Part shown: one piece after another, positions 1 through 50,174 of the stretch
How positions within the stretch are numbered: the first letter of the stretch is position 1
Layout: each line of letters begins with the position of its first letter
Made by a program: the position numbers and the translations under genes
Notes under the pieces: model-generated
Seen by the model: the letters and a program-made list of their open reading frames with translations, nothing else
The model's database searches: none
What the model was told of the DNA's origin: nothing
Origin: an uncultured Actinomycetes bacterium
GTDB lineage: Bacteria; Actinomycetota; Coriobacteriia; Coriobacteriales; Atopobiaceae
Length of the DNA stretch: 50,174 bases
Assembly (NCBI GenBank): GCA_900313905.1
Contig: OMTG01000056.1
Location: forward strand, 1 to 50,174
Direction of reading: 5' to 3'

Positions 1-232
1 TGTGGCCGCTGCACGACTTGGTGCAACAGGATTGCTTTTCGAAATTCAATTCACGTGACAATTCGTGGCAATCTAGTCAGCAGCTGCGCTTCCAGCCCAG
101 CCCTCTGTCCCACTGGCGCTCATGGCTTTCGCTATGCCATCTGCAGCGTGAAGAGGCTCCGCACTGGATGCAGCCCGCCAATGTGGGTACAAAGAGCAGG
201 TAGACTCGCTTCATCAGAAAGGATATCCGCCC
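1..232. other. Leader region without a recognisable gene
   Basis: I see no convincing gene here. The open frames on both strands read as non-protein-like, Arg/Ser-rich shadows. The last bases carry an AAGGA ribosome-binding site for the gene starting at 233. I could not define a -10/-35 pair with confidence. Confidence 0.5.
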
Positions 233-616
233 ATGTCCAAGGACAGCAAGACACTGAAGATCGTCTGCCTCATCAGCCTCTTCTTCGGACTCGCACTTGC
301 AATCATCTCGATCCCCCTCTATGTGGGAGGTCATATGGCATCAGGCACCATCATGCTCGTTATGGGCATCCTGGCGCTCATCGCCTCCTTCAGGGGCGCC
401 CGTGCAGCCAATACGCCCTCGACCTGTGGCAAGGCGACGCCGCTTCTGGGCGTCGAGGCAGCGGCAGGCGGTGTCTCGATCCCGCTCAGCACCGTCGCAG
501 GCCTTGAGGCCCAGCCGGACATCCTCGTCGCCGTCTGCGCAGGTGTCCTTCTGGTCTTGGGCATCATCGCCGCTGTCTTCAGCAACCGCGTCTTCCAGAA
601 GAGCCTCGACCGCTAG
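233..616 (+). CDS. Small three-helix membrane protein, unknown function
   Basis: This 127-residue hydrophobic protein matches no family I recognise. Predicted membrane segments are about residues 8-29, 37-55 and 96-116. A polar linker with one Cys (about 55-90) lies between the second and third, and the short tail is basic. The ATG follows an AAGGA site. The gene stands alone on the plus strand, ends at a strong hairpin (639-668) and converges on proS, so it is probably monocistronic. The coherent hydrophobic pattern, ribosome-binding site and terminator support a real gene. The sequence gives no functional clue. Confidence 0.7.
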   Translation: MSKDSKTLKIVCLISLFFGLALAIISIPLYVGGHMASGTIMLVMGILALIASFRGARAANTPSTCGKATPLLGVEAAAGGVSIPLSTVAGLEAQPDILVAVCAGVLLVLGIIAAVFSNRVFQKSLDR

Positions 617-638
617 AGAACATTGCAGAGGCACGCAC

Positions 639-668
639 AAGGGCGTCCCAGATCTCTGGGGCGCCCTT
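639..668 (+). terminator. Terminator of the small membrane protein gene
   Basis: AAGGGCGTCCC and a near-complementary GGGGCGCCCTT arm are separated by about 8 nt and followed by CTTCTT on the plus strand. It lies about 20 bp after the stop at 616. Confidence 0.7.
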
Positions 669-698
669 CTTCATTGCTGCCGATCCACAAGACAAATA

Positions 699-735
699 GA
701 GGCACTCCTGGGGCTTCAGGCTCCGAGAGCGCCTC
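699..735 (-). terminator. Probable proS terminator
   Basis: Read on the minus strand, a GAGGC/GCCTC-based stem with internal GU pairing is followed by a T-rich stretch (TATTTGTCTTG). It lies about 20 bp beyond the proS stop at 756. Confidence 0.55.
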
Positions 736-755
736 TCGCTCTAATTCAGCTGCCG

Positions 756-2471
756 CTATGCACGCTGGGGCACGATGCGCTCCACGAGCTCGTCCACCAC
801 ATCGTCGATTGCGATGTCCATGCGCTCGCCCGTCGCACGCTCCTTGACCTCGACCGTGCCGCCCTTGACGCCACGCTTGCCGCAGACGACCTGATACGGG
901 AAGCCCATGAGGTCGGCCTCATTGAACTTCACGCCCGGGCGTTCCTTGCGGTCATCGACAATGACCTCGATGCCGCGTTCGGCGAGCTTGCCAGCGATCT
1001 GCTTCGCGACCGGCCACACCACATCGTCCTTCGTGTCGAGCGCCAGGACCTCGACCTCGAAGGGAGCCACCGAGACCGGCCAGATGATGCCATGCTCGTC
1101 GTGGTGCTGCTCGACGACAGCCTGTAGCGACCTGCCGACACCGATGCCGTAGCAGCCCATCTGGAACGGCTTCTCCTTGCCATCCTCGTCGGTGAAGGTG
1201 GCTCCCATGGCCTCGGAGTACTTCGTGCCAAGCTGGAAGACCTGGCCAACCTCGATGCCGCGGGCAATCTTGAGCGGAGCGCCGCATTTCGGGCAGACAT
1301 CGCCCTCCTTGGCAGAGATGACATCGACCCAGTTCTGGATCTCGAAATCGCGGCCCTGCTTCGCATGGATGTAGTGGAAGTTCTCCTCGTTCGCGCCGAT
1401 GGCCCACCACTCGGAGGGTTTGAGCGTCGCGTCTGCATAGACCTGCACGCCTTCAGGCAGGCCGATCGGCCCGATGAAGCCCTTCACAAGGCCATACTCC
1501 TTGAGCTCCTCGTCGGTCATCATGTGGTAGTCGCCGAAGACGTGTCCTGCCTTCACGTCGTTCAGATCATGGTCTCCCGGGACGAAGACGACGCAGGGAC
1601 GCTTGTCGCCGTCGACGAGGGCAAGTGCCTTGCGCGTGCCTGCCTCGGGCACCTTCAGGAAGGCAGCGAGGTCTGCGATGGTGCCGCAGTCCGGGGTCTC
1701 GACCTTCTCGAGCTCCCCTGCCTCGCCTTCGACGAGATTGATGCCGACCGTGGCAGCCTCGGTGTCTGCCGCGAAGCCGCATGCGTCGCAGTAGCAGATC
1801 TCGGCTTCGCCGGCATCTGCCAACGCCATGAACTCCACGGAGGTATCGCCGCCAATCTGGCCCGAGTCCGCCACGACCGGAAGGGCGCGCAGGCCGATCC
1901 TCCTGCAGTAGTTGGCATAGGCCTGCTTCTGGAGCTCATAGCACTCGCGCATGGACTCCACATTGGCCGAGAAGGAATAGGCATCCTTCATGATGAACTC
2001 ACGGGAGCGCATGAGGCCGAAGCGGGGGCGCCGCTCGTCGCGGAACTTGTCCTGGATGTGGTAGAGCATCATGGGGAGCTGCTTGTAGCTCTTGAGCTCA
2101 TTCGTCACGAGGTCGGTGTAGGTCTCCTCGTGGGTCGGGCCGAGCGCATACTCATGGCCATAGCGGTCCTTCAGGCGCATGAGCTCAGGCCCGTAGGCAT
2201 TCCAGCGGCCGCTCTTGCGCCACAGCTCGGCGTCGGTCAGGATCGGCGTCATCATCTCTTCGCAGTCGATCTTGTCCATCTCATCGCGGATGATGTTCTC
2301 GATCTTCAGGATCGAGCGCCAGGCGAGCGGCAGATAGGAATAGAGGCCCACGGAGCCCCTGCGGATCATGCCGGCACGGAGCAGCAGCTTGTGGCTGGCA
2401 AGCACAGCCTCCGTCGGGTCTTCCTTCAGGGTCGGAGCATAGAGCTTGCTCATGAGCTTGTAGGTATTCAA
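756..2471 (-). CDS. proS: Prolyl-tRNA synthetase
   Basis: Class II aminoacyl-tRNA synthetase that charges tRNA-Pro. The 571 residues match the bacterial type. A catalytic core fills about residues 1-225, with motif 2 around 143-160 (FRDERRPRFGLMRSREF). An inserted editing-type domain spans about 230-430, then motif 3 (GCYGIGVGR) near 440, then the C-terminal anticodon-binding domain. The insertion carries a CPKCG pair near its end. The start is TTG, placed by AAGGA seven bases upstream. The gene is separated from ispG by a terminator (2572-2605), so it likely has its own promoter; no T-box-sized leader fits the 152-bp gap. Confidence 0.97.
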   Translation of the reverse strand: MNTYKLMSKLYAPTLKEDPTEAVLASHKLLLRAGMIRRGSVGLYSYLPLAWRSILKIENIIRDEMDKIDCEEMMTPILTDAELWRKSGRWNAYGPELMRLKDRYGHEYALGPTHEETYTDLVTNELKSYKQLPMMLYHIQDKFRDERRPRFGLMRSREFIMKDAYSFSANVESMRECYELQKQAYANYCRRIGLRALPVVADSGQIGGDTSVEFMALADAGEAEICYCDACGFAADTEAATVGINLVEGEAGELEKVETPDCGTIADLAAFLKVPEAGTRKALALVDGDKRPCVVFVPGDHDLNDVKAGHVFGDYHMMTDEELKEYGLVKGFIGPIGLPEGVQVYADATLKPSEWWAIGANEENFHYIHAKQGRDFEIQNWVDVISAKEGDVCPKCGAPLKIARGIEVGQVFQLGTKYSEAMGATFTDEDGKEKPFQMGCYGIGVGRSLQAVVEQHHDEHGIIWPVSVAPFEVEVLALDTKDDVVWPVAKQIAGKLAERGIEVIVDDRKERPGVKFNEADLMGFPYQVVCGKRGVKGGTVEVKERATGERMDIAIDDVVDELVERIVPQRA

Positions 2472-2505
2472 TGCGATGTCCTTTCGGATTGGTGCACAAA
2501 CAGAC

Positions 2506-2531
2506 CTATTTTAAGGCAAATGCCTTGGCAT
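2506..2531. repeat. Nested inverted repeats upstream of proS
   Basis: Two overlapping palindromes lie just upstream of proS: AAGGCA-AA-TGCCTT (about 2513-2526) and ATGCC-TT-GGCAT (about 2520-2531). They sit where the proS promoter is expected and could form an operator. No regulator is known. Confidence 0.35.
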
Positions 2532-2571
2532 GAAGAGGGAGAAGGGCAGCATATGGGCCTATCTGCGCAAG

Positions 2572-2605
2572 AAGAAGGCTCCCGCCGCCTGGCAGGAGCC
2601 TTCTT
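2572..2605 (-). terminator. Terminator after ispG
   Basis: Perfect 11-bp arms AAGAAGGCTCC (2572-2582) and GGAGCCTTCTT (2595-2605) with a 12-nt loop. On the minus strand it is followed by CTTGCG after TTCTT. It closes the pyrH-to-ispG transcription unit 19 bp after the ispG stop. Confidence 0.8.
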
Positions 2606-2623
2606 GGGCATATATGGGCTTCC

Positions 2624-3697
2624 TCACGCCTCAGGGTAGCGTACATGAATCTCGTCGAAGAGGGCATCGACCATCCCGTCCTCCGGGACCTTGCGGAGCG
2701 GCTCGCCGTTCACGAAGAGGAGCCCCTGGCCCTTGCCGGAGGCGATGCCGATGTCGCAGCTCTTCGCCTCGCCGGGGCCATTCACGATGCAGCCCATCAC
2801 GGCGACGGAGATAGGCGCCTTCGTCTTCTGGAGGCGCTCCTCCACCTCATTCGCGATCTTGATGAGGTCCACCTGGCACCGGCCGCAGGTGGGGCAGCTC
2901 ACGAGCTCAGGATGGAGCCTGCGCATCCCCAGGGCTGCAAGGAGCTCCCAGGCGACGCGCACCTCCTCTTCGGGCTCTGCCGTGAGCGAGAGGCGGATGG
3001 TGTCGCCGATTCCCTCTTCGAGGAGGATCCCGACGCCAACCGAGTTCTTCACGGTCCCCTGGCGGAGCGTCCCCGCCTCGGTCACGCCCACATGGAGCGG
3101 GATGTGCGGCAGCTCGCGGGAAAGGGCCCTATAGGTGGCAAGCGTCGTCGGCACATCGTGGGCCTTCGCCGAGAGCACGATATCCGTGAAGCCGCGATCC
3201 TCGAAATGCTTCACGAAGGAGACCGAGGATGCGACAAGCTTCTCGGGCAGGGTGAGGTCCTGCCGCTCGTCGACCTCCTTGGCGAGCGAGCCTGCATTGA
3301 CGCCGATGCGGATCGGGATGCCTGCCTCCCCTGCCGCATCGATTGTCGCATCGACCCTCTCCCAGGAGCCGATGTTGCCTGGGTTGATGCGGAAGGCGGC
3401 AGCTCCGCGCTTCGCCGCCTCGATAGCGAGCTTGTGATCGAAATGAATGTCGGCGATGACAGGGAGAGGGGATCTCCTGCAGATCTCCTCGAAGCCATCG
3501 AGCGCTCCAGCATTCGGGATCGCGACGCGGATGATCTCGCATCCCTCATCTGCGAGGCGCTGGATCTGTGCCAGCGTCATCTCCGGGTCGGAGGTCGGTG
3601 TCGTGCACATCGACTGCACCGATACCGGCGCACCTCCGCCGACCGGCACATTCCCGACATGCACCTGATGGGTCAGATTGCGCACTGCTTCAGCCAT
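2624..3697 (-). CDS. ispG: HMB-PP synthase (GcpE/IspG)
   Basis: 4-hydroxy-3-methylbut-2-en-1-yl diphosphate synthase, the penultimate MEP-pathway enzyme, reducing MEcPP to HMB-PP with a [4Fe-4S] cluster. The 357 residues match the short bacterial form: a TIM barrel with the signature VQSMCTTPTSD near the N-terminus, then the cluster domain with Cys ligands in SCPTCGRC and MGCIVNGPGE. It follows rseP by 8 nt and is the last gene of the pyrH-frr-uppS-cdsA-dxr-rseP-ispG unit, which also holds the other MEP gene dxr and the polyprenyl synthase uppS. Confidence 0.97.
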   Translation of the reverse strand: MAEAVRNLTHQVHVGNVPVGGGAPVSVQSMCTTPTSDPEMTLAQIQRLADEGCEIIRVAIPNAGALDGFEEICRRSPLPVIADIHFDHKLAIEAAKRGAAAFRINPGNIGSWERVDATIDAAGEAGIPIRIGVNAGSLAKEVDERQDLTLPEKLVASSVSFVKHFEDRGFTDIVLSAKAHDVPTTLATYRALSRELPHIPLHVGVTEAGTLRQGTVKNSVGVGILLEEGIGDTIRLSLTAEPEEEVRVAWELLAALGMRRLHPELVSCPTCGRCQVDLIKIANEVEERLQKTKAPISVAVMGCIVNGPGEAKSCDIGIASGKGQGLLFVNGEPLRKVPEDGMVDALFDEIHVRYPEA

Positions 3698-3705
3698 ATT
3701 GATCG

Positions 3706-5079
3706 CTACCCCACTACGAATCGAAGGATGTCATTTCTGAGCACGAACACGAATACGAACAGGAAGAAGGCAAGGCCGACATAGGTGAGACCGATCTGCG
3801 CCTTCTGGGGAAGGTCGCGCCGCGCTATCGCCTGCCCGATCTCGATCACGATCTTCCCGCCATCGAGCGGAGGGATCGGCAGGAGGTTCATGAAGCCGAG
3901 CGACATCGAGATCATCGCCATGAACTCCATGAGCTCCCAGGCTCCCTCATCTGCCGCCTCAGATGCCATGACGGATATGCCCATGACAGAAGTCGATTCG
4001 TTCAGCACCTCCATGGTCTGGCTCGGCCGAATCAGGGAGAGCGCTGCATCTGCGACTTCCTTGGCATAGGCGAACGAGGCCCGGATGGACTGGCCGACGG
4101 TGAGATGTACCTTCTGTGTCGGAGCGGTGATGCCGAGGGCCGTCGCCGGGCTGGATTCATCTTGGTCGACCGCGACCTCAGATTCCGTCCCATCGCGCTC
4201 GATCGTGAGCGTGAAATCCTCTCCGGACGAGAGGACCGGGGAGAGGGCCTCGACGAGGGTCTGCCAGTCCGTGACCGCGGTGCCGTTCACGGCCTCGACG
4301 GTGTCGCCCGCCTGAAGTCCGCTCTTCTCTGCGAGGGACCCTGCCATGACCGTGCCGATCGTGTTCTGGTTCACGCTCACGTCGACGCCTGCAATCGAGA
4401 GGCCTGCCACGACGACGAGGATCGCGAAGATCACATTGATGGCAGGGCCGGCAATGAGGCAGAAGAAGCGTGCCCAGAAGCCGTGCCCCAGGTAGGTGCG
4501 GGATTTCTCATTCTCGAGGAAGCTTGCAGCATCCACCTCGGGGAGGCGCGCCTCCCCTGCCTCGGTTGCGCCTTCCTGGGCGAAGTCGCTTGCACGGTCA
4601 TACTCCGTCAGGAGCCTGGCATCGCGCCTCACGGTCTGGAAGGCCTGGGGCCAGTCGCGCTGCCCCTCATGCTCCCCCAGATCGGGATTGTAGTAGGGCT
4701 CGATGGATGCCCAGTCGACCAGGATCGCAAGGATGGCATAGGCGGCGTCTGCCGAGCAGCCGACTTCCTCGCAGATCTCGTCCACCGTGGCACGCCCATG
4801 CTTCTGGATGCACCAGAGGATGTCTGCTGCCTCAGGCCCCGGCTTCCCGTCCATGCCGCAGATGCGGGTATAGCCGCCCAGAAGGATGGGCGTGACGCCG
4901 ACCTCGGTGCCATACTTCCTGCTCTTGTGGAAGAGCTTGAGCCGGCAGGGCATGCCCAGATAGAACTCGGTCACCCGCATTCCGCAGGCACGTGCCGCAA
5001 GGAAATGCCCTCCCTCGTGGATGAAGACCAGGAAGGAGAGGGTGACAAGTCCCCAGAATATCGAAGATGCAACGCCCAT
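3706..5079 (-). CDS. rseP: Site-2 protease (RseP family) with inserted winged-helix-like domain
   Basis: M50 intramembrane zinc metalloprotease that cleaves membrane proteins such as anti-sigma factors. HEGGH (residues 21-25) sits in the first helix. A PDZ domain spans about 235-310, and the second metal-site motif PPLDGG is at about 403-408 in a late helix; a final helix is at about 432-447. Unusually, about 125 residues separate GGYTRICGM (68-76) from the next membrane helix (about 204-228). The stretch 84-133 reads like a winged helix (helix, VDEICEEVG turn, helix, IEPYY strand) and is followed by an acidic linker. At 457 residues it is longer than typical RseP in the region between the first two helices. 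The start ATG follows AAGGAGG. It lies between dxr and ispG, a common position. Confidence 0.93.
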   Translation of the reverse strand: MGVASSIFWGLVTLSFLVFIHEGGHFLAARACGMRVTEFYLGMPCRLKLFHKSRKYGTEVGVTPILLGGYTRICGMDGKPGPEAADILWCIQKHGRATVDEICEEVGCSADAAYAILAILVDWASIEPYYNPDLGEHEGQRDWPQAFQTVRRDARLLTEYDRASDFAQEGATEAGEARLPEVDAASFLENEKSRTYLGHGFWARFFCLIAGPAINVIFAILVVVAGLSIAGVDVSVNQNTIGTVMAGSLAEKSGLQAGDTVEAVNGTAVTDWQTLVEALSPVLSSGEDFTLTIERDGTESEVAVDQDESSPATALGITAPTQKVHLTVGQSIRASFAYAKEVADAALSLIRPSQTMEVLNESTSVMGISVMASEAADEGAWELMEFMAMISMSLGFMNLLPIPPLDGGKIVIEIGQAIARRDLPQKAQIGLTYVGLAFFLFVFVFVLRNDILRFVVG

Positions 5080-5084
5080 GCGTG

Positions 5085-6284
5085 TCAGCGCCTCCTTGAG
5101 AGATAGCTCCGTGCCTGGGCACGGGCTGCGGCGTCGACCTCCTCGAGCTGCGAGACGCTCTCGACAGGCTGCAGATCATGGGCTTCCATCACGGCACGCA
5201 CGCAATCCTCGATTGCAAGGAAGCCGCAGGAACCCTGGCGAAACGCCGCGTTGGCCACTTCATTGGCCGCGTTCATGACACAGGGAAGGGTACCCCCTTC
5301 GCGGATTGCCTGCCGGGCGAGGGCAAGGCACCCGAAAGTCCCCATATCTGCCTCGCCGAACGTGAGGGGAGGCTCGCTCCCCCAGTCGATGCGCTGCGCC
5401 TCAGGAGAGTCCCACCTATCGGGGTAGCTTAGGGCATAGCGGATGCAGGAGCGCATGTCCGAGGCGCCCATCTGCGCCTTCACGGAGCCATCGCGGAATT
5501 CGACCATCGAATGGATGCGGCTCTGGCGCTGGATCAGCACATGCACCTGGTCCTCGGTGACACCGAAGAGACGGCAGGCCTCGATGACCTCAAGGCCCTT
5601 GTTCGCAAGCGTCGCGGAATCGATCGTGATCTTCGCTCCCATCGACCACGTCGGATGCGCAAGAGCATCCTCCACGGTGACCGAGGCGAGCTCCGCTCTC
5701 GTCTTCCCATAGAATGGCCCGCCTGAGCAGGTGAGCCAGATGGTCTGGGCAGAGCCTTCCGGCTCCCCCTGGAGGCACTGGAAGATGGCAGAGTGCTCGG
5801 AGTCGACCGGCACGAGCTGTCCCGGTGCGAGGAGCGGCATGATGAGGTCGCCACCGACGACGATGGACTCCTTGTTCGCATAGGCAAGGCGCTTCCCCGC
5901 CTTCGCGGCTGCATAGCTGGATTCGATGCCGGCAAAGCCGACCACGGCCGAAACGACGCAGTCCACATCGTCGCGGCAGGCGAGCTCCACGAGCGCCTCG
6001 GGGCCCGAGAGGACCTCAGCTGTCGATGGAAGCTCTGAAAGCACAGGATCCTGCGCATGGGCAGGATCGGTCACAGCGACCGCCTTGCAGCCGAACTCGC
6101 GCGCGGCCGCCACGAGCTTCTCCGTATCCCTATGGACCGAGAGGGCGACGATCTCCACCTGGTTCATATGATGCCGCACGACATCCAAGGTCTGCATCCC
6201 TATGGAGCCAGAGCAGCCAAGCACCGCGATGCGCAGCTTCTGGCCGATTGCGGCCGAAGCAGCAGAAGACCTCTGCGATATCAA
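5085..6284 (-). CDS. dxr: 1-deoxy-D-xylulose 5-phosphate reductoisomerase
   Basis: NADPH-dependent enzyme converting DXP to MEP, the first committed step of the MEP isoprenoid pathway. The Rossmann signature GCSGSIGMQTLDVV is near residue 24. The substrate-site segment VDSEHSAIFQCLQG and the conserved GASDMR region follow, with the usual C-terminal helical domain. Length is 399. The start is TTG: the cdsA stop TGA overlaps it, and AGGAGG lies six bases upstream inside the cdsA end. Translation is therefore probably coupled to cdsA. About 15 poorly conserved residues precede the Rossmann fold. Confidence 0.97.
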   Translation of the reverse strand: MISQRSSAASAAIGQKLRIAVLGCSGSIGMQTLDVVRHHMNQVEIVALSVHRDTEKLVAAAREFGCKAVAVTDPAHAQDPVLSELPSTAEVLSGPEALVELACRDDVDCVVSAVVGFAGIESSYAAAKAGKRLAYANKESIVVGGDLIMPLLAPGQLVPVDSEHSAIFQCLQGEPEGSAQTIWLTCSGGPFYGKTRAELASVTVEDALAHPTWSMGAKITIDSATLANKGLEVIEACRLFGVTEDQVHVLIQRQSRIHSMVEFRDGSVKAQMGASDMRSCIRYALSYPDRWDSPEAQRIDWGSEPPLTFGEADMGTFGCLALARQAIREGGTLPCVMNAANEVANAAFRQGSCGFLAIEDCVRAVMEAHDLQPVESVSQLEEVDAAARAQARSYLSRRR

Positions 6285-7252
6285 ATGATTCCTCCTAGGA
6301 AGAGAATGAGATAGGCTGCCGTCGCGCCGAAGAGCATGGAATCGGAACGGTCGAGCAGCCCGCCGTGGCCCGGCATGATGTTGCCTGAATCCTTGACGCC
6401 GACACCACGCTTGATGCGCGACTCGAAGAGGTCGCCGACGACACCGCCGACGCCTGAGAAGAGCGCTGCCACAAGCGCGAGCGGGAGCGAGACATGGCAG
6501 ACATCGAGGACCGTGATCATGATCCAGATGATGAACGAGGCCACCATGCCGCCTGCAAATCCCTCCCAGGATTTGTTGGGCGAGATGCGCGGCGCCATCT
6601 TGTGGCGGCCCAGACGCGATCCGACCAGATAGGCCATCGCATCATTGGCCCATATCGAGCTCATCGTCCCGAATGCAAGAAGGAAGCCGGGCAGCCCGGG
6701 GTCGACGTTTCGGATCAGGACGACGCTCGCAAAGAGGAAGCTCGTGTAGATGGGGCCGAAGATCGTGACCGCGACATCGGCGATGCTTGCCCTCGGCGTC
6801 ACGACATACCAGCCGGCGATGCAGAAGCAGAGGATCACAAGAAGCGCCGTCAGCGCCTGGTAGCCGTTCACGAGCGCCGCGAGCGGGAAGAGCACGGCAG
6901 CGCCGAGGCCGACGACCTCGTTCGGCATCCTTCCTGCCATGCGGCACATGCGGAAGAACTCCGAGCAGCAGAGCCATGCCATCGCGGCAACCATGAGGGC
7001 GGTCATCGGAGCGCCGATGAAGAGGCAGGCCAAGGTCACGACCGCATAGATGGCGCCCGAGGTGGTGCGGGTGAGGAGCTTCTCGGCCCCGCCGCGCACC
7101 TTCTGGCCCCTCAGGGTCCCTGCGACGCGCTGCGGCTCCTTGCGCTGCCTCTTGCGTTCGAGCGAGTCTATGCCACGGTCGAGGCCCTCGCTCCTGCGCT
7201 CTTGGGCCTCCGCTTGCGGCTCGTCCTGTTCTGGCCGTGCGCTCTTCCTCAT
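6281..7252 (-). CDS. cdsA: Phosphatidate cytidylyltransferase with charged N-terminal extension
   Basis: Integral membrane CDP-diacylglycerol synthase, making the precursor of phospholipids. The family signature is near the C-terminus (IKRGVGVKD then PGHGGLLDRSD). About seven or eight hydrophobic segments occupy residues 65-323. I place the start at the ATG overlapping the uppS stop (ATGA), giving 323 residues; an upstream in-frame ATG would add 23 residues inside uppS. The first ~58 residues are a highly charged Glu/Arg/Gln-rich cytosolic extension not typical of the family. It is translationally coupled to both uppS and dxr. Confidence 0.95.
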   Translation of the reverse strand: MRKSARPEQDEPQAEAQERRSEGLDRGIDSLERKRQRKEPQRVAGTLRGQKVRGGAEKLLTRTTSGAIYAVVTLACLFIGAPMTALMVAAMAWLCCSEFFRMCRMAGRMPNEVVGLGAAVLFPLAALVNGYQALTALLVILCFCIAGWYVVTPRASIADVAVTIFGPIYTSFLFASVVLIRNVDPGLPGFLLAFGTMSSIWANDAMAYLVGSRLGRHKMAPRISPNKSWEGFAGGMVASFIIWIMITVLDVCHVSLPLALVAALFSGVGGVVGDLFESRIKRGVGVKDSGNIMPGHGGLLDRSDSMLFGATAAYLILFLGGII

Positions 7253-8034
7253 GCCTTCGCAACCCCTCCGAACCGCCTGTTCCTGCCCTGGAAGGATCGA
7301 ATGGCACGCAGGAAGTCCCAACGGGAGAAGTCCGGCCAGTAGGTGTCGGTCACATAGAACTCGGTATACGCTAGCTGCCAGAGCAGATAGTTCGAGAGGC
7401 GCATCTCGCCTGAGGTGCGGATCAGGAGATCGGGATCGGGAAGCCCCGCGGTATAGAGCTCCTGCGAGAAGCGCTCATCGTCGATCTCCTCAGGCTCCAG
7501 GTTCCCATCCTCGACTTCCTGGATGAGATGCTTTGCTGCACGGACGATCTCGGCGCGCGCCCCATAGTTGACGGCGAGCGCGAAGACCATCCCATCGTGG
7601 TCGGCCGTCTCATCGAGGCCCTGCTGGAAGACTTTGCGGGTCTCCTCCGGCAATGCCTCGATGTCACCCAGAAAGCGCAGGCGCACGTTCTCCTGGTGGA
7701 AGAGCGGCAGCTCGTGGATCAGCGTCGTGGCGAAGAGGTGCATCAGGAGATCCACCTCATGCTGCGGACGCTTCCAGTTCTCGGTCGAGAAGGCATATAC
7801 CGAAAGGACGTCGAGGCCGAGCCGTACGCTCGTCGTGACTGCCTCGCGCAGCGAATCGACACCCGCGACATGGCCTTCCGAGCGGTCCAGGCCGCGCGCC
7901 TGTGCCCAGCGGCCATTGCCATCCATAATGATGGAGACATGCCGGGGGATGCGGGCCAAATCGATGTCTGAGAGCGCAATGTCCTCGGGCGCATCGGCGT
8001 AATAGGCTTCGAGCTTTTCGGTATCTATCTGCAC
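7249..8034 (-). CDS. uppS: Isoprenyl transferase (undecaprenyl diphosphate synthase)
   Basis: Cis-prenyltransferase that extends FPP with IPP to the C55 lipid carrier used for peptidoglycan precursors. The signature IIMDGNGRWAQARG is near residue 35, and the C-terminal signature includes DLLIRTSGEMRLSNYLLWQLAYTE (in two parts) with the Arg and Ser residues that bind IPP diphosphate. Length is 261, with about 30 variable residues before the core. The start is GTG immediately after the frr TAG stop; GGAG lies in the frr end. It links MEP genes in the same unit to cell-wall synthesis. Confidence 0.97.
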   Translation of the reverse strand: MQIDTEKLEAYYADAPEDIALSDIDLARIPRHVSIIMDGNGRWAQARGLDRSEGHVAGVDSLREAVTTSVRLGLDVLSVYAFSTENWKRPQHEVDLLMHLFATTLIHELPLFHQENVRLRFLGDIEALPEETRKVFQQGLDETADHDGMVFALAVNYGARAEIVRAAKHLIQEVEDGNLEPEEIDDERFSQELYTAGLPDPDLLIRTSGEMRLSNYLLWQLAYTEFYVTDTYWPDFSRWDFLRAIRSFQGRNRRFGGVAKA

Positions 8035-8580
8035 CTAGATCTCCATTACCTCTGCGGTCTTCGTCTTGAGCATCTTGTCGACCTGCTCGACATAGCTGTC
8101 CGTGAGCTTCTGGATGGCCTTCTTCTCGCGCTTCACGTCGTCCTCGGAGTAGTCATCGTTCTTCTCCGCCTTCTCGTTAGCATCGCGGCGGACGTTGCGG
8201 ATGGAGACCTTGCACTCCTCGGCGTACTTCTGGCACTCGCGGACGAGCTCCTTGCGGCGCTCCTCCGTCGGCTGGGGGAACGGCAGGCGGATGCTCATGC
8301 CGTCATTCGAGGGCGTGATGCCGAGATCGGAGGCCTCGATGGCCTTCTCGATGGCGCGCAGCGAGCTCTTGTCCCACGGCTCGATCACGAGCATGGCGGC
8401 CTCGGGGACCTTCACGCCGGCAAGCTGCGTGATCGGGGTCATCTGGCCATAGTACTCGACCTTGATGTCATCCAGCACATGGGGGTTCGCCCTGCCCGTG
8501 CGGACGCGGGAGAAATTGTCCTGCAGTGCTTTCAGGCACTTCTCCATATGGCTCTTCGCGTAATCGGTGATCTCGCTCAT
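8035..8580 (-). CDS. frr: Ribosome recycling factor
   Basis: Releases ribosomes from mRNA after termination together with EF-G. The 181-residue length and sequence are canonical: the RTGRANPHVLD motif near residue 30 of helix 1, the domain II beta segment, and the C-terminal helix with EKKAIQKLTD. I start at the ATG at 8580, which gives the family N-terminus (MSEITDYAK). The gene directly follows pyrH, the classical tsf-pyrH-frr order. Confidence 0.98.
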   Translation of the reverse strand: MSEITDYAKSHMEKCLKALQDNFSRVRTGRANPHVLDDIKVEYYGQMTPITQLAGVKVPEAAMLVIEPWDKSSLRAIEKAIEASDLGITPSNDGMSIRLPFPQPTEERRKELVRECQKYAEECKVSIRNVRRDANEKAEKNDDYSEDDVKREKKAIQKLTDSYVEQVDKMLKTKTAEVMEI

Positions 8581-8581
8581 T

Positions 8582-9304
8582 CTAGTCCTCCTCAACCACA
8601 GTGGTTCCAACCGGCTCTCCGCACAGCGCCTTCTTGATGACACCCGGCGTCTCGATGTTGAATACCAGGATCGGCATATGGTTGTCATGGCACAGCGCCG
8701 TGGCCGTCGCATCCATGACCTTGAGGTCCTTCGTCAGGACATCGAGATAGGTGATGGTGTCATACTTCTTGGCATCGGGATACTTGACCGGATCCTTGTC
8801 GTAGATGCCATCGACCTTCGTGGCCTTCATGAGGACCTCGGCATTGATCTCGCAGGCACGCAGTGCTGCTGCGGTATCGGTCGTGAAGTAGGGATTGCCC
8901 GTGCCGGCCGCGAAGATCGTGATGCGGCCCTTCTCGAGGTGCCGGATGGCACGGCGGCGGATGTAGGTCTCAGCGACCTGACGGATCTCGAGCGCGCTCA
9001 TGACGCGGCAGTCCATGCCATGATGCTCGAAGGTGTCCTGGAGCGAGAGGCAGTTGATGACCGTGGCAAGCATGCCCATGTTGTCTGCCTGGGCACGGTC
9101 CATGCCAGCAGCAGCGCCGCTCACGCCGCGGAAGATGTTGCCTCCACCGATCACGATGGCGATCTGCTCGCCATCCTCCCAGATAGGCTTGATCTCCTCT
9201 GCAAGACGGTTCGTTACCTGAGGGTCTATGCCAAAGCTCTGGGAGCCCATCAGGGCCTCGCCTGAAAGCTTGAGAAGCACCCGCTTGTACTTGTACTCGG
9301 ACAA
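8582..9304 (-). CDS. pyrH: UMP kinase
   Basis: Phosphorylates UMP to UDP (amino-acid kinase fold, hexameric). Motifs seen: KLSGEAL near residue 12, [10 protein letters not shown] near 55, and the [11 protein letters not shown] segment. I choose a TTG start at 9304, five bases after GGAGG, giving 240 residues and the usual N-terminus before the [10 protein letters not shown] strand. An upstream GTG at 9316 would place the start inside the SD. The gene has its own promoter (-10 at 9366-9371) overlapped by an inverted repeat, after the tsf terminator. Confidence 0.97.
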
Positions 9305-9357
9305 GTTATCCTCCACTCAGCTCATGCCTACATCAGCGCTCTGCAAAGAGGGCGCGT

Positions 9358-9377
9358 CTCTGGAAATTGTACCAGAG
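9358..9377 (-). promoter_or_regulatory. pyrH promoter with inverted repeat over the -10
   Basis: On the minus strand an extended -10 (TGG TACAAT, hexamer at 9366-9371) is bracketed by perfect 6-bp arms CTCTGG and CCAGAG (9372-9377 and 9358-9363). GTTCAC 16 bp upstream is a weak -35. The arms bracketing the hexamer resemble an operator. Confidence 0.55.
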
Positions 9378-9428
9378 CATCCCATAGGTGAACGTCTGCC
9401 ATTGCCCAACGGTAGCGTCACATAAAAA

Positions 9429-9454
9429 AAGAGCCGGCCCGAAGACCGGCTCTT
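9429..9454 (-). terminator. Terminator after tsf
   Basis: Nine-base arms AAGAGCCGG (9429-9437) and CCGGCTCTT (9446-9454) with an 8-nt loop. On the minus strand they lead into a run of seven T. This classical intrinsic terminator sits 11 bp beyond the tsf stop. Confidence 0.92.
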
Positions 9455-9464
9455 CCTCAGCTGC

Positions 9465-10337
9465 TTACTGGCCGAACTCGAAGCGGTCGAAGCGAACGAT
9501 CTCGATCGTGTCGCCGACGGACTTGGAGACCTGGGAAGCGAGCTGGCCGACCGTGACGTCGGGGTTCTTGACGAACTCCTGCTCGGTCAGGACGGACTCC
9601 TTGAAGAACTTCTCGAGGCGGCCGGATGCGATGCGCTCCTGGATGGCCTCAGGCTTGCCGGACTCGGCTGCCTGTGCCTTGTAGATGCTCATCTCGTGGT
9701 CGATGGTCTCCTGCGGGACATCCTCGCGGCGTGCGCTGATCGGGTTGATGGCAGCGACGTGGAGGGCGACGTCGTGGGCGAAGGTCTTGAACTCGTCGTT
9801 CTGGGCGGTCTCCGGCTTCGTGAAGGAGAACTCCACGATGACGCCGATCTTGCCGCCGTTGTGGATGTAGGAGCCGAAGGAGCCGCTCTCGGTGGAGCGG
9901 GCGACGAAGCGCAGGATCTTCATGTTCTCGCCGAAGACATGGATCTGCTCGGTGAGCTCGTCGGCGACGGTGTTGCCATTGAGCGGGAGAGCCTTGAGGG
10001 CCTCGAGGTCAGCGGGGTTGTTGTTGGCGACGACGCCAGCAAGGGTGTTGGCGAAGCCGGTGAACTTCGGGTTGGTGCCGACGAAGTCGGTCTCGCAGGA
10101 GAGCTCGAGCAGTGCTGCCTTCGAGCCATCCTCAGAGATGTAGGCAGCGACGGTGCCCTCGTTGGTATCGCGGCCAGCGCGCTTGACAGCCTTTGCGACA
10201 CCCATCTTGCGCAGGACGTCGATTGCCTTGTCGATATCGCCATCGGCCTCGACGAGGGCCTTCTTGCACTCCATCATCGGGGAGTCGGTCATCTCGCGAA
10301 GCTGCTTGACCATGGCAGCGGTGATCTTGGTTGCCAT
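9465..10337 (-). CDS. tsf: Elongation factor Ts
   Basis: Nucleotide exchange factor for EF-Tu. The N-terminal UBA-like domain with signature LREMTDSPMMECKKAL lies within residues 1-50, followed by the conserved core (ETDFVGTNPKF region) and two subdomains. Length is 290, normal for the family. It follows rpsB with a 52-bp gap and ends at a strong terminator, the usual rpsB-tsf operon. Confidence 0.98.
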   Translation of the reverse strand: MATKITAAMVKQLREMTDSPMMECKKALVEADGDIDKAIDVLRKMGVAKAVKRAGRDTNEGTVAAYISEDGSKAALLELSCETDFVGTNPKFTGFANTLAGVVANNNPADLEALKALPLNGNTVADELTEQIHVFGENMKILRFVARSTESGSFGSYIHNGGKIGVIVEFSFTKPETAQNDEFKTFAHDVALHVAAINPISARREDVPQETIDHEMSIYKAQAAESGKPEAIQERIASGRLEKFFKESVLTEQEFVKNPDVTVGQLASQVSKSVGDTIEIVRFDRFEFGQ

Positions 10338-10389
10338 GAGACCTCCTTAAAGGTTCGAATACATAAAACCGTACTTGGTGCAGAGCTGC

Positions 10390-11142
10390 TTACTCAGCTG
10401 CAGGTGCCTCGGCCTCTGCAGGGGCTGCGCCCTTCATCTCGTCCTCGGTGATCTGCTCCTTGCCAGAGCCAGCGAGGATTGCGTCGGCGACAAGCTCGGT
10501 GAGCAGTGCGACGGAGCGGATGGCGTCGTCGTTTGCGGGGATGCCGTAATCGATCACGTCCGGGTCGGAGTTGGTGTCGAGAAGGCCGACAACCGGGATG
10601 TGCAGACGGTTGGCCTCGCGGACAGCGAGCTCCTCACGCTTGGTGTCGACGACGAAGAGTGCCTGCGGCAGGCTCTTCATGTTGCGGACGCCACCGAGGT
10701 TGCGCTGCAGCTTCTCGAGCTCCTTGCCCAGGACTGCCTGCTCCTTCTTCGGCAGCGTTGCCATGGCGCCGCTCTCGACCATGCCCTCGAGCTCCTCCAT
10801 GCGCTCGATGCGGGAACGCATGGTGGTGAAGTTGGTCAGCATGCCGCCGAGCCAGCGCTCAGCGATGTAGGGCATGCCGCAGCGCTCGGCCTGGGTCTTG
10901 ATGGCCTCCTGTGCCTGCTTCTTGGTGCCGACGAACAGGATGGCGCCACCCTTGGCAGCGGTCTCCTTCAGGAAGGTGTACGCCTGGTCGGCGTCGACGA
11001 TGGTCTGCTTGAGATCGAGGATGTACACGCCATTGCGCTCGCCGAAGATATACGGCTTCATCTTCGGGTTCCAGCGACGCGTCTGGTGGCCATAGTGGCA
11101 GCCAGCCTCGAGCAGGGTCTTGATGTTGATCTTGACAGCCAT
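10390..11142 (-). CDS. rpsB: 30S ribosomal protein S2
   Basis: Ribosomal protein of the 30S subunit. The ATG at 11142 gives 250 residues starting with the canonical [14 protein letters not shown]. Signature segments [13 protein letters not shown] and [17 protein letters not shown] are present. The C-terminal tail is Ala/Glu-rich. The start has a GGAGG about ten bases upstream. A ~140-nt leader with stem-loops precedes it. Confidence 0.98.
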
Positions 11143-11291
11143 GTTCAAACCTCCATTGGTTTTTCCTCCACGTGAGGTCAACCCCGGAAAGCCACCCACC
11201 ACCTGGCTTATGGCAATGGGCACCATGGCTCCCGAGTAGTCACGTGTGTGTCGTATGCCGTGCGGATGCACAGCAAGCTGATAGTATAGCA
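11143..11291 (-). promoter_or_regulatory. rpsB promoter and structured 5' leader
   Basis: On the minus strand an extended -10 (TGC TATACT, hexamer 11283-11288) without a clear -35 starts a leader of about 135 nt. It contains a perfect AAGCCA/TGGCTT hairpin (11189-11209), a near-palindrome CCTCACGTGGAGG (11165-11177) that could mask a GGAGG, and AAACC/GGTTT arms flanking the start-proximal SD. S2 leaders are autoregulatory in other bacteria; that role here is inference. Confidence 0.5.
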
Positions 11292-11339
11292 GGCATTCTC
11301 CAATCCGTCTTCGGCTTTCGCTCTTCACGGGTCCTGCAC

Positions 11340-11353
11340 GATTTCAGGAAATC
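11340..11353. repeat. Palindrome upstream of the rpsB promoter
   Basis: GATTTC-AG-GAAATC, perfect 6-bp arms, about 55 bp upstream of the rpsB -10 and shortly after the xerC stop. It could be a protein-binding site; it lacks a T tract and is short for a terminator. Confidence 0.3.
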
Positions 11354-11390
11354 AGCACGGAAGCTCCATCTTGCCCAGGGATCGCATCGC

Positions 11391-12326
11391 TCATCCACGC
11401 GGATGTGCCTGATGGGTGGCCTCCTTGAGGCGCTCCACCGAGAGATGCGTATAGATCTGGGTCGTCGCGAGCGACTCATGCCCCAGAAGCTCCTGGACGC
11501 TCCTCATGTCCGCCCCGCCCGAGAGGAGCTCGGTCGCGAAGGTATGCCGCATCGCATGGGGCGTGTAGGTGCAATCGATCCCCGCCTGGATGAGGCAGGA
11601 ATCGAAGCGGCGGCGCAGGGCTGCCGCGCTCATGCGGTTTCCCCGCGACGAGACGAAGAGCGCCCTGGTGTGGTTCTCCGGCTTGGCCGCCACAAATCCG
11701 GGACGGGACTCTGCGATGTAGCGATCGATGCTCTCGAGGGCGCTTCGGTAGAGCGGCACGATGCGCTCCTTCGAGCCCTTGCCGAAGAGATGGACGAGCA
11801 TCTGCCTCTCGTCCACATCATCCAGGTCGAGGCCTGATGCCTCCGAGATGCGCGCTCCCGTTGCGTAGAGGAGCTCGAGAAAGGCACGGTCCCGAAGGCC
11901 CAGCGGCGTGTCGGGGCAGGACTCTATCAGCCGCTCCGCCTCTTCGTCTGACATGGTCCTGGGCAGGCGCTTCTCGGGCTTGGGACTTGCGAGCGCGTCG
12001 AGCGCATCCGATTCGATGCGCCCCTCCCCTTCCATCCACTTGTAGCAGGTGCGCAGGGCAGAGAGATGCCGGTTGATGGTGCGGTTCGTGTAGCCAGCCT
12101 TCGTGAGATAGAGGATATAGCGCCGGAGCTGCCGGTGGCTGATCTCCTGGGGCACGATCCCCTCCCGCTGGATCCATCGCTCATATGCCTCAAGATCCCC
12201 GCGATAGGCACGGATCGTCTCCGGCGAGAGGTTTCGGACGACCTTCAGATATGAGAGGAATTCCTCTGCATCACGGCCGAACTCATCCTGCCTGCGTCCG
12301 CGGACAGAAGTCGCATCCTCAGCCAT
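11391..12326 (-). CDS. xerC: Tyrosine recombinase XerC-like
   Basis: Site-specific tyrosine recombinase, probably resolving chromosome dimers. N-terminal SAM-like core-binding domain about residues 15-110. The catalytic domain holds the expected residues: Arg in ATGARISE, Lys in GKGSKERIV, HxxR in HAMRHTFAT, the GHESLATTQ His and the Tyr nucleophile in QIYTHL. The start ATG at 12326 (311 residues) just follows the trmFO stop; longer frames read into trmFO. Its position next to trmFO and dprA matches housekeeping Xer genes rather than an integrase, and no att-like repeats were seen. XerC versus XerD cannot be told apart here. Confidence 0.9.
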   Translation of the reverse strand: MAEDATSVRGRRQDEFGRDAEEFLSYLKVVRNLSPETIRAYRGDLEAYERWIQREGIVPQEISHRQLRRYILYLTKAGYTNRTINRHLSALRTCYKWMEGEGRIESDALDALASPKPEKRLPRTMSDEEAERLIESCPDTPLGLRDRAFLELLYATGARISEASGLDLDDVDERQMLVHLFGKGSKERIVPLYRSALESIDRYIAESRPGFVAAKPENHTRALFVSSRGNRMSAAALRRRFDSCLIQAGIDCTYTPHAMRHTFATELLSGGADMRSVQELLGHESLATTQIYTHLSVERLKEATHQAHPRG

Positions 12327-12327
12327 G

Positions 12328-13653
12328 CTATGCGGCTCCGAAGATGTCGGGGCGCTGCGCGATGTAGCCCTCCATCGCCTGCTGGGCACGCTCGGAATAT
12401 GCTGCATAGCGCTCGCGCTTCTTGCGCACCGGCGCCTCAAGCGGCGGTATGATGCCGAAGTTCACATGCATCGGCTGGTAGTCCTTGGTCTCCGGATTCG
12501 TGGCATAGGCGACAAGGCTGCCAAAGGAGGTCGTGGCCGGAAGCACCACGGAATCTGCGCCGGCAAGGTCGGCATAGGTGTTGAGGGCGGCAAGGAGCCC
12601 TGAGGCGATGGCCTCCACATAGCCTTCCGTGCCGGTGATCTGGCCAGCGAGGCGGATCTGGGTCCCGGGTATCGCGAAGGTGCGGTCGAGGACATGTGGG
12701 GCATCCACGAACGAATTCCTGTGCATCACGCCGTAGCGGAAGAAATCCGCCTCCTCGAGCCCCGGGATGAGGCGGAAGACCCGCTTCTGCTCCGGCCAGG
12801 TGAGATTCGTCTGGAAGCCGACGAGATTGTAGGCGCTCTTCTCAGCATTCTCCGCGCGCAGCTGCACGGCCGCCCAGGGGCGTCTGCCGGTCCTGGGATC
12901 GGTGAGCCCGACCGGCTTCAGGGCGCCGAAGCGCAGCGAATCGCGCCCCGTGCGGGCGACCTCCTCCACCGGCTGGCAGGCACAGAAGAGGTCGGCCTGC
13001 TCGAAGTCGCGGGCGATCACGCGCTTCGCCCCGATCAGCTCATCGTAGAAGCGGTCGTACTCCTCCCGGTCCATGGGGCAGTTGAGATAGTCGCCTGCCC
13101 CCTCCTCGTCGTAGCGGGACTGGGAGAATACCTTGGTCCGATCGAGCGTCGTGGCATCGACAATGGGTGCGGCGGCATCGAAGAAGGAGAGCGCCTCCGA
13201 GCCAAGGCGCTCAGACAGCGCCTTGAAGAGGTCATCCGAGCAGAGGGGGCCAGCGCAGATCACGGCAGGGCCTTCTGGCAGGGCATGGACCTCTTCGCGG
13301 ACAAGCTCGATCAGGGGATTGTATTCGATGGCCGCGGTCACCGCTTCGGAGAAGCCCTCGCGGTCGACCGCCAAGGCCCCTCCCGCCGGCACGGCATGCG
13401 CCTCGGCTGCCTCGATCAGATAGGACCCCATGGCATGGAGCTCATGCTTCAGGAGCCCTGAGGCACTGTCGAGACGTGTCGCCTTGAGCGAATTCGAGCA
13501 GACGAGCTCAGCGCATCGGTCCGTGTGGTGCGCCACTGTATGGGCACAAGGCCGCTGCTCATAGAGCTTCACCGGGATGCCCCTCTTCGCAAGCTGCAGA
13601 GCGCACTCCGACCCTGCAAGCCCTGCGCCCACCACCGTGACCTGTGTGCCCAT
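12328..13653 (-). CDS. trmFO: Folate-dependent tRNA m5U54 methyltransferase
   Basis: FAD- and methylene-THF-dependent enzyme that methylates U54 in the tRNA T loop (TrmFO/Gid). The N-terminal FAD-binding motif GAGLAGSECALQLAKRG begins at residue 9. Typical segments CSNSLKA, CPMDREEYDRFY and the C-terminal GTEGYVE and NFGIIPP boxes are present. Length is 441, normal. It lies between dprA (4 bp) and xerC (1 bp), the conserved dprA-trmFO-xerC order. Confidence 0.96.
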   Translation of the reverse strand: MGTQVTVVGAGLAGSECALQLAKRGIPVKLYEQRPCAHTVAHHTDRCAELVCSNSLKATRLDSASGLLKHELHAMGSYLIEAAEAHAVPAGGALAVDREGFSEAVTAAIEYNPLIELVREEVHALPEGPAVICAGPLCSDDLFKALSERLGSEALSFFDAAAPIVDATTLDRTKVFSQSRYDEEGAGDYLNCPMDREEYDRFYDELIGAKRVIARDFEQADLFCACQPVEEVARTGRDSLRFGALKPVGLTDPRTGRRPWAAVQLRAENAEKSAYNLVGFQTNLTWPEQKRVFRLIPGLEEADFFRYGVMHRNSFVDAPHVLDRTFAIPGTQIRLAGQITGTEGYVEAIASGLLAALNTYADLAGADSVVLPATTSFGSLVAYATNPETKDYQPMHVNFGIIPPLEAPVRKKRERYAAYSERAQQAMEGYIAQRPDIFGAA

Positions 13654-13657
13654 CTGC

Positions 13658-14575
13658 CTAGCCTTTCCCTCTCAGGAGCTCGTATGCCTTCTCGCTCGCT
13701 GCCATGCGTCCATCGGGCAGCCGCACCACCAGGCCCCGCTCCCAGAGGGTCGATAGGGTCCTCTCAGCCGCAGCTGCATCGACCCCTATCTTACCCGCGA
13801 GCCCGTCTGGGCGCTGCGGAGAAGCCACGAGCGCCGAAAGAACACGGCCAAGCTCAGGATGCGGACGTTCCGCTATGGTGCAGGACACGCCGAAATCAAG
13901 CGATATCTGGACCATGAGGCCTATCTCGTCGGTGATGAGGGCAGCTCCATTTGCGATCAGGTAGTTCGTGCCCTCAGAGGTCGGCGAGAAGATCGAGCCC
14001 GGCACCGCATAGACATTGCGGCCGATGTCCATCGCAGCCTCTGCCGTGATCATCGTCCCCGATCTCCTGCCTGCCTCGGTCACGAGCAGAGCCTGCGAGA
14101 GCGCAGCGATGAGGCGGTTGCGCTTCGGGAAGGCATAGCGGCGAGGCGGCGTCCCCCAGCTCTCGAGCGCCAGAATGCAGCCGCCCTGCTGGGGAGCCTT
14201 CCGGAATATCTCTGCAGACGACCTTGGGTAGACGCCGTCTGCGCCGCAGCCCGAGACGATGATGGTGCGGCCTCCTGCTTGAAGCGCCCCTGCGCTGGCC
14301 GCCGCATCGCAGCCGCGCGCCCCTCCCGAGACGACGGTGATGCCACAGGCTGCCGCAACCTCCCCTGCCATGCGTGCGACCTCGATTCCATACGGCGTCG
14401 CCTTCCGAGCCCCGATGACGCCGAGGCAGGGCGTCGCAAGCACGCTGGGGTCGCCCACACCATAGAGATGCGGCAGCCGCTCATAGCCATCCTGGATGCA
14501 GGAGGGATATCCTTCATCGCCCGGCTCGAGCTCGAAACGCTCCCCGCCCTCAGTCAGCGCATCCATCGTCTTCAT
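13658..14575 (-). CDS. dprA: DNA-processing protein DprA
   Basis: RecA-loading, single-strand DNA binding protein of natural transformation. Rossmann-like core with GVIGARKATPYG (about residue 53), a SGGARGCDAAASAGAL box, KRNRLIAALSQALLVTEA and SGTMITAEAA. A C-terminal winged helix (about 240-305) is present; the N-terminal SAM domain of larger DprA proteins is absent. The family box usually reads GID..AH; here it is GCDAAAS, so the His is replaced. The ATG at 14575 overlaps the upstream gene by 26 bp and has a weak SD; a second ATG lies three codons in. Confidence 0.93.
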   Translation of the reverse strand: MKTMDALTEGGERFELEPGDEGYPSCIQDGYERLPHLYGVGDPSVLATPCLGVIGARKATPYGIEVARMAGEVAAACGITVVSGGARGCDAAASAGALQAGGRTIIVSGCGADGVYPRSSAEIFRKAPQQGGCILALESWGTPPRRYAFPKRNRLIAALSQALLVTEAGRRSGTMITAEAAMDIGRNVYAVPGSIFSPTSEGTNYLIANGAALITDEIGLMVQISLDFGVSCTIAERPHPELGRVLSALVASPQRPDGLAGKIGVDAAAAERTLSTLWERGLVVRLPDGRMAASEKAYELLRGKG

Positions 14576-15164
14576 CCCGAGAACGATAGAAGCCTCCCTG
14601 GTCAGGATCGTCCTCCCAGGAATAGAGGCTCACGAGATGGCGGAGGCGGGCATGGCGGGGGCCGATGATGGTCATCGCGATGAGGTCGTAGCGGACCTCC
14701 TTCACCCGATGGTCCGCCAGATAGAGCAGGGCCAGGCGCCGGTAGTGCCAGTAGTTCCTATAATCGACCGAGAGCTCGGGGATTGCATAGGAGCTCTCCA
14801 GGGCGAGCTTGGTGGAGCAGCTGACGAGCACCGTCTGGCCTTTGCTCCTCCCCACGATATCGACCGTTCCCTCATCGCAGCGCCATTTCGTCTCCACGAT
14901 ATCGAAGCCGCGATGCTCGAGATATTCGCATGCGAGCTCGAGCCCCTTCTGGTCGACCTGATCCCTGGTCAGCGCTCTGAGCTCCTCCTCGTCCTCTTCC
15001 CCATCAAGCGGCACAGACTTGGGATAGCGCTGTGCGCCCTCCTTATCGCCGCTCTCCTCGCCCACCGGAGGCGCGCTCTGAGGATCTTCCGCCTTGCCCC
15101 GCTCTCGATCATTCCTGCCATCCTGGCATGTCCCGTCACAGCTCTCGTTCCTGCCATCGCGCAT
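14550..15164 (-). CDS. YraN/UPF0102-family protein with degenerate nuclease motif
   Basis: The C-terminal ~115 residues (74-185) follow the YraN family, a PD-(D/E)XK-like fold: KGLELACEYLEHRGF, then VDIV (101-104), SVDYRNYWH and YDLIAMTI. The expected GEIDLI...VEVK active-site signature is changed: GTVDIV keeps the Asp but loses the preceding Glu, and VEVK is replaced by VSCS (114-117). The protein is thus probably catalytically inactive. A ~70-residue charged, disordered N-terminal extension precedes the domain. The start ATG at 15164 follows AGGAG. Its place between rnhB and dprA is typical for yraN. Confidence 0.8.
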   Translation of the reverse strand: MRDGRNESCDGTCQDGRNDRERGKAEDPQSAPPVGEESGDKEGAQRYPKSVPLDGEEDEEELRALTRDQVDQKGLELACEYLEHRGFDIVETKWRCDEGTVDIVGRSKGQTVLVSCSTKLALESSYAIPELSVDYRNYWHYRRLALLYLADHRVKEVRYDLIAMTIIGPRHARLRHLVSLYSWEDDPDQGGFYRSRDEDDGCAD

Positions 15165-15346
15165 CGTGCACTCCTCTCCTTGCGGGATATGGGATGCCGA
15201 TGATGGCAGGCTCATCTGACACGCCGCCTTATGCGGGCTGCGGGGAAGCATGCAGGAAGCTGGCAGGAAGCTTCCCTGCGGTGCGGTTCGAGCCTATCTG
15301 GCAGAGCATCTTTCCTGCCGGCAGGCGGACAGCAATCCATCAGCCC
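15165..15346 (-). other. Intergenic spacer between rnhB and the YraN-like gene, with short tandem repeat
   Basis: No gene seen. GCAGGAAGCT occurs twice at an 11-bp period (15252-15261 and 15263-15272). The surrounding GGGAAGC/GCTTCCC arms can form a hairpin on the minus strand. There is no T tract. Nothing else stands out. Confidence 0.4.
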
Positions 15347-16132
15347 TCAGAAGAGCGTGTTGCCTTCCACGAAATGTCCACAGAACGAGACGCGATGGTA
15401 GGGGGTGAGCCCATGTACCTTGATTGCCTCGATATGCTCCTTGGACCCATAGCCCTTGCACTGGTCCCAGCCGTAGGCGGGATATTCCTTCGAGAGCTCG
15501 ACCATCAGATGGTCTCGGGTGACCTTCGCGACAATCGAGGCTGCGGCGATGGCCGCGATGCGGGCATCGCCCTTCACGAGCGTCTTCTCCTTCGGATGCG
15601 CATGGATGGGATTGCCATCGATAAGGACGCAGTCAGGCTCGATGCCCGCATTCTGGATGGCTTCGGCCATAGCGAAGCGCAGGGCATTGCCCATCCCCAC
15701 CGCATCGATCGTCTCAGGCGGCACATGGGCTATGCCGATGGCAAGGGCGACATCTGCGATCTCTGCAGCAAGGACCTCGCGCCGCTCCGGCGTCAGCTGC
15801 TTCGAATCATTGAGTCCCCAAATCATGGGATCCTCAGGCAGGGCAACCGCCCCGACAGTGAGGGGCCCTGCCAAGGCCCCGCGTCCCACCTCATCAACAC
15901 CGATCACGATGCCGGGGCCGCCAAGCTCCCTCTGGAGGGCATACATCCCTGCTACCCGTTCACGCTCCGCCCTCTCATGCTCCCAGCGCCTCTGTGCCCG
16001 CCTGACGGCTGCCTGCACCTGCTTGCGGCTGTCATCCTGGTAGCGCCTTGCCAGCTCCGGCAGCTCCTCGTAAGCGGCCTCATGCAGCCGTACCGCAACA
16101 TCGCGCGCCGATTCATGCTCTTTCTGGTCCAT
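15347..16132 (-). CDS. rnhB: Ribonuclease HII
   Basis: Removes ribonucleotides from DNA and RNA primers. The catalytic core (about residues 74-261) has GVDEVGRGALAGP, the LIDGN Asp and the AKVTRDHLM Asp, i.e. the DEDD metal site. A ~73-residue N-terminal extension rich in Arg/Glu and largely helical precedes it; Bacillus-type RNase HII also carries an N-terminal region of this size, proposed to help bind nucleic acid. The gene follows rplS across a terminator-like hairpin (16151-16176). Confidence 0.96.
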   Translation of the reverse strand: MDQKEHESARDVAVRLHEAAYEELPELARRYQDDSRKQVQAAVRRAQRRWEHERAERERVAGMYALQRELGGPGIVIGVDEVGRGALAGPLTVGAVALPEDPMIWGLNDSKQLTPERREVLAAEIADVALAIGIAHVPPETIDAVGMGNALRFAMAEAIQNAGIEPDCVLIDGNPIHAHPKEKTLVKGDARIAAIAAASIVAKVTRDHLMVELSKEYPAYGWDQCKGYGSKEHIEAIKVHGLTPYHRVSFCGHFVEGNTLF

Positions 16133-16150
16133 GGCTTCCCCCGATAGCAG

Positions 16151-16176
16151 AAGAGGGCCACCGGAGTGGCCCTCTT
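16151..16176 (-). terminator. Hairpin after rplS
   Basis: Perfect 10-bp arms AAGAGGGCCA and TGGCCCTCTT with a 6-nt loop, 20 bp beyond the rplS stop and before rnhB. The minus-strand T tract is weak, so it may be partial or leaky and allow read-through to rnhB. Confidence 0.7.
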
Positions 16177-16195
16177 CCTTCCGTGCATTGTGTGC

Positions 16196-16540
16196 TTAGG
16201 CACGCTTCTCGCGGATGCGTGCAGCCTTGCCGACGCGGTCGCGCAGGTAGTAGAGCTTTGCGCGATTGACATCGCCGTGGCGGACAACCTCGAGCTTGGC
16301 GATCTTCGGGCTGTGCACCGGGAAGGTGCGCTCGACGCCGACGCCGAAGCTGATCTTTCGGACGGTGAAGGTCTCACGGGAGCCAGCGCCGCTCATGCGG
16401 ATGACATCGCCCTGGAAGACCTGGATACGCTCACGGTCGCCTTCCTTGATGCGATAGTGAACCTTCACGTTGTCGCCGACCAGGACCTTCGGGAGGTCCT
16501 CACGGATCTGCTGACGCTCGATTGCGCGGATGTAGTCCAT
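16196..16540 (-). CDS. rplS: 50S ribosomal protein L19
   Basis: Large-subunit protein at the 30S-50S interface. The 114 residues are canonical, with [16 protein letters not shown] and the C-terminal signature region [20 protein letters not shown]. It is preceded by a strong -10 (TATAAT) and a leader with a stable hairpin. In many bacteria rplS follows trmD; here it is separate from the rpsP-rimM-trmD cluster found about 7-9 kb away. Confidence 0.98.
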
Positions 16541-16615
16541 TGTTCAATCCTCGTCTCTAGAGGTGCCGACGCTCCTGCGAACGGCACATAGGTTTACACA
16601 CAAGAGAAGATTATA
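16541..16615 (-). promoter_or_regulatory. rplS promoter and hairpin leader
   Basis: On the minus strand a consensus TATAAT (16610-16615) leads to a 5' leader with a stem GTGCCG/CGGCAC (16563-16587) and an inner CGC/GCG step with a TCCT loop. L19 leader hairpins that act in autoregulation are known in Firmicutes; equivalence is inference. I found no good -35. Confidence 0.55.
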
Positions 16616-16756
16616 TGCCTAGATTCTCTTTTCACGCTCGAGAAACTTGCTCCAGAGAATCTGCATAGCTCTGCCCCCGGCACGACAGCTGCCATCTTGC
16701 CAGAGATCCCGGGAAGGATCTCAGAAGACCCTGCTGCATCAGTCCCGACAAGGGAA

Positions 16757-16782
16757 GGGAGGGGCGCCGAAGCGCTCCTCCC
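16757..16782 (-). terminator. Terminator after ppdK
   Basis: Eleven-base-pair stem (one GU pair) closed by a TTCG tetraloop on the minus strand (GCGC-TTCG-GCGC core), 24 bp beyond the ppdK stop. The following T tract is C-interrupted. Confidence 0.75.
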
Positions 16783-16806
16783 CTTTCAGTGCAGATGTGC
16801 CAGAGC

Positions 16807-19566
16807 CTACTTGGCGATGGTCTTTGCACCACCGTTGGACTCGATCTTTGCCTGTGCAGCAGCAAGGCGTGCGATAGGCACACGATACGGCGAGCAGGAG
16901 ACATAGTCGAGGCCGAGGTCATAGTACATGTGGATGGACTCAGGATCGCCACCGGTCTCGCCGCAGACGCCGCAGACGATGTCGGGGTTGCCCTTGTGGC
17001 CACCCTTGACACCCATCTCGACGAGCTTTGCGACGCCCGGATCGAGCGTTGCGAACGGGTTGGTCTTGACAATCTTCTTCTCGAGATAGAGCGGCATGAA
17101 TGCGGACTCGACGTCGTCGCGGCTGAAGCCGAGGCAGGTCTGGGTCAGGTCGTTCGTGCCGAAGGAGAAGAAGTCTGCGTGATGAGCGATGTCCTCGCTC
17201 ATGATGGCAGCACGCGGGAGCTCAATCATGGTGCCGACGGGGATGTTCAGCTCGACGCCGTACTCATCGGCGACCTTCTTGACATTCTCCTCGACGATGG
17301 CACGGACCTGCTCGATCTCAGCCTCGAAGGCCACGAGCGGGATCATGATCTCCGGCTTCGGGTCGAAGCCCTGCTTGATGAGCTCGGCAGCAGCAGAGGC
17401 GATTGCCTTGACCTGCATGACGTTGAGCTCAGGATAGACGAGACCGAGGCGGCAGCCACGAAGGCCGAGCATCGGGTTGGCCTCCTGGAAGGAGTCCAGC
17501 TTTGCCATGAGGGCACGCTTCTCGGTGCAGTCCTTGCCAGCAGCCTCCTCCTTGGCGATCTCGACGTCGAGTTCGCGCGGGTTGTCGAGGAACTCGTGCA
17601 GAGGCGGGTCGAGGAGACGGACGATGACGGTCTTGCCGTCCATGGCCTTGAACATGCCAAGGAAGTCGCCCTTCTGGGCAGCGCCAAGCTTCTCGAGGGA
17701 GTCGGCCTTGACGGCGTCGTCCTCTGCGAGGATGAAGTTCTGGATGAGCTGCTTGCGCTCGCCGAGGAACATGTGCTCGGTACGGTCGAGGCCGATGCCC
17801 TCAGCGCCGTTGTCAGCGGAGAGCTGGGCGTCAGCTGGGTTGTCTGCGTTGGCGCGGACACCCATGACACGGCCGCGCTCGGGATCCTTGCGGACCTCGT
17901 CAGCCCAGTCGAGGATGGTCTCGAGGTCGCCGCCGAGCTCAGGACGGATCAGGGGCACTTCGCCCAGGATGACGTCGCCGGTGGTGCCGTCGATGGAGAT
18001 GATGTCGCCCTCGTGGAGCACGACATCAGTGCCGGAGACGCTGACCGTCTTGTTCGGGGCATCGATGTTCAGTGCCTCGACGCCACAGACGCAGGGAGCG
18101 CCCATGCCACGTGCGATGACGGCTGCGTGGGACGTCTTGCCGCCGTGGGAGGTCAGGATGCCCTCGGCTGCCACCATGCCCTTGAGGTCGTCAGGAGTGG
18201 TCTCCCAGCGGACCAGGATGCAGGGCTTCCCAGCCTTTGCGAACTCCTCAGCATCAGCAGAGGAGAACACGACAGCGCCGGTTGCAGCGCCAGGGGAAGC
18301 ATTGAGGCCCTTGGCAAGCACGTCGTACTTGACGGACTTGTCGAACTGCGGGTGCAGGAGCTGGTCGAGCTGCTCAGGAGCGACGCGCATGACGGCCTGC
18401 TCCTTGGTGATGCGGCCCTCGTTGTACATGTCGATGGCGACCTTGAGTGCGGAGAGCGCGGTACGCTTGCCGACACGGGTCTGGAGCATCCAGAGCTTGC
18501 CCTGCTCGATGGTGAACTCGAGGTCCATCATGTCGGCGTAGTGGTCCTCGAGGATCTCGAAGACGTGGTAGAGCTCCTTGCCTGCCTCCTCGAGGCCCGG
18601 GGTCTTCGGGAGGTCGGAGATCGGCTGGGTGTTGCGGATGCCTGCAACGACGTCCTCGCCCTGTGCGTTCACCAGGAAGTCGCCGTAGCGCTCGTTGGTG
18701 CCGTCAGCCGGGTTGCGCGTGAATGCGACGCCGGTGGCGGAGGTGTTGCCCTTGTTGCCGAAGACCATGACCTGGACGTTGACAGCGGTGCCGAGGTCAT
18801 CGGGGATCTTGTTCTGCTTGCGGTACAGGATTGCACGCGGGGTGTTCCAGGAACCAAAGACAGCCTGCTCGGCAAGACGGAGCTGGAGGTACGGATCGGA
18901 CGGGAAGACGGCAGTGCCGCCCTCGGCGACCTCAGGATACTTCTCAGCATCGACGTTGTCGGCGAAGATCTGCTTGAAGGTGGCGACGAGGTCCTTCAGG
19001 TCGTCAGCATCGAGCTCGGTGTCGAGCTTGACGCCCTTCTCTGCCTTCTTGGCGTTGATGGCATCCTCGAAGAGCTGGCCATCTACACCCATGACGACGT
19101 CAGAGAACATCTGGACGAAGCGGCGGTAGGAGTCCCAGGCGAAGCGGGGGTTCTCGGTCTGCTTGATGAGGCCCTGGACAGAGTCATCGTTGAGGCCGAG
19201 GTTCAGGACCGTGTCCATCATGCCCGGCATGGAGAACGGTGCGCCGGAACGGACAGAGACGAGCAGAGGATCGTCCTTGTCGCCGAGCTTCTTGCCCATG
19301 CGCTCCTCGAGATCCTTGCGGTAGACATCGATCTCGTCGAGGACGCCCTCAGGCCACACATTGCCTGCTCCAGAGTAGGCAACGCAGGTCTGGCAGCTGA
19401 TCGTGAATCCCGGAGGAACCGGAAGACCGATGTTTGCCATCTCTGCAAGGTTCGCGCCCTTGCCGCCGGTAATCCACTTGGCTTCGTCGACGGTCTTGCC
19501 TGCGACTTCCGTCACATTGTTGCCGTTGGCGTCCTTGCCGAAGCGATACACATGCTTCTCAGCCAT
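16807..19566 (-). CDS. ppdK: Pyruvate, phosphate dikinase
   Basis: Interconverts pyruvate + ATP + Pi with PEP + AMP + PPi, a key step in anaerobic glycolysis or gluconeogenesis. The 919 residues hold an N-terminal ATP-grasp region (about 1-370), the swivelling phosphohistidine domain with GGKTSHAAVIARG (catalytic His480, regulatory-type Thr478 two residues before it) and the C-terminal PEP/pyruvate barrel with CGVCGETGGDP. The Thr that regulatory proteins phosphorylate in plant PPDK is kept. ATG at 19566 follows AAGGAG. The frame upstream to 19701 is leader, not coding. Confidence 0.98.
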   Translation of the reverse strand: MAEKHVYRFGKDANGNNVTEVAGKTVDEAKWITGGKGANLAEMANIGLPVPPGFTISCQTCVAYSGAGNVWPEGVLDEIDVYRKDLEERMGKKLGDKDDPLLVSVRSGAPFSMPGMMDTVLNLGLNDDSVQGLIKQTENPRFAWDSYRRFVQMFSDVVMGVDGQLFEDAINAKKAEKGVKLDTELDADDLKDLVATFKQIFADNVDAEKYPEVAEGGTAVFPSDPYLQLRLAEQAVFGSWNTPRAILYRKQNKIPDDLGTAVNVQVMVFGNKGNTSATGVAFTRNPADGTNERYGDFLVNAQGEDVVAGIRNTQPISDLPKTPGLEEAGKELYHVFEILEDHYADMMDLEFTIEQGKLWMLQTRVGKRTALSALKVAIDMYNEGRITKEQAVMRVAPEQLDQLLHPQFDKSVKYDVLAKGLNASPGAATGAVVFSSADAEEFAKAGKPCILVRWETTPDDLKGMVAAEGILTSHGGKTSHAAVIARGMGAPCVCGVEALNIDAPNKTVSVSGTDVVLHEGDIISIDGTTGDVILGEVPLIRPELGGDLETILDWADEVRKDPERGRVMGVRANADNPADAQLSADNGAEGIGLDRTEHMFLGERKQLIQNFILAEDDAVKADSLEKLGAAQKGDFLGMFKAMDGKTVIVRLLDPPLHEFLDNPRELDVEIAKEEAAGKDCTEKRALMAKLDSFQEANPMLGLRGCRLGLVYPELNVMQVKAIASAAAELIKQGFDPKPEIMIPLVAFEAEIEQVRAIVEENVKKVADEYGVELNIPVGTMIELPRAAIMSEDIAHHADFFSFGTNDLTQTCLGFSRDDVESAFMPLYLEKKIVKTNPFATLDPGVAKLVEMGVKGGHKGNPDIVCGVCGETGGDPESIHMYYDLGLDYVSCSPYRVPIARLAAAQAKIESNGGAKTIAK

Positions 19567-19689
19567 AGCACTCCTTAAACACTTGTAGTTGCTTCTTGCT
19601 GTATCAAGAAGATGCCTGCCGCAGGTAACCCGAGGCAGGCATCCACTGATCACTTTTTGGATTATATCCAACACGCACAGAGTCAATAA
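19567..19689 (-). promoter_or_regulatory. ppdK promoter and two-hairpin leader
   Basis: On the minus strand TATAAT (19661-19666) lies inside a GGAT-ATA-ATCC palindrome; TTATTG sits 17 bp upstream and TTGACT 14 bp upstream, so the -35 is ambiguous. The leader then has a perfect 10-bp stem GATGCCTGCC/GGCAGGCATC (19611-19643), followed by TTCTTG, and a perfect 7-bp stem CTTCTTG/CAAGAAG (19592-19611) just before the SD. The first stem resembles an attenuator; function is inference. Confidence 0.5.
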
Positions 19690-19759
19690 CCAGAAGCGCA
19701 TTTATGCCATTGGCGGAAATGTTTATTGACTTCCGGGATGGCATATGCTTCTGGTCAAT
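19681..19759. repeat. Long imperfect inverted repeat upstream of ppdK
   Basis: The arm ATAACCAGAAGCGCATTTAT... (19686-19710) matches the reverse complement of 19738-19759 over about 20 of 25 positions, sharing ACCAGAAG, CAT and ATGCCAT blocks. Inside it GTCAATAA (19682-19689) and TTATTGAC (19723-19730) form a second, competing perfect 8-bp pair, and the second unit abuts the ppdK -35 region. It lies wholly between the PPDK-regulator-like gene and ppdK. Confidence 0.6.
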
Positions 19760-19769
19760 CCCTCCCCGT

Positions 19770-20150
19770 CTACTGACGGTTGCGCAGTGCGCCGACCTCA
19801 TCAGAAGGCTCAACGCCGGTCAGGCCCGAAAGCACGGTGATTGCCGGCCCCATCAGGTCGATGGAGGGGATGCCACGCTTCTCGCAGGCCTCGCGCACCT
19901 CACGGCGCAGCGCAGAGGTTCCGATTGTGTGGAAGACGGCCATGGGACGATCCTTCTCGGTCTGGTCGTCCAGGAACTTCTCTACCTCTTCGATCGTGCG
20001 CACCCTTGTGAGCCTGATGACATCCACGAGATCCTTGGCGAACTGTGCCTCAGCGGCATCGACGACTGCAGAAGCCGTAGTGCCAAGAGAGTCAGAGATA
20101 ACAAGGACTTTGGCCTTTGGGGGCTCATAATCGAGCTCTAGCGTATCCAT
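19770..20150 (-). CDS. Short PPDK regulatory protein-like (DUF299 N-terminal half only)
   Basis: The 126 residues resemble the N-terminal half of the pyruvate phosphate dikinase/PEP synthase regulatory protein (PSRP, DUF299, about 270 residues): VLVISDSLGTTASAVVDAA at about 15-33 and RPMAVFHTIG at 68-77. The family's C-terminal P-loop kinase/phosphorylase half (Walker-A-like motif ending GKTP) is absent; the frame closes at TAG and no continuation exists in any frame before ppdK. AGGAGG nine bases before the ATG and an upstream TATAAT (20177-20182) suggest an expressed gene. Position beside ppdK supports a link to it. It could be a sensor or partner domain, or a decayed PSRP. Confidence 0.75.
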   Translation of the reverse strand: MDTLELDYEPPKAKVLVISDSLGTTASAVVDAAEAQFAKDLVDVIRLTRVRTIEEVEKFLDDQTEKDRPMAVFHTIGTSALRREVREACEKRGIPSIDLMGPAITVLSGLTGVEPSDEVGALRNRQ

Positions 20151-20182
20151 GCCCGACTTCCTCCTTCGTTTCGAACATTATA
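20151..20182 (-). promoter_or_regulatory. Promoter of the short PSRP-like gene
   Basis: TATAAT on the minus strand (20177-20182) lies 27 bp upstream of the start codon, after the glyS terminator. The -35 is weak. AGGAGG follows before the ATG. Confidence 0.5.
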
Positions 20183-20208
20183 GAGCACATCTAGCGTACG
20201 GAAAGAAT

Positions 20209-20235
20209 CCGGCGGCGCAAGCGACGCGCCGCCGG
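20209..20235 (-). terminator. Terminator after glyS
   Basis: Perfect 10-bp GC-rich arms CCGGCGGCGC and GCGCCGCCGG with a 7-nt loop, followed on the minus strand by ATTCTTTCC. It lies 7 bp beyond the glyS stop. Confidence 0.8.
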
Positions 20236-20241
20236 AATGCG

Positions 20242-22338
20242 CTATTTCTTACGTGAAAGGCAGCTCACGTCAGCGACATCCGCAAATACATTGGAGAATT
20301 TGTTGAGGAGCCGCAGGTGGTTGTCGCGGACCTTCTCGTCCGGGTCCATGACGAGGACATCGTCGAAGAAGGTGTCGATCGGCTCGCGGAGCTGGGCGAG
20401 CGCCTCGAGGGCATGTCCATAGTCCTTGGCATCGAGCGCGGATGCGACCTCGGCCTTGCCCTCCTTGCAGGCAGCGAGAAGCGCCTGCTCGGGTGCGGTG
20501 AGGATAGACTCGTCCACCTCGTCGCCGAGCTTGGGGTCTGCCAGATGCGCGGCACGTGCATGGGCGATGGCAAGATCCTCGAAGAGCTCTGGCTGCTCCT
20601 TGCGCGCATCATCGAGCGCATGGGCGCGCTTGAGGAACTCGTCTGGATCGATGACGCCCACAGCGGAGACAGCCTCGATGGTGTCAGGAGAGACGCCCTC
20701 GTCCTTTGCAATCGCATTGAGCCTGCCGGCGAAGAACTGGGCGACAGATTGCGCAACCTTGTCCTTGTCGAAGGAGAGGCCCTGCTCTGCGTAGGCATCG
20801 AGCGAAGCCGAGATGAGCGCATGCAGCGACACCTGCGGCAGCGTCCGCAGCATCGCGATGATGCCGATGGCGCTCCTGCGCTGCGCGAAGGGATCGGACG
20901 ATCCTGTCGGCGGCTCGTCAATCGCGAACATGCCGCAGACGGTGTCGAGCTTGTCTGCGATGGCGACACAGATGCCGACAATCCCCGAGGGGATCTCGTC
21001 GCCTGCGAAGCGCGGACGGTACTGCTCGCGGATGGCCTCTGCCACCTCATCATCCTCGCCGGAGGCGGTGGCATAGTAGCCGCCCATGACGCCCTGCTGG
21101 CTCGTGAACTCGACGACAGCCTGGGTCACGAGGTCTGCCTTCGCGAGATAGGCGGCACGCTCCGCCATGGCAGCATGCTTCTCGTCGGCTCCCGCCTCAT
21201 GGGCGACAGCAGATGCGACCTTGACCATGCGCTTCGTCTTCTGGAGCACGGTCCCCAGCTTCTCCTGGAAGACGACCTTGTCGAGCTTCGCGACATAGTA
21301 CTCGAGCGGATGGCGCAGGTCCTCCTCGTAGAAGAACTTTGCATCGTCGAGGCGGGCGCGCACGACACGCTCATTGCCGTCGATGACGGTGGCAGAGACC
21401 TTCGGGTCCGCATTGGAGACGACGACGAACTCGCGGGTGAGGTTGCCGTCCTTGTCGTAGATCGGGAAGTAGCGCTGGTTCGTCAGCATGGACTCGCAGA
21501 TGATCTCGTGCGGGACCTTGAGGAACTCCTCGTCGAACTTGCCGACGAGCACGGTCGGCCACTCGCAGAGGTTCACCACCTCGTCGAAGACCTTCTTCGG
21601 CATGTCCACATGGGCACCGCCGCGCTCCTGCTCGACCTTGGCGACGCCTTCGAGGATGACCTCGCGGCGGCGCTTCTCGCCCAGCACGCCATGCTCCTCG
21701 AGCACGCGCACATACTGGGCGGGATCTTTCACCTCATGCTCGCCCGGCCCCAGGACACGGTGTCCGCGCGTCTTGTTGCCGCTCGTGACGCCAGCGTAGG
21801 TGACAGGCACGACCTCCTCTCCGAGCAGAGCCACGATCCAGCGGATCGGGCGCACGAAGGTCTCGTGCTCTGAGCCCCAGCGCTGGCTGCGGTAGTTCGG
21901 CCACTCGAGTCCGGCGATCGTCGCATGGGAGAGCTCGGAGAGGATGCCCTCTGCCGGACGTGCGGCAACCGTCTTCTCGGCCCACACATAGGTCTTCCCG
22001 TCCTTGTCCTCTCGCACGGCAAGCTCTTCGGCTGCGAGGCCGAACTTGCGGGCGAAGCCTTGGGCTGCCTTCGTGGGCTTGCCGTCCTTGTCGAAGGCTA
22101 TCTGGGCATTCGGGCCACGCTTGACCTCGTGGACCTCTTCGGTCGAGGTCGCGACATCCTTGACCATGACCGTGAGGCGCCTCGGCGTCGAGAAGGTAGA
22201 GATCTCGCCGTGGGAGAGGCCCTCCTGGTCGAGCCCCTTCTTCACAAGGCCGAGAAGCTGCTTCTGGGCGTTCATGAGCGGAGCGCTCGGCATCTCCTCG
22301 GTGCCGATCTCCAGCAGGAAATCCTTCGTCGTGGCCAT
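20242..22338 (-). CDS. glyS: Glycyl-tRNA synthetase beta subunit
   Basis: Beta chain of the alpha2-beta2 glycyl-tRNA synthetase, binding and positioning tRNA-Gly. The N-terminus LLEIGTEEMPSAPL is the family signature. The body contains the HD-like region and the C-terminal anticodon-binding segment; 698 residues is normal. The ATG at 22338 is one base after the glyQ stop, so translation is coupled. The longer open frame to 22476 overlaps glyQ and is not coding. Confidence 0.98.
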   Translation of the reverse strand: MATTKDFLLEIGTEEMPSAPLMNAQKQLLGLVKKGLDQEGLSHGEISTFSTPRRLTVMVKDVATSTEEVHEVKRGPNAQIAFDKDGKPTKAAQGFARKFGLAAEELAVREDKDGKTYVWAEKTVAARPAEGILSELSHATIAGLEWPNYRSQRWGSEHETFVRPIRWIVALLGEEVVPVTYAGVTSGNKTRGHRVLGPGEHEVKDPAQYVRVLEEHGVLGEKRRREVILEGVAKVEQERGGAHVDMPKKVFDEVVNLCEWPTVLVGKFDEEFLKVPHEIICESMLTNQRYFPIYDKDGNLTREFVVVSNADPKVSATVIDGNERVVRARLDDAKFFYEEDLRHPLEYYVAKLDKVVFQEKLGTVLQKTKRMVKVASAVAHEAGADEKHAAMAERAAYLAKADLVTQAVVEFTSQQGVMGGYYATASGEDDEVAEAIREQYRPRFAGDEIPSGIVGICVAIADKLDTVCGMFAIDEPPTGSSDPFAQRRSAIGIIAMLRTLPQVSLHALISASLDAYAEQGLSFDKDKVAQSVAQFFAGRLNAIAKDEGVSPDTIEAVSAVGVIDPDEFLKRAHALDDARKEQPELFEDLAIAHARAAHLADPKLGDEVDESILTAPEQALLAACKEGKAEVASALDAKDYGHALEALAQLREPIDTFFDDVLVMDPDEKVRDNHLRLLNKFSNVFADVADVSCLSRKK

Positions 22339-22339
22339 C

Positions 22340-23251
22340 CTATGCCACCTCCCCTTCCTTGGCGGCAGCAGGCTTCTTGCTTGCCACATGTTCGAGATAG
22401 GACTCGCAGCAGAGCTTTGCGAGCGTGCGGACGCGCAGGATGTAGTTCGCGCGCTCGGTGGCGGAGATGGCGCCACGGGAATCGAGCAGGTTGAAGGAGT
22501 GGCTGCACTTCATGACGCAGTCATAGGCAGGCAGTGGCAGCTCGCGGTCGAGGCACGAATGGCACTCTGCCTCGTAGTCATCGAACTTCTGCCTCATCAT
22601 CTCGACGTTCGCGACCTCGAAGTTGTAGGCAGAGAATTCGACCTCGTTCTCGTGGAACACATCGCCGTATGTCATCGGCGTGCCGTCGGGCAGATAGCTC
22701 CAGACGATGTCGTAGACCGAGTTCTTGCCCTGGGCATACATCGCGATGCGCTCGAGGCCGTAGGTGATCTCCACGGGCACCGGATCGCACTCGATGCCGC
22801 CGACCTGCTGGAAGTAGGTGTACTGGGTGACCTCCATGCCATCCATCCAGACTTCCCAGCCGAGGCCCCAGGCACCGAGCGTCGGGCTCTCCCAGTCATC
22901 CTCGACGAAGCGCACGTCGTGCTCTGCCGGATCGAGGCCGATGGCAGCAAGGGAGCCGAGGTAGAGGTCCTGGGAGTCCTCAGGGCAGGGCTTCAGCACG
23001 ACCTGGAACTGGTAGTAGTGCTGCATGCGGTTCGGGTTGTCGCCGTAGCGGCCATCGGCCGGGCGGCGGCACGGCTGCGGGTAGCAGGTCCTCCACGCAT
23101 CGGGGCCGAGCGAGCGGAGCAGCGTCGCCGTATGGAAGGTGCCTGCACCTACCTCGGAATCGTACGGCTGCATGACGGTGCAGCCCTTGTCTGCCCAATA
23201 ATGCTCGAGTGCCAAGATCATGTCCTGGAATGTGAGCGCACTGGTGCCCAT
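22340..23251 (-). CDS. glyQ: Glycyl-tRNA synthetase alpha subunit
   Basis: Catalytic class II subunit activating glycine. Family features: [19 protein letters not shown] near the N-terminus, [34 protein letters not shown] around residues 60-80 and [12 protein letters not shown]. Length is 303. I start at the ATG at 23251 after GGAGAG. It follows lepB by 34 bp, across a GC-rich hairpin. Confidence 0.98.
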
Positions 23252-23280
23252 GAGACTCTCTCCTTCGTGTTCTCCATGAT

Positions 23281-23300
23281 GCCGGCTACAGCGAGCCGGC
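23281..23300 (-). other. Hairpin at the lepB-glyQ junction
   Basis: Perfect 7-bp arms GCCGGCT and AGCCGGC around a 6-nt loop overlap the lepB stop codon. No T tract follows, so it may be a processing or attenuating structure rather than a full terminator. Confidence 0.4.
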
Positions 23301-23879
23301 ATCGGATAATGGCCAGAATATGAAAAGCCCGTGAGAGGTGATGGCGCTCACCTTCACGGCTCCGAAATAGCGCGAGTCGAGCGAATTGGTGCGGTTGTCC
23401 CCCATCACCCAGACGCAGCCATCCGGTACGGTGTAAGGGTACTCTATCGTCCCCGCCGATGCAGACTGCATCGAGAGGGGCTCGGAAGGCTTCCCCTCGG
23501 TATAGGGCTCGTCGAGCGCCACCCCATCGACGTAGACGACCCCATCGACGAGATCGACGGTCTGCCCCGCCGTGGCGATGACGCGCTTGATGAGGGTCTT
23601 CGACGAATCCTCAGGGTCCGTGAAGGTGACGATGTCGCCCTGCTCCGGCTCCCTGAAGTGGTAGGAGATCTTCTCGCCGATGAGCCGGTCCCCGATCTGG
23701 ATCGTGTCGAGCATGGAGCCTGACGGCACCTCGTAGACCTCCGCGACGAAGGCGCGGAACGCCAGGGCGCAGCCAATCGCGATGGCTATGACAAGAAGCC
23801 AGCTCAACGCCTCATGCCCCTTCGAGGGCTCTTCTTCCTTGCTGTGCTGCGGAGCCTTGCCGCTATGCTGTGCAGCCAT
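23286..23879 (-). CDS. lepB: Signal peptidase I
   Basis: Membrane serine protease that removes signal peptides. One N-terminal helix (about residues 24-44) precedes the catalytic Ser55 in PSGSML and Lys95 in LIKRVIA. The [14 protein letters not shown] box is near the C-terminus. I start at 23879 after an AGGGAGG-type site, giving 197 residues and a 17-bp overlap with trmD. It sits at the end of the rpsP-khpA-rimM-trmD run. Confidence 0.95.
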
Positions 23880-24615
23880 CCTGCCCCTCCCTCTCCTGGA
23901 CCGCGTGGACGATGCATTCCTCCGAGGGCGTGAGCTCGACGCCAGAGAGCAGGTCGGGGCGCCAGATCGCGGTGCGCTCCAGCGAGCTCTGCCGCCTCCA
24001 GGCAGCCACCTTCCCATGGTCCCCAGACAAAAGGACAGCAGGGACGCCCATGCCTTCGAACTCCGCAGGACGGGTATATTGCGCATACTCGAGGAGGCCA
24101 TCCGAGAACGACTCGTCCTGGGCGCTCATCTCATCGCCGAGCGCCCCCGGAAGGAGGCGCACCACAGCATCCATCACCACGAGCGAGGCGAGCTCGCCAC
24201 CAGTCAGCACATAGTCGCCAATCGAGAGCACCTCGTCGGCGAGGCTGTAGCAGCGCTCGTCCATCCCCTCATAGCGTCCGCAGACGAAGAGGATCCGCTT
24301 CTCGTGCGAAAGCCGCTTCGCGACCGCCTGGTCGAAGCGCTTCCCGCAGGGCGAGAAGAAGATCGTGTGCGGCTTCTCCTCATGCATCGCGCCCACGGCC
24401 TGCACGGCCTCGAAGATCGGGCCCGGCTTCATGAGCATGCCCTGTCCGCCCCCGAAGGGGGCATCATCGACGGTGCGATGGCGGTCATGCGTCCAGGTCC
24501 TCAGATCGTATGCTTCGAAATCGAAGACGCCCTTCTTGCGGGCGCGCCCCAGGATCGAGGCATCCACATATGAGCCATAGACCTCGGGGATTACCGAGAT
24601 TGCCTCGAAGAGCAT
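23863..24615 (-). CDS. trmD: tRNA (guanine-37-N1)-methyltransferase
   Basis: SAM-dependent SPOUT enzyme making m1G37, which prevents frameshifting. The trefoil-knot region is recognisable (FVCGRYEGMDERC and LSIGDYVLTGGELA). The conserved N-terminus has an Asp-rich FGGGQGMLMKPGPIF segment. Length 250 is normal. Its start abuts the rimM stop, and it overlaps lepB at the other end. Confidence 0.97.
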   Translation of the reverse strand: MLFEAISVIPEVYGSYVDASILGRARKKGVFDFEAYDLRTWTHDRHRTVDDAPFGGGQGMLMKPGPIFEAVQAVGAMHEEKPHTIFFSPCGKRFDQAVAKRLSHEKRILFVCGRYEGMDERCYSLADEVLSIGDYVLTGGELASLVVMDAVVRLLPGALGDEMSAQDESFSDGLLEYAQYTRPAEFEGMGVPAVLLSGDHGKVAAWRRQSSLERTAIWRPDLLSGVELTPSEECIVHAVQEREGQDGCTA

Positions 24616-25131
24616 TCAGATTCCCCCTTGGATCGTGCCAGCAGGGGCATGCACCATGATGGGGCCAGAAGCGGGGATCTCGTCGACGACGTCGGGTATG
24701 ACCGGGAGGAGGACCTCGCCGTAGCTGCCCCGGATGACCCACACATCATTTGCCGGACCGTACATGACCTCGCAGATCTCGCCGAGGCTGCCTCTCTCCT
24801 CATCCTCGACGCTCCGGCCGATCAATGCCTCGCGGTCCAAGAACGCGATATCGGCAGGAAGGTCCTCTGCCTTCACGAGCAGGAAGCGGTCCACCAGCGC
24901 ATCGGCCGCGTTGAGATCGTCTATGCCTGAGAGCTTCACGAGCTCTCCCCTGCTGTCCGATCCGACCGATTCTACCTTGCGCCACCGGGGCCCCTTGAGC
25001 CGCGGCGGCACGATGCAGACCGAAAGGCCTGCATGCATAAGCGAAGGAAGGCCGTGGACGGGAACCGTCACGACCTCCCCTTTCTTCCCGTGCGCTTTCA
25101 CGACACGGGCTATGACGCGATAATCGGGCAT
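24616..25131 (-). CDS. rimM: Ribosome maturation factor RimM
   Basis: 16S rRNA processing factor that binds S19 during 30S assembly. The N-terminal RimM domain (about residues 5-85, with VVKAHGKKGEVVTVPV) and the PRC-barrel-like C-terminal domain (about 92-165) are seen. Length 171 is normal. The N-terminal motif usually reads AHGLRGEV; here it is AHGKKGEV. It is adjacent to trmD with no gap and 3 bp after the KH-domain gene. Confidence 0.93.
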   Translation of the reverse strand: MPDYRVIARVVKAHGKKGEVVTVPVHGLPSLMHAGLSVCIVPPRLKGPRWRKVESVGSDSRGELVKLSGIDDLNAADALVDRFLLVKAEDLPADIAFLDREALIGRSVEDEERGSLGEICEVMYGPANDVWVIRGSYGEVLLPVIPDVVDEIPASGPIMVHAPAGTIQGGI

Positions 25132-25134
25132 GCC

Positions 25135-25428
25135 CTAGCCCAACACCTCAACCTCTACCGACGTTCCAACACGCTGCCCCAGTGCACGGGAAAGCGTCCG
25201 GATAGCCTTGATGGTACGGCCTTTCCGGCCGATGATGCGGCCGGCATCAGCAGCAGCGCAGGAAATCTCGATGAGGGTACCGGACTCCTTGTCCGTCACA
25301 TCGAGAGACACCGCATCCTCATCGTCCACAAGCCCGCAGACGATGTACTCCACCAGGTCTGCAACCTTGTCTGAGGGCATCTCGTCGGCCTCGGTCTCGT
25401 CCGTGGTCTGATCGATTTCCTCAGCCAT
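25135..25428 (-). CDS. khpA: KH-domain RNA-binding protein (KhpA)
   Basis: Small RNA-binding protein between rpsP and rimM, its classical position. The KH loop GRIIGRKGRTIKAIRTL (GxxG at GRKG, about residues 66-70) is intact. The start ATG at 25428 gives 97 residues including a ~20-residue acidic N-terminal tail. It has a poor SD and follows the rpsP stop by 4 bp, so translational coupling is likely. In streptococci KhpA acts with KhpB in cell elongation; that link here is inference. Confidence 0.93.
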   Translation of the reverse strand: MAEEIDQTTDETEADEMPSDKVADLVEYIVCGLVDDEDAVSLDVTDKESGTLIEISCAAADAGRIIGRKGRTIKAIRTLSRALGQRVGTSVEVEVLG

Positions 25429-25432
25429 GGGA

Positions 25433-25741
25433 CTACTCAGCCTTTGCAGCCTTAGCAGCAGCCTTCTTCGAAAGCTTTGCCTTCTTCTCAGGTGCAGGAG
25501 CGCCGGTGCGCACAATGTCGATGAGGTGAGACACTGCGCTGGAGGGCTGAGCGCCCTTGGCGATCCAAGCGTCGACCTTCTCGAGGTCGAGCTCGATGGT
25601 CTTCGGGTTGGTCAGCGGGTTGTAGCGGCCAACCTCCTCGATCAGGCGGCCATCGCGCGGGCAACGCCCGTCAGCGACGACGACACGATAGTACGGACGC
25701 TTCTTGGCACCGTGACGGGCCAGGCGAATCTTAACTGCCAA
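25433..25741 (-). CDS. rpsP: 30S ribosomal protein S16
   Basis: Small-subunit assembly protein. N-terminus [19 protein letters not shown] and the following [18 protein letters not shown] region are canonical. At 102 residues it has an extra Lys/Ala-rich C-terminal tail. The start is TTG, eight bases after GGAGG. It is the first gene of rpsP-khpA-rimM-trmD-lepB. Confidence 0.97.
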
Positions 25742-25760
25742 TGGAAACTCCTCCAGACAC

Positions 25761-25845
25761 GCGGTCCCGATGTATATGGATGAAGTGGACCGCTTTGGCT
25801 ATACATAGCGTCTTAGTATGATACGACACACAGGCACTTGTGCAA
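25761..25845 (-). promoter_or_regulatory. rpsP promoter and leader hairpin
   Basis: On the minus strand TTGCAC (25840-25845), 16 bp, TATCAT (25818-25823). The -35 overlaps a GCAC-TT-GTGC palindrome (25834-25843). The leader carries a perfect 7-bp stem GCGGTCC/GGACCGC (25761-25793) with a 19-nt loop. Confidence 0.6.
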
Positions 25846-25916
25846 GGTGCAGTTTTTGTGAATCGATGCCTACCTTTGAGCGATTTGGTCGCGATTTGCC
25901 CTCGCAGTGGGCAAAC

Positions 25917-25949
25917 CTTAAGAGAATGTTAAGCTACGACAGTTACGAT
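25917..25949 (+). promoter_or_regulatory. Putative promoter with OmpR-type direct repeats
   Basis: CTTAAG (25917-25922) and GTTAAG (25928-25933) are direct repeats spaced 11 bp, the spacing used by OmpR/PhoB-family regulators. TACGAT (25944-25949) may be the -10, so the repeats would overlap the -35 region, as for an activator. They lie about 55 bp upstream of the response regulator start, suggesting autoregulation. Confidence 0.5.
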
Positions 25950-25988
25950 GTCGGGGATACTTGGGTGCTGCATGTGAAAGGAATGCCC

Positions 25989-26669
25989 ATGAATGTTCTC
26001 GTGATAGAGGATGAACGCAAGCTCGCTGACGCAATCGTGAAGATCCTGACCGATGCTGGCTACAACGCCGAAGCGACGTACGACGGACAGAGCGGCCTCA
26101 CCTATGCGGAGAGCGGCCTTTACGACATAATCGTCCTGGACCGCATGCTTCCTGGCATGGATGGCATCGAGCTCCTGAAGCATCTCCGCCACGAGAAGAA
26201 CTCCATCCCGGTCCTCATGCTCACGGCCCGCACCTCCACCGAGGACAAGGTCGAGGGCCTCGATGCAGGCGCAGACGACTACCTGACGAAGCCGTTCGAG
26301 TCCGCCGAGTTCTTGGCACGCCTGCGTGCGCTGGGACGCCGCCAGGGCGAGATCATGCTCGACGAGGCGACCTTCGGAGACCTCACTCTCGACCTCAACA
26401 CCCATGACCTGAGCTGCGGCTCGAAGTCCGTGCACCTCTCGGGCAAGGAGTTCGAGGTCCTGAAGCTCCTCATGAGCTCGACCCAGCGCGTCGTCTCCAA
26501 GCAGGACCTCATGACCCGTGTCTGGGGCACCGACGGCGAGGCTTCCGAGAATTCCGCAGAAGCCTACATCTCGTTCCTGCGCAAGAAGCTCGCGCATATC
26601 AATTCAAAGGTCCAGATCACGACGCTGCGCATGCTCGGCTATCGTCTGGAGATGTTCGATCAGGAGTAG
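25989..26669 (+). CDS. OmpR-family response regulator
   Basis: Two-component DNA-binding regulator. Receiver domain 1-120 with acidic Glu7/Asp8, phospho-acceptor Asp51 (IIVLDRMLPGMDG), Thr79 and Lys101 (LTKPFE); a winged-helix output domain about 130-222 with LSGKEFEVLKLL. I take ATG at 25989 (226 residues), six bases after AAGGA; an ATG at 25983 adds two residues, and the long upstream frame is non-coding. The histidine kinase follows after 3 bp. It is transcribed divergently from rpsP. Confidence 0.95.
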   Translation: MNVLVIEDERKLADAIVKILTDAGYNAEATYDGQSGLTYAESGLYDIIVLDRMLPGMDGIELLKHLRHEKNSIPVLMLTARTSTEDKVEGLDAGADDYLTKPFESAEFLARLRALGRRQGEIMLDEATFGDLTLDLNTHDLSCGSKSVHLSGKEFEVLKLLMSSTQRVVSKQDLMTRVWGTDGEASENSAEAYISFLRKKLAHINSKVQITTLRMLGYRLEMFDQE

Positions 26670-26672
26670 CGG

Positions 26673-27920
26673 ATGCTCAAGAAGCTGCATCGGCAGTTCG
26701 TAATTGTCACAGTCTTCCTGGTAGGGCTCATACTCGTGGGTGTCATGGGTGTGAGCCTTTATTCCACCTATAGGAACCAGCGCATGATGGTCGATGATGC
26801 GCTCGACCGCATCATCCATAATGTCAACAATGCCTCGTCCTCGGGTGATACCAGCGTGAACCTCGGCAAGGACAACCCAAGGCCGAACATGCTGACTGCA
26901 GCCGTGAGGGTCGAGAGCGACGGCACGATCACGGGCTATACGACGACGATCGCCGAGCTCTCCGAAGACCAGCTCCAGGACACGATCAACGAGGTGCTTG
27001 AGAGCGGCCTCAGCTCAGGCAGCAGCTCGAACGAGCACATCACCTGGCATTCGACGCGCAATGCCGACGGCACGACGACCATCGCCCTGGTCGAGACCTC
27101 GATCATGGATGAGTCATTCAACCGCCAGCTCATATCGACGGTCTTCATCGTGATCGGCGCCATGCTCATCCTGCTCCTCATCTCCTGGTATCTGACCAAG
27201 TGGATGCTGAAGCCGGTCGAGAATGCCTGGTGCGCCCAGAAGCGCTTCGTGGCCGATGCCTCCCATGAACTCAAGACCCCGCTCGCCGTGATCCTTGCGA
27301 ACAGCCAGATCCTGCAGGCGGACGACACGATACCGAAGGATGCCCGCCGCTGGATCGATTCCACGACTGATGAGGCCCAGCAGATGTCCGACCTCGTGAA
27401 CGATCTCCTGACGCTGGCGCGTGCGGACGAGAGCGGCGCTGACGTGAAGAAGAAGATGCCGAAGGAGACCATCGACTTCTCCGATCTCGTCGACAGCGCA
27501 GCGCTCGAGTTCGATGCCGTGGCCTTCGAGCGTGGCTGCGAGCTCGACTCCACGATCGAGCCTGGCATCAAGGTGCAGGGAGATCCTTCCGCCCTGAAGC
27601 GGCTCACGAAGATTCTGGTCGACAATGCCACGAAGTACGCCCCGAAATCGTCGACGGTCACCCTTAGGCTCGCATCGGAGTCGGGGCATGCGGTCCTCTC
27701 CGTGAACAACATGGGCGCCCCGATCGATCCCGAGGAGCTCCCCCACCTCTTCGAGCGCTTCTATCGCTCCGACAAGGCCCGCACCCGCGAGACGGGCGGC
27801 TTCGGGCTTGGCTTGGCGATTGCGCAGTCCCTCACGGAGGCACACGGTGGTACGATTGGTGTCACAAGCGATGCCGAGCATGGCACCACGTTCACCGTCC
27901 GCCTTCCTGAAGTGCGCTGA
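26673..27920 (+). CDS. Membrane sensor histidine kinase
   Basis: Cognate kinase of the upstream regulator. TM1 about 9-31, an extracytoplasmic sensor of about 120 residues, TM2 about 153-175, then almost directly the H-box FVADASHELKTPL (His198) with no room for a full HAMP domain. The ATP-binding domain has the N-box (Asn318, LVDNATKYAP), FERFYRSD and GGFGLGLAIA. The G1 box Asp is replaced by Asn (VNNMGAPI), a variant seen in some active kinases. The sensor domain matches nothing I recognise, so the stimulus is unknown. Confidence 0.95.
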   Translation: MLKKLHRQFVIVTVFLVGLILVGVMGVSLYSTYRNQRMMVDDALDRIIHNVNNASSSGDTSVNLGKDNPRPNMLTAAVRVESDGTITGYTTTIAELSEDQLQDTINEVLESGLSSGSSSNEHITWHSTRNADGTTTIALVETSIMDESFNRQLISTVFIVIGAMLILLLISWYLTKWMLKPVENAWCAQKRFVADASHELKTPLAVILANSQILQADDTIPKDARRWIDSTTDEAQQMSDLVNDLLTLARADESGADVKKKMPKETIDFSDLVDSAALEFDAVAFERGCELDSTIEPGIKVQGDPSALKRLTKILVDNATKYAPKSSTVTLRLASESGHAVLSVNNMGAPIDPEELPHLFERFYRSDKARTRETGGFGLGLAIAQSLTEAHGGTIGVTSDAEHGTTFTVRLPEVR

Positions 27921-27922
27921 AG

Positions 27923-29194
27923 ATGCCTGATATATTCCATCAGAAAGATGACAGCACGGACGCCAGGGCCCTCCCCGCATGGGAGGGCCCTGCCATTGGC
28001 CTGCTCGACCTCGATGCCTTCTTCGCATCGGTGGAGCAGCTCGATCACCCCTCCTGGCGCGGCCGTCCTGTCATCGTCGGTGGCGACCCGAAGGACCGCG
28101 GCGTCGTCTCGACCGCCTCCTATGAGGCAAGGCGCTACGGCGTCCATTCCGCCATGCCATCCGCCACGGCAAAGAAGCTCTGCCCTGACGCCATATGGAC
28201 GCATGGCCATTTCGACCGCTATCGCGCCCTCTCGCGCCAGGTCATGTCCCTCATCCTCGATGAGACGCCCCTCATGGAGCAGATGTCCATCGATGAGGCC
28301 TTCTTCGATATCACGCCTGGCCGCTATTCGAACGAGCACCCGGTGCTGATCGCGAAGAGGCTCCAGGAGCGTGTCGCCGCTCTGGGGATCACCTGCTCGA
28401 TAGGGCTGGGCACGACCAAGACCGTGGCGAAGATCGCCTCGGAGGAGAAGAAGCCCCAGGGCCTTGTGGCCATCTATCCCGGACGTGAGGCAGCCTTCCT
28501 GGCGCCGCTCCCCCTCTCGCGCATGTCCGGCATCGGCAAGGCGACCGAGCGGCGCCTGCGCTCCTATGGGATGAGGACCTTGGGAGACCTTGCCCATGCT
28601 GACACAGGCGACCTTTTGGCCCTCCTGGGACAGGCAGGCCCCCAGCTCCAGCTCAGGGCCCAGGGACGGGAGAAGAGCCGGGTGAAGCCTGGCGACGAGC
28701 ATGATGCAGCGAAGTCGGTCTCGGCCGAGCATACCTTCCCGCACGACCTCGAGACGCCAGAAGACCTCGCTGCTGCCATCGACCTTGCGAGCGCGCGCTG
28801 CGGATCGCGCCTTCGTGCGCAGGGCCTTGCAGGCACGGTCGTGACGCTCAAGCTCCGCTTCGCCAATCTCCAGATACGGACGGCCCAGACCTCGGTCGGC
28901 GCCGCCACGGACGATGAGCATGTGTTCGGCCCCATCGCCCAGAAGCTTCTGCCGCAGCTCTGGCAGCCAGGGCAGGGCGTGCGTCTCGTCGGCATCGGCA
29001 TGTCGGGCTTCAACGATGCGAAGCCCCAGCAGCTGACGCTCGATTTCGATGGCACAGAAGAGAGCGGCCCGAAGCGGGACCTGCGCGCCCTCTCTTCGGC
29101 GACCGATGAAATACGGCGCCGCTTTGGAAGCAGCGCCGTCTCCTATGGCCGTGACCTCCGCCTGAAGGGCACCGATGCCCCAAGTCAGGGCTGA
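27923..29194 (+). CDS. dinB: DNA polymerase IV (Y family)
   Basis: Translesion polymerase. Palm motifs: LLDLDAFFASVE (Asp29/Asp31), VVSTASYEARRYGV and MSIDEAFFDI (Asp124/Glu125). The helix-hairpin-helix thumb region has MSGIGKATERRL, followed by the little-finger domain. Length 423, with about 20 extra N-terminal residues. The ATG is 2 bp after the histidine kinase stop, so it is very likely cotranscribed with the two-component genes. No beta-clamp motif was confidently placed. Confidence 0.96.
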   Translation: MPDIFHQKDDSTDARALPAWEGPAIGLLDLDAFFASVEQLDHPSWRGRPVIVGGDPKDRGVVSTASYEARRYGVHSAMPSATAKKLCPDAIWTHGHFDRYRALSRQVMSLILDETPLMEQMSIDEAFFDITPGRYSNEHPVLIAKRLQERVAALGITCSIGLGTTKTVAKIASEEKKPQGLVAIYPGREAAFLAPLPLSRMSGIGKATERRLRSYGMRTLGDLAHADTGDLLALLGQAGPQLQLRAQGREKSRVKPGDEHDAAKSVSAEHTFPHDLETPEDLAAAIDLASARCGSRLRAQGLAGTVVTLKLRFANLQIRTAQTSVGAATDDEHVFGPIAQKLLPQLWQPGQGVRLVGIGMSGFNDAKPQQLTLDFDGTEESGPKRDLRALSSATDEIRRRFGSSAVSYGRDLRLKGTDAPSQG

Positions 29195-29218
29195 TATGCC
29201 TGCATCACGCCTTGGGGC
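29177..29218. terminator. Shared hairpin between convergent dinB and rsfS
   Basis: Eight-base arms GCCCCAAG (29177-29184) and CTTGGGGC (29211-29218) with a long 26-nt loop, overlapping the dinB 3' end and preceding the rsfS stop. It could terminate transcription from either side; the T tracts are poor. Confidence 0.4.
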
Positions 29219-29221
29219 CCA

Positions 29222-29611
29222 TCAGGCCTCTGCAGGCTTCGCATCCTCGTCTTCCTCGCCGAATCCGAGCTCGACGCGCGGGGCATCGCCCCAGAGGCGC
29301 TCGATGCGGTAGAACTCGCGCGTCTCCTGGTCGAAGACGTGGATCACGACCGCACCATAATCCATCAGGATCCACCTCTTGCCGGCGCGCCCCTCGATGC
29401 TCAGCGGGTCCTCATGGCAGTTCTCGCGGACCTTCTTCTCGATCTCGTCGACCACGGCATCGGCCTGATGCGCATTCATGGTCGTCGCGATCAGGAAGTA
29501 GTCGCACACGTCGGAAAGCTCGGTCAGGTCCAGAAGGACGATATCGTAGGCTTTCTTGTCGTCAGCTGCGGCAGCTGCGATCTTGGCAAGTTCCAGCGGT
29601 GTCACACTCAT
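29222..29611 (-). CDS. rsfS: Ribosome silencing factor
   Basis: RsfS (Iojap/YbeB) binds L14 and blocks subunit joining when nutrients are short. Family features: KAYDIVLLDLTELSDVCDYF near residue 20, the NAHQADAVVDEIEKKV helix and WILMDYGAVVIHVFDQETREFY. Length 129 with a short acidic tail. Its ATG overlaps the yqeK stop (ATGA), so it is translationally coupled. It is the last gene of the rplU-to-rsfS cluster. Confidence 0.97.
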   Translation of the reverse strand: MSVTPLELAKIAAAAADDKKAYDIVLLDLTELSDVCDYFLIATTMNAHQADAVVDEIEKKVRENCHEDPLSIEGRAGKRWILMDYGAVVIHVFDQETREFYRIERLWGDAPRVELGFGEEDEDAKPAEA

Positions 29612-30255
29612 GCGGTTTCCTTCTCTATCAGTGCATTGTAGATATCGATCGTTCCCTCGTAGAGGTAGCGCCTCGTCTCGATCACATAGACGATCCCATC
29701 CGCAAATGAGGTCTTGAACACCTCATCGAGCGGCGAGGATCCAGCCATCGCACGTACCTCTTCTATACCCGGCGACGGCTTGCGCAACGGCTCTATCCCG
29801 TCAGCCACAAAAAGCACCATATCGAGCGCAGACATGTCAGCAGCACCGGTCGTATGGCGCGAGATGGCCTGCCAGACGCTCCCAGGAAGCTCTGGATAGC
29901 GCTCAGGCAGAATCTTTGCGGCAATGATCCCATGGAGGAGCGGCTGCACCTTCTCGAGCGGCGCCCCCATCTCGATTCCCAAGGCAGCCGCCTCGTCGAT
30001 CTGCCGGTCGTTCGTCCAGGCCTTGCACCAGTCATGGAGGATGCCTGAGCAGCGGGCCTCGAAGGGATCTGCCCCATAGATGCTCGCCATCCACTCGGCG
30101 CAGCGTGCGACGGAGAGCGAATGGGCGAGGCGCTTCGGCTTCTCGGCGAGCTGCACCCGGATGTCGCGCTCAAGCCTCGCAAGTTCATCTCTCTGGGCTT
30201 CCGTATAGGGGATATCCACCAGAGGATGGGACCATGCACGCTTGCTATCTGCCAT
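29608..30255 (-). CDS. yqeK: HD-domain hydrolase YqeK
   Basis: HD-superfamily protein; YqeK proteins hydrolyse Ap4A symmetrically. HD-site residues: HSLSVARCAEW (His near 45) and ILHDWCKAW (HD near 73), with further metal-ligand His in LLHGIIAAK and RHTTG. I start at the ATG at 30255, overlapping the nadD end by 11 bp, giving 215 residues. The nadD-yqeK-rsfS order is conserved in Gram-positive bacteria. Confidence 0.93.
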   Translation of the reverse strand: MADSKRAWSHPLVDIPYTEAQRDELARLERDIRVQLAEKPKRLAHSLSVARCAEWMASIYGADPFEARCSGILHDWCKAWTNDRQIDEAAALGIEMGAPLEKVQPLLHGIIAAKILPERYPELPGSVWQAISRHTTGAADMSALDMVLFVADGIEPLRKPSPGIEEVRAMAGSSPLDEVFKTSFADGIVYVIETRRYLYEGTIDIYNALIEKETA

Positions 30256-30919
30256 ATTTCCCTGCCTTCGCGCCATAGAGCTGATGTTTGTGGAGATACC
30301 CCGTCACTGAGTCCGGCGTCAGATAGCGCAGGCTCTGCCCTTTCGCCACGCGGTCCCTCAGGTAGGAGGAGGATATGGCAAGGGCCGGCACCTCGAGATA
30401 GATGACATGGAAATCGATGCCCGAGGAATCGATCGCCGCCGACGCCTTGTCCAGATTGTAGCCCGGACGGGTGGCGCCCACGAGCGTCGCGTTCTCGGCG
30501 ATGCTCGCCGAATCATACCAGCGCACGACCTCGGCAATGGCATCGGCGCCGGTGATGAAGTAGAGCTCGACATTGGGAGGATAGTAGTCCTTCAGCATCC
30601 GGAGGGTATCTGCCGTATAGGTGATGCCCTCGCGGTCGATCTCGAAGCGGCTGGCGACGAAATGCGGATTGTCGGACGTTGCCAGCAGCGTCATCGCATA
30701 GCGGTCCTCCCCCGAGGCGATGCGCTTGCCCTGCTTGAAGGCAGGGCTTCCCGCTGGCATGAAGACCACGATATCGAGGTCGAGATCGTCGTAGGCCTGC
30801 TCGGCCGCTACGAGATGCCCGTTGTGGATAGGATCGAAGGTGCCGCCCATGATGCCGAGGCGGTAGGTCCGTCCTGGGTCCATGCCCAGCTGGGGCAGAT
30901 CCATGATCGCGTTTTGCAT
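30245..30919 (-). CDS. nadD: Nicotinate-nucleotide adenylyltransferase
   Basis: Converts NaMN + ATP to NaAD in NAD synthesis. The nucleotidyltransferase motif GIMGGTFDPIHNGHL is near residue 22 and the ISSSYLRDR motif is near the C-terminus. ATG at 30919 gives 224 residues with about 20 residues before the core; an AAGGAG lies 12 bases upstream. It follows proB by 22 bp. Confidence 0.96.
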   Translation of the reverse strand: MQNAIMDLPQLGMDPGRTYRLGIMGGTFDPIHNGHLVAAEQAYDDLDLDIVVFMPAGSPAFKQGKRIASGEDRYAMTLLATSDNPHFVASRFEIDREGITYTADTLRMLKDYYPPNVELYFITGADAIAEVVRWYDSASIAENATLVGATRPGYNLDKASAAIDSSGIDFHVIYLEVPALAISSSYLRDRVAKGQSLRYLTPDSVTGYLHKHQLYGAKAGKYGR

Positions 30920-30941
30920 GCGTCTCACTCCTTGGGAAGCC

Positions 30942-32057
30942 TCAGAATACGAGCATCTCGTCACGGTGGACCAGAGGCGCGCCTTCACGCTCAGGCAGGA
31001 AGCGCTCAATCACATCAAGCTTGAGGCCACGGATGCGCACAACCTCGTCCGAGCTGTATTTCGCAAGGCCCCGTGCGACGAGCGTGCCATCCTGGGCCTT
31101 GATATCTACGACATCGCCTATCCCGTAGCTGCCTTCGGTCGCGACCACGCCGACCGGAAGGAGCGACGAGCCCTTCTGCGTCAGGGCCGCCACTGCCCCT
31201 TCATCGATCGTGAGGGTGCCCTGAGGCACGCCGGCAAGGCCGATCCAGAGCTTGCGGGCCGACTCATGCGGGCTTGCGGACGCCTCCGCCTCGAAGCGCG
31301 TGCCGACGCCCTCGCCGTGGGCCACATCGATGAGGACATGCTCCTGCCTGCCTTGGCAGATCGTGAGCGGGATGCCTGCTGCAAGCATGGCGCGGGCTGC
31401 ACGGAGCTTCGAGGCCATCCCTCCGGTGCCGAAGGCAGAGCCTGCCCCTTCCGCCATCTCCATGATCTCAGGCGTGAGCTCGCTCACACGATGGATGAGA
31501 TGGGCGCGAGGATGCGTCTGCGGGTTTGCATCATAGAGCCCTGCCACGTCGGAAAGGATCACATAGAGCTCTGCCCCGACGAGCGTCGAGACGATGGCGC
31601 CCAGCATATCGTTGTCGGAGAAGGTGAGCTCGGAGACCGAGACCGTGTCGTTCTCATTCACGATGGGTACGACGCCCAGGTCCATGAGGCGCTGGAAGGT
31701 ATTGCGGGTGTTGAGATAGCACTCGCGGTCGACGACGTCCCTCCTTGTCATGAGCACCTGGCCTGCAGCATAGCCGCGCTCGGCCAGGATTTCGGCATAG
31801 GTCTCCGTGAGGGCCGCCTGGCCTGCTGCACAGCAGGCCTGGAGCGTCGGCAGGTCTTTCGGGCGTGAGGCGATGCCGAGACGCTCCATGCCGGCAGCAG
31901 CAGCGCCTGAGGACACGACCACGACCTTCCAGCCCTCCTCCATGAGGGTGGCCACCTGATCGCACAGGCTCCGTATGAAGGCGCGGTCAGGGGCGCCCGT
32001 CTTGTCCACGAGCGTCGACGATCCTATCTTCACGACCAGGGGGCCTCTTGCCTGCAT
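30942..32057 (-). CDS. proB: Glutamate 5-kinase
   Basis: First step of proline synthesis. Amino-acid kinase domain with VVKIGSSTLVDK near the N-terminus, NENDTVSVSEL and the GTGGMASKLRAA region; a C-terminal PUA domain (about 275-365). ATG at 32057 gives 371 residues and is one base after the obgE stop. proA is not adjacent in this window. Confidence 0.96.
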   Translation of the reverse strand: MQARGPLVVKIGSSTLVDKTGAPDRAFIRSLCDQVATLMEEGWKVVVVSSGAAAAGMERLGIASRPKDLPTLQACCAAGQAALTETYAEILAERGYAAGQVLMTRRDVVDRECYLNTRNTFQRLMDLGVVPIVNENDTVSVSELTFSDNDMLGAIVSTLVGAELYVILSDVAGLYDANPQTHPRAHLIHRVSELTPEIMEMAEGAGSAFGTGGMASKLRAARAMLAAGIPLTICQGRQEHVLIDVAHGEGVGTRFEAEASASPHESARKLWIGLAGVPQGTLTIDEGAVAALTQKGSSLLPVGVVATEGSYGIGDVVDIKAQDGTLVARGLAKYSSDEVVRIRGLKLDVIERFLPEREGAPLVHRDEMLVF

Positions 32058-32058
32058 G

Positions 32059-33474
<1,416 letters not shown>

Positions 33475-33545
33475 CTAGGCCATATTGTCTTGAGTATAGA
33501 GGTTGCTTTCCCGAGATGTGGGAGGCAGATGCGCTTCCCATAGAA

Positions 33546-33571
33546 AAAGGGACCCTGTGAAGGGTCCCTTT
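33546..33571 (-). terminator. Terminator after rpmA
   Basis: Perfect 11-bp arms AAAGGGACCCT and AGGGTCCCTTT with a 4-nt loop, flowing into TTTTT on the minus strand, 22 bp beyond the rpmA stop. It separates rplU-rpmA from obgE. Confidence 0.9.
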
Positions 33572-33593
33572 CAGACAATCTGTTGAGATGCCC

Positions 33594-33842
33594 TTAGGCT
33601 GTACGCACGTGCACCGTGTGCTTCTTGCCCTGGGTGAACTCGACCGTGCCCTCAGCCAGTGCAAACAGGGTGTAGTCCCTGCCGCAGCCGACATTCTCGC
33701 CCGGAGCGATGTGCGTGCCGCACTGACGAACGAGGATCTCGCCGGTCTTCACGTGCTGGCCTGCAAAGCGCTTCGTGCCGAGACGCTGACCGCCTGAATC
33801 GCGGCCGTTGCGAGACGAGCCGCCGCCCTTCTTGTGTGCCAT
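33594..33842 (-). CDS. rpmA: 50S ribosomal protein L27
   Basis: Large-subunit protein near the peptidyl-transferase centre. The 82-residue sequence begins [20 protein letters not shown], with no N-terminal cleavage extension of the Firmicutes type. Consistently, no Prp-like protease gene lies between rplU and rpmA. It is 40 bp after rplU. Confidence 0.98.
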
Positions 33843-33882
33843 GATGATACCTGCCTATCTGCTTGCTATGCCGAACGAGAAT

Positions 33883-34224
33883 CTACTCCGCCGTCTCTGC
33901 AGACTGAGCTGCAGCCTCAATCGGAAGCGCCGTAATCTGGAGCTTCGTGAGGTTCTGACGGTGACCACGGGTGCGGTGATAGCGCTTGCGCTTCTTGAAC
34001 TTGAAAACGAGCTGCTTCTCACCCTTAAACTGCTCCAGCACCTTGGCAGTAACCTTCTTGTCGGAGAGGGTGGATGCATCAACGGTGATCTGGTTGCCAT
34101 CGTTGAGCATGAGGACGTCAAGCTGAACTTCGTCGCCGGGCTGTGCATCGAGCTTCTCGACGTCGATGACATCGCCCTCGGCAACCTTGTACTGCTTGCC
34201 GCCAGTGGATACGATTGCGTACAT
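33883..34224 (-). CDS. rplU: 50S ribosomal protein L21
   Basis: Large-subunit protein. The ATG at 34224 gives 113 residues starting MYAIVSTGGKQYKV, as in the family, with AAGGG seven bases upstream. The signature KFKKRKRYHRTRGHRQ is near residue 80. An Ala/Glu tail extends the C-terminus. It has a good promoter upstream (34266-34294). Confidence 0.98.
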   Translation of the reverse strand: MYAIVSTGGKQYKVAEGDVIDVEKLDAQPGDEVQLDVLMLNDGNQITVDASTLSDKKVTAKVLEQFKGEKQLVFKFKKRKRYHRTRGHRQNLTKLQITALPIEAAAQSAETAE

Positions 34225-34265
34225 GTGTGAACCCTTCATTGCTGAGTTGAGTGCAACAGCTAGCT

Positions 34266-34294
34266 ATTTTACTAGCGCGCAGAGCAATCGTCAA
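34266..34294 (-). promoter_or_regulatory. rplU-rpmA promoter
   Basis: TTGACG (34289-34294), a 17-bp spacer and TAAAAT (34266-34271) on the minus strand, about 40 bp upstream of the rplU start. Confidence 0.75.
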
Positions 34295-34529
34295 TCAGAA
34301 AAAGTCAACTACCTGCGGTTTAAGTACGAAATGTGGACGTTCCTTCATGACTTGGCCTTGTGCCTGAACAAGGATAGCCTCATGCCGCGCACATTTGCCA
34401 AGATCTTCCCGTTATTCCACAGCTTCATCATCTTGCGCATCATCTTCCAGCTGGATGCCTCGGCTCCCCATTCCTTATGAAGGCACTTGCATGCTCAGAT
34501 GGCAGCATGATGCCACGGAATGCAGGAGC
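34295..34529. other. Intergenic region with a possible gene remnant
   Basis: No normal gene is seen. On the minus strand one frame is open from a TGA near 34497 to a TGA near 34350 and reads as a plausible basic peptide tail (KEWGAEASSWKMMRKMMK, then KLWNNGKILANVRGMRLSLF), about 48 codons. It lacks a start codon with an SD: the first ATG gives only about 32 residues. It may be the 3' remnant of a lost gene. A hairpin CCTTGT/ACAAGG (34356-34373) lies at its end. Confidence 0.35.
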
Positions 34530-35513
34530 CTAGCCAATCTCTATGTAGCCGGAATCGCCGGAGTCCGTCTGCGCGCCCTGGGAAAGGAGCGGGATGATGA
34601 TCGGCTCCTCTTCCTTCCCATCCTCTTCCACCTTGGCATGCCTGAAATCCGGCATCGTGAAGGAGATGCTGGAAGGATCGATCGGAAGCTCGCCTGTGAT
34701 ATGGGCCTCGACCCCCTTGCCGGAGATGACGGTGCCGCCGAAGCCGATGGCGCTCTTGAGCGCCCAGCCCAGGCCCGGCACAGCCTTCGAGACGCTGCGG
34801 GCAAGCGCACGATAGGCAAATCCTGCACCTGCCACCATCGCAAGGTCGACCGCCGACTGGGCGGAGATGCCCTTCCCATAGACATTCATGAGATCCAGGG
34901 CAAGCTTCTCCTGTGTTGCAAGCATGACCGGGAGGTCGGCATTCGGGATGAAGGCGATGGCGCCGACGCCTGCATTGGCAAGGGCGCTCTCCTGGATGAG
35001 TGCCGAAGCCACCGCCTTGCGGCAGAACGGGAAGCTCCGCGCCAGAAGGATCCTCTCGGGGCTGTGGGAGATCGACTCGGCGAGCTTCTCCATCACGGCG
35101 TCGCTTTCGGTCGCTGCCACGATATCGATGTACTGCTCCGCGCCTTCCGTGATATGGGGAGCTTCGAGCGCGGTCGGCACCACGAGGGCACACGGCACAG
35201 GGTCCTCTTCCTCGACGCAGCGAAGCGCCACCTGCGCCGCTTCTCTTCCCTGCGTCCCGACGGCGATAACCACGAGATCCGTGTCTGCATCGGGTGCCAC
35301 CTGAGCACGCGAGGCAAGGTCCCAGACCAGGACCGACGCCTTGGCGGTCTCGGGCACGAAGGCCTTCTTCAGCGCCTGCACATGCTCTGGATGGGCGCCA
35401 TCCCCTACGAGGACCTCCACCTTCACCTGCTCATCAGAGCGGGCGCTTGCAGACTGCACGTCCTGGACGACTTCCAGGATCTTGCTGACGGGAATGCCCT
35501 TCTTCTTGGCCAC
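34530..35513 (-). CDS. DUF697-like protein, unknown function
   Basis: The segment 180-270 resembles the DUF697 domain found in YcjF and at the C-terminus of some Era-like GTPases: AIAFIPNADLPVMLATQEKL, VYGKG, and hydrophobic stretches about 221-265. The N-terminal ~150 residues look like a Rossmann/GTPase-type alpha-beta fold (VLVWD, TDLVVIAVG, ALVVPT) but contain no P-loop. The C-terminal ~50 residues are acidic. Start is GTG after AAAGGAG. It follows rodA by 30 bp at the end of the mre-rodA cluster, suggesting a cell-envelope role by context only. Confidence 0.75.
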   Translation of the reverse strand: MAKKKGIPVSKILEVVQDVQSASARSDEQVKVEVLVGDGAHPEHVQALKKAFVPETAKASVLVWDLASRAQVAPDADTDLVVIAVGTQGREAAQVALRCVEEEDPVPCALVVPTALEAPHITEGAEQYIDIVAATESDAVMEKLAESISHSPERILLARSFPFCRKAVASALIQESALANAGVGAIAFIPNADLPVMLATQEKLALDLMNVYGKGISAQSAVDLAMVAGAGFAYRALARSVSKAVPGLGWALKSAIGFGGTVISGKGVEAHITGELPIDPSSISFTMPDFRHAKVEEDGKEEEPIIIPLLSQGAQTDSGDSGYIEIG

Positions 35514-35543
35514 AGGGTCTCCTTTCGAACAGACACGGCCCGC

Positions 35544-36782
35544 TTAAGCAGATTTCGTCCTGTTCCGGTATACCGACTGGACGATGCCCACTGCCATCAG
35601 CTGCGCCAGCATCGAGGAGGAGCCGAAGCTGATGAACGGCAGCGGGATGCCCGTGATGGGCATGATGCCTATACACATACCCACATTTTCAAGCAGCTGG
35701 AACGACCACATCGAGATTATGCCGACCAGGACCAGCTTGCCGAAGGTCGCCTCGACCTTGAGGGCAAGGGCGACCGTGGCAAAGATCAGCCAGCCAAAGA
35801 GGAAGAGGAGGATGATCGCCCCGAGGAAGCCGAACTCCTCGGACAGGAGCGCGAAGACGAAGTCCGTATGGGCCTCCGGGAGGAAGCCTGCGATGGCCTG
35901 GGTCGCGTTCTCGATGCCCTTGCCGAAGAAGCCGCCCGAGCCGACGGCGATCTTTGCCTGCGCGAGGTTGTAGCCATCGCCCGTGGGGTCGACCGAGGGA
36001 TCGACGAAGACGATGAGTCGGTTCAGCTGGTATTCCTTCAGGATATGGGGCAGCCCGTCCGTCATCGACGTGACGATGATGAGGGCAGCGCCCAGGACGA
36101 TGAGCGCGATCGTGACCAGGACCCAGCTCCTCTTGGCGCCGCCGCAGATGATGATGCAGGCGCCCGAGACCAGAAGGACGAGGCCTGTGCCGAGGTCAGG
36201 CTGCGTCATGATCAGGATGAAGGGGAACAGGAGCGTCGCGCAGAGCCTCACATAGTCGCGGAGGCTGTCGATCTTCCCATTGAACTCGGCCGTCACCGAT
36301 GCCATGAGGAAGATCGTGACGAGCTTCGCGATCTCGGATGGCTGGAAGCGCAGGCCGATTCCCGGCACCTGGACCCATCCCGTCATGCCCTTGGCCGAGA
36401 CGCCAATGAAGGGAATGCTCGGAAGCAGGAGCAGTATCGCATCGAGGACCATGAGGGCAGTGCGCATGCTCGCGAACACGCGGTAGTCATAGCGCCAGAC
36501 GAAATAGCCCGCCACAAGGCCGATCAGGACGCCCATGGCCTGGCGCGGAAGCGAGGCATCAGCGATGGAGAGCGAGGCCGACCACTGCACGACCAGCCCG
36601 TAGGCGACGAGCAGCAGCGCAGGAATCAGCTGCGGCAGATAGAGCCTTGAGGAGATGCCGGAGCCGCGGCGCATGGATGAGTGGCGGCCGCCCCCGGTGC
36701 CACGCGTGCGTCTGGCCCCTCTGATGGCCCTGCCAAGCCGGTCGATAGATCCGCCCTTCACAGCTGGCGTGCTGTATGCCAT
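35544..36782 (-). CDS. rodA: SEDS peptidoglycan glycosyltransferase RodA
   Basis: Polymerises lipid II in the elongasome together with PBP2. Multiple membrane helices from about residue 45, with SEDS motifs GIGLRFQPSEIAKL, the QPDLGTGLVL segment, LPEAHTDFVFALLSEEFGF and PLPFISFGSSSML near the C-terminus. A ~43-residue basic Gly/Arg-rich cytosolic N-terminus precedes the first helix. It lies 12 bp after mrdA; GGAGGGGG precedes the ATG. The mreBCD-mrdA context favours RodA over FtsW. Confidence 0.96.
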   Translation of the reverse strand: MAYSTPAVKGGSIDRLGRAIRGARRTRGTGGGRHSSMRRGSGISSRLYLPQLIPALLLVAYGLVVQWSASLSIADASLPRQAMGVLIGLVAGYFVWRYDYRVFASMRTALMVLDAILLLLPSIPFIGVSAKGMTGWVQVPGIGLRFQPSEIAKLVTIFLMASVTAEFNGKIDSLRDYVRLCATLLFPFILIMTQPDLGTGLVLLVSGACIIICGGAKRSWVLVTIALIVLGAALIIVTSMTDGLPHILKEYQLNRLIVFVDPSVDPTGDGYNLAQAKIAVGSGGFFGKGIENATQAIAGFLPEAHTDFVFALLSEEFGFLGAIILLFLFGWLIFATVALALKVEATFGKLVLVGIISMWSFQLLENVGMCIGIMPITGIPLPFISFGSSSMLAQLMAVGIVQSVYRNRTKSA

Positions 36783-36794
36783 GTCTCCCCCTCC

Positions 36795-38834
36795 TTAGCG
36801 TTCGCCCGAGCTGCTGCTTGCATCCGAGGTATCGGGCTCGTCGTAGATGGCGCCAAACACATCGCGCACGCCACGCATGGCGCTATTCTCGCCGTAGCCG
36901 CCTTCCTCGACGACGCAGGCGCAGACATACTTCGGCGACTCTGCAGGCGCATAGGCGACGAACCAGCCCGTCGGCGCCTTGCCGTCGACCTCGCCCGTGC
37001 CTGTCTTGCCCTCGACGCTCACCGAGAGCGTGCTGAAATGCTGGATGATGTTCGTGGATTCCTTCGTGAGGACGCCGAGCAGGCCCTGCTTCACAGTCGA
37101 GAAATAGGTCGGATCCTCCTGGGGCGAGAGCGCGACCTCTGGCTGGTATTCGACGACCGTCCCTTCTGCGCCACGGGCCTGCACGCCTTTCAGCACATGC
37201 GGTCGCCAGATCGTGCCCTCGTTCGCTATGCCTGCATAGGCGCAGGCCATCTGGAGCGGTGTCACGAGCACATCGCCCTGTCCGATCGACAGGTTCGTCT
37301 GGTCGCCGCCCATCCAGGAGCGGGTGTCCTCGTCGTACTCCGAGTAATATTCCTTCTTCCATTCCGCATCCGGCACACGGCCCGCTGCCTCGGAGGGCAG
37401 ATCGATGCCATAGGTCGAGCCCAGGCCCCACTGCCTCAGATGGTCCTGCTGCGCCTCCGGATTGTCGGAAAGGAAGAATGCCTTGCCGATCTCGTAGAAG
37501 ACGACGTCGCAGGAATAGGTGATGCCCGTCTCGATCGTCATTGTCCCGTGTCCCGTCTTCTTCCAGCAATACTGCCCGTAGGCAGCGCCGAAGCCGGTCC
37601 AGAGTCCTGCGCAGTAGTAGGTCGATGTGACCGTCGCGATGCCATTGCTGAGCGCCGCGAAGCTCGTGAGCGGCTTGATGGTCGAAGCCGAGCAGTACTG
37701 GCCCTGGATGGCGCGGTTGATCAAAGGATACATGCCTTCGGACGAGTTGAGCGCATTCCAGTCATCGTTCGAGATGCCGCCGACGAAGACCGACGGGCTG
37801 AAGGAGGGCGCCGATGCCATGCCCAGGATCTCGCCGTTCGTGACATCCATGCACAGGATGGCCCCAGCCTTGCAGGAATCATAGCCAAGCTTTTTCGCGA
37901 CGCTGATGGCCTTGGCAAGCCCGCTCTCGCAGGCCTGCTGGATCTTGAGGTCGAGGGTCAGCAGCACGTCCGATCCGCTCTGGGGATCGACGGTCGTCGA
38001 ATAGGAGGTGACGCTGCCCGACGCATCCACATAGACCGTCTGCTCGCCACGCACGCCCTGAAGCACGCTCTCGTATTCGTACTCGACGCCCGTCTGGCCG
38101 ACCGTATCGCCCGACTGGTATTGGATGGCCCCTTCGTCTGTCGATTCCTGCGACTGGGCAAGCTGCTCGCTCGTGACCGTGCCCGCATAGCCGAGCACCT
38201 GCCCGGCAAGCGAGCCGTAGGGGTAGGAGCGCTCGGTGCGCTCCTCCACATCGACGCCGCTGAAGAGGTCGGGATGCTCCTCGAGATAGGCCACGATGCG
38301 CCGAGACACATCGACCGCGACCGTGCGGCTCGATTGAGCACCTGCCGAGCTGTCCTCGATCTTGCGCTTCACCGCCATCTTCGGCATGCCCAGAAGGTTG
38401 GCCAGAAGCTGCATCTCGATATCGTCGTCCTGCACATCGGAGGTGGCCACGACCGTAAGGCAGGGCCGGTTCGTCACGAGCTCGACGCCGTTGCGGTCGA
38501 GGATGCGGCCACGTGGCGCCATGAGGGAGATCGTGCGTGTGCGGTTGCTCTCGGCCTGGGCTGCATATTGATCGGATGAGACGAGCTGCATGGACCAGAG
38601 CCGGCCCAGAAGGACCGCGATGATGCCGCCCGAGAAGATCCCGAGGCCGAAGATTCGGTTCCTGATCGTCGTGTCGCCCGACTCGTCGTTCCCTCCCGCT
38701 GCGCGGGGTGCGGATCCTCCGATATCGAAGGTGAAGCGCATCTCCCCCCGCGAGAAGAGGAGCACAAGGCCAGCGACCACGATGATGCTGACCAAGACGA
38801 GGATGATGACCGTGGAGAGGCTCACCAGGACCAC
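36795..38834 (-). CDS. mrdA: Penicillin-binding protein 2 (elongasome transpeptidase)
   Basis: Class B PBP that crosslinks lateral-wall peptidoglycan with RodA. Dimerisation/pedestal region about 100-270 (APRGRILDRNG), transpeptidase with SxxK Ser384-Lys387 (STIK), SCD (441-443) and KTG (610-612). Unusually there are two N-terminal hydrophobic segments (about 5-27 and 61-84), separated by a polar stretch; PBP2 normally has one. The GTG start directly follows the mreD TAG; a second GTG three codons in (38825) is better spaced from AGGTGG. Short Ser-rich tail. Confidence 0.95.
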   Translation of the reverse strand: MVLVSLSTVIILVLVSIIVVAGLVLLFSRGEMRFTFDIGGSAPRAAGGNDESGDTTIRNRIFGLGIFSGGIIAVLLGRLWSMQLVSSDQYAAQAESNRTRTISLMAPRGRILDRNGVELVTNRPCLTVVATSDVQDDDIEMQLLANLLGMPKMAVKRKIEDSSAGAQSSRTVAVDVSRRIVAYLEEHPDLFSGVDVEERTERSYPYGSLAGQVLGYAGTVTSEQLAQSQESTDEGAIQYQSGDTVGQTGVEYEYESVLQGVRGEQTVYVDASGSVTSYSTTVDPQSGSDVLLTLDLKIQQACESGLAKAISVAKKLGYDSCKAGAILCMDVTNGEILGMASAPSFSPSVFVGGISNDDWNALNSSEGMYPLINRAIQGQYCSASTIKPLTSFAALSNGIATVTSTYYCAGLWTGFGAAYGQYCWKKTGHGTMTIETGITYSCDVVFYEIGKAFFLSDNPEAQQDHLRQWGLGSTYGIDLPSEAAGRVPDAEWKKEYYSEYDEDTRSWMGGDQTNLSIGQGDVLVTPLQMACAYAGIANEGTIWRPHVLKGVQARGAEGTVVEYQPEVALSPQEDPTYFSTVKQGLLGVLTKESTNIIQHFSTLSVSVEGKTGTGEVDGKAPTGWFVAYAPAESPKYVCACVVEEGGYGENSAMRGVRDVFGAIYDEPDTSDASSSSGER

Positions 38835-39428
38835 CTACCGGCCTTTGGTGCTGAGGCGTCCGCTCCGGCTCCTGCGGCGGGTCGAATTCAGGCGGGGCAT
38901 CTGGGTGCCGAGGCTCCTGTTGAGCGTGGCGCCCGATGACTGCGGACGGGAGAAGAAGATATAGAAGGGAATCGAGAAGAGCGCTGTCAGGAAGAAGGAC
39001 GGCAGGCTCCTTGTGAGGAACACATCGAGAAAGGACGACGCATCTCCGACCATGAGCATGGTCATCCCATACAGGAAGCAGACCGCGAAGCATGCGATGG
39101 CGCCGTTCACGAGGGCGCCTGTCGGGTCGTCATTCAGCTTGTTGCGGCTCTCGATGCCCAAGAGGTAGGAGCTGAGCGTCAGGAGGAACGCCATGAGGCC
39201 CACAGGGCTCGTCGCACCCAGGTCGTAGAGCAGCCCTGCCAGAAAGCCCATGCCAACACCGGTGGGCCCTCCGACCGTGAGGGCGAAGATGGTCGCGAAG
39301 ATGAAGGCGAAGTTCGCATGCCCATTCGCGATAGCGATATAGGGAGCGACCGCAAGCTGCAGCACGAGGCAGATGATCCCCAGAATCATCCCATCATGCC
39401 TATATCTGTTCGTATCCTTTATCTGCAT
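38835..39428 (-). CDS. mreD: Rod-shape-determining protein MreD
   Basis: Integral membrane elongasome component linking MreC to the synthases. The 197 residues contain about five or six hydrophobic segments and a conserved-type GVGMGFLAGLLYDLGATSPVG loop. The C-terminal ~30 residues are Arg/Ser-rich and cytosolic. Assignment rests on topology, size and the mreC-mreD-mrdA order (17-bp gap to mreC; no gap to mrdA). Confidence 0.92.
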   Translation of the reverse strand: MQIKDTNRYRHDGMILGIICLVLQLAVAPYIAIANGHANFAFIFATIFALTVGGPTGVGMGFLAGLLYDLGATSPVGLMAFLLTLSSYLLGIESRNKLNDDPTGALVNGAIACFAVCFLYGMTMLMVGDASSFLDVFLTRSLPSFFLTALFSIPFYIFFSRPQSSGATLNRSLGTQMPRLNSTRRRSRSGRLSTKGR

Positions 39429-39445
39429 GCCTGCCCCTGCGCAAT

Positions 39446-40504
39446 CTACTGCGAGTTGGAAGATGAAGATGACGTGCTGGTGGAGCCTGAGTCCTGTGAG
39501 GTGCTGTCAGTGGATGAGGAAGATGAATCCGAGCCATCGGATGAGCTGCTGTCAGACGATGAATCGGTCGTGGTCGAAGAGCTCGAGGCGCTGTTGCTTG
39601 CGACCTCCTGCGAATCGGCTGCAGCGATGTCCTCTGCCGTCGCCTCCTGGTCCTCGGTGAGCGAGGTGATCACGAGAACCTCCTCATAGCTCTCGGTCGA
39701 GGTGAAGGGCTGGACGTCGATCGTGTAATAGAGGGCGCCATCATACTTCTCGACTGCCGAGACCGTGCCCAGAGGGAGACCCTTCGGATAGACGCCGCCC
39801 AGGCCAGATGTCACCACGATGTCGCCGACATTCACGGTCTGGTCAGTCCTGATCATGTTGAGCGAGAGGGTGCCATCAGCCGATCCGTTCAGCATGCCCT
39901 GCGCCCTGCTCGACTGGACCATCGCAGAGACGCCCGAGTTCTCGTCCGTGATGAGACGGACCGTCGATGTGGTGGCGGAGACCTCGCAGATCTGCCCCAC
40001 GACGCCGTAGGCATCAGTCACGGGCATGCCGACCGCGAGCCCCGACGTGGAGCCCTTGTCGATCGTGACGGTTGCCGACCACAAATCATAGGACGCATCG
40101 ATGATGCGCGCCGCCGTCGACTGGAGGTTGTAGGTGTCCTGGAGGTCAAGCAGCGCCTGCAGGCGCGTCGCGGTCTGCTGGGCCTCTTCGAGCTCGGCAT
40201 TCTTGGCCGTGAGCTCCTTGTTCTCCTCTTCAAGCTGGGAGAGCGTCTCCTGGTCAGCAGTGAGGTTGGCGAAGATGTTGCCGAGGCCCTGGAAGGGCTG
40301 GACCGCAACCGAGCCGACAAAGCTGATCGGCATGGTGACGGTCTGGTATGCTGACCTCAGGCCTCCAAGCACCCCCTCATCTCCCATCCGGCAGCTCACC
40401 GTGAAGAGGATGACTGAGGTGGCCAGAAGGACTATAGCGAGACGGCCTCCAGAGGAATTCTGGTCAGTCCTCTGGAAGCCACGTTGAGCACCGTTTGCGG
40501 GCAT
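39446..40504 (-). CDS. mreC: Rod-shape-determining protein MreC with Ser-rich tail
   Basis: Bitopic elongasome scaffold. TM about 23-42, coiled coil about 75-115 (LSQLEEENKELTAKNAELEEAQ), then two beta domains to about 275 with GDIVVTSGLGGVYPKGLPLG. The last ~50 residues are almost only Ser, Thr, Asp, Gln and Gly, an extracytoplasmic low-complexity tail not typical of MreC. Length 352. It follows mreB by 15 bp. Confidence 0.95.
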   Translation of the reverse strand: MPANGAQRGFQRTDQNSSGGRLAIVLLATSVILFTVSCRMGDEGVLGGLRSAYQTVTMPISFVGSVAVQPFQGLGNIFANLTADQETLSQLEEENKELTAKNAELEEAQQTATRLQALLDLQDTYNLQSTAARIIDASYDLWSATVTIDKGSTSGLAVGMPVTDAYGVVGQICEVSATTSTVRLITDENSGVSAMVQSSRAQGMLNGSADGTLSLNMIRTDQTVNVGDIVVTSGLGGVYPKGLPLGTVSAVEKYDGALYYTIDVQPFTSTESYEEVLVITSLTEDQEATAEDIAAADSQEVASNSASSSSTTTDSSSDSSSSDGSDSSSSSTDSTSQDSGSTSTSSSSSNSQ

Positions 40505-40519
40505 CTTCGATCCTAGAGA

Positions 40520-41563
40520 CTAGAGGCCTGCGCTCTGAACGAAGCCGCCCGAAAGGGCGTTGGCTTCGAGGACCTTGGCGCAGCCATTGACAACATTTTC
40601 GAGAGCCGTGGGGCTGACGTTCACCGGGACCCCGGTCTCCTCGCGCAGCCGCTGATCGAGGCCACGGAGCAGTCCGCCGCCACCGGTCAGAAGGATGCCA
40701 TAGTACATGAGGTCGCTTGCCAGGTCGGGAGGCGTCACATCGAGGGCGTCCTTCACGGCCTTCGTGACCTCGTCGAGCGGCTTGTCGAGCGCGCGGCGAA
40801 TCTCCTCGGACTCGATGCGCACCGTCTTCGGCATGCCTGTCAGGACGTCGCGGCCATTGACCTCGACGTCGAGCTCCTCAGCAAGCGGCGCGGCAGAGCC
40901 GACCTTGATCTTGATGTCCTCGGCGGTGCGCTCTCCGATCGAGAGGTTGTAGGCATCGCGGACATGCTCCAGGATCGTGCGGTCGAACTCATCGCCAGCC
41001 GTGCGGATGGACTGGGAGACGACGATGCCGCCCATGGAGATGACAGCAACCTCGGTCGTGCCGCCACCGAGATCGACGATCATCGACCCCGTCGGATCCT
41101 CGATAGGAAGATCGGCACCGATGGCGGCTGCCATCGGCTCCTCGATCAGATAGGCCTGGCGTGCGCCTGCCGAGATCGTCGCCTCGAAGACAGCGCGCTT
41201 CTCTACCGATGTCACGCCTGACGGCACGCAGACCACGACGCGGGGCCGCGGCGACCAGGGATACTTGCGCTCCCTTGCCTTCTCGATGAAGTAGCGGAGC
41301 ATGACCTCCGTGACATCGAAGTCAGCGATGACGCCGTCCTTCAGCGGGCGCTCGGCGATGATGGAACCGGGGGTGCGGCCAATCATGCGCTTTGCATCTG
41401 ACCCTACGGCCAGCACGCGCTCCTGCTCCTTATCGATGGCGACGACAGACGGCTCGTTCAGGACAATGCCCTGTCCGCGGACCGAGACGAGCGTGTTTGC
41501 CGTGCCCAGATCGATGGCAAGGTCACCGCCGTACTCACCGAATATTGAGTCGAGAAAGGACAT
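40520..41563 (-). CDS. mreB: Rod-shape-determining protein MreB
   Basis: Actin-like filament protein that guides lateral-wall synthesis. ATP-site motifs: DLGTANTLV (phosphate 1), VDLGGGTTEVAVI (phosphate 2) and LTGGGGLLRGLD (adenosine). The ATG at 41563, after GGAAGA, gives 347 residues; a frame three codons longer is less likely. It begins the mreBCD-mrdA-rodA run. Confidence 0.97.
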   Translation of the reverse strand: MSFLDSIFGEYGGDLAIDLGTANTLVSVRGQGIVLNEPSVVAIDKEQERVLAVGSDAKRMIGRTPGSIIAERPLKDGVIADFDVTEVMLRYFIEKARERKYPWSPRPRVVVCVPSGVTSVEKRAVFEATISAGARQAYLIEEPMAAAIGADLPIEDPTGSMIVDLGGGTTEVAVISMGGIVVSQSIRTAGDEFDRTILEHVRDAYNLSIGERTAEDIKIKVGSAAPLAEELDVEVNGRDVLTGMPKTVRIESEEIRRALDKPLDEVTKAVKDALDVTPPDLASDLMYYGILLTGGGGLLRGLDQRLREETGVPVNVSPTALENVVNGCAKVLEANALSGGFVQSAGL

Positions 41564-41628
41564 TTCTTCCAATCTTCCAGGTCGGGTTATCTATCAGGAT
41601 TTATCAACAGATATATACCGCAAACTCG

Positions 41629-42930
41629 CTAGTTGCTTGCAGAAGCATCATAGCTGAGCTGGACATCGGAGACCTTCCAGCCGATGCCGTCACGCACGAG
41701 CGTGACCGAATAGGACTGGGCGGTTCCGGAGGCGAGCCTGGCCGTGACGCGTGCCGTCGAGGTCTCCATGCTCTGGTCGAGGCCGTCGATGGAGATCGTG
41801 GCGCCGGTCGGCAGGATGGACTCGATCTGCTGGCGCTGAGCATCGCTCAGGCTGCTCGACAGATAGCTCGCCGCATCGTCGCCCGACGTCTTGGAATTGA
41901 AGAGCGAGGTGACCGTCTCATCCTGCGTCGGCCATCCATAGCCACGGTAGTAGGCATAGCCGCCCACGCCGCCGACCACGAGGACGATGATGAGGAGGGT
42001 GATGAAGACCTTGAGGCCGGTGTGCTTGTGCTTCCGGCGGGCCTTGCGCTCCTTCTTGTCAGCCTGGACGAGATCCTGCTCGGAGACGGAGAAGAAGCCC
42101 GTCTCCTCAGGAGATGGCATCATCTCGCCAGACTCGCCCAGAGGATCGAGCGGGTCGAATGCAGTGCCTGCATCCGTGCCATAGCCTGCTGCCGCAAGCA
42201 GGGCGTCGGTCTCGGAGGGATTGCTCGACTGCACCGATGCGACCGAGCGCTTGGCGGTGTCATAGGCGATCTGCATATCGGTCGGAAGCAGATAGGTGCC
42301 ATCCGCCGTCGCATGGGCGAAGGAATCGACTGCCTCCGACATGCGATTCGCTGCCACGTAGGCCATGCCGAGCTCGGCATAGATCTCGTTCTGGTTCTCC
42401 ATCGGCGTCGCGAAGTCAAGGGCCGTGCGATAGGCCTCGACGGCATCGACCGGACGATGGAGGGCGATGAAGCACTCGCCGAGCTTGCGGAGCGCTGCCG
42501 AAGGATCGGGGTTGCTCTCGTCGATCGCGGCATTCCTGAAGGCGATGCCGGCATTGCGGACATCGTTCTTCATGCGGTATGCCTCGCCGAGCGCATTGTA
42601 GGCCTTGTAGGGCTTGGCATAGCTCTGGTCGGCCACGGCGGCATTGAGGCAGGCGATTGCCTGGTCAGGATAGCCTGCCGCCAGATAGGCGCGGCCGCGG
42701 TTGCAGGAGAGGGCGCCGACCCGTCCATAGGCCGTATCGGCAAGGGCCCTGCCATAGGCATCTGCAGCCTCGGCATACCGGCCCAGCTTCATGAGGGAAT
42801 TGCCCAGCATATGCTCGGCGGCGCCATTCGACTCCGTGGCATCGATGGCCTGGTGGAGCAGAGCTGCCGCTTCATTCCAGTCTCCGCGCTGATAGGCGGC
42901 CTTGCCCGCCTCATATGCCTGCTGGTTCAT
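41629..42930 (-). CDS. TPR protein with one membrane anchor and extracytoplasmic domain
   Basis: Not a named family. Residues 1-230 contain about five to six tetratricopeptide-type repeats (AGKAAYQRGDWNEAAALLHQ, LGRYAEAADAYGRAL, AYLAAGYPDQAIACLNAAV and later units). A linker and a basic stretch (KKERKARRKHKH) precede one TM helix (about 307-328). The outer ~105 residues resemble a small lumazine/NTF2-like DUF4878-type fold ending IGWKVSDVQLSY. The basic flank indicates the TPRs face the cytosol. Good SD (GGAGGTG). It precedes mreB by 65 bp, suggesting a cell-shape partner role by context. Confidence 0.85.
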   Translation of the reverse strand: MNQQAYEAGKAAYQRGDWNEAAALLHQAIDATESNGAAEHMLGNSLMKLGRYAEAADAYGRALADTAYGRVGALSCNRGRAYLAAGYPDQAIACLNAAVADQSYAKPYKAYNALGEAYRMKNDVRNAGIAFRNAAIDESNPDPSAALRKLGECFIALHRPVDAVEAYRTALDFATPMENQNEIYAELGMAYVAANRMSEAVDSFAHATADGTYLLPTDMQIAYDTAKRSVASVQSSNPSETDALLAAAGYGTDAGTAFDPLDPLGESGEMMPSPEETGFFSVSEQDLVQADKKERKARRKHKHTGLKVFITLLIIVLVVGGVGGYAYYRGYGWPTQDETVTSLFNSKTSGDDAASYLSSSLSDAQRQQIESILPTGATISIDGLDQSMETSTARVTARLASGTAQSYSVTLVRDGIGWKVSDVQLSYDASASN

Positions 42931-42965
42931 GCATCACACCTCCGGATGAGCACGCGTACGTGCGT

Positions 42966-43517
42966 CTAGTTCTTCGAGCTTTCGATGGTCACGGACTCGA
43001 TAACGTCCCCGGCACGCAGGCTCTTCACCACATCGAGCCCCTCGATGGTCTGGCCGAAGACGGTATAGTTCGGGTCGAGGAAATGCTGGGGGCCAAGGCA
43101 GAAGTAGAATTGCGAGCCAGCCGAATCAGGAGCCTGGGACCTTGCCATAGCAAGCGCTCCGTCCTCGTGGCTGTTCCGCGGGTTGACATCCCACTCATGC
43201 TTGATCGAGTAGCCAGGGCCACCCGTTCCCGGCATGCCCTGGGGGCCACGCTTGCCAGCGGCCACATCGGACGGCTCCATGTCGCGCGTATTGGGGTCGC
43301 CGCCCTGGATCACGAAGCCGGGGACATAGCGATGGAACTTCGTCCCATCGTAGAAGCCTTTCTCGGCGAGCTCGCAGAAGTTCGCCACATGGATGGGCGC
43401 GCCCTCTGCATCGAGTGCAACCTTGATAGTGCCCTTGCTCGTCTTGATGACCGCTACCTCATCGCCCGCAAGCTTGCGCTTCGGGGTATAGACACTGCCC
43501 CTGCTGAAAAAGCCCAT
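42966..43517 (-). CDS. Cyclophilin-type peptidyl-prolyl isomerase
   Basis: Prolyl cis-trans isomerase of the short bacterial cyclophilin group. Core motifs KFHRYVPGFVIQGGDPN (about residues 60-76), the SIKHEWDVNPRNSHEDGALAMARS segment and AGSQFYFCLG are present. The Arg and Phe/Gln active-site residues are kept. No signal peptide is visible, so it is probably cytosolic. Length 183; AGGAGG before the ATG. Confidence 0.95.
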   Translation of the reverse strand: MGFFSRGSVYTPKRKLAGDEVAVIKTSKGTIKVALDAEGAPIHVANFCELAEKGFYDGTKFHRYVPGFVIQGGDPNTRDMEPSDVAAGKRGPQGMPGTGGPGYSIKHEWDVNPRNSHEDGALAMARSQAPDSAGSQFYFCLGPQHFLDPNYTVFGQTIEGLDVVKSLRAGDVIESVTIESSKN

Positions 43518-43605
43518 AGCAACCTCCTCGGCCAGATGGCCCAGAAAGAGAATTATTCCATCCTCTTGATACTAGCAGCACACGGCGGCATTCACACATT
43601 CGGCA

Positions 43606-43618
43606 GAGACATTGTCTC
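43606..43618. repeat. Palindrome at the zinc-ribbon gene stop
   Basis: GAGAC-ATT-GTCTC, perfect 5-bp arms, overlapping the stop of the zinc-ribbon gene and about 90 bp upstream of the cyclophilin start. Could be an operator for the cyclophilin/TPR/mre run or chance. Confidence 0.3.
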
Positions 43619-44624
43619 AATCCGATTGCTTCTCCTGGGGCTGCCAGCTCGCATAGTTCTGGTCGAATTGGCTCTGGAAGGTGCTGGTCCCATTGTCGTC
43701 GGCGTCGTTCGTCAGGGGCGAGAGGATGGCATCGACGCGGACATATCCGGTCGTTGCCCGGTTGTATGAGCTGCTTATGTCCTCCGCCCAGCTCTCGAGC
43801 CAGCCAGCCAGGCTCTGGATATTTTGCACCTGGTCTGCATACGTGCCTGAATCGGAATCGAGGCTCTTGAGGGAGTCCACGATTGCGGCGACGTCGCTCG
43901 CGTTCTGCTTCGCGTCGTCGTAGCCGCTCGTGAGATCGTCCGACTGTGCAGAAGGATCGATGTCACCGTTCACCGTCTCGGCCTCAAGGTCGCTCCTCAG
44001 GCGAGCCTCGCTGTCGCCCAGCTTCGTCCTCAGATCGGCCATCTGCGTATAGGCATCGCTCAGGGTCTGGAAGGTCTCCGCATCGATATCGGCTGCGCTC
44101 TTGACGGATATGCCCTTGTCCTGGCCCGAGAGCTTCGACACCTCGCCCGGATAGCCCGCCTTCGAGGTATCTGCCTGCTCGGTGGCCTTGGTGGAATACG
44201 CCTGGGGGTTCCATGGCTGGGTGATTGCGAGCGTGCTCCCGCCCACGACCGCAAGGGCAGCGACGAAGGCGAATATGAAGACCCGGCGCCTGGGCATGCG
44301 CTCGTTTGCCGACGTGACCGAGAAGGGCCCTTCGACATTCGGGATGGCAGAGACGATACGGGGCATCGCATCTGCCTGCTGGCTCTCGTCAGACCCTTCC
44401 TCCCCATCCAGGGAGAGCGGATGCATCATGATGGAGTCCTCGCTCGTGAGCGGCATGCCGCAGCTCGGACAGGTAGTCGCGCCATCAGGTATGAGGGCGC
44501 CGCAGCTTGCGCAGTAGTGGCGTTCGCTCTTCGGGGCATGCGCCGCAGCTCCCAGGCTGGCATGGCATGCCGGACAGACTGTGAGGCCATCATCGATATG
44601 GGTTCCACAGAATGGGCAGATCAA
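43617..44624 (-). CDS. Double zinc-ribbon membrane protein, unknown function
   Basis: Two tandem zinc ribbons: Cys3/6/17/20 and Cys38/41/52/55. A linker of about 50 acidic/polar residues is followed by a TM helix (about 115-134) after an RRR flank, then a ~200-residue extracytoplasmic domain that is helical, Asp/Ser/Ala-rich and probably coiled. I choose a TTG start at 44624, five bases after GGAGG, giving 335 residues; a TTG at 44636 would sit on the SD. The architecture (cytosolic module-TM-outer domain) parallels the TPR protein two genes away. Function is not known. Confidence 0.85.
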   Translation of the reverse strand: MICPFCGTHIDDGLTVCPACHASLGAAAHAPKSERHYCASCGALIPDGATTCPSCGMPLTSEDSIMMHPLSLDGEEGSDESQQADAMPRIVSAIPNVEGPFSVTSANERMPRRRVFIFAFVAALAVVGGSTLAITQPWNPQAYSTKATEQADTSKAGYPGEVSKLSGQDKGISVKSAADIDAETFQTLSDAYTQMADLRTKLGDSEARLRSDLEAETVNGDIDPSAQSDDLTSGYDDAKQNASDVAAIVDSLKSLDSDSGTYADQVQNIQSLAGWLESWAEDISSSYNRATTGYVRVDAILSPLTNDADDNGTSTFQSQFDQNYASWQPQEKQSD

Positions 44625-44667
44625 GCGTACCTCCAAGACAGTTGCCTGTTTTACCGATGCGAGACTC

Positions 44668-44694
44668 TAGCACTGATATATGGAATCGTGGTGG

Positions 44695-44701
<7 letters not shown>
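44668..44701 (-). promoter_or_regulatory. Possible promoter of the zinc-ribbon gene
   Basis: On the minus strand TTGTGT, overlapping the aconitase stop codon, 16 bp, then TATATC, about 45 bp upstream of the chosen TTG start. Low-information match. Confidence 0.35.
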
Positions 44702-47373
<2,672 letters not shown>

Positions 47374-49747
47374 ACATGACCTCAGCCTTCTCCACGGCAG
47401 ACGCGAGACGGCTGCCGAAGCCCTTGTCTTCTGTGAACAGGTGATAGAGCGCTTCGAAGAGGACAAGCGAAGCTGCCCCTCCGAGAACAAGATATATGCC
47501 CATTGTAGGAGTCAGGGGTTCGATCAGGAAGAAGTTTCCGAAAAGCAACGAGCCGCCCGCGATGCCCACGATGATGGTGACGATGAGGGCGACCCGAAGC
47601 GGGGTAAGGGGCCGCGAGATGTTGTAGATGAGCCCAACGCCCACCATGCACACCAGAAGGAGGCACAAGGTCGAGACCTCTTCGAAGGTCCAGCCCATCG
47701 GCTCCTCGAGCGCCATCGTGAGGGCAAGGATCGCGACGATCGCGATAGATGCCGGAAGCGAGCGCGCCAGGACATTGGCCAGGAAGTTCCCCTTGAGCCG
47801 CTCGTGGTTGGGCTCGAGCGCGAGCACGAAGGAGGGGTAGCCGATGATGAGGCCAGAGAGGAAGGATTCCTGGATCGGCAGGAACGGGAAGGGCGGGAAG
47901 AAGATGCAGATGAAGCACAGCGCGATCGCGAATCCTGTCTTCACGAGGAAGAGCGAGGCGGAGCGCTGCAGGTTGTTGATCGAGCGCCTGCCCTCGGCCA
48001 CGACCTCGGGCATATGGGCGAAGTCGTTGTCGGCCAGCACGATCTCGGAGACATTGCGCGCCGCAGCAGAGCCCGATGCCATCGCGATCGAGCAGTCCGC
48101 CTTCTTGAGGGCGAGGACATCGTTCACGCCGTCTCCCGTCATCGCCACGATATGGCCACCAGCCTGGAGGATCTCGACGATCTGGCGTTTCTGCTGGGGC
48201 GTCACGCGCCCGAAGACATGCTTTGTGCGGACCGCCTCCTCGAGCTCCTCGAAGCTTTCGATCGTCGAGGCATCGACCCACTGGTCTGCATGGGGCACGC
48301 CTACGCCTGCGGCGATGGCAGAGACGGTCTCGGGATCGTCGCCTGAGATCACGCGGACGTCGACGCCTTCCCTCTTGAAATAGGCGATCGTCTCCTTTGC
48401 GGTGGGACGGATCTTGTCACGCAGGCGGATGAGCCCCAAGAGCCGGAAGGGGCCCTGCTTCTGGCCATCTGCCGCAAATCCGTCGACCTCGCCGACGACG
48501 AGGATGCGCTCGGCAGCGCCTGCGGCCGCAGCCGCCTTGAGCTCCTTGAAGCCATCCCCCATCACGAACTGGCCAGCGCCCATGATGAAGGCATGCCCAT
48601 CTGAGGTCACGCAGCCCGAATACTTGCGAACCGAGCTGAAGGGGATGCTCCGCTGGGCTTTTGGCGCGTCTGCCGGAGCAGGCCCCAGATAGCGCAGGAT
48701 CGCCTCGGCGGTCTCGTTCGCATCGTCCTTGCCGGCACGCACAATCGCCCCGACCGCTGCGCGGAGCTGCCCATCGGTGCATCCGCCTGAGGGAGCAAGG
48801 CCTGCCACCTCCATATGCCCTGAGGTGATCGTGCCGGTCTTGTCGAGGCAGATGGTATCCACCCTGGCCAGGGTCTCCACGCAGTAGCTCTGCTGCACGA
48901 GGACGCACTTATGGCCAAGCCTCGTCGTCGCAATCGCAAGCACCGACGAGGTGAGGAGCATGAGCCCCTGCGGGATCATCGAGACGAGCGCAGCCACGAC
49001 CGAGAGCGTCGCGTCGCTGATGTCCAAACCCTCGGAGAAGACGCTCCGCACGAAGAGGCCCACGCCCAGGAAGGGCATGAGGACGGTCGAGAACCTGATC
49101 ACCATCTTGAGGGAGTCGCTGATCTCCGACTTCACGGGCTTCAGATACTTCGCTTCGGCATTGATGCGCGCTGCATAGGAATCGGCTCCGACCTCTGTGA
49201 CCTGTGCCATGAGGCTTCCGGTATCGATGAAGCTGCCAGAGAGGATCTCGTCCCCCGGCCCCTTGTGCACCGCGTCCGCCTCACCGGTGAGCAGGCTCTC
49301 GTCCATCGTGACGTCGCCCGAGACGATGGTCGCATCGGCAGGCACCTGGTCTCCGTGCGCAAGGCAGATGAGATCGTCGAGGACGATGTCTGAGACCGGC
49401 ACGCGCTGCCTTCTCCCCTCGCGCACCACCTCGACATCCTTGGCGGTGAGCAGCGTCAGCTTGTCGATTGTGAGCTTGGCGCGGATCTCCTGGACGATCC
49501 CGATCACGAAGTTCGCGGCCACGATCACCATGAAGAGCATGTTGCGGTACTGGCCTGTCAGGAAGACCAGGAAGGCCAGCGCTATATTCACGAAATTGAA
49601 GAGCGTGAAGGTATGCTCTGCCAATATCTGGGGGATGGACTTGGTCTTCACATCGGTATTGGCGTTGACCTCGCCCGCTTCCCTGCGCGCCTCCACTTCC
49701 TGGGCGCTCAGGCCATGCATGTCGGGATGGTTCTCGGCAACTGACAC

Positions 49748-49969
49748 GGATCCTCCTGGAGATGCTGAAAGGGACGATATGCAGACGATCTGCTCTCAAC
49801 CCTACCCAAACAGGCCCGCCAAATCGCTCCGTCCGGGCAAACAACACGGAGCCTTGATAAGCATCTGCAGAAAGCCCTGCCCGGTCCGCATGGCACAAGA
49901 TGCCAGATCCCAGCCATCTGGGACAGCGGCGGTGCAGCTATTAGATGAATGGGGGGGAGAAACAAAGAA
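49748..49969. other. Upstream region of the P-type ATPase
   Basis: No gene seen. A palindrome GCAGA-CGA-TCTGC (49781-49793) and GCTCCG/CGGAGC arms (about 49825-49853) lie upstream of the ATPase start. Either could be regulatory. I could not define a clear -10/-35. Confidence 0.4.
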
Positions 49970-50046
49970 TGGTGCTCCCGGTGGGTTTCGAACCCACGAC
50001 CTTTCGCTCCGGAGGCGAACGCTCTGATCCACTGAGCTACGGGGGC
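49970..50046 (-). tRNA. tRNA-Arg (anticodon CCG)
   Basis: Full cloverleaf on the minus strand: acceptor GCCCCCG/CGGGAGC, D stem GCTC/GAGC, anticodon stem TTCGC/GCGAA with loop CTCCGGA (anticodon CCG), T arm GTGGG-TTCGAAA-CCCAC, and encoded CCA. Length 77. It reads CGG codons. The third acceptor pair is a C-A mismatch (C3:A70), all others pair. Confidence 0.95.
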
Positions 50047-50057
50047 ACGCAGGAACC

Positions 50058-50063
50058 AGTATA
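50058..50063 (-). promoter_or_regulatory. tRNA-Arg promoter -10
   Basis: TATACT on the minus strand, 11 bp upstream of the tRNA 5' end. A weak TTTCAA lies 16 bp further upstream. Confidence 0.55.
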
Positions 50064-50174
50064 CCGCCTCGCCGGAGTTTTGAAAGACCCAACTTCCCCA
50101 TTCTCGATGGCATGCCCGATGCGTTGCGGGCGATGCCTGGCCACTTCCCCGCATGCAGCAGGGGCATCCAAAAT
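50064..50174. other. Window end, no gene seen
   Basis: No supportable coding region. A CCCC/GGGG hairpin (about 50149-50165) followed by an A-rich end on the plus strand is too weak to call. Confidence 0.4.

Follow-up and report, generated by a model that had tools for sequence, protein, structure and literature searches.

In the PSRP/PDRP family (DUF299, PF03618), full-length members switch off PEP synthase or PPDK by phosphorylating an active-site Thr in an ADP-dependent reaction, and activity is restored with Pi (PMC2817694, PMC8100219). According to a review, maize PDRP consists of an N-terminal domain (NTD) and a C-terminal domain (CTD) of common fold, both with P-loops; catalysis is placed in the CTD, an allosteric role has been proposed for the NTD, and the NTD P-loop is phosphate-binding (PMC9138534). 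In maize PDRP2, the kinase is active and the phosphorylase activity nearly nil (PMC6019023). A PDRP homologue was reviewed as occurring in all PPDK-containing bacteria (PMC8100219).

The window (the whole stretch of 50,174 nucleotides that was analyzed) carries an intact 126-aa ORF on the minus strand between glyS and ppdK (Table 1). The product resembles PSRP/PDRP in its N-terminal domain, its ppdK-adjacent locus, and its SDxxGxT loop, but lacks the entire C-terminal P-loop catalytic domain, and for this reason the known PSRP reaction is not expected of it. Its predicted fold superposes on the NTD of maize PDRP1 (PDB 5d0n/5d1f), which is however part of a two-domain homodimeric enzyme and shares about 20% identity with the short protein. 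Maize PDRP2 is likewise a family member of reduced function, but both domains and the kinase activity are kept there. A literature search, with subscription papers largely outside its reach, returned no description of a half-size form.

Table 1. Positions of the features discussed, in the window or in the named locus.
Feature	Sequence	Position	Strand	Remarks
Short PSRP gene	window	19770..20150	-	126 aa, ATG to TAG; PF03618 positions 1-108
SDxxGxT loop	window	20073..20096	-	codons 19-26, SDSLGTTA; aligned to maize SDGTGWTA
Shine-Dalgarno GGAGG	window	20160..20164	-	9 nt before ATG of the short gene
TATAAT-like hexamer	window	20177..20182	-	upstream of the short gene
Terminator-like hairpin	window	20208..20236	-	directly behind glyS; 12 pairs, 10 G-C; strong
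ppdK	window	16807..19566	-	pyruvate phosphate dikinase, 919 aa
GGKTSHAAV motif of PPDK	window	18118..18144	-	Thr 18133-18135; catalytic His 18127-18129
glyS	window	20242..22338	-	conserved upstream neighbour
glyQ	window	22340-23257		conserved upstream neighbour, with glyS
Activase-adjacent short paralog	L052	6979-7359	-	
Further activase-adjacent paralogs	L066, L067, L070, L084, L086, L088, L104, L106, L129, L130			
deoC-like-adjacent paralog	L040	6464-6895	+	
deoC-like-adjacent paralog	L047	7006-7443	-	
deoC-like-adjacent paralog	L049	6916-7341	+	
deoC-like-adjacent paralog	L056	7044-7481	-	

An earlier note, made from the letters of the sequence, had described the product as the N-terminal half of PSRP with a good Shine-Dalgarno sequence and its own TATAAT. 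In the HMM search, PF03618 (PSRP, DUF299) matched only over its first 108 of 256 positions (E 7e-19, 68.9 bits; cut-off 23.5 bits), and NCBIfam PRK05339 matched over positions 5-114 of 270 with a score of 66 (full-length cut-off, 225). The Shine-Dalgarno sequence was confirmed, and the hexamer is present as described but has no -35 partner at promoter consensus. Because a strong terminator-like hairpin lies behind glyS, a separate transcript for the short gene is plausible. The nearest solved sequence was the maize PPDK regulatory protein 5d0n. No second PF03618 match was found in the gene's own genome (181 contigs, 100% complete), and a contig scan with the 126-aa protein as query returned a single close relative.

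That the kinase/phosphorylase half is missing and leaves no remnant, as noted earlier, was borne out by a profile search of the 700 nt past the stop in three frames, in the window and in the relatives. The kinase-half profile had no match anywhere in the gene's own genome, and the C-terminal P-loop domain (GxSRTxKTP) is thus absent from the ORF, the downstream DNA, and the genome. Within Atopobiaceae, strong matches to this profile were confined to the 15 genomes having the full-length protein, and the remaining ones were weak (E 0.1-0.65), which is the level of chance.

An AlphaFold model of the 126-aa protein as a monomer, built from 64 family sequences, had a pLDDT of 89.3 and a pTM of 0.81. 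The best hit in the fold search was the N-terminal domain of 5d0n (residues 135-259, Z 14.6, 2.4 A over 115 residues), with the runner-up chain well behind at Z 8.3. The lower matches, EIIA-Man-like and others, were weak and tied, and were set aside. By sequence and predicted fold together, the protein was identified as the PSRP/PDRP N-terminal domain; a model unlike that domain had been named beforehand as the outcome that would speak against the assignment. The 5d0n entry is titled 'maize PDRP bound with AMP'; the AMP is said to sit in the N-terminal domain, and the structure paper reportedly found this domain to be without activity.

Across 52 syntenic short rows, the invariant residues were S19, D20, G23, T25, V29, A33, Q36, A71-T75, R82, R86, D98, G101, P102, L110, and P115. 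Those also invariant in 19 unlinked relatives were D20, G23, T25, A33, Q36, F73-T75, R82, D98, G101, and P115. The S, D, G, and T of the SDxxGxT loop do not vary among the syntenic short rows, and the loop sits where the NTD has its P-loop-like loop. Position 74 is His in the short rows and Tyr in most outgroup NTDs.

The survey took in Atopobiaceae, the other members of its order, and evenly sampled genomes of the phylum. PF03618 matched in 132 of 140 Atopobiaceae genomes, in 117 over the first ~108 positions only (a few of these matches being fragments at contig ends) and in 15 over the full length. By table count, 10 of the 32 genera have the full-length and about 22 the short form; G019 is the sole genome carrying both. 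Among the matches listed outside the family, DUF299 was full-length; the one exception, a fragment below threshold, comes from a genome with a full-length copy as well. We regard a conserved stand-alone N-terminal half as established in Atopobiaceae: most genera of this family of the gut and rumen have lost the catalytic half and retained the other. A recent truncation, for which all relatives should be full-length, does not agree with the relatives being mostly short.

The order trmD-lepB-glyQ-glyS-[short or full]-ppdK was seen in most of 80 loci and in both types, so the short gene occupies the place of full-length PSRP. The syntenic short proteins are 125-135 aa long, each with its own start and stop, and the gap to ppdK (~124-356 nt) is similar to that after full-length genes. 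Both genes are retained in G017 and G024-G026, although the short gene lies on a different contig from ppdK or ~75 kb away from it. In two loci, L035 (G006) and L082 (G133), ppdK is in pieces through a stop or frame change, possibly by assembly error; G133 additionally contains unread bases.

In a tree of five neighbouring genes, short-form organisms did not form one clade (AU p 1e-5; p 0.016 without the g9 rows). The domain's own tree, of ~106 columns, did not reject one clade (p 0.48); 49 of the 52 syntenic short rows clustered (86/80), the g9 rows fell among full-length ones, and the position of L064 was unresolved. The short form may have arisen by repeated truncation or spread by horizontal exchange, which these trees do not separate. 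Degenerate kinase halves were found in four full-length proteins (L093, L094, L095, and L101), and in L093 and L094 the P-loop reads GLSGSAKTP and ppdK lies elsewhere in the genome. When positions invariant in 19 intact full-length proteins were taken as the reference, L095 had 10 of 33 changed in the kinase half against 0 of 12 in the N-half (Fisher p 0.03), and L101 had 8 of 33 against 0 of 12 (p 0.06); this contrast was not seen in L093. In L095 and L101, the catalytic half looks as if it were eroding ahead of its loss. The PSRP loci of L093-L095 are without ppdK.

For the window gene and its nearest relative, dN was 0.055 and dS 0.95 (ratio 0.058), and the ratio to the next relative was 0.13. 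Most other close within-genus pairs gave 0.02 to 0.34; distant pairs were saturated and were excluded. Judged from these ratios, which the earlier note had named as a check, the short gene is under purifying selection.

All 19 unlinked short copies fall into a single clade (100/99). Eleven of them carry SDMTG(E/T)TV and stand directly behind a glycyl-radical-enzyme activase (TIGR02494), with a PFL2-type enzyme (TIGR01774) encoded divergently and, in all but one, a transaldolase-type gene beyond it. Four others (L040, L047, L049, and L056) are directly behind a deoC-like aldolase (TIGR00126), with a GntR-type regulator encoded divergently at three of the four loci, and in L044 deoC is near the short copy. 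The copies in L083, L108, and L128 have no neighbour of any of these kinds. Long ORFs beside the deoC-adjacent relatives (e.g. L040 5424-6467) were considered as a new partner and rejected as shadow frames of the deoC-like gene. The structure of an activase-adjacent relative, predicted without an alignment, had a pLDDT of 60 and was left aside because of its low quality. Going by gene neighbourhood, the PSRP N-terminal domain is a recurring module in carbon-metabolism surroundings, and since stand-alone domains lie near glycyl-radical-enzyme and deoC-like aldolase genes, recruitment of the same module to other carbon-metabolism enzymes is suggested.

The conserved Thr of PPDK was present two residues before the catalytic His (GGKTSHAAV), as noted earlier. 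It was dropped as evidence for regulation, since the motif is identical in every relative with a short or a full regulator alike. In good Atopobiaceae genomes, the N-terminal domain occurred in 100 of 101 and ppdK in 101 of 101; with ppdK in all of them, the family offers no contrast for a dependence of the short gene on it. Of 19 selected sister-family genomes lacking PSRP, 17 lacked PPDK as well (G142-G145, G167, G175-G177, and others). PPDK with no PSRP match was seen in G172 and G141 of that family. The mirror tree of the short protein against PPDK gave a partial r of -0.01 after phylogeny was removed, and 162 of 300 permutations were as high. In L062, L063, and L076, PPDK is divergent along its whole length and the short protein ordinary, suggesting that the native PPDK may have been replaced by a divergent one. 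Identity of these three to the window PPDK was 70-79%, against 85-93% in relatives such as L073 and L074. A second PPDK_N protein (about 877 aa) is encoded in the same genome as the window, on contig C94 (L146 2589-5222, minus strand), and was considered as a target; in the part read, inspection by eye showed neither a PEP-utilising mobile domain nor a SHAAV motif.

Our preferred reading, held tentatively and at a little under an even chance, is that the short protein serves PPDK as a regulatory subunit, with no catalysis of its own and probably with a bound nucleotide. The P-loop kinase/phosphorylase domain was lost from PSRP within Atopobiaceae, the leftover N-terminal (regulatory) domain has been kept by selection since that loss, and the short protein would be nucleotide-responsive and act on PPDK without catalysis. 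As expected of a PSRP/PDRP member, the gene lies beside ppdK or tracks PPDK/PEP synthase. The earlier note had suggested that this could be a new regulator type. A conserved stand-alone N-terminal module is supported; that it is a new type of regulator acting on PPDK is the part that we infer, with PPDK as the putative target from ancestry, locus, and joint occurrence, and a nucleotide as the putative ligand. PPDK is put forward as the target no more firmly in view of the missing co-divergence, the uninformative motif, the non-PPDK neighbours of the relatives, and the ordinary short protein that accompanies the divergent PPDK in L062, L063, and L076. A broader reading is rather doubtful: stand-alone PSRP N-terminal domains would be regulatory subunits of PPDK, of the PFL2-type enzyme or its activase, and of the deoC-like aldolase, ligand-dependent binding would have replaced covalent control of PPDK, and the module would have been recruited to other enzymes.

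It is somewhat unlikely, and less so than any other alternative, that the protein is a stand-alone nucleotide- or metabolite-binding module with a partner other than PPDK, inherited gene order keeping it next to ppdK and its relatives serving other enzymes. Retention of the short gene where it is unlinked from ppdK, the mirror tree without a signal for PPDK, and the related copies behind the PFL2-type activase and the deoC-like gene are consistent with this. Against it, the targets of full-length members are PPDK or PEP synthase (PMC2817694, PMC8100219), presence and absence of PSRP and PPDK are mostly shared in the sister family, and the gene order is retained in most loci.

An enzymatic activity of the short protein's own, e.g. 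with the SDxxGxT loop and the invariant His74, Arg82, and Asp98 as the site of phosphotransfer or phosphate removal, is improbable: the maize NTD is said to be inactive, His74 is replaced by Tyr in most outgroup NTDs, and the loop does not match the catalytic P-loop pattern, GxSRTxKTP. In favour of an activity are the many invariant positions of the short rows, common to paralogs and full-length rows, and the fold that the NTD has in common with the catalytic CTD (PMC9138534). A split system, with the short domain working beside a separate kinase/phosphorylase encoded elsewhere, is no more probable. Losing half of a bifunctional enzyme invites a partner, the Thr is kept on PPDK, and an unrelated kinase could still fill the role; however, the invariance of the Thr motif everywhere makes it uninformative, and the earlier suggestion of a kinase elsewhere fails for a DUF299 kinase half, as the profile is strong only in the 15 full-length genomes and unmatched in the gene's own. 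Decay into a functionless PSRP remnant, the alternative raised in the earlier note, can be dismissed despite the lost catalytic half and the in situ decay seen in the kinase halves of L093-L095 and L101, given the PSRP N-terminal fold, dN/dS well below 1 in close pairs, intact frames in the syntenic loci read, Shine-Dalgarno sequences retained in the loci inspected, and persistence across about 22 genera.

PSRP/PDRP are known as bifunctional kinase/phosphorylases, and Atopobiaceae mostly keep the non-catalytic half only. Automatic annotation based on PF03618 would mislabel these short proteins as kinases. The short form is a natural separation of the two PSRP domains, through which the role of the NTD may be approached with the 126-aa protein and PPDK. 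In Atopobiaceae, a regulator seems to have been remade with the enzyme left out.
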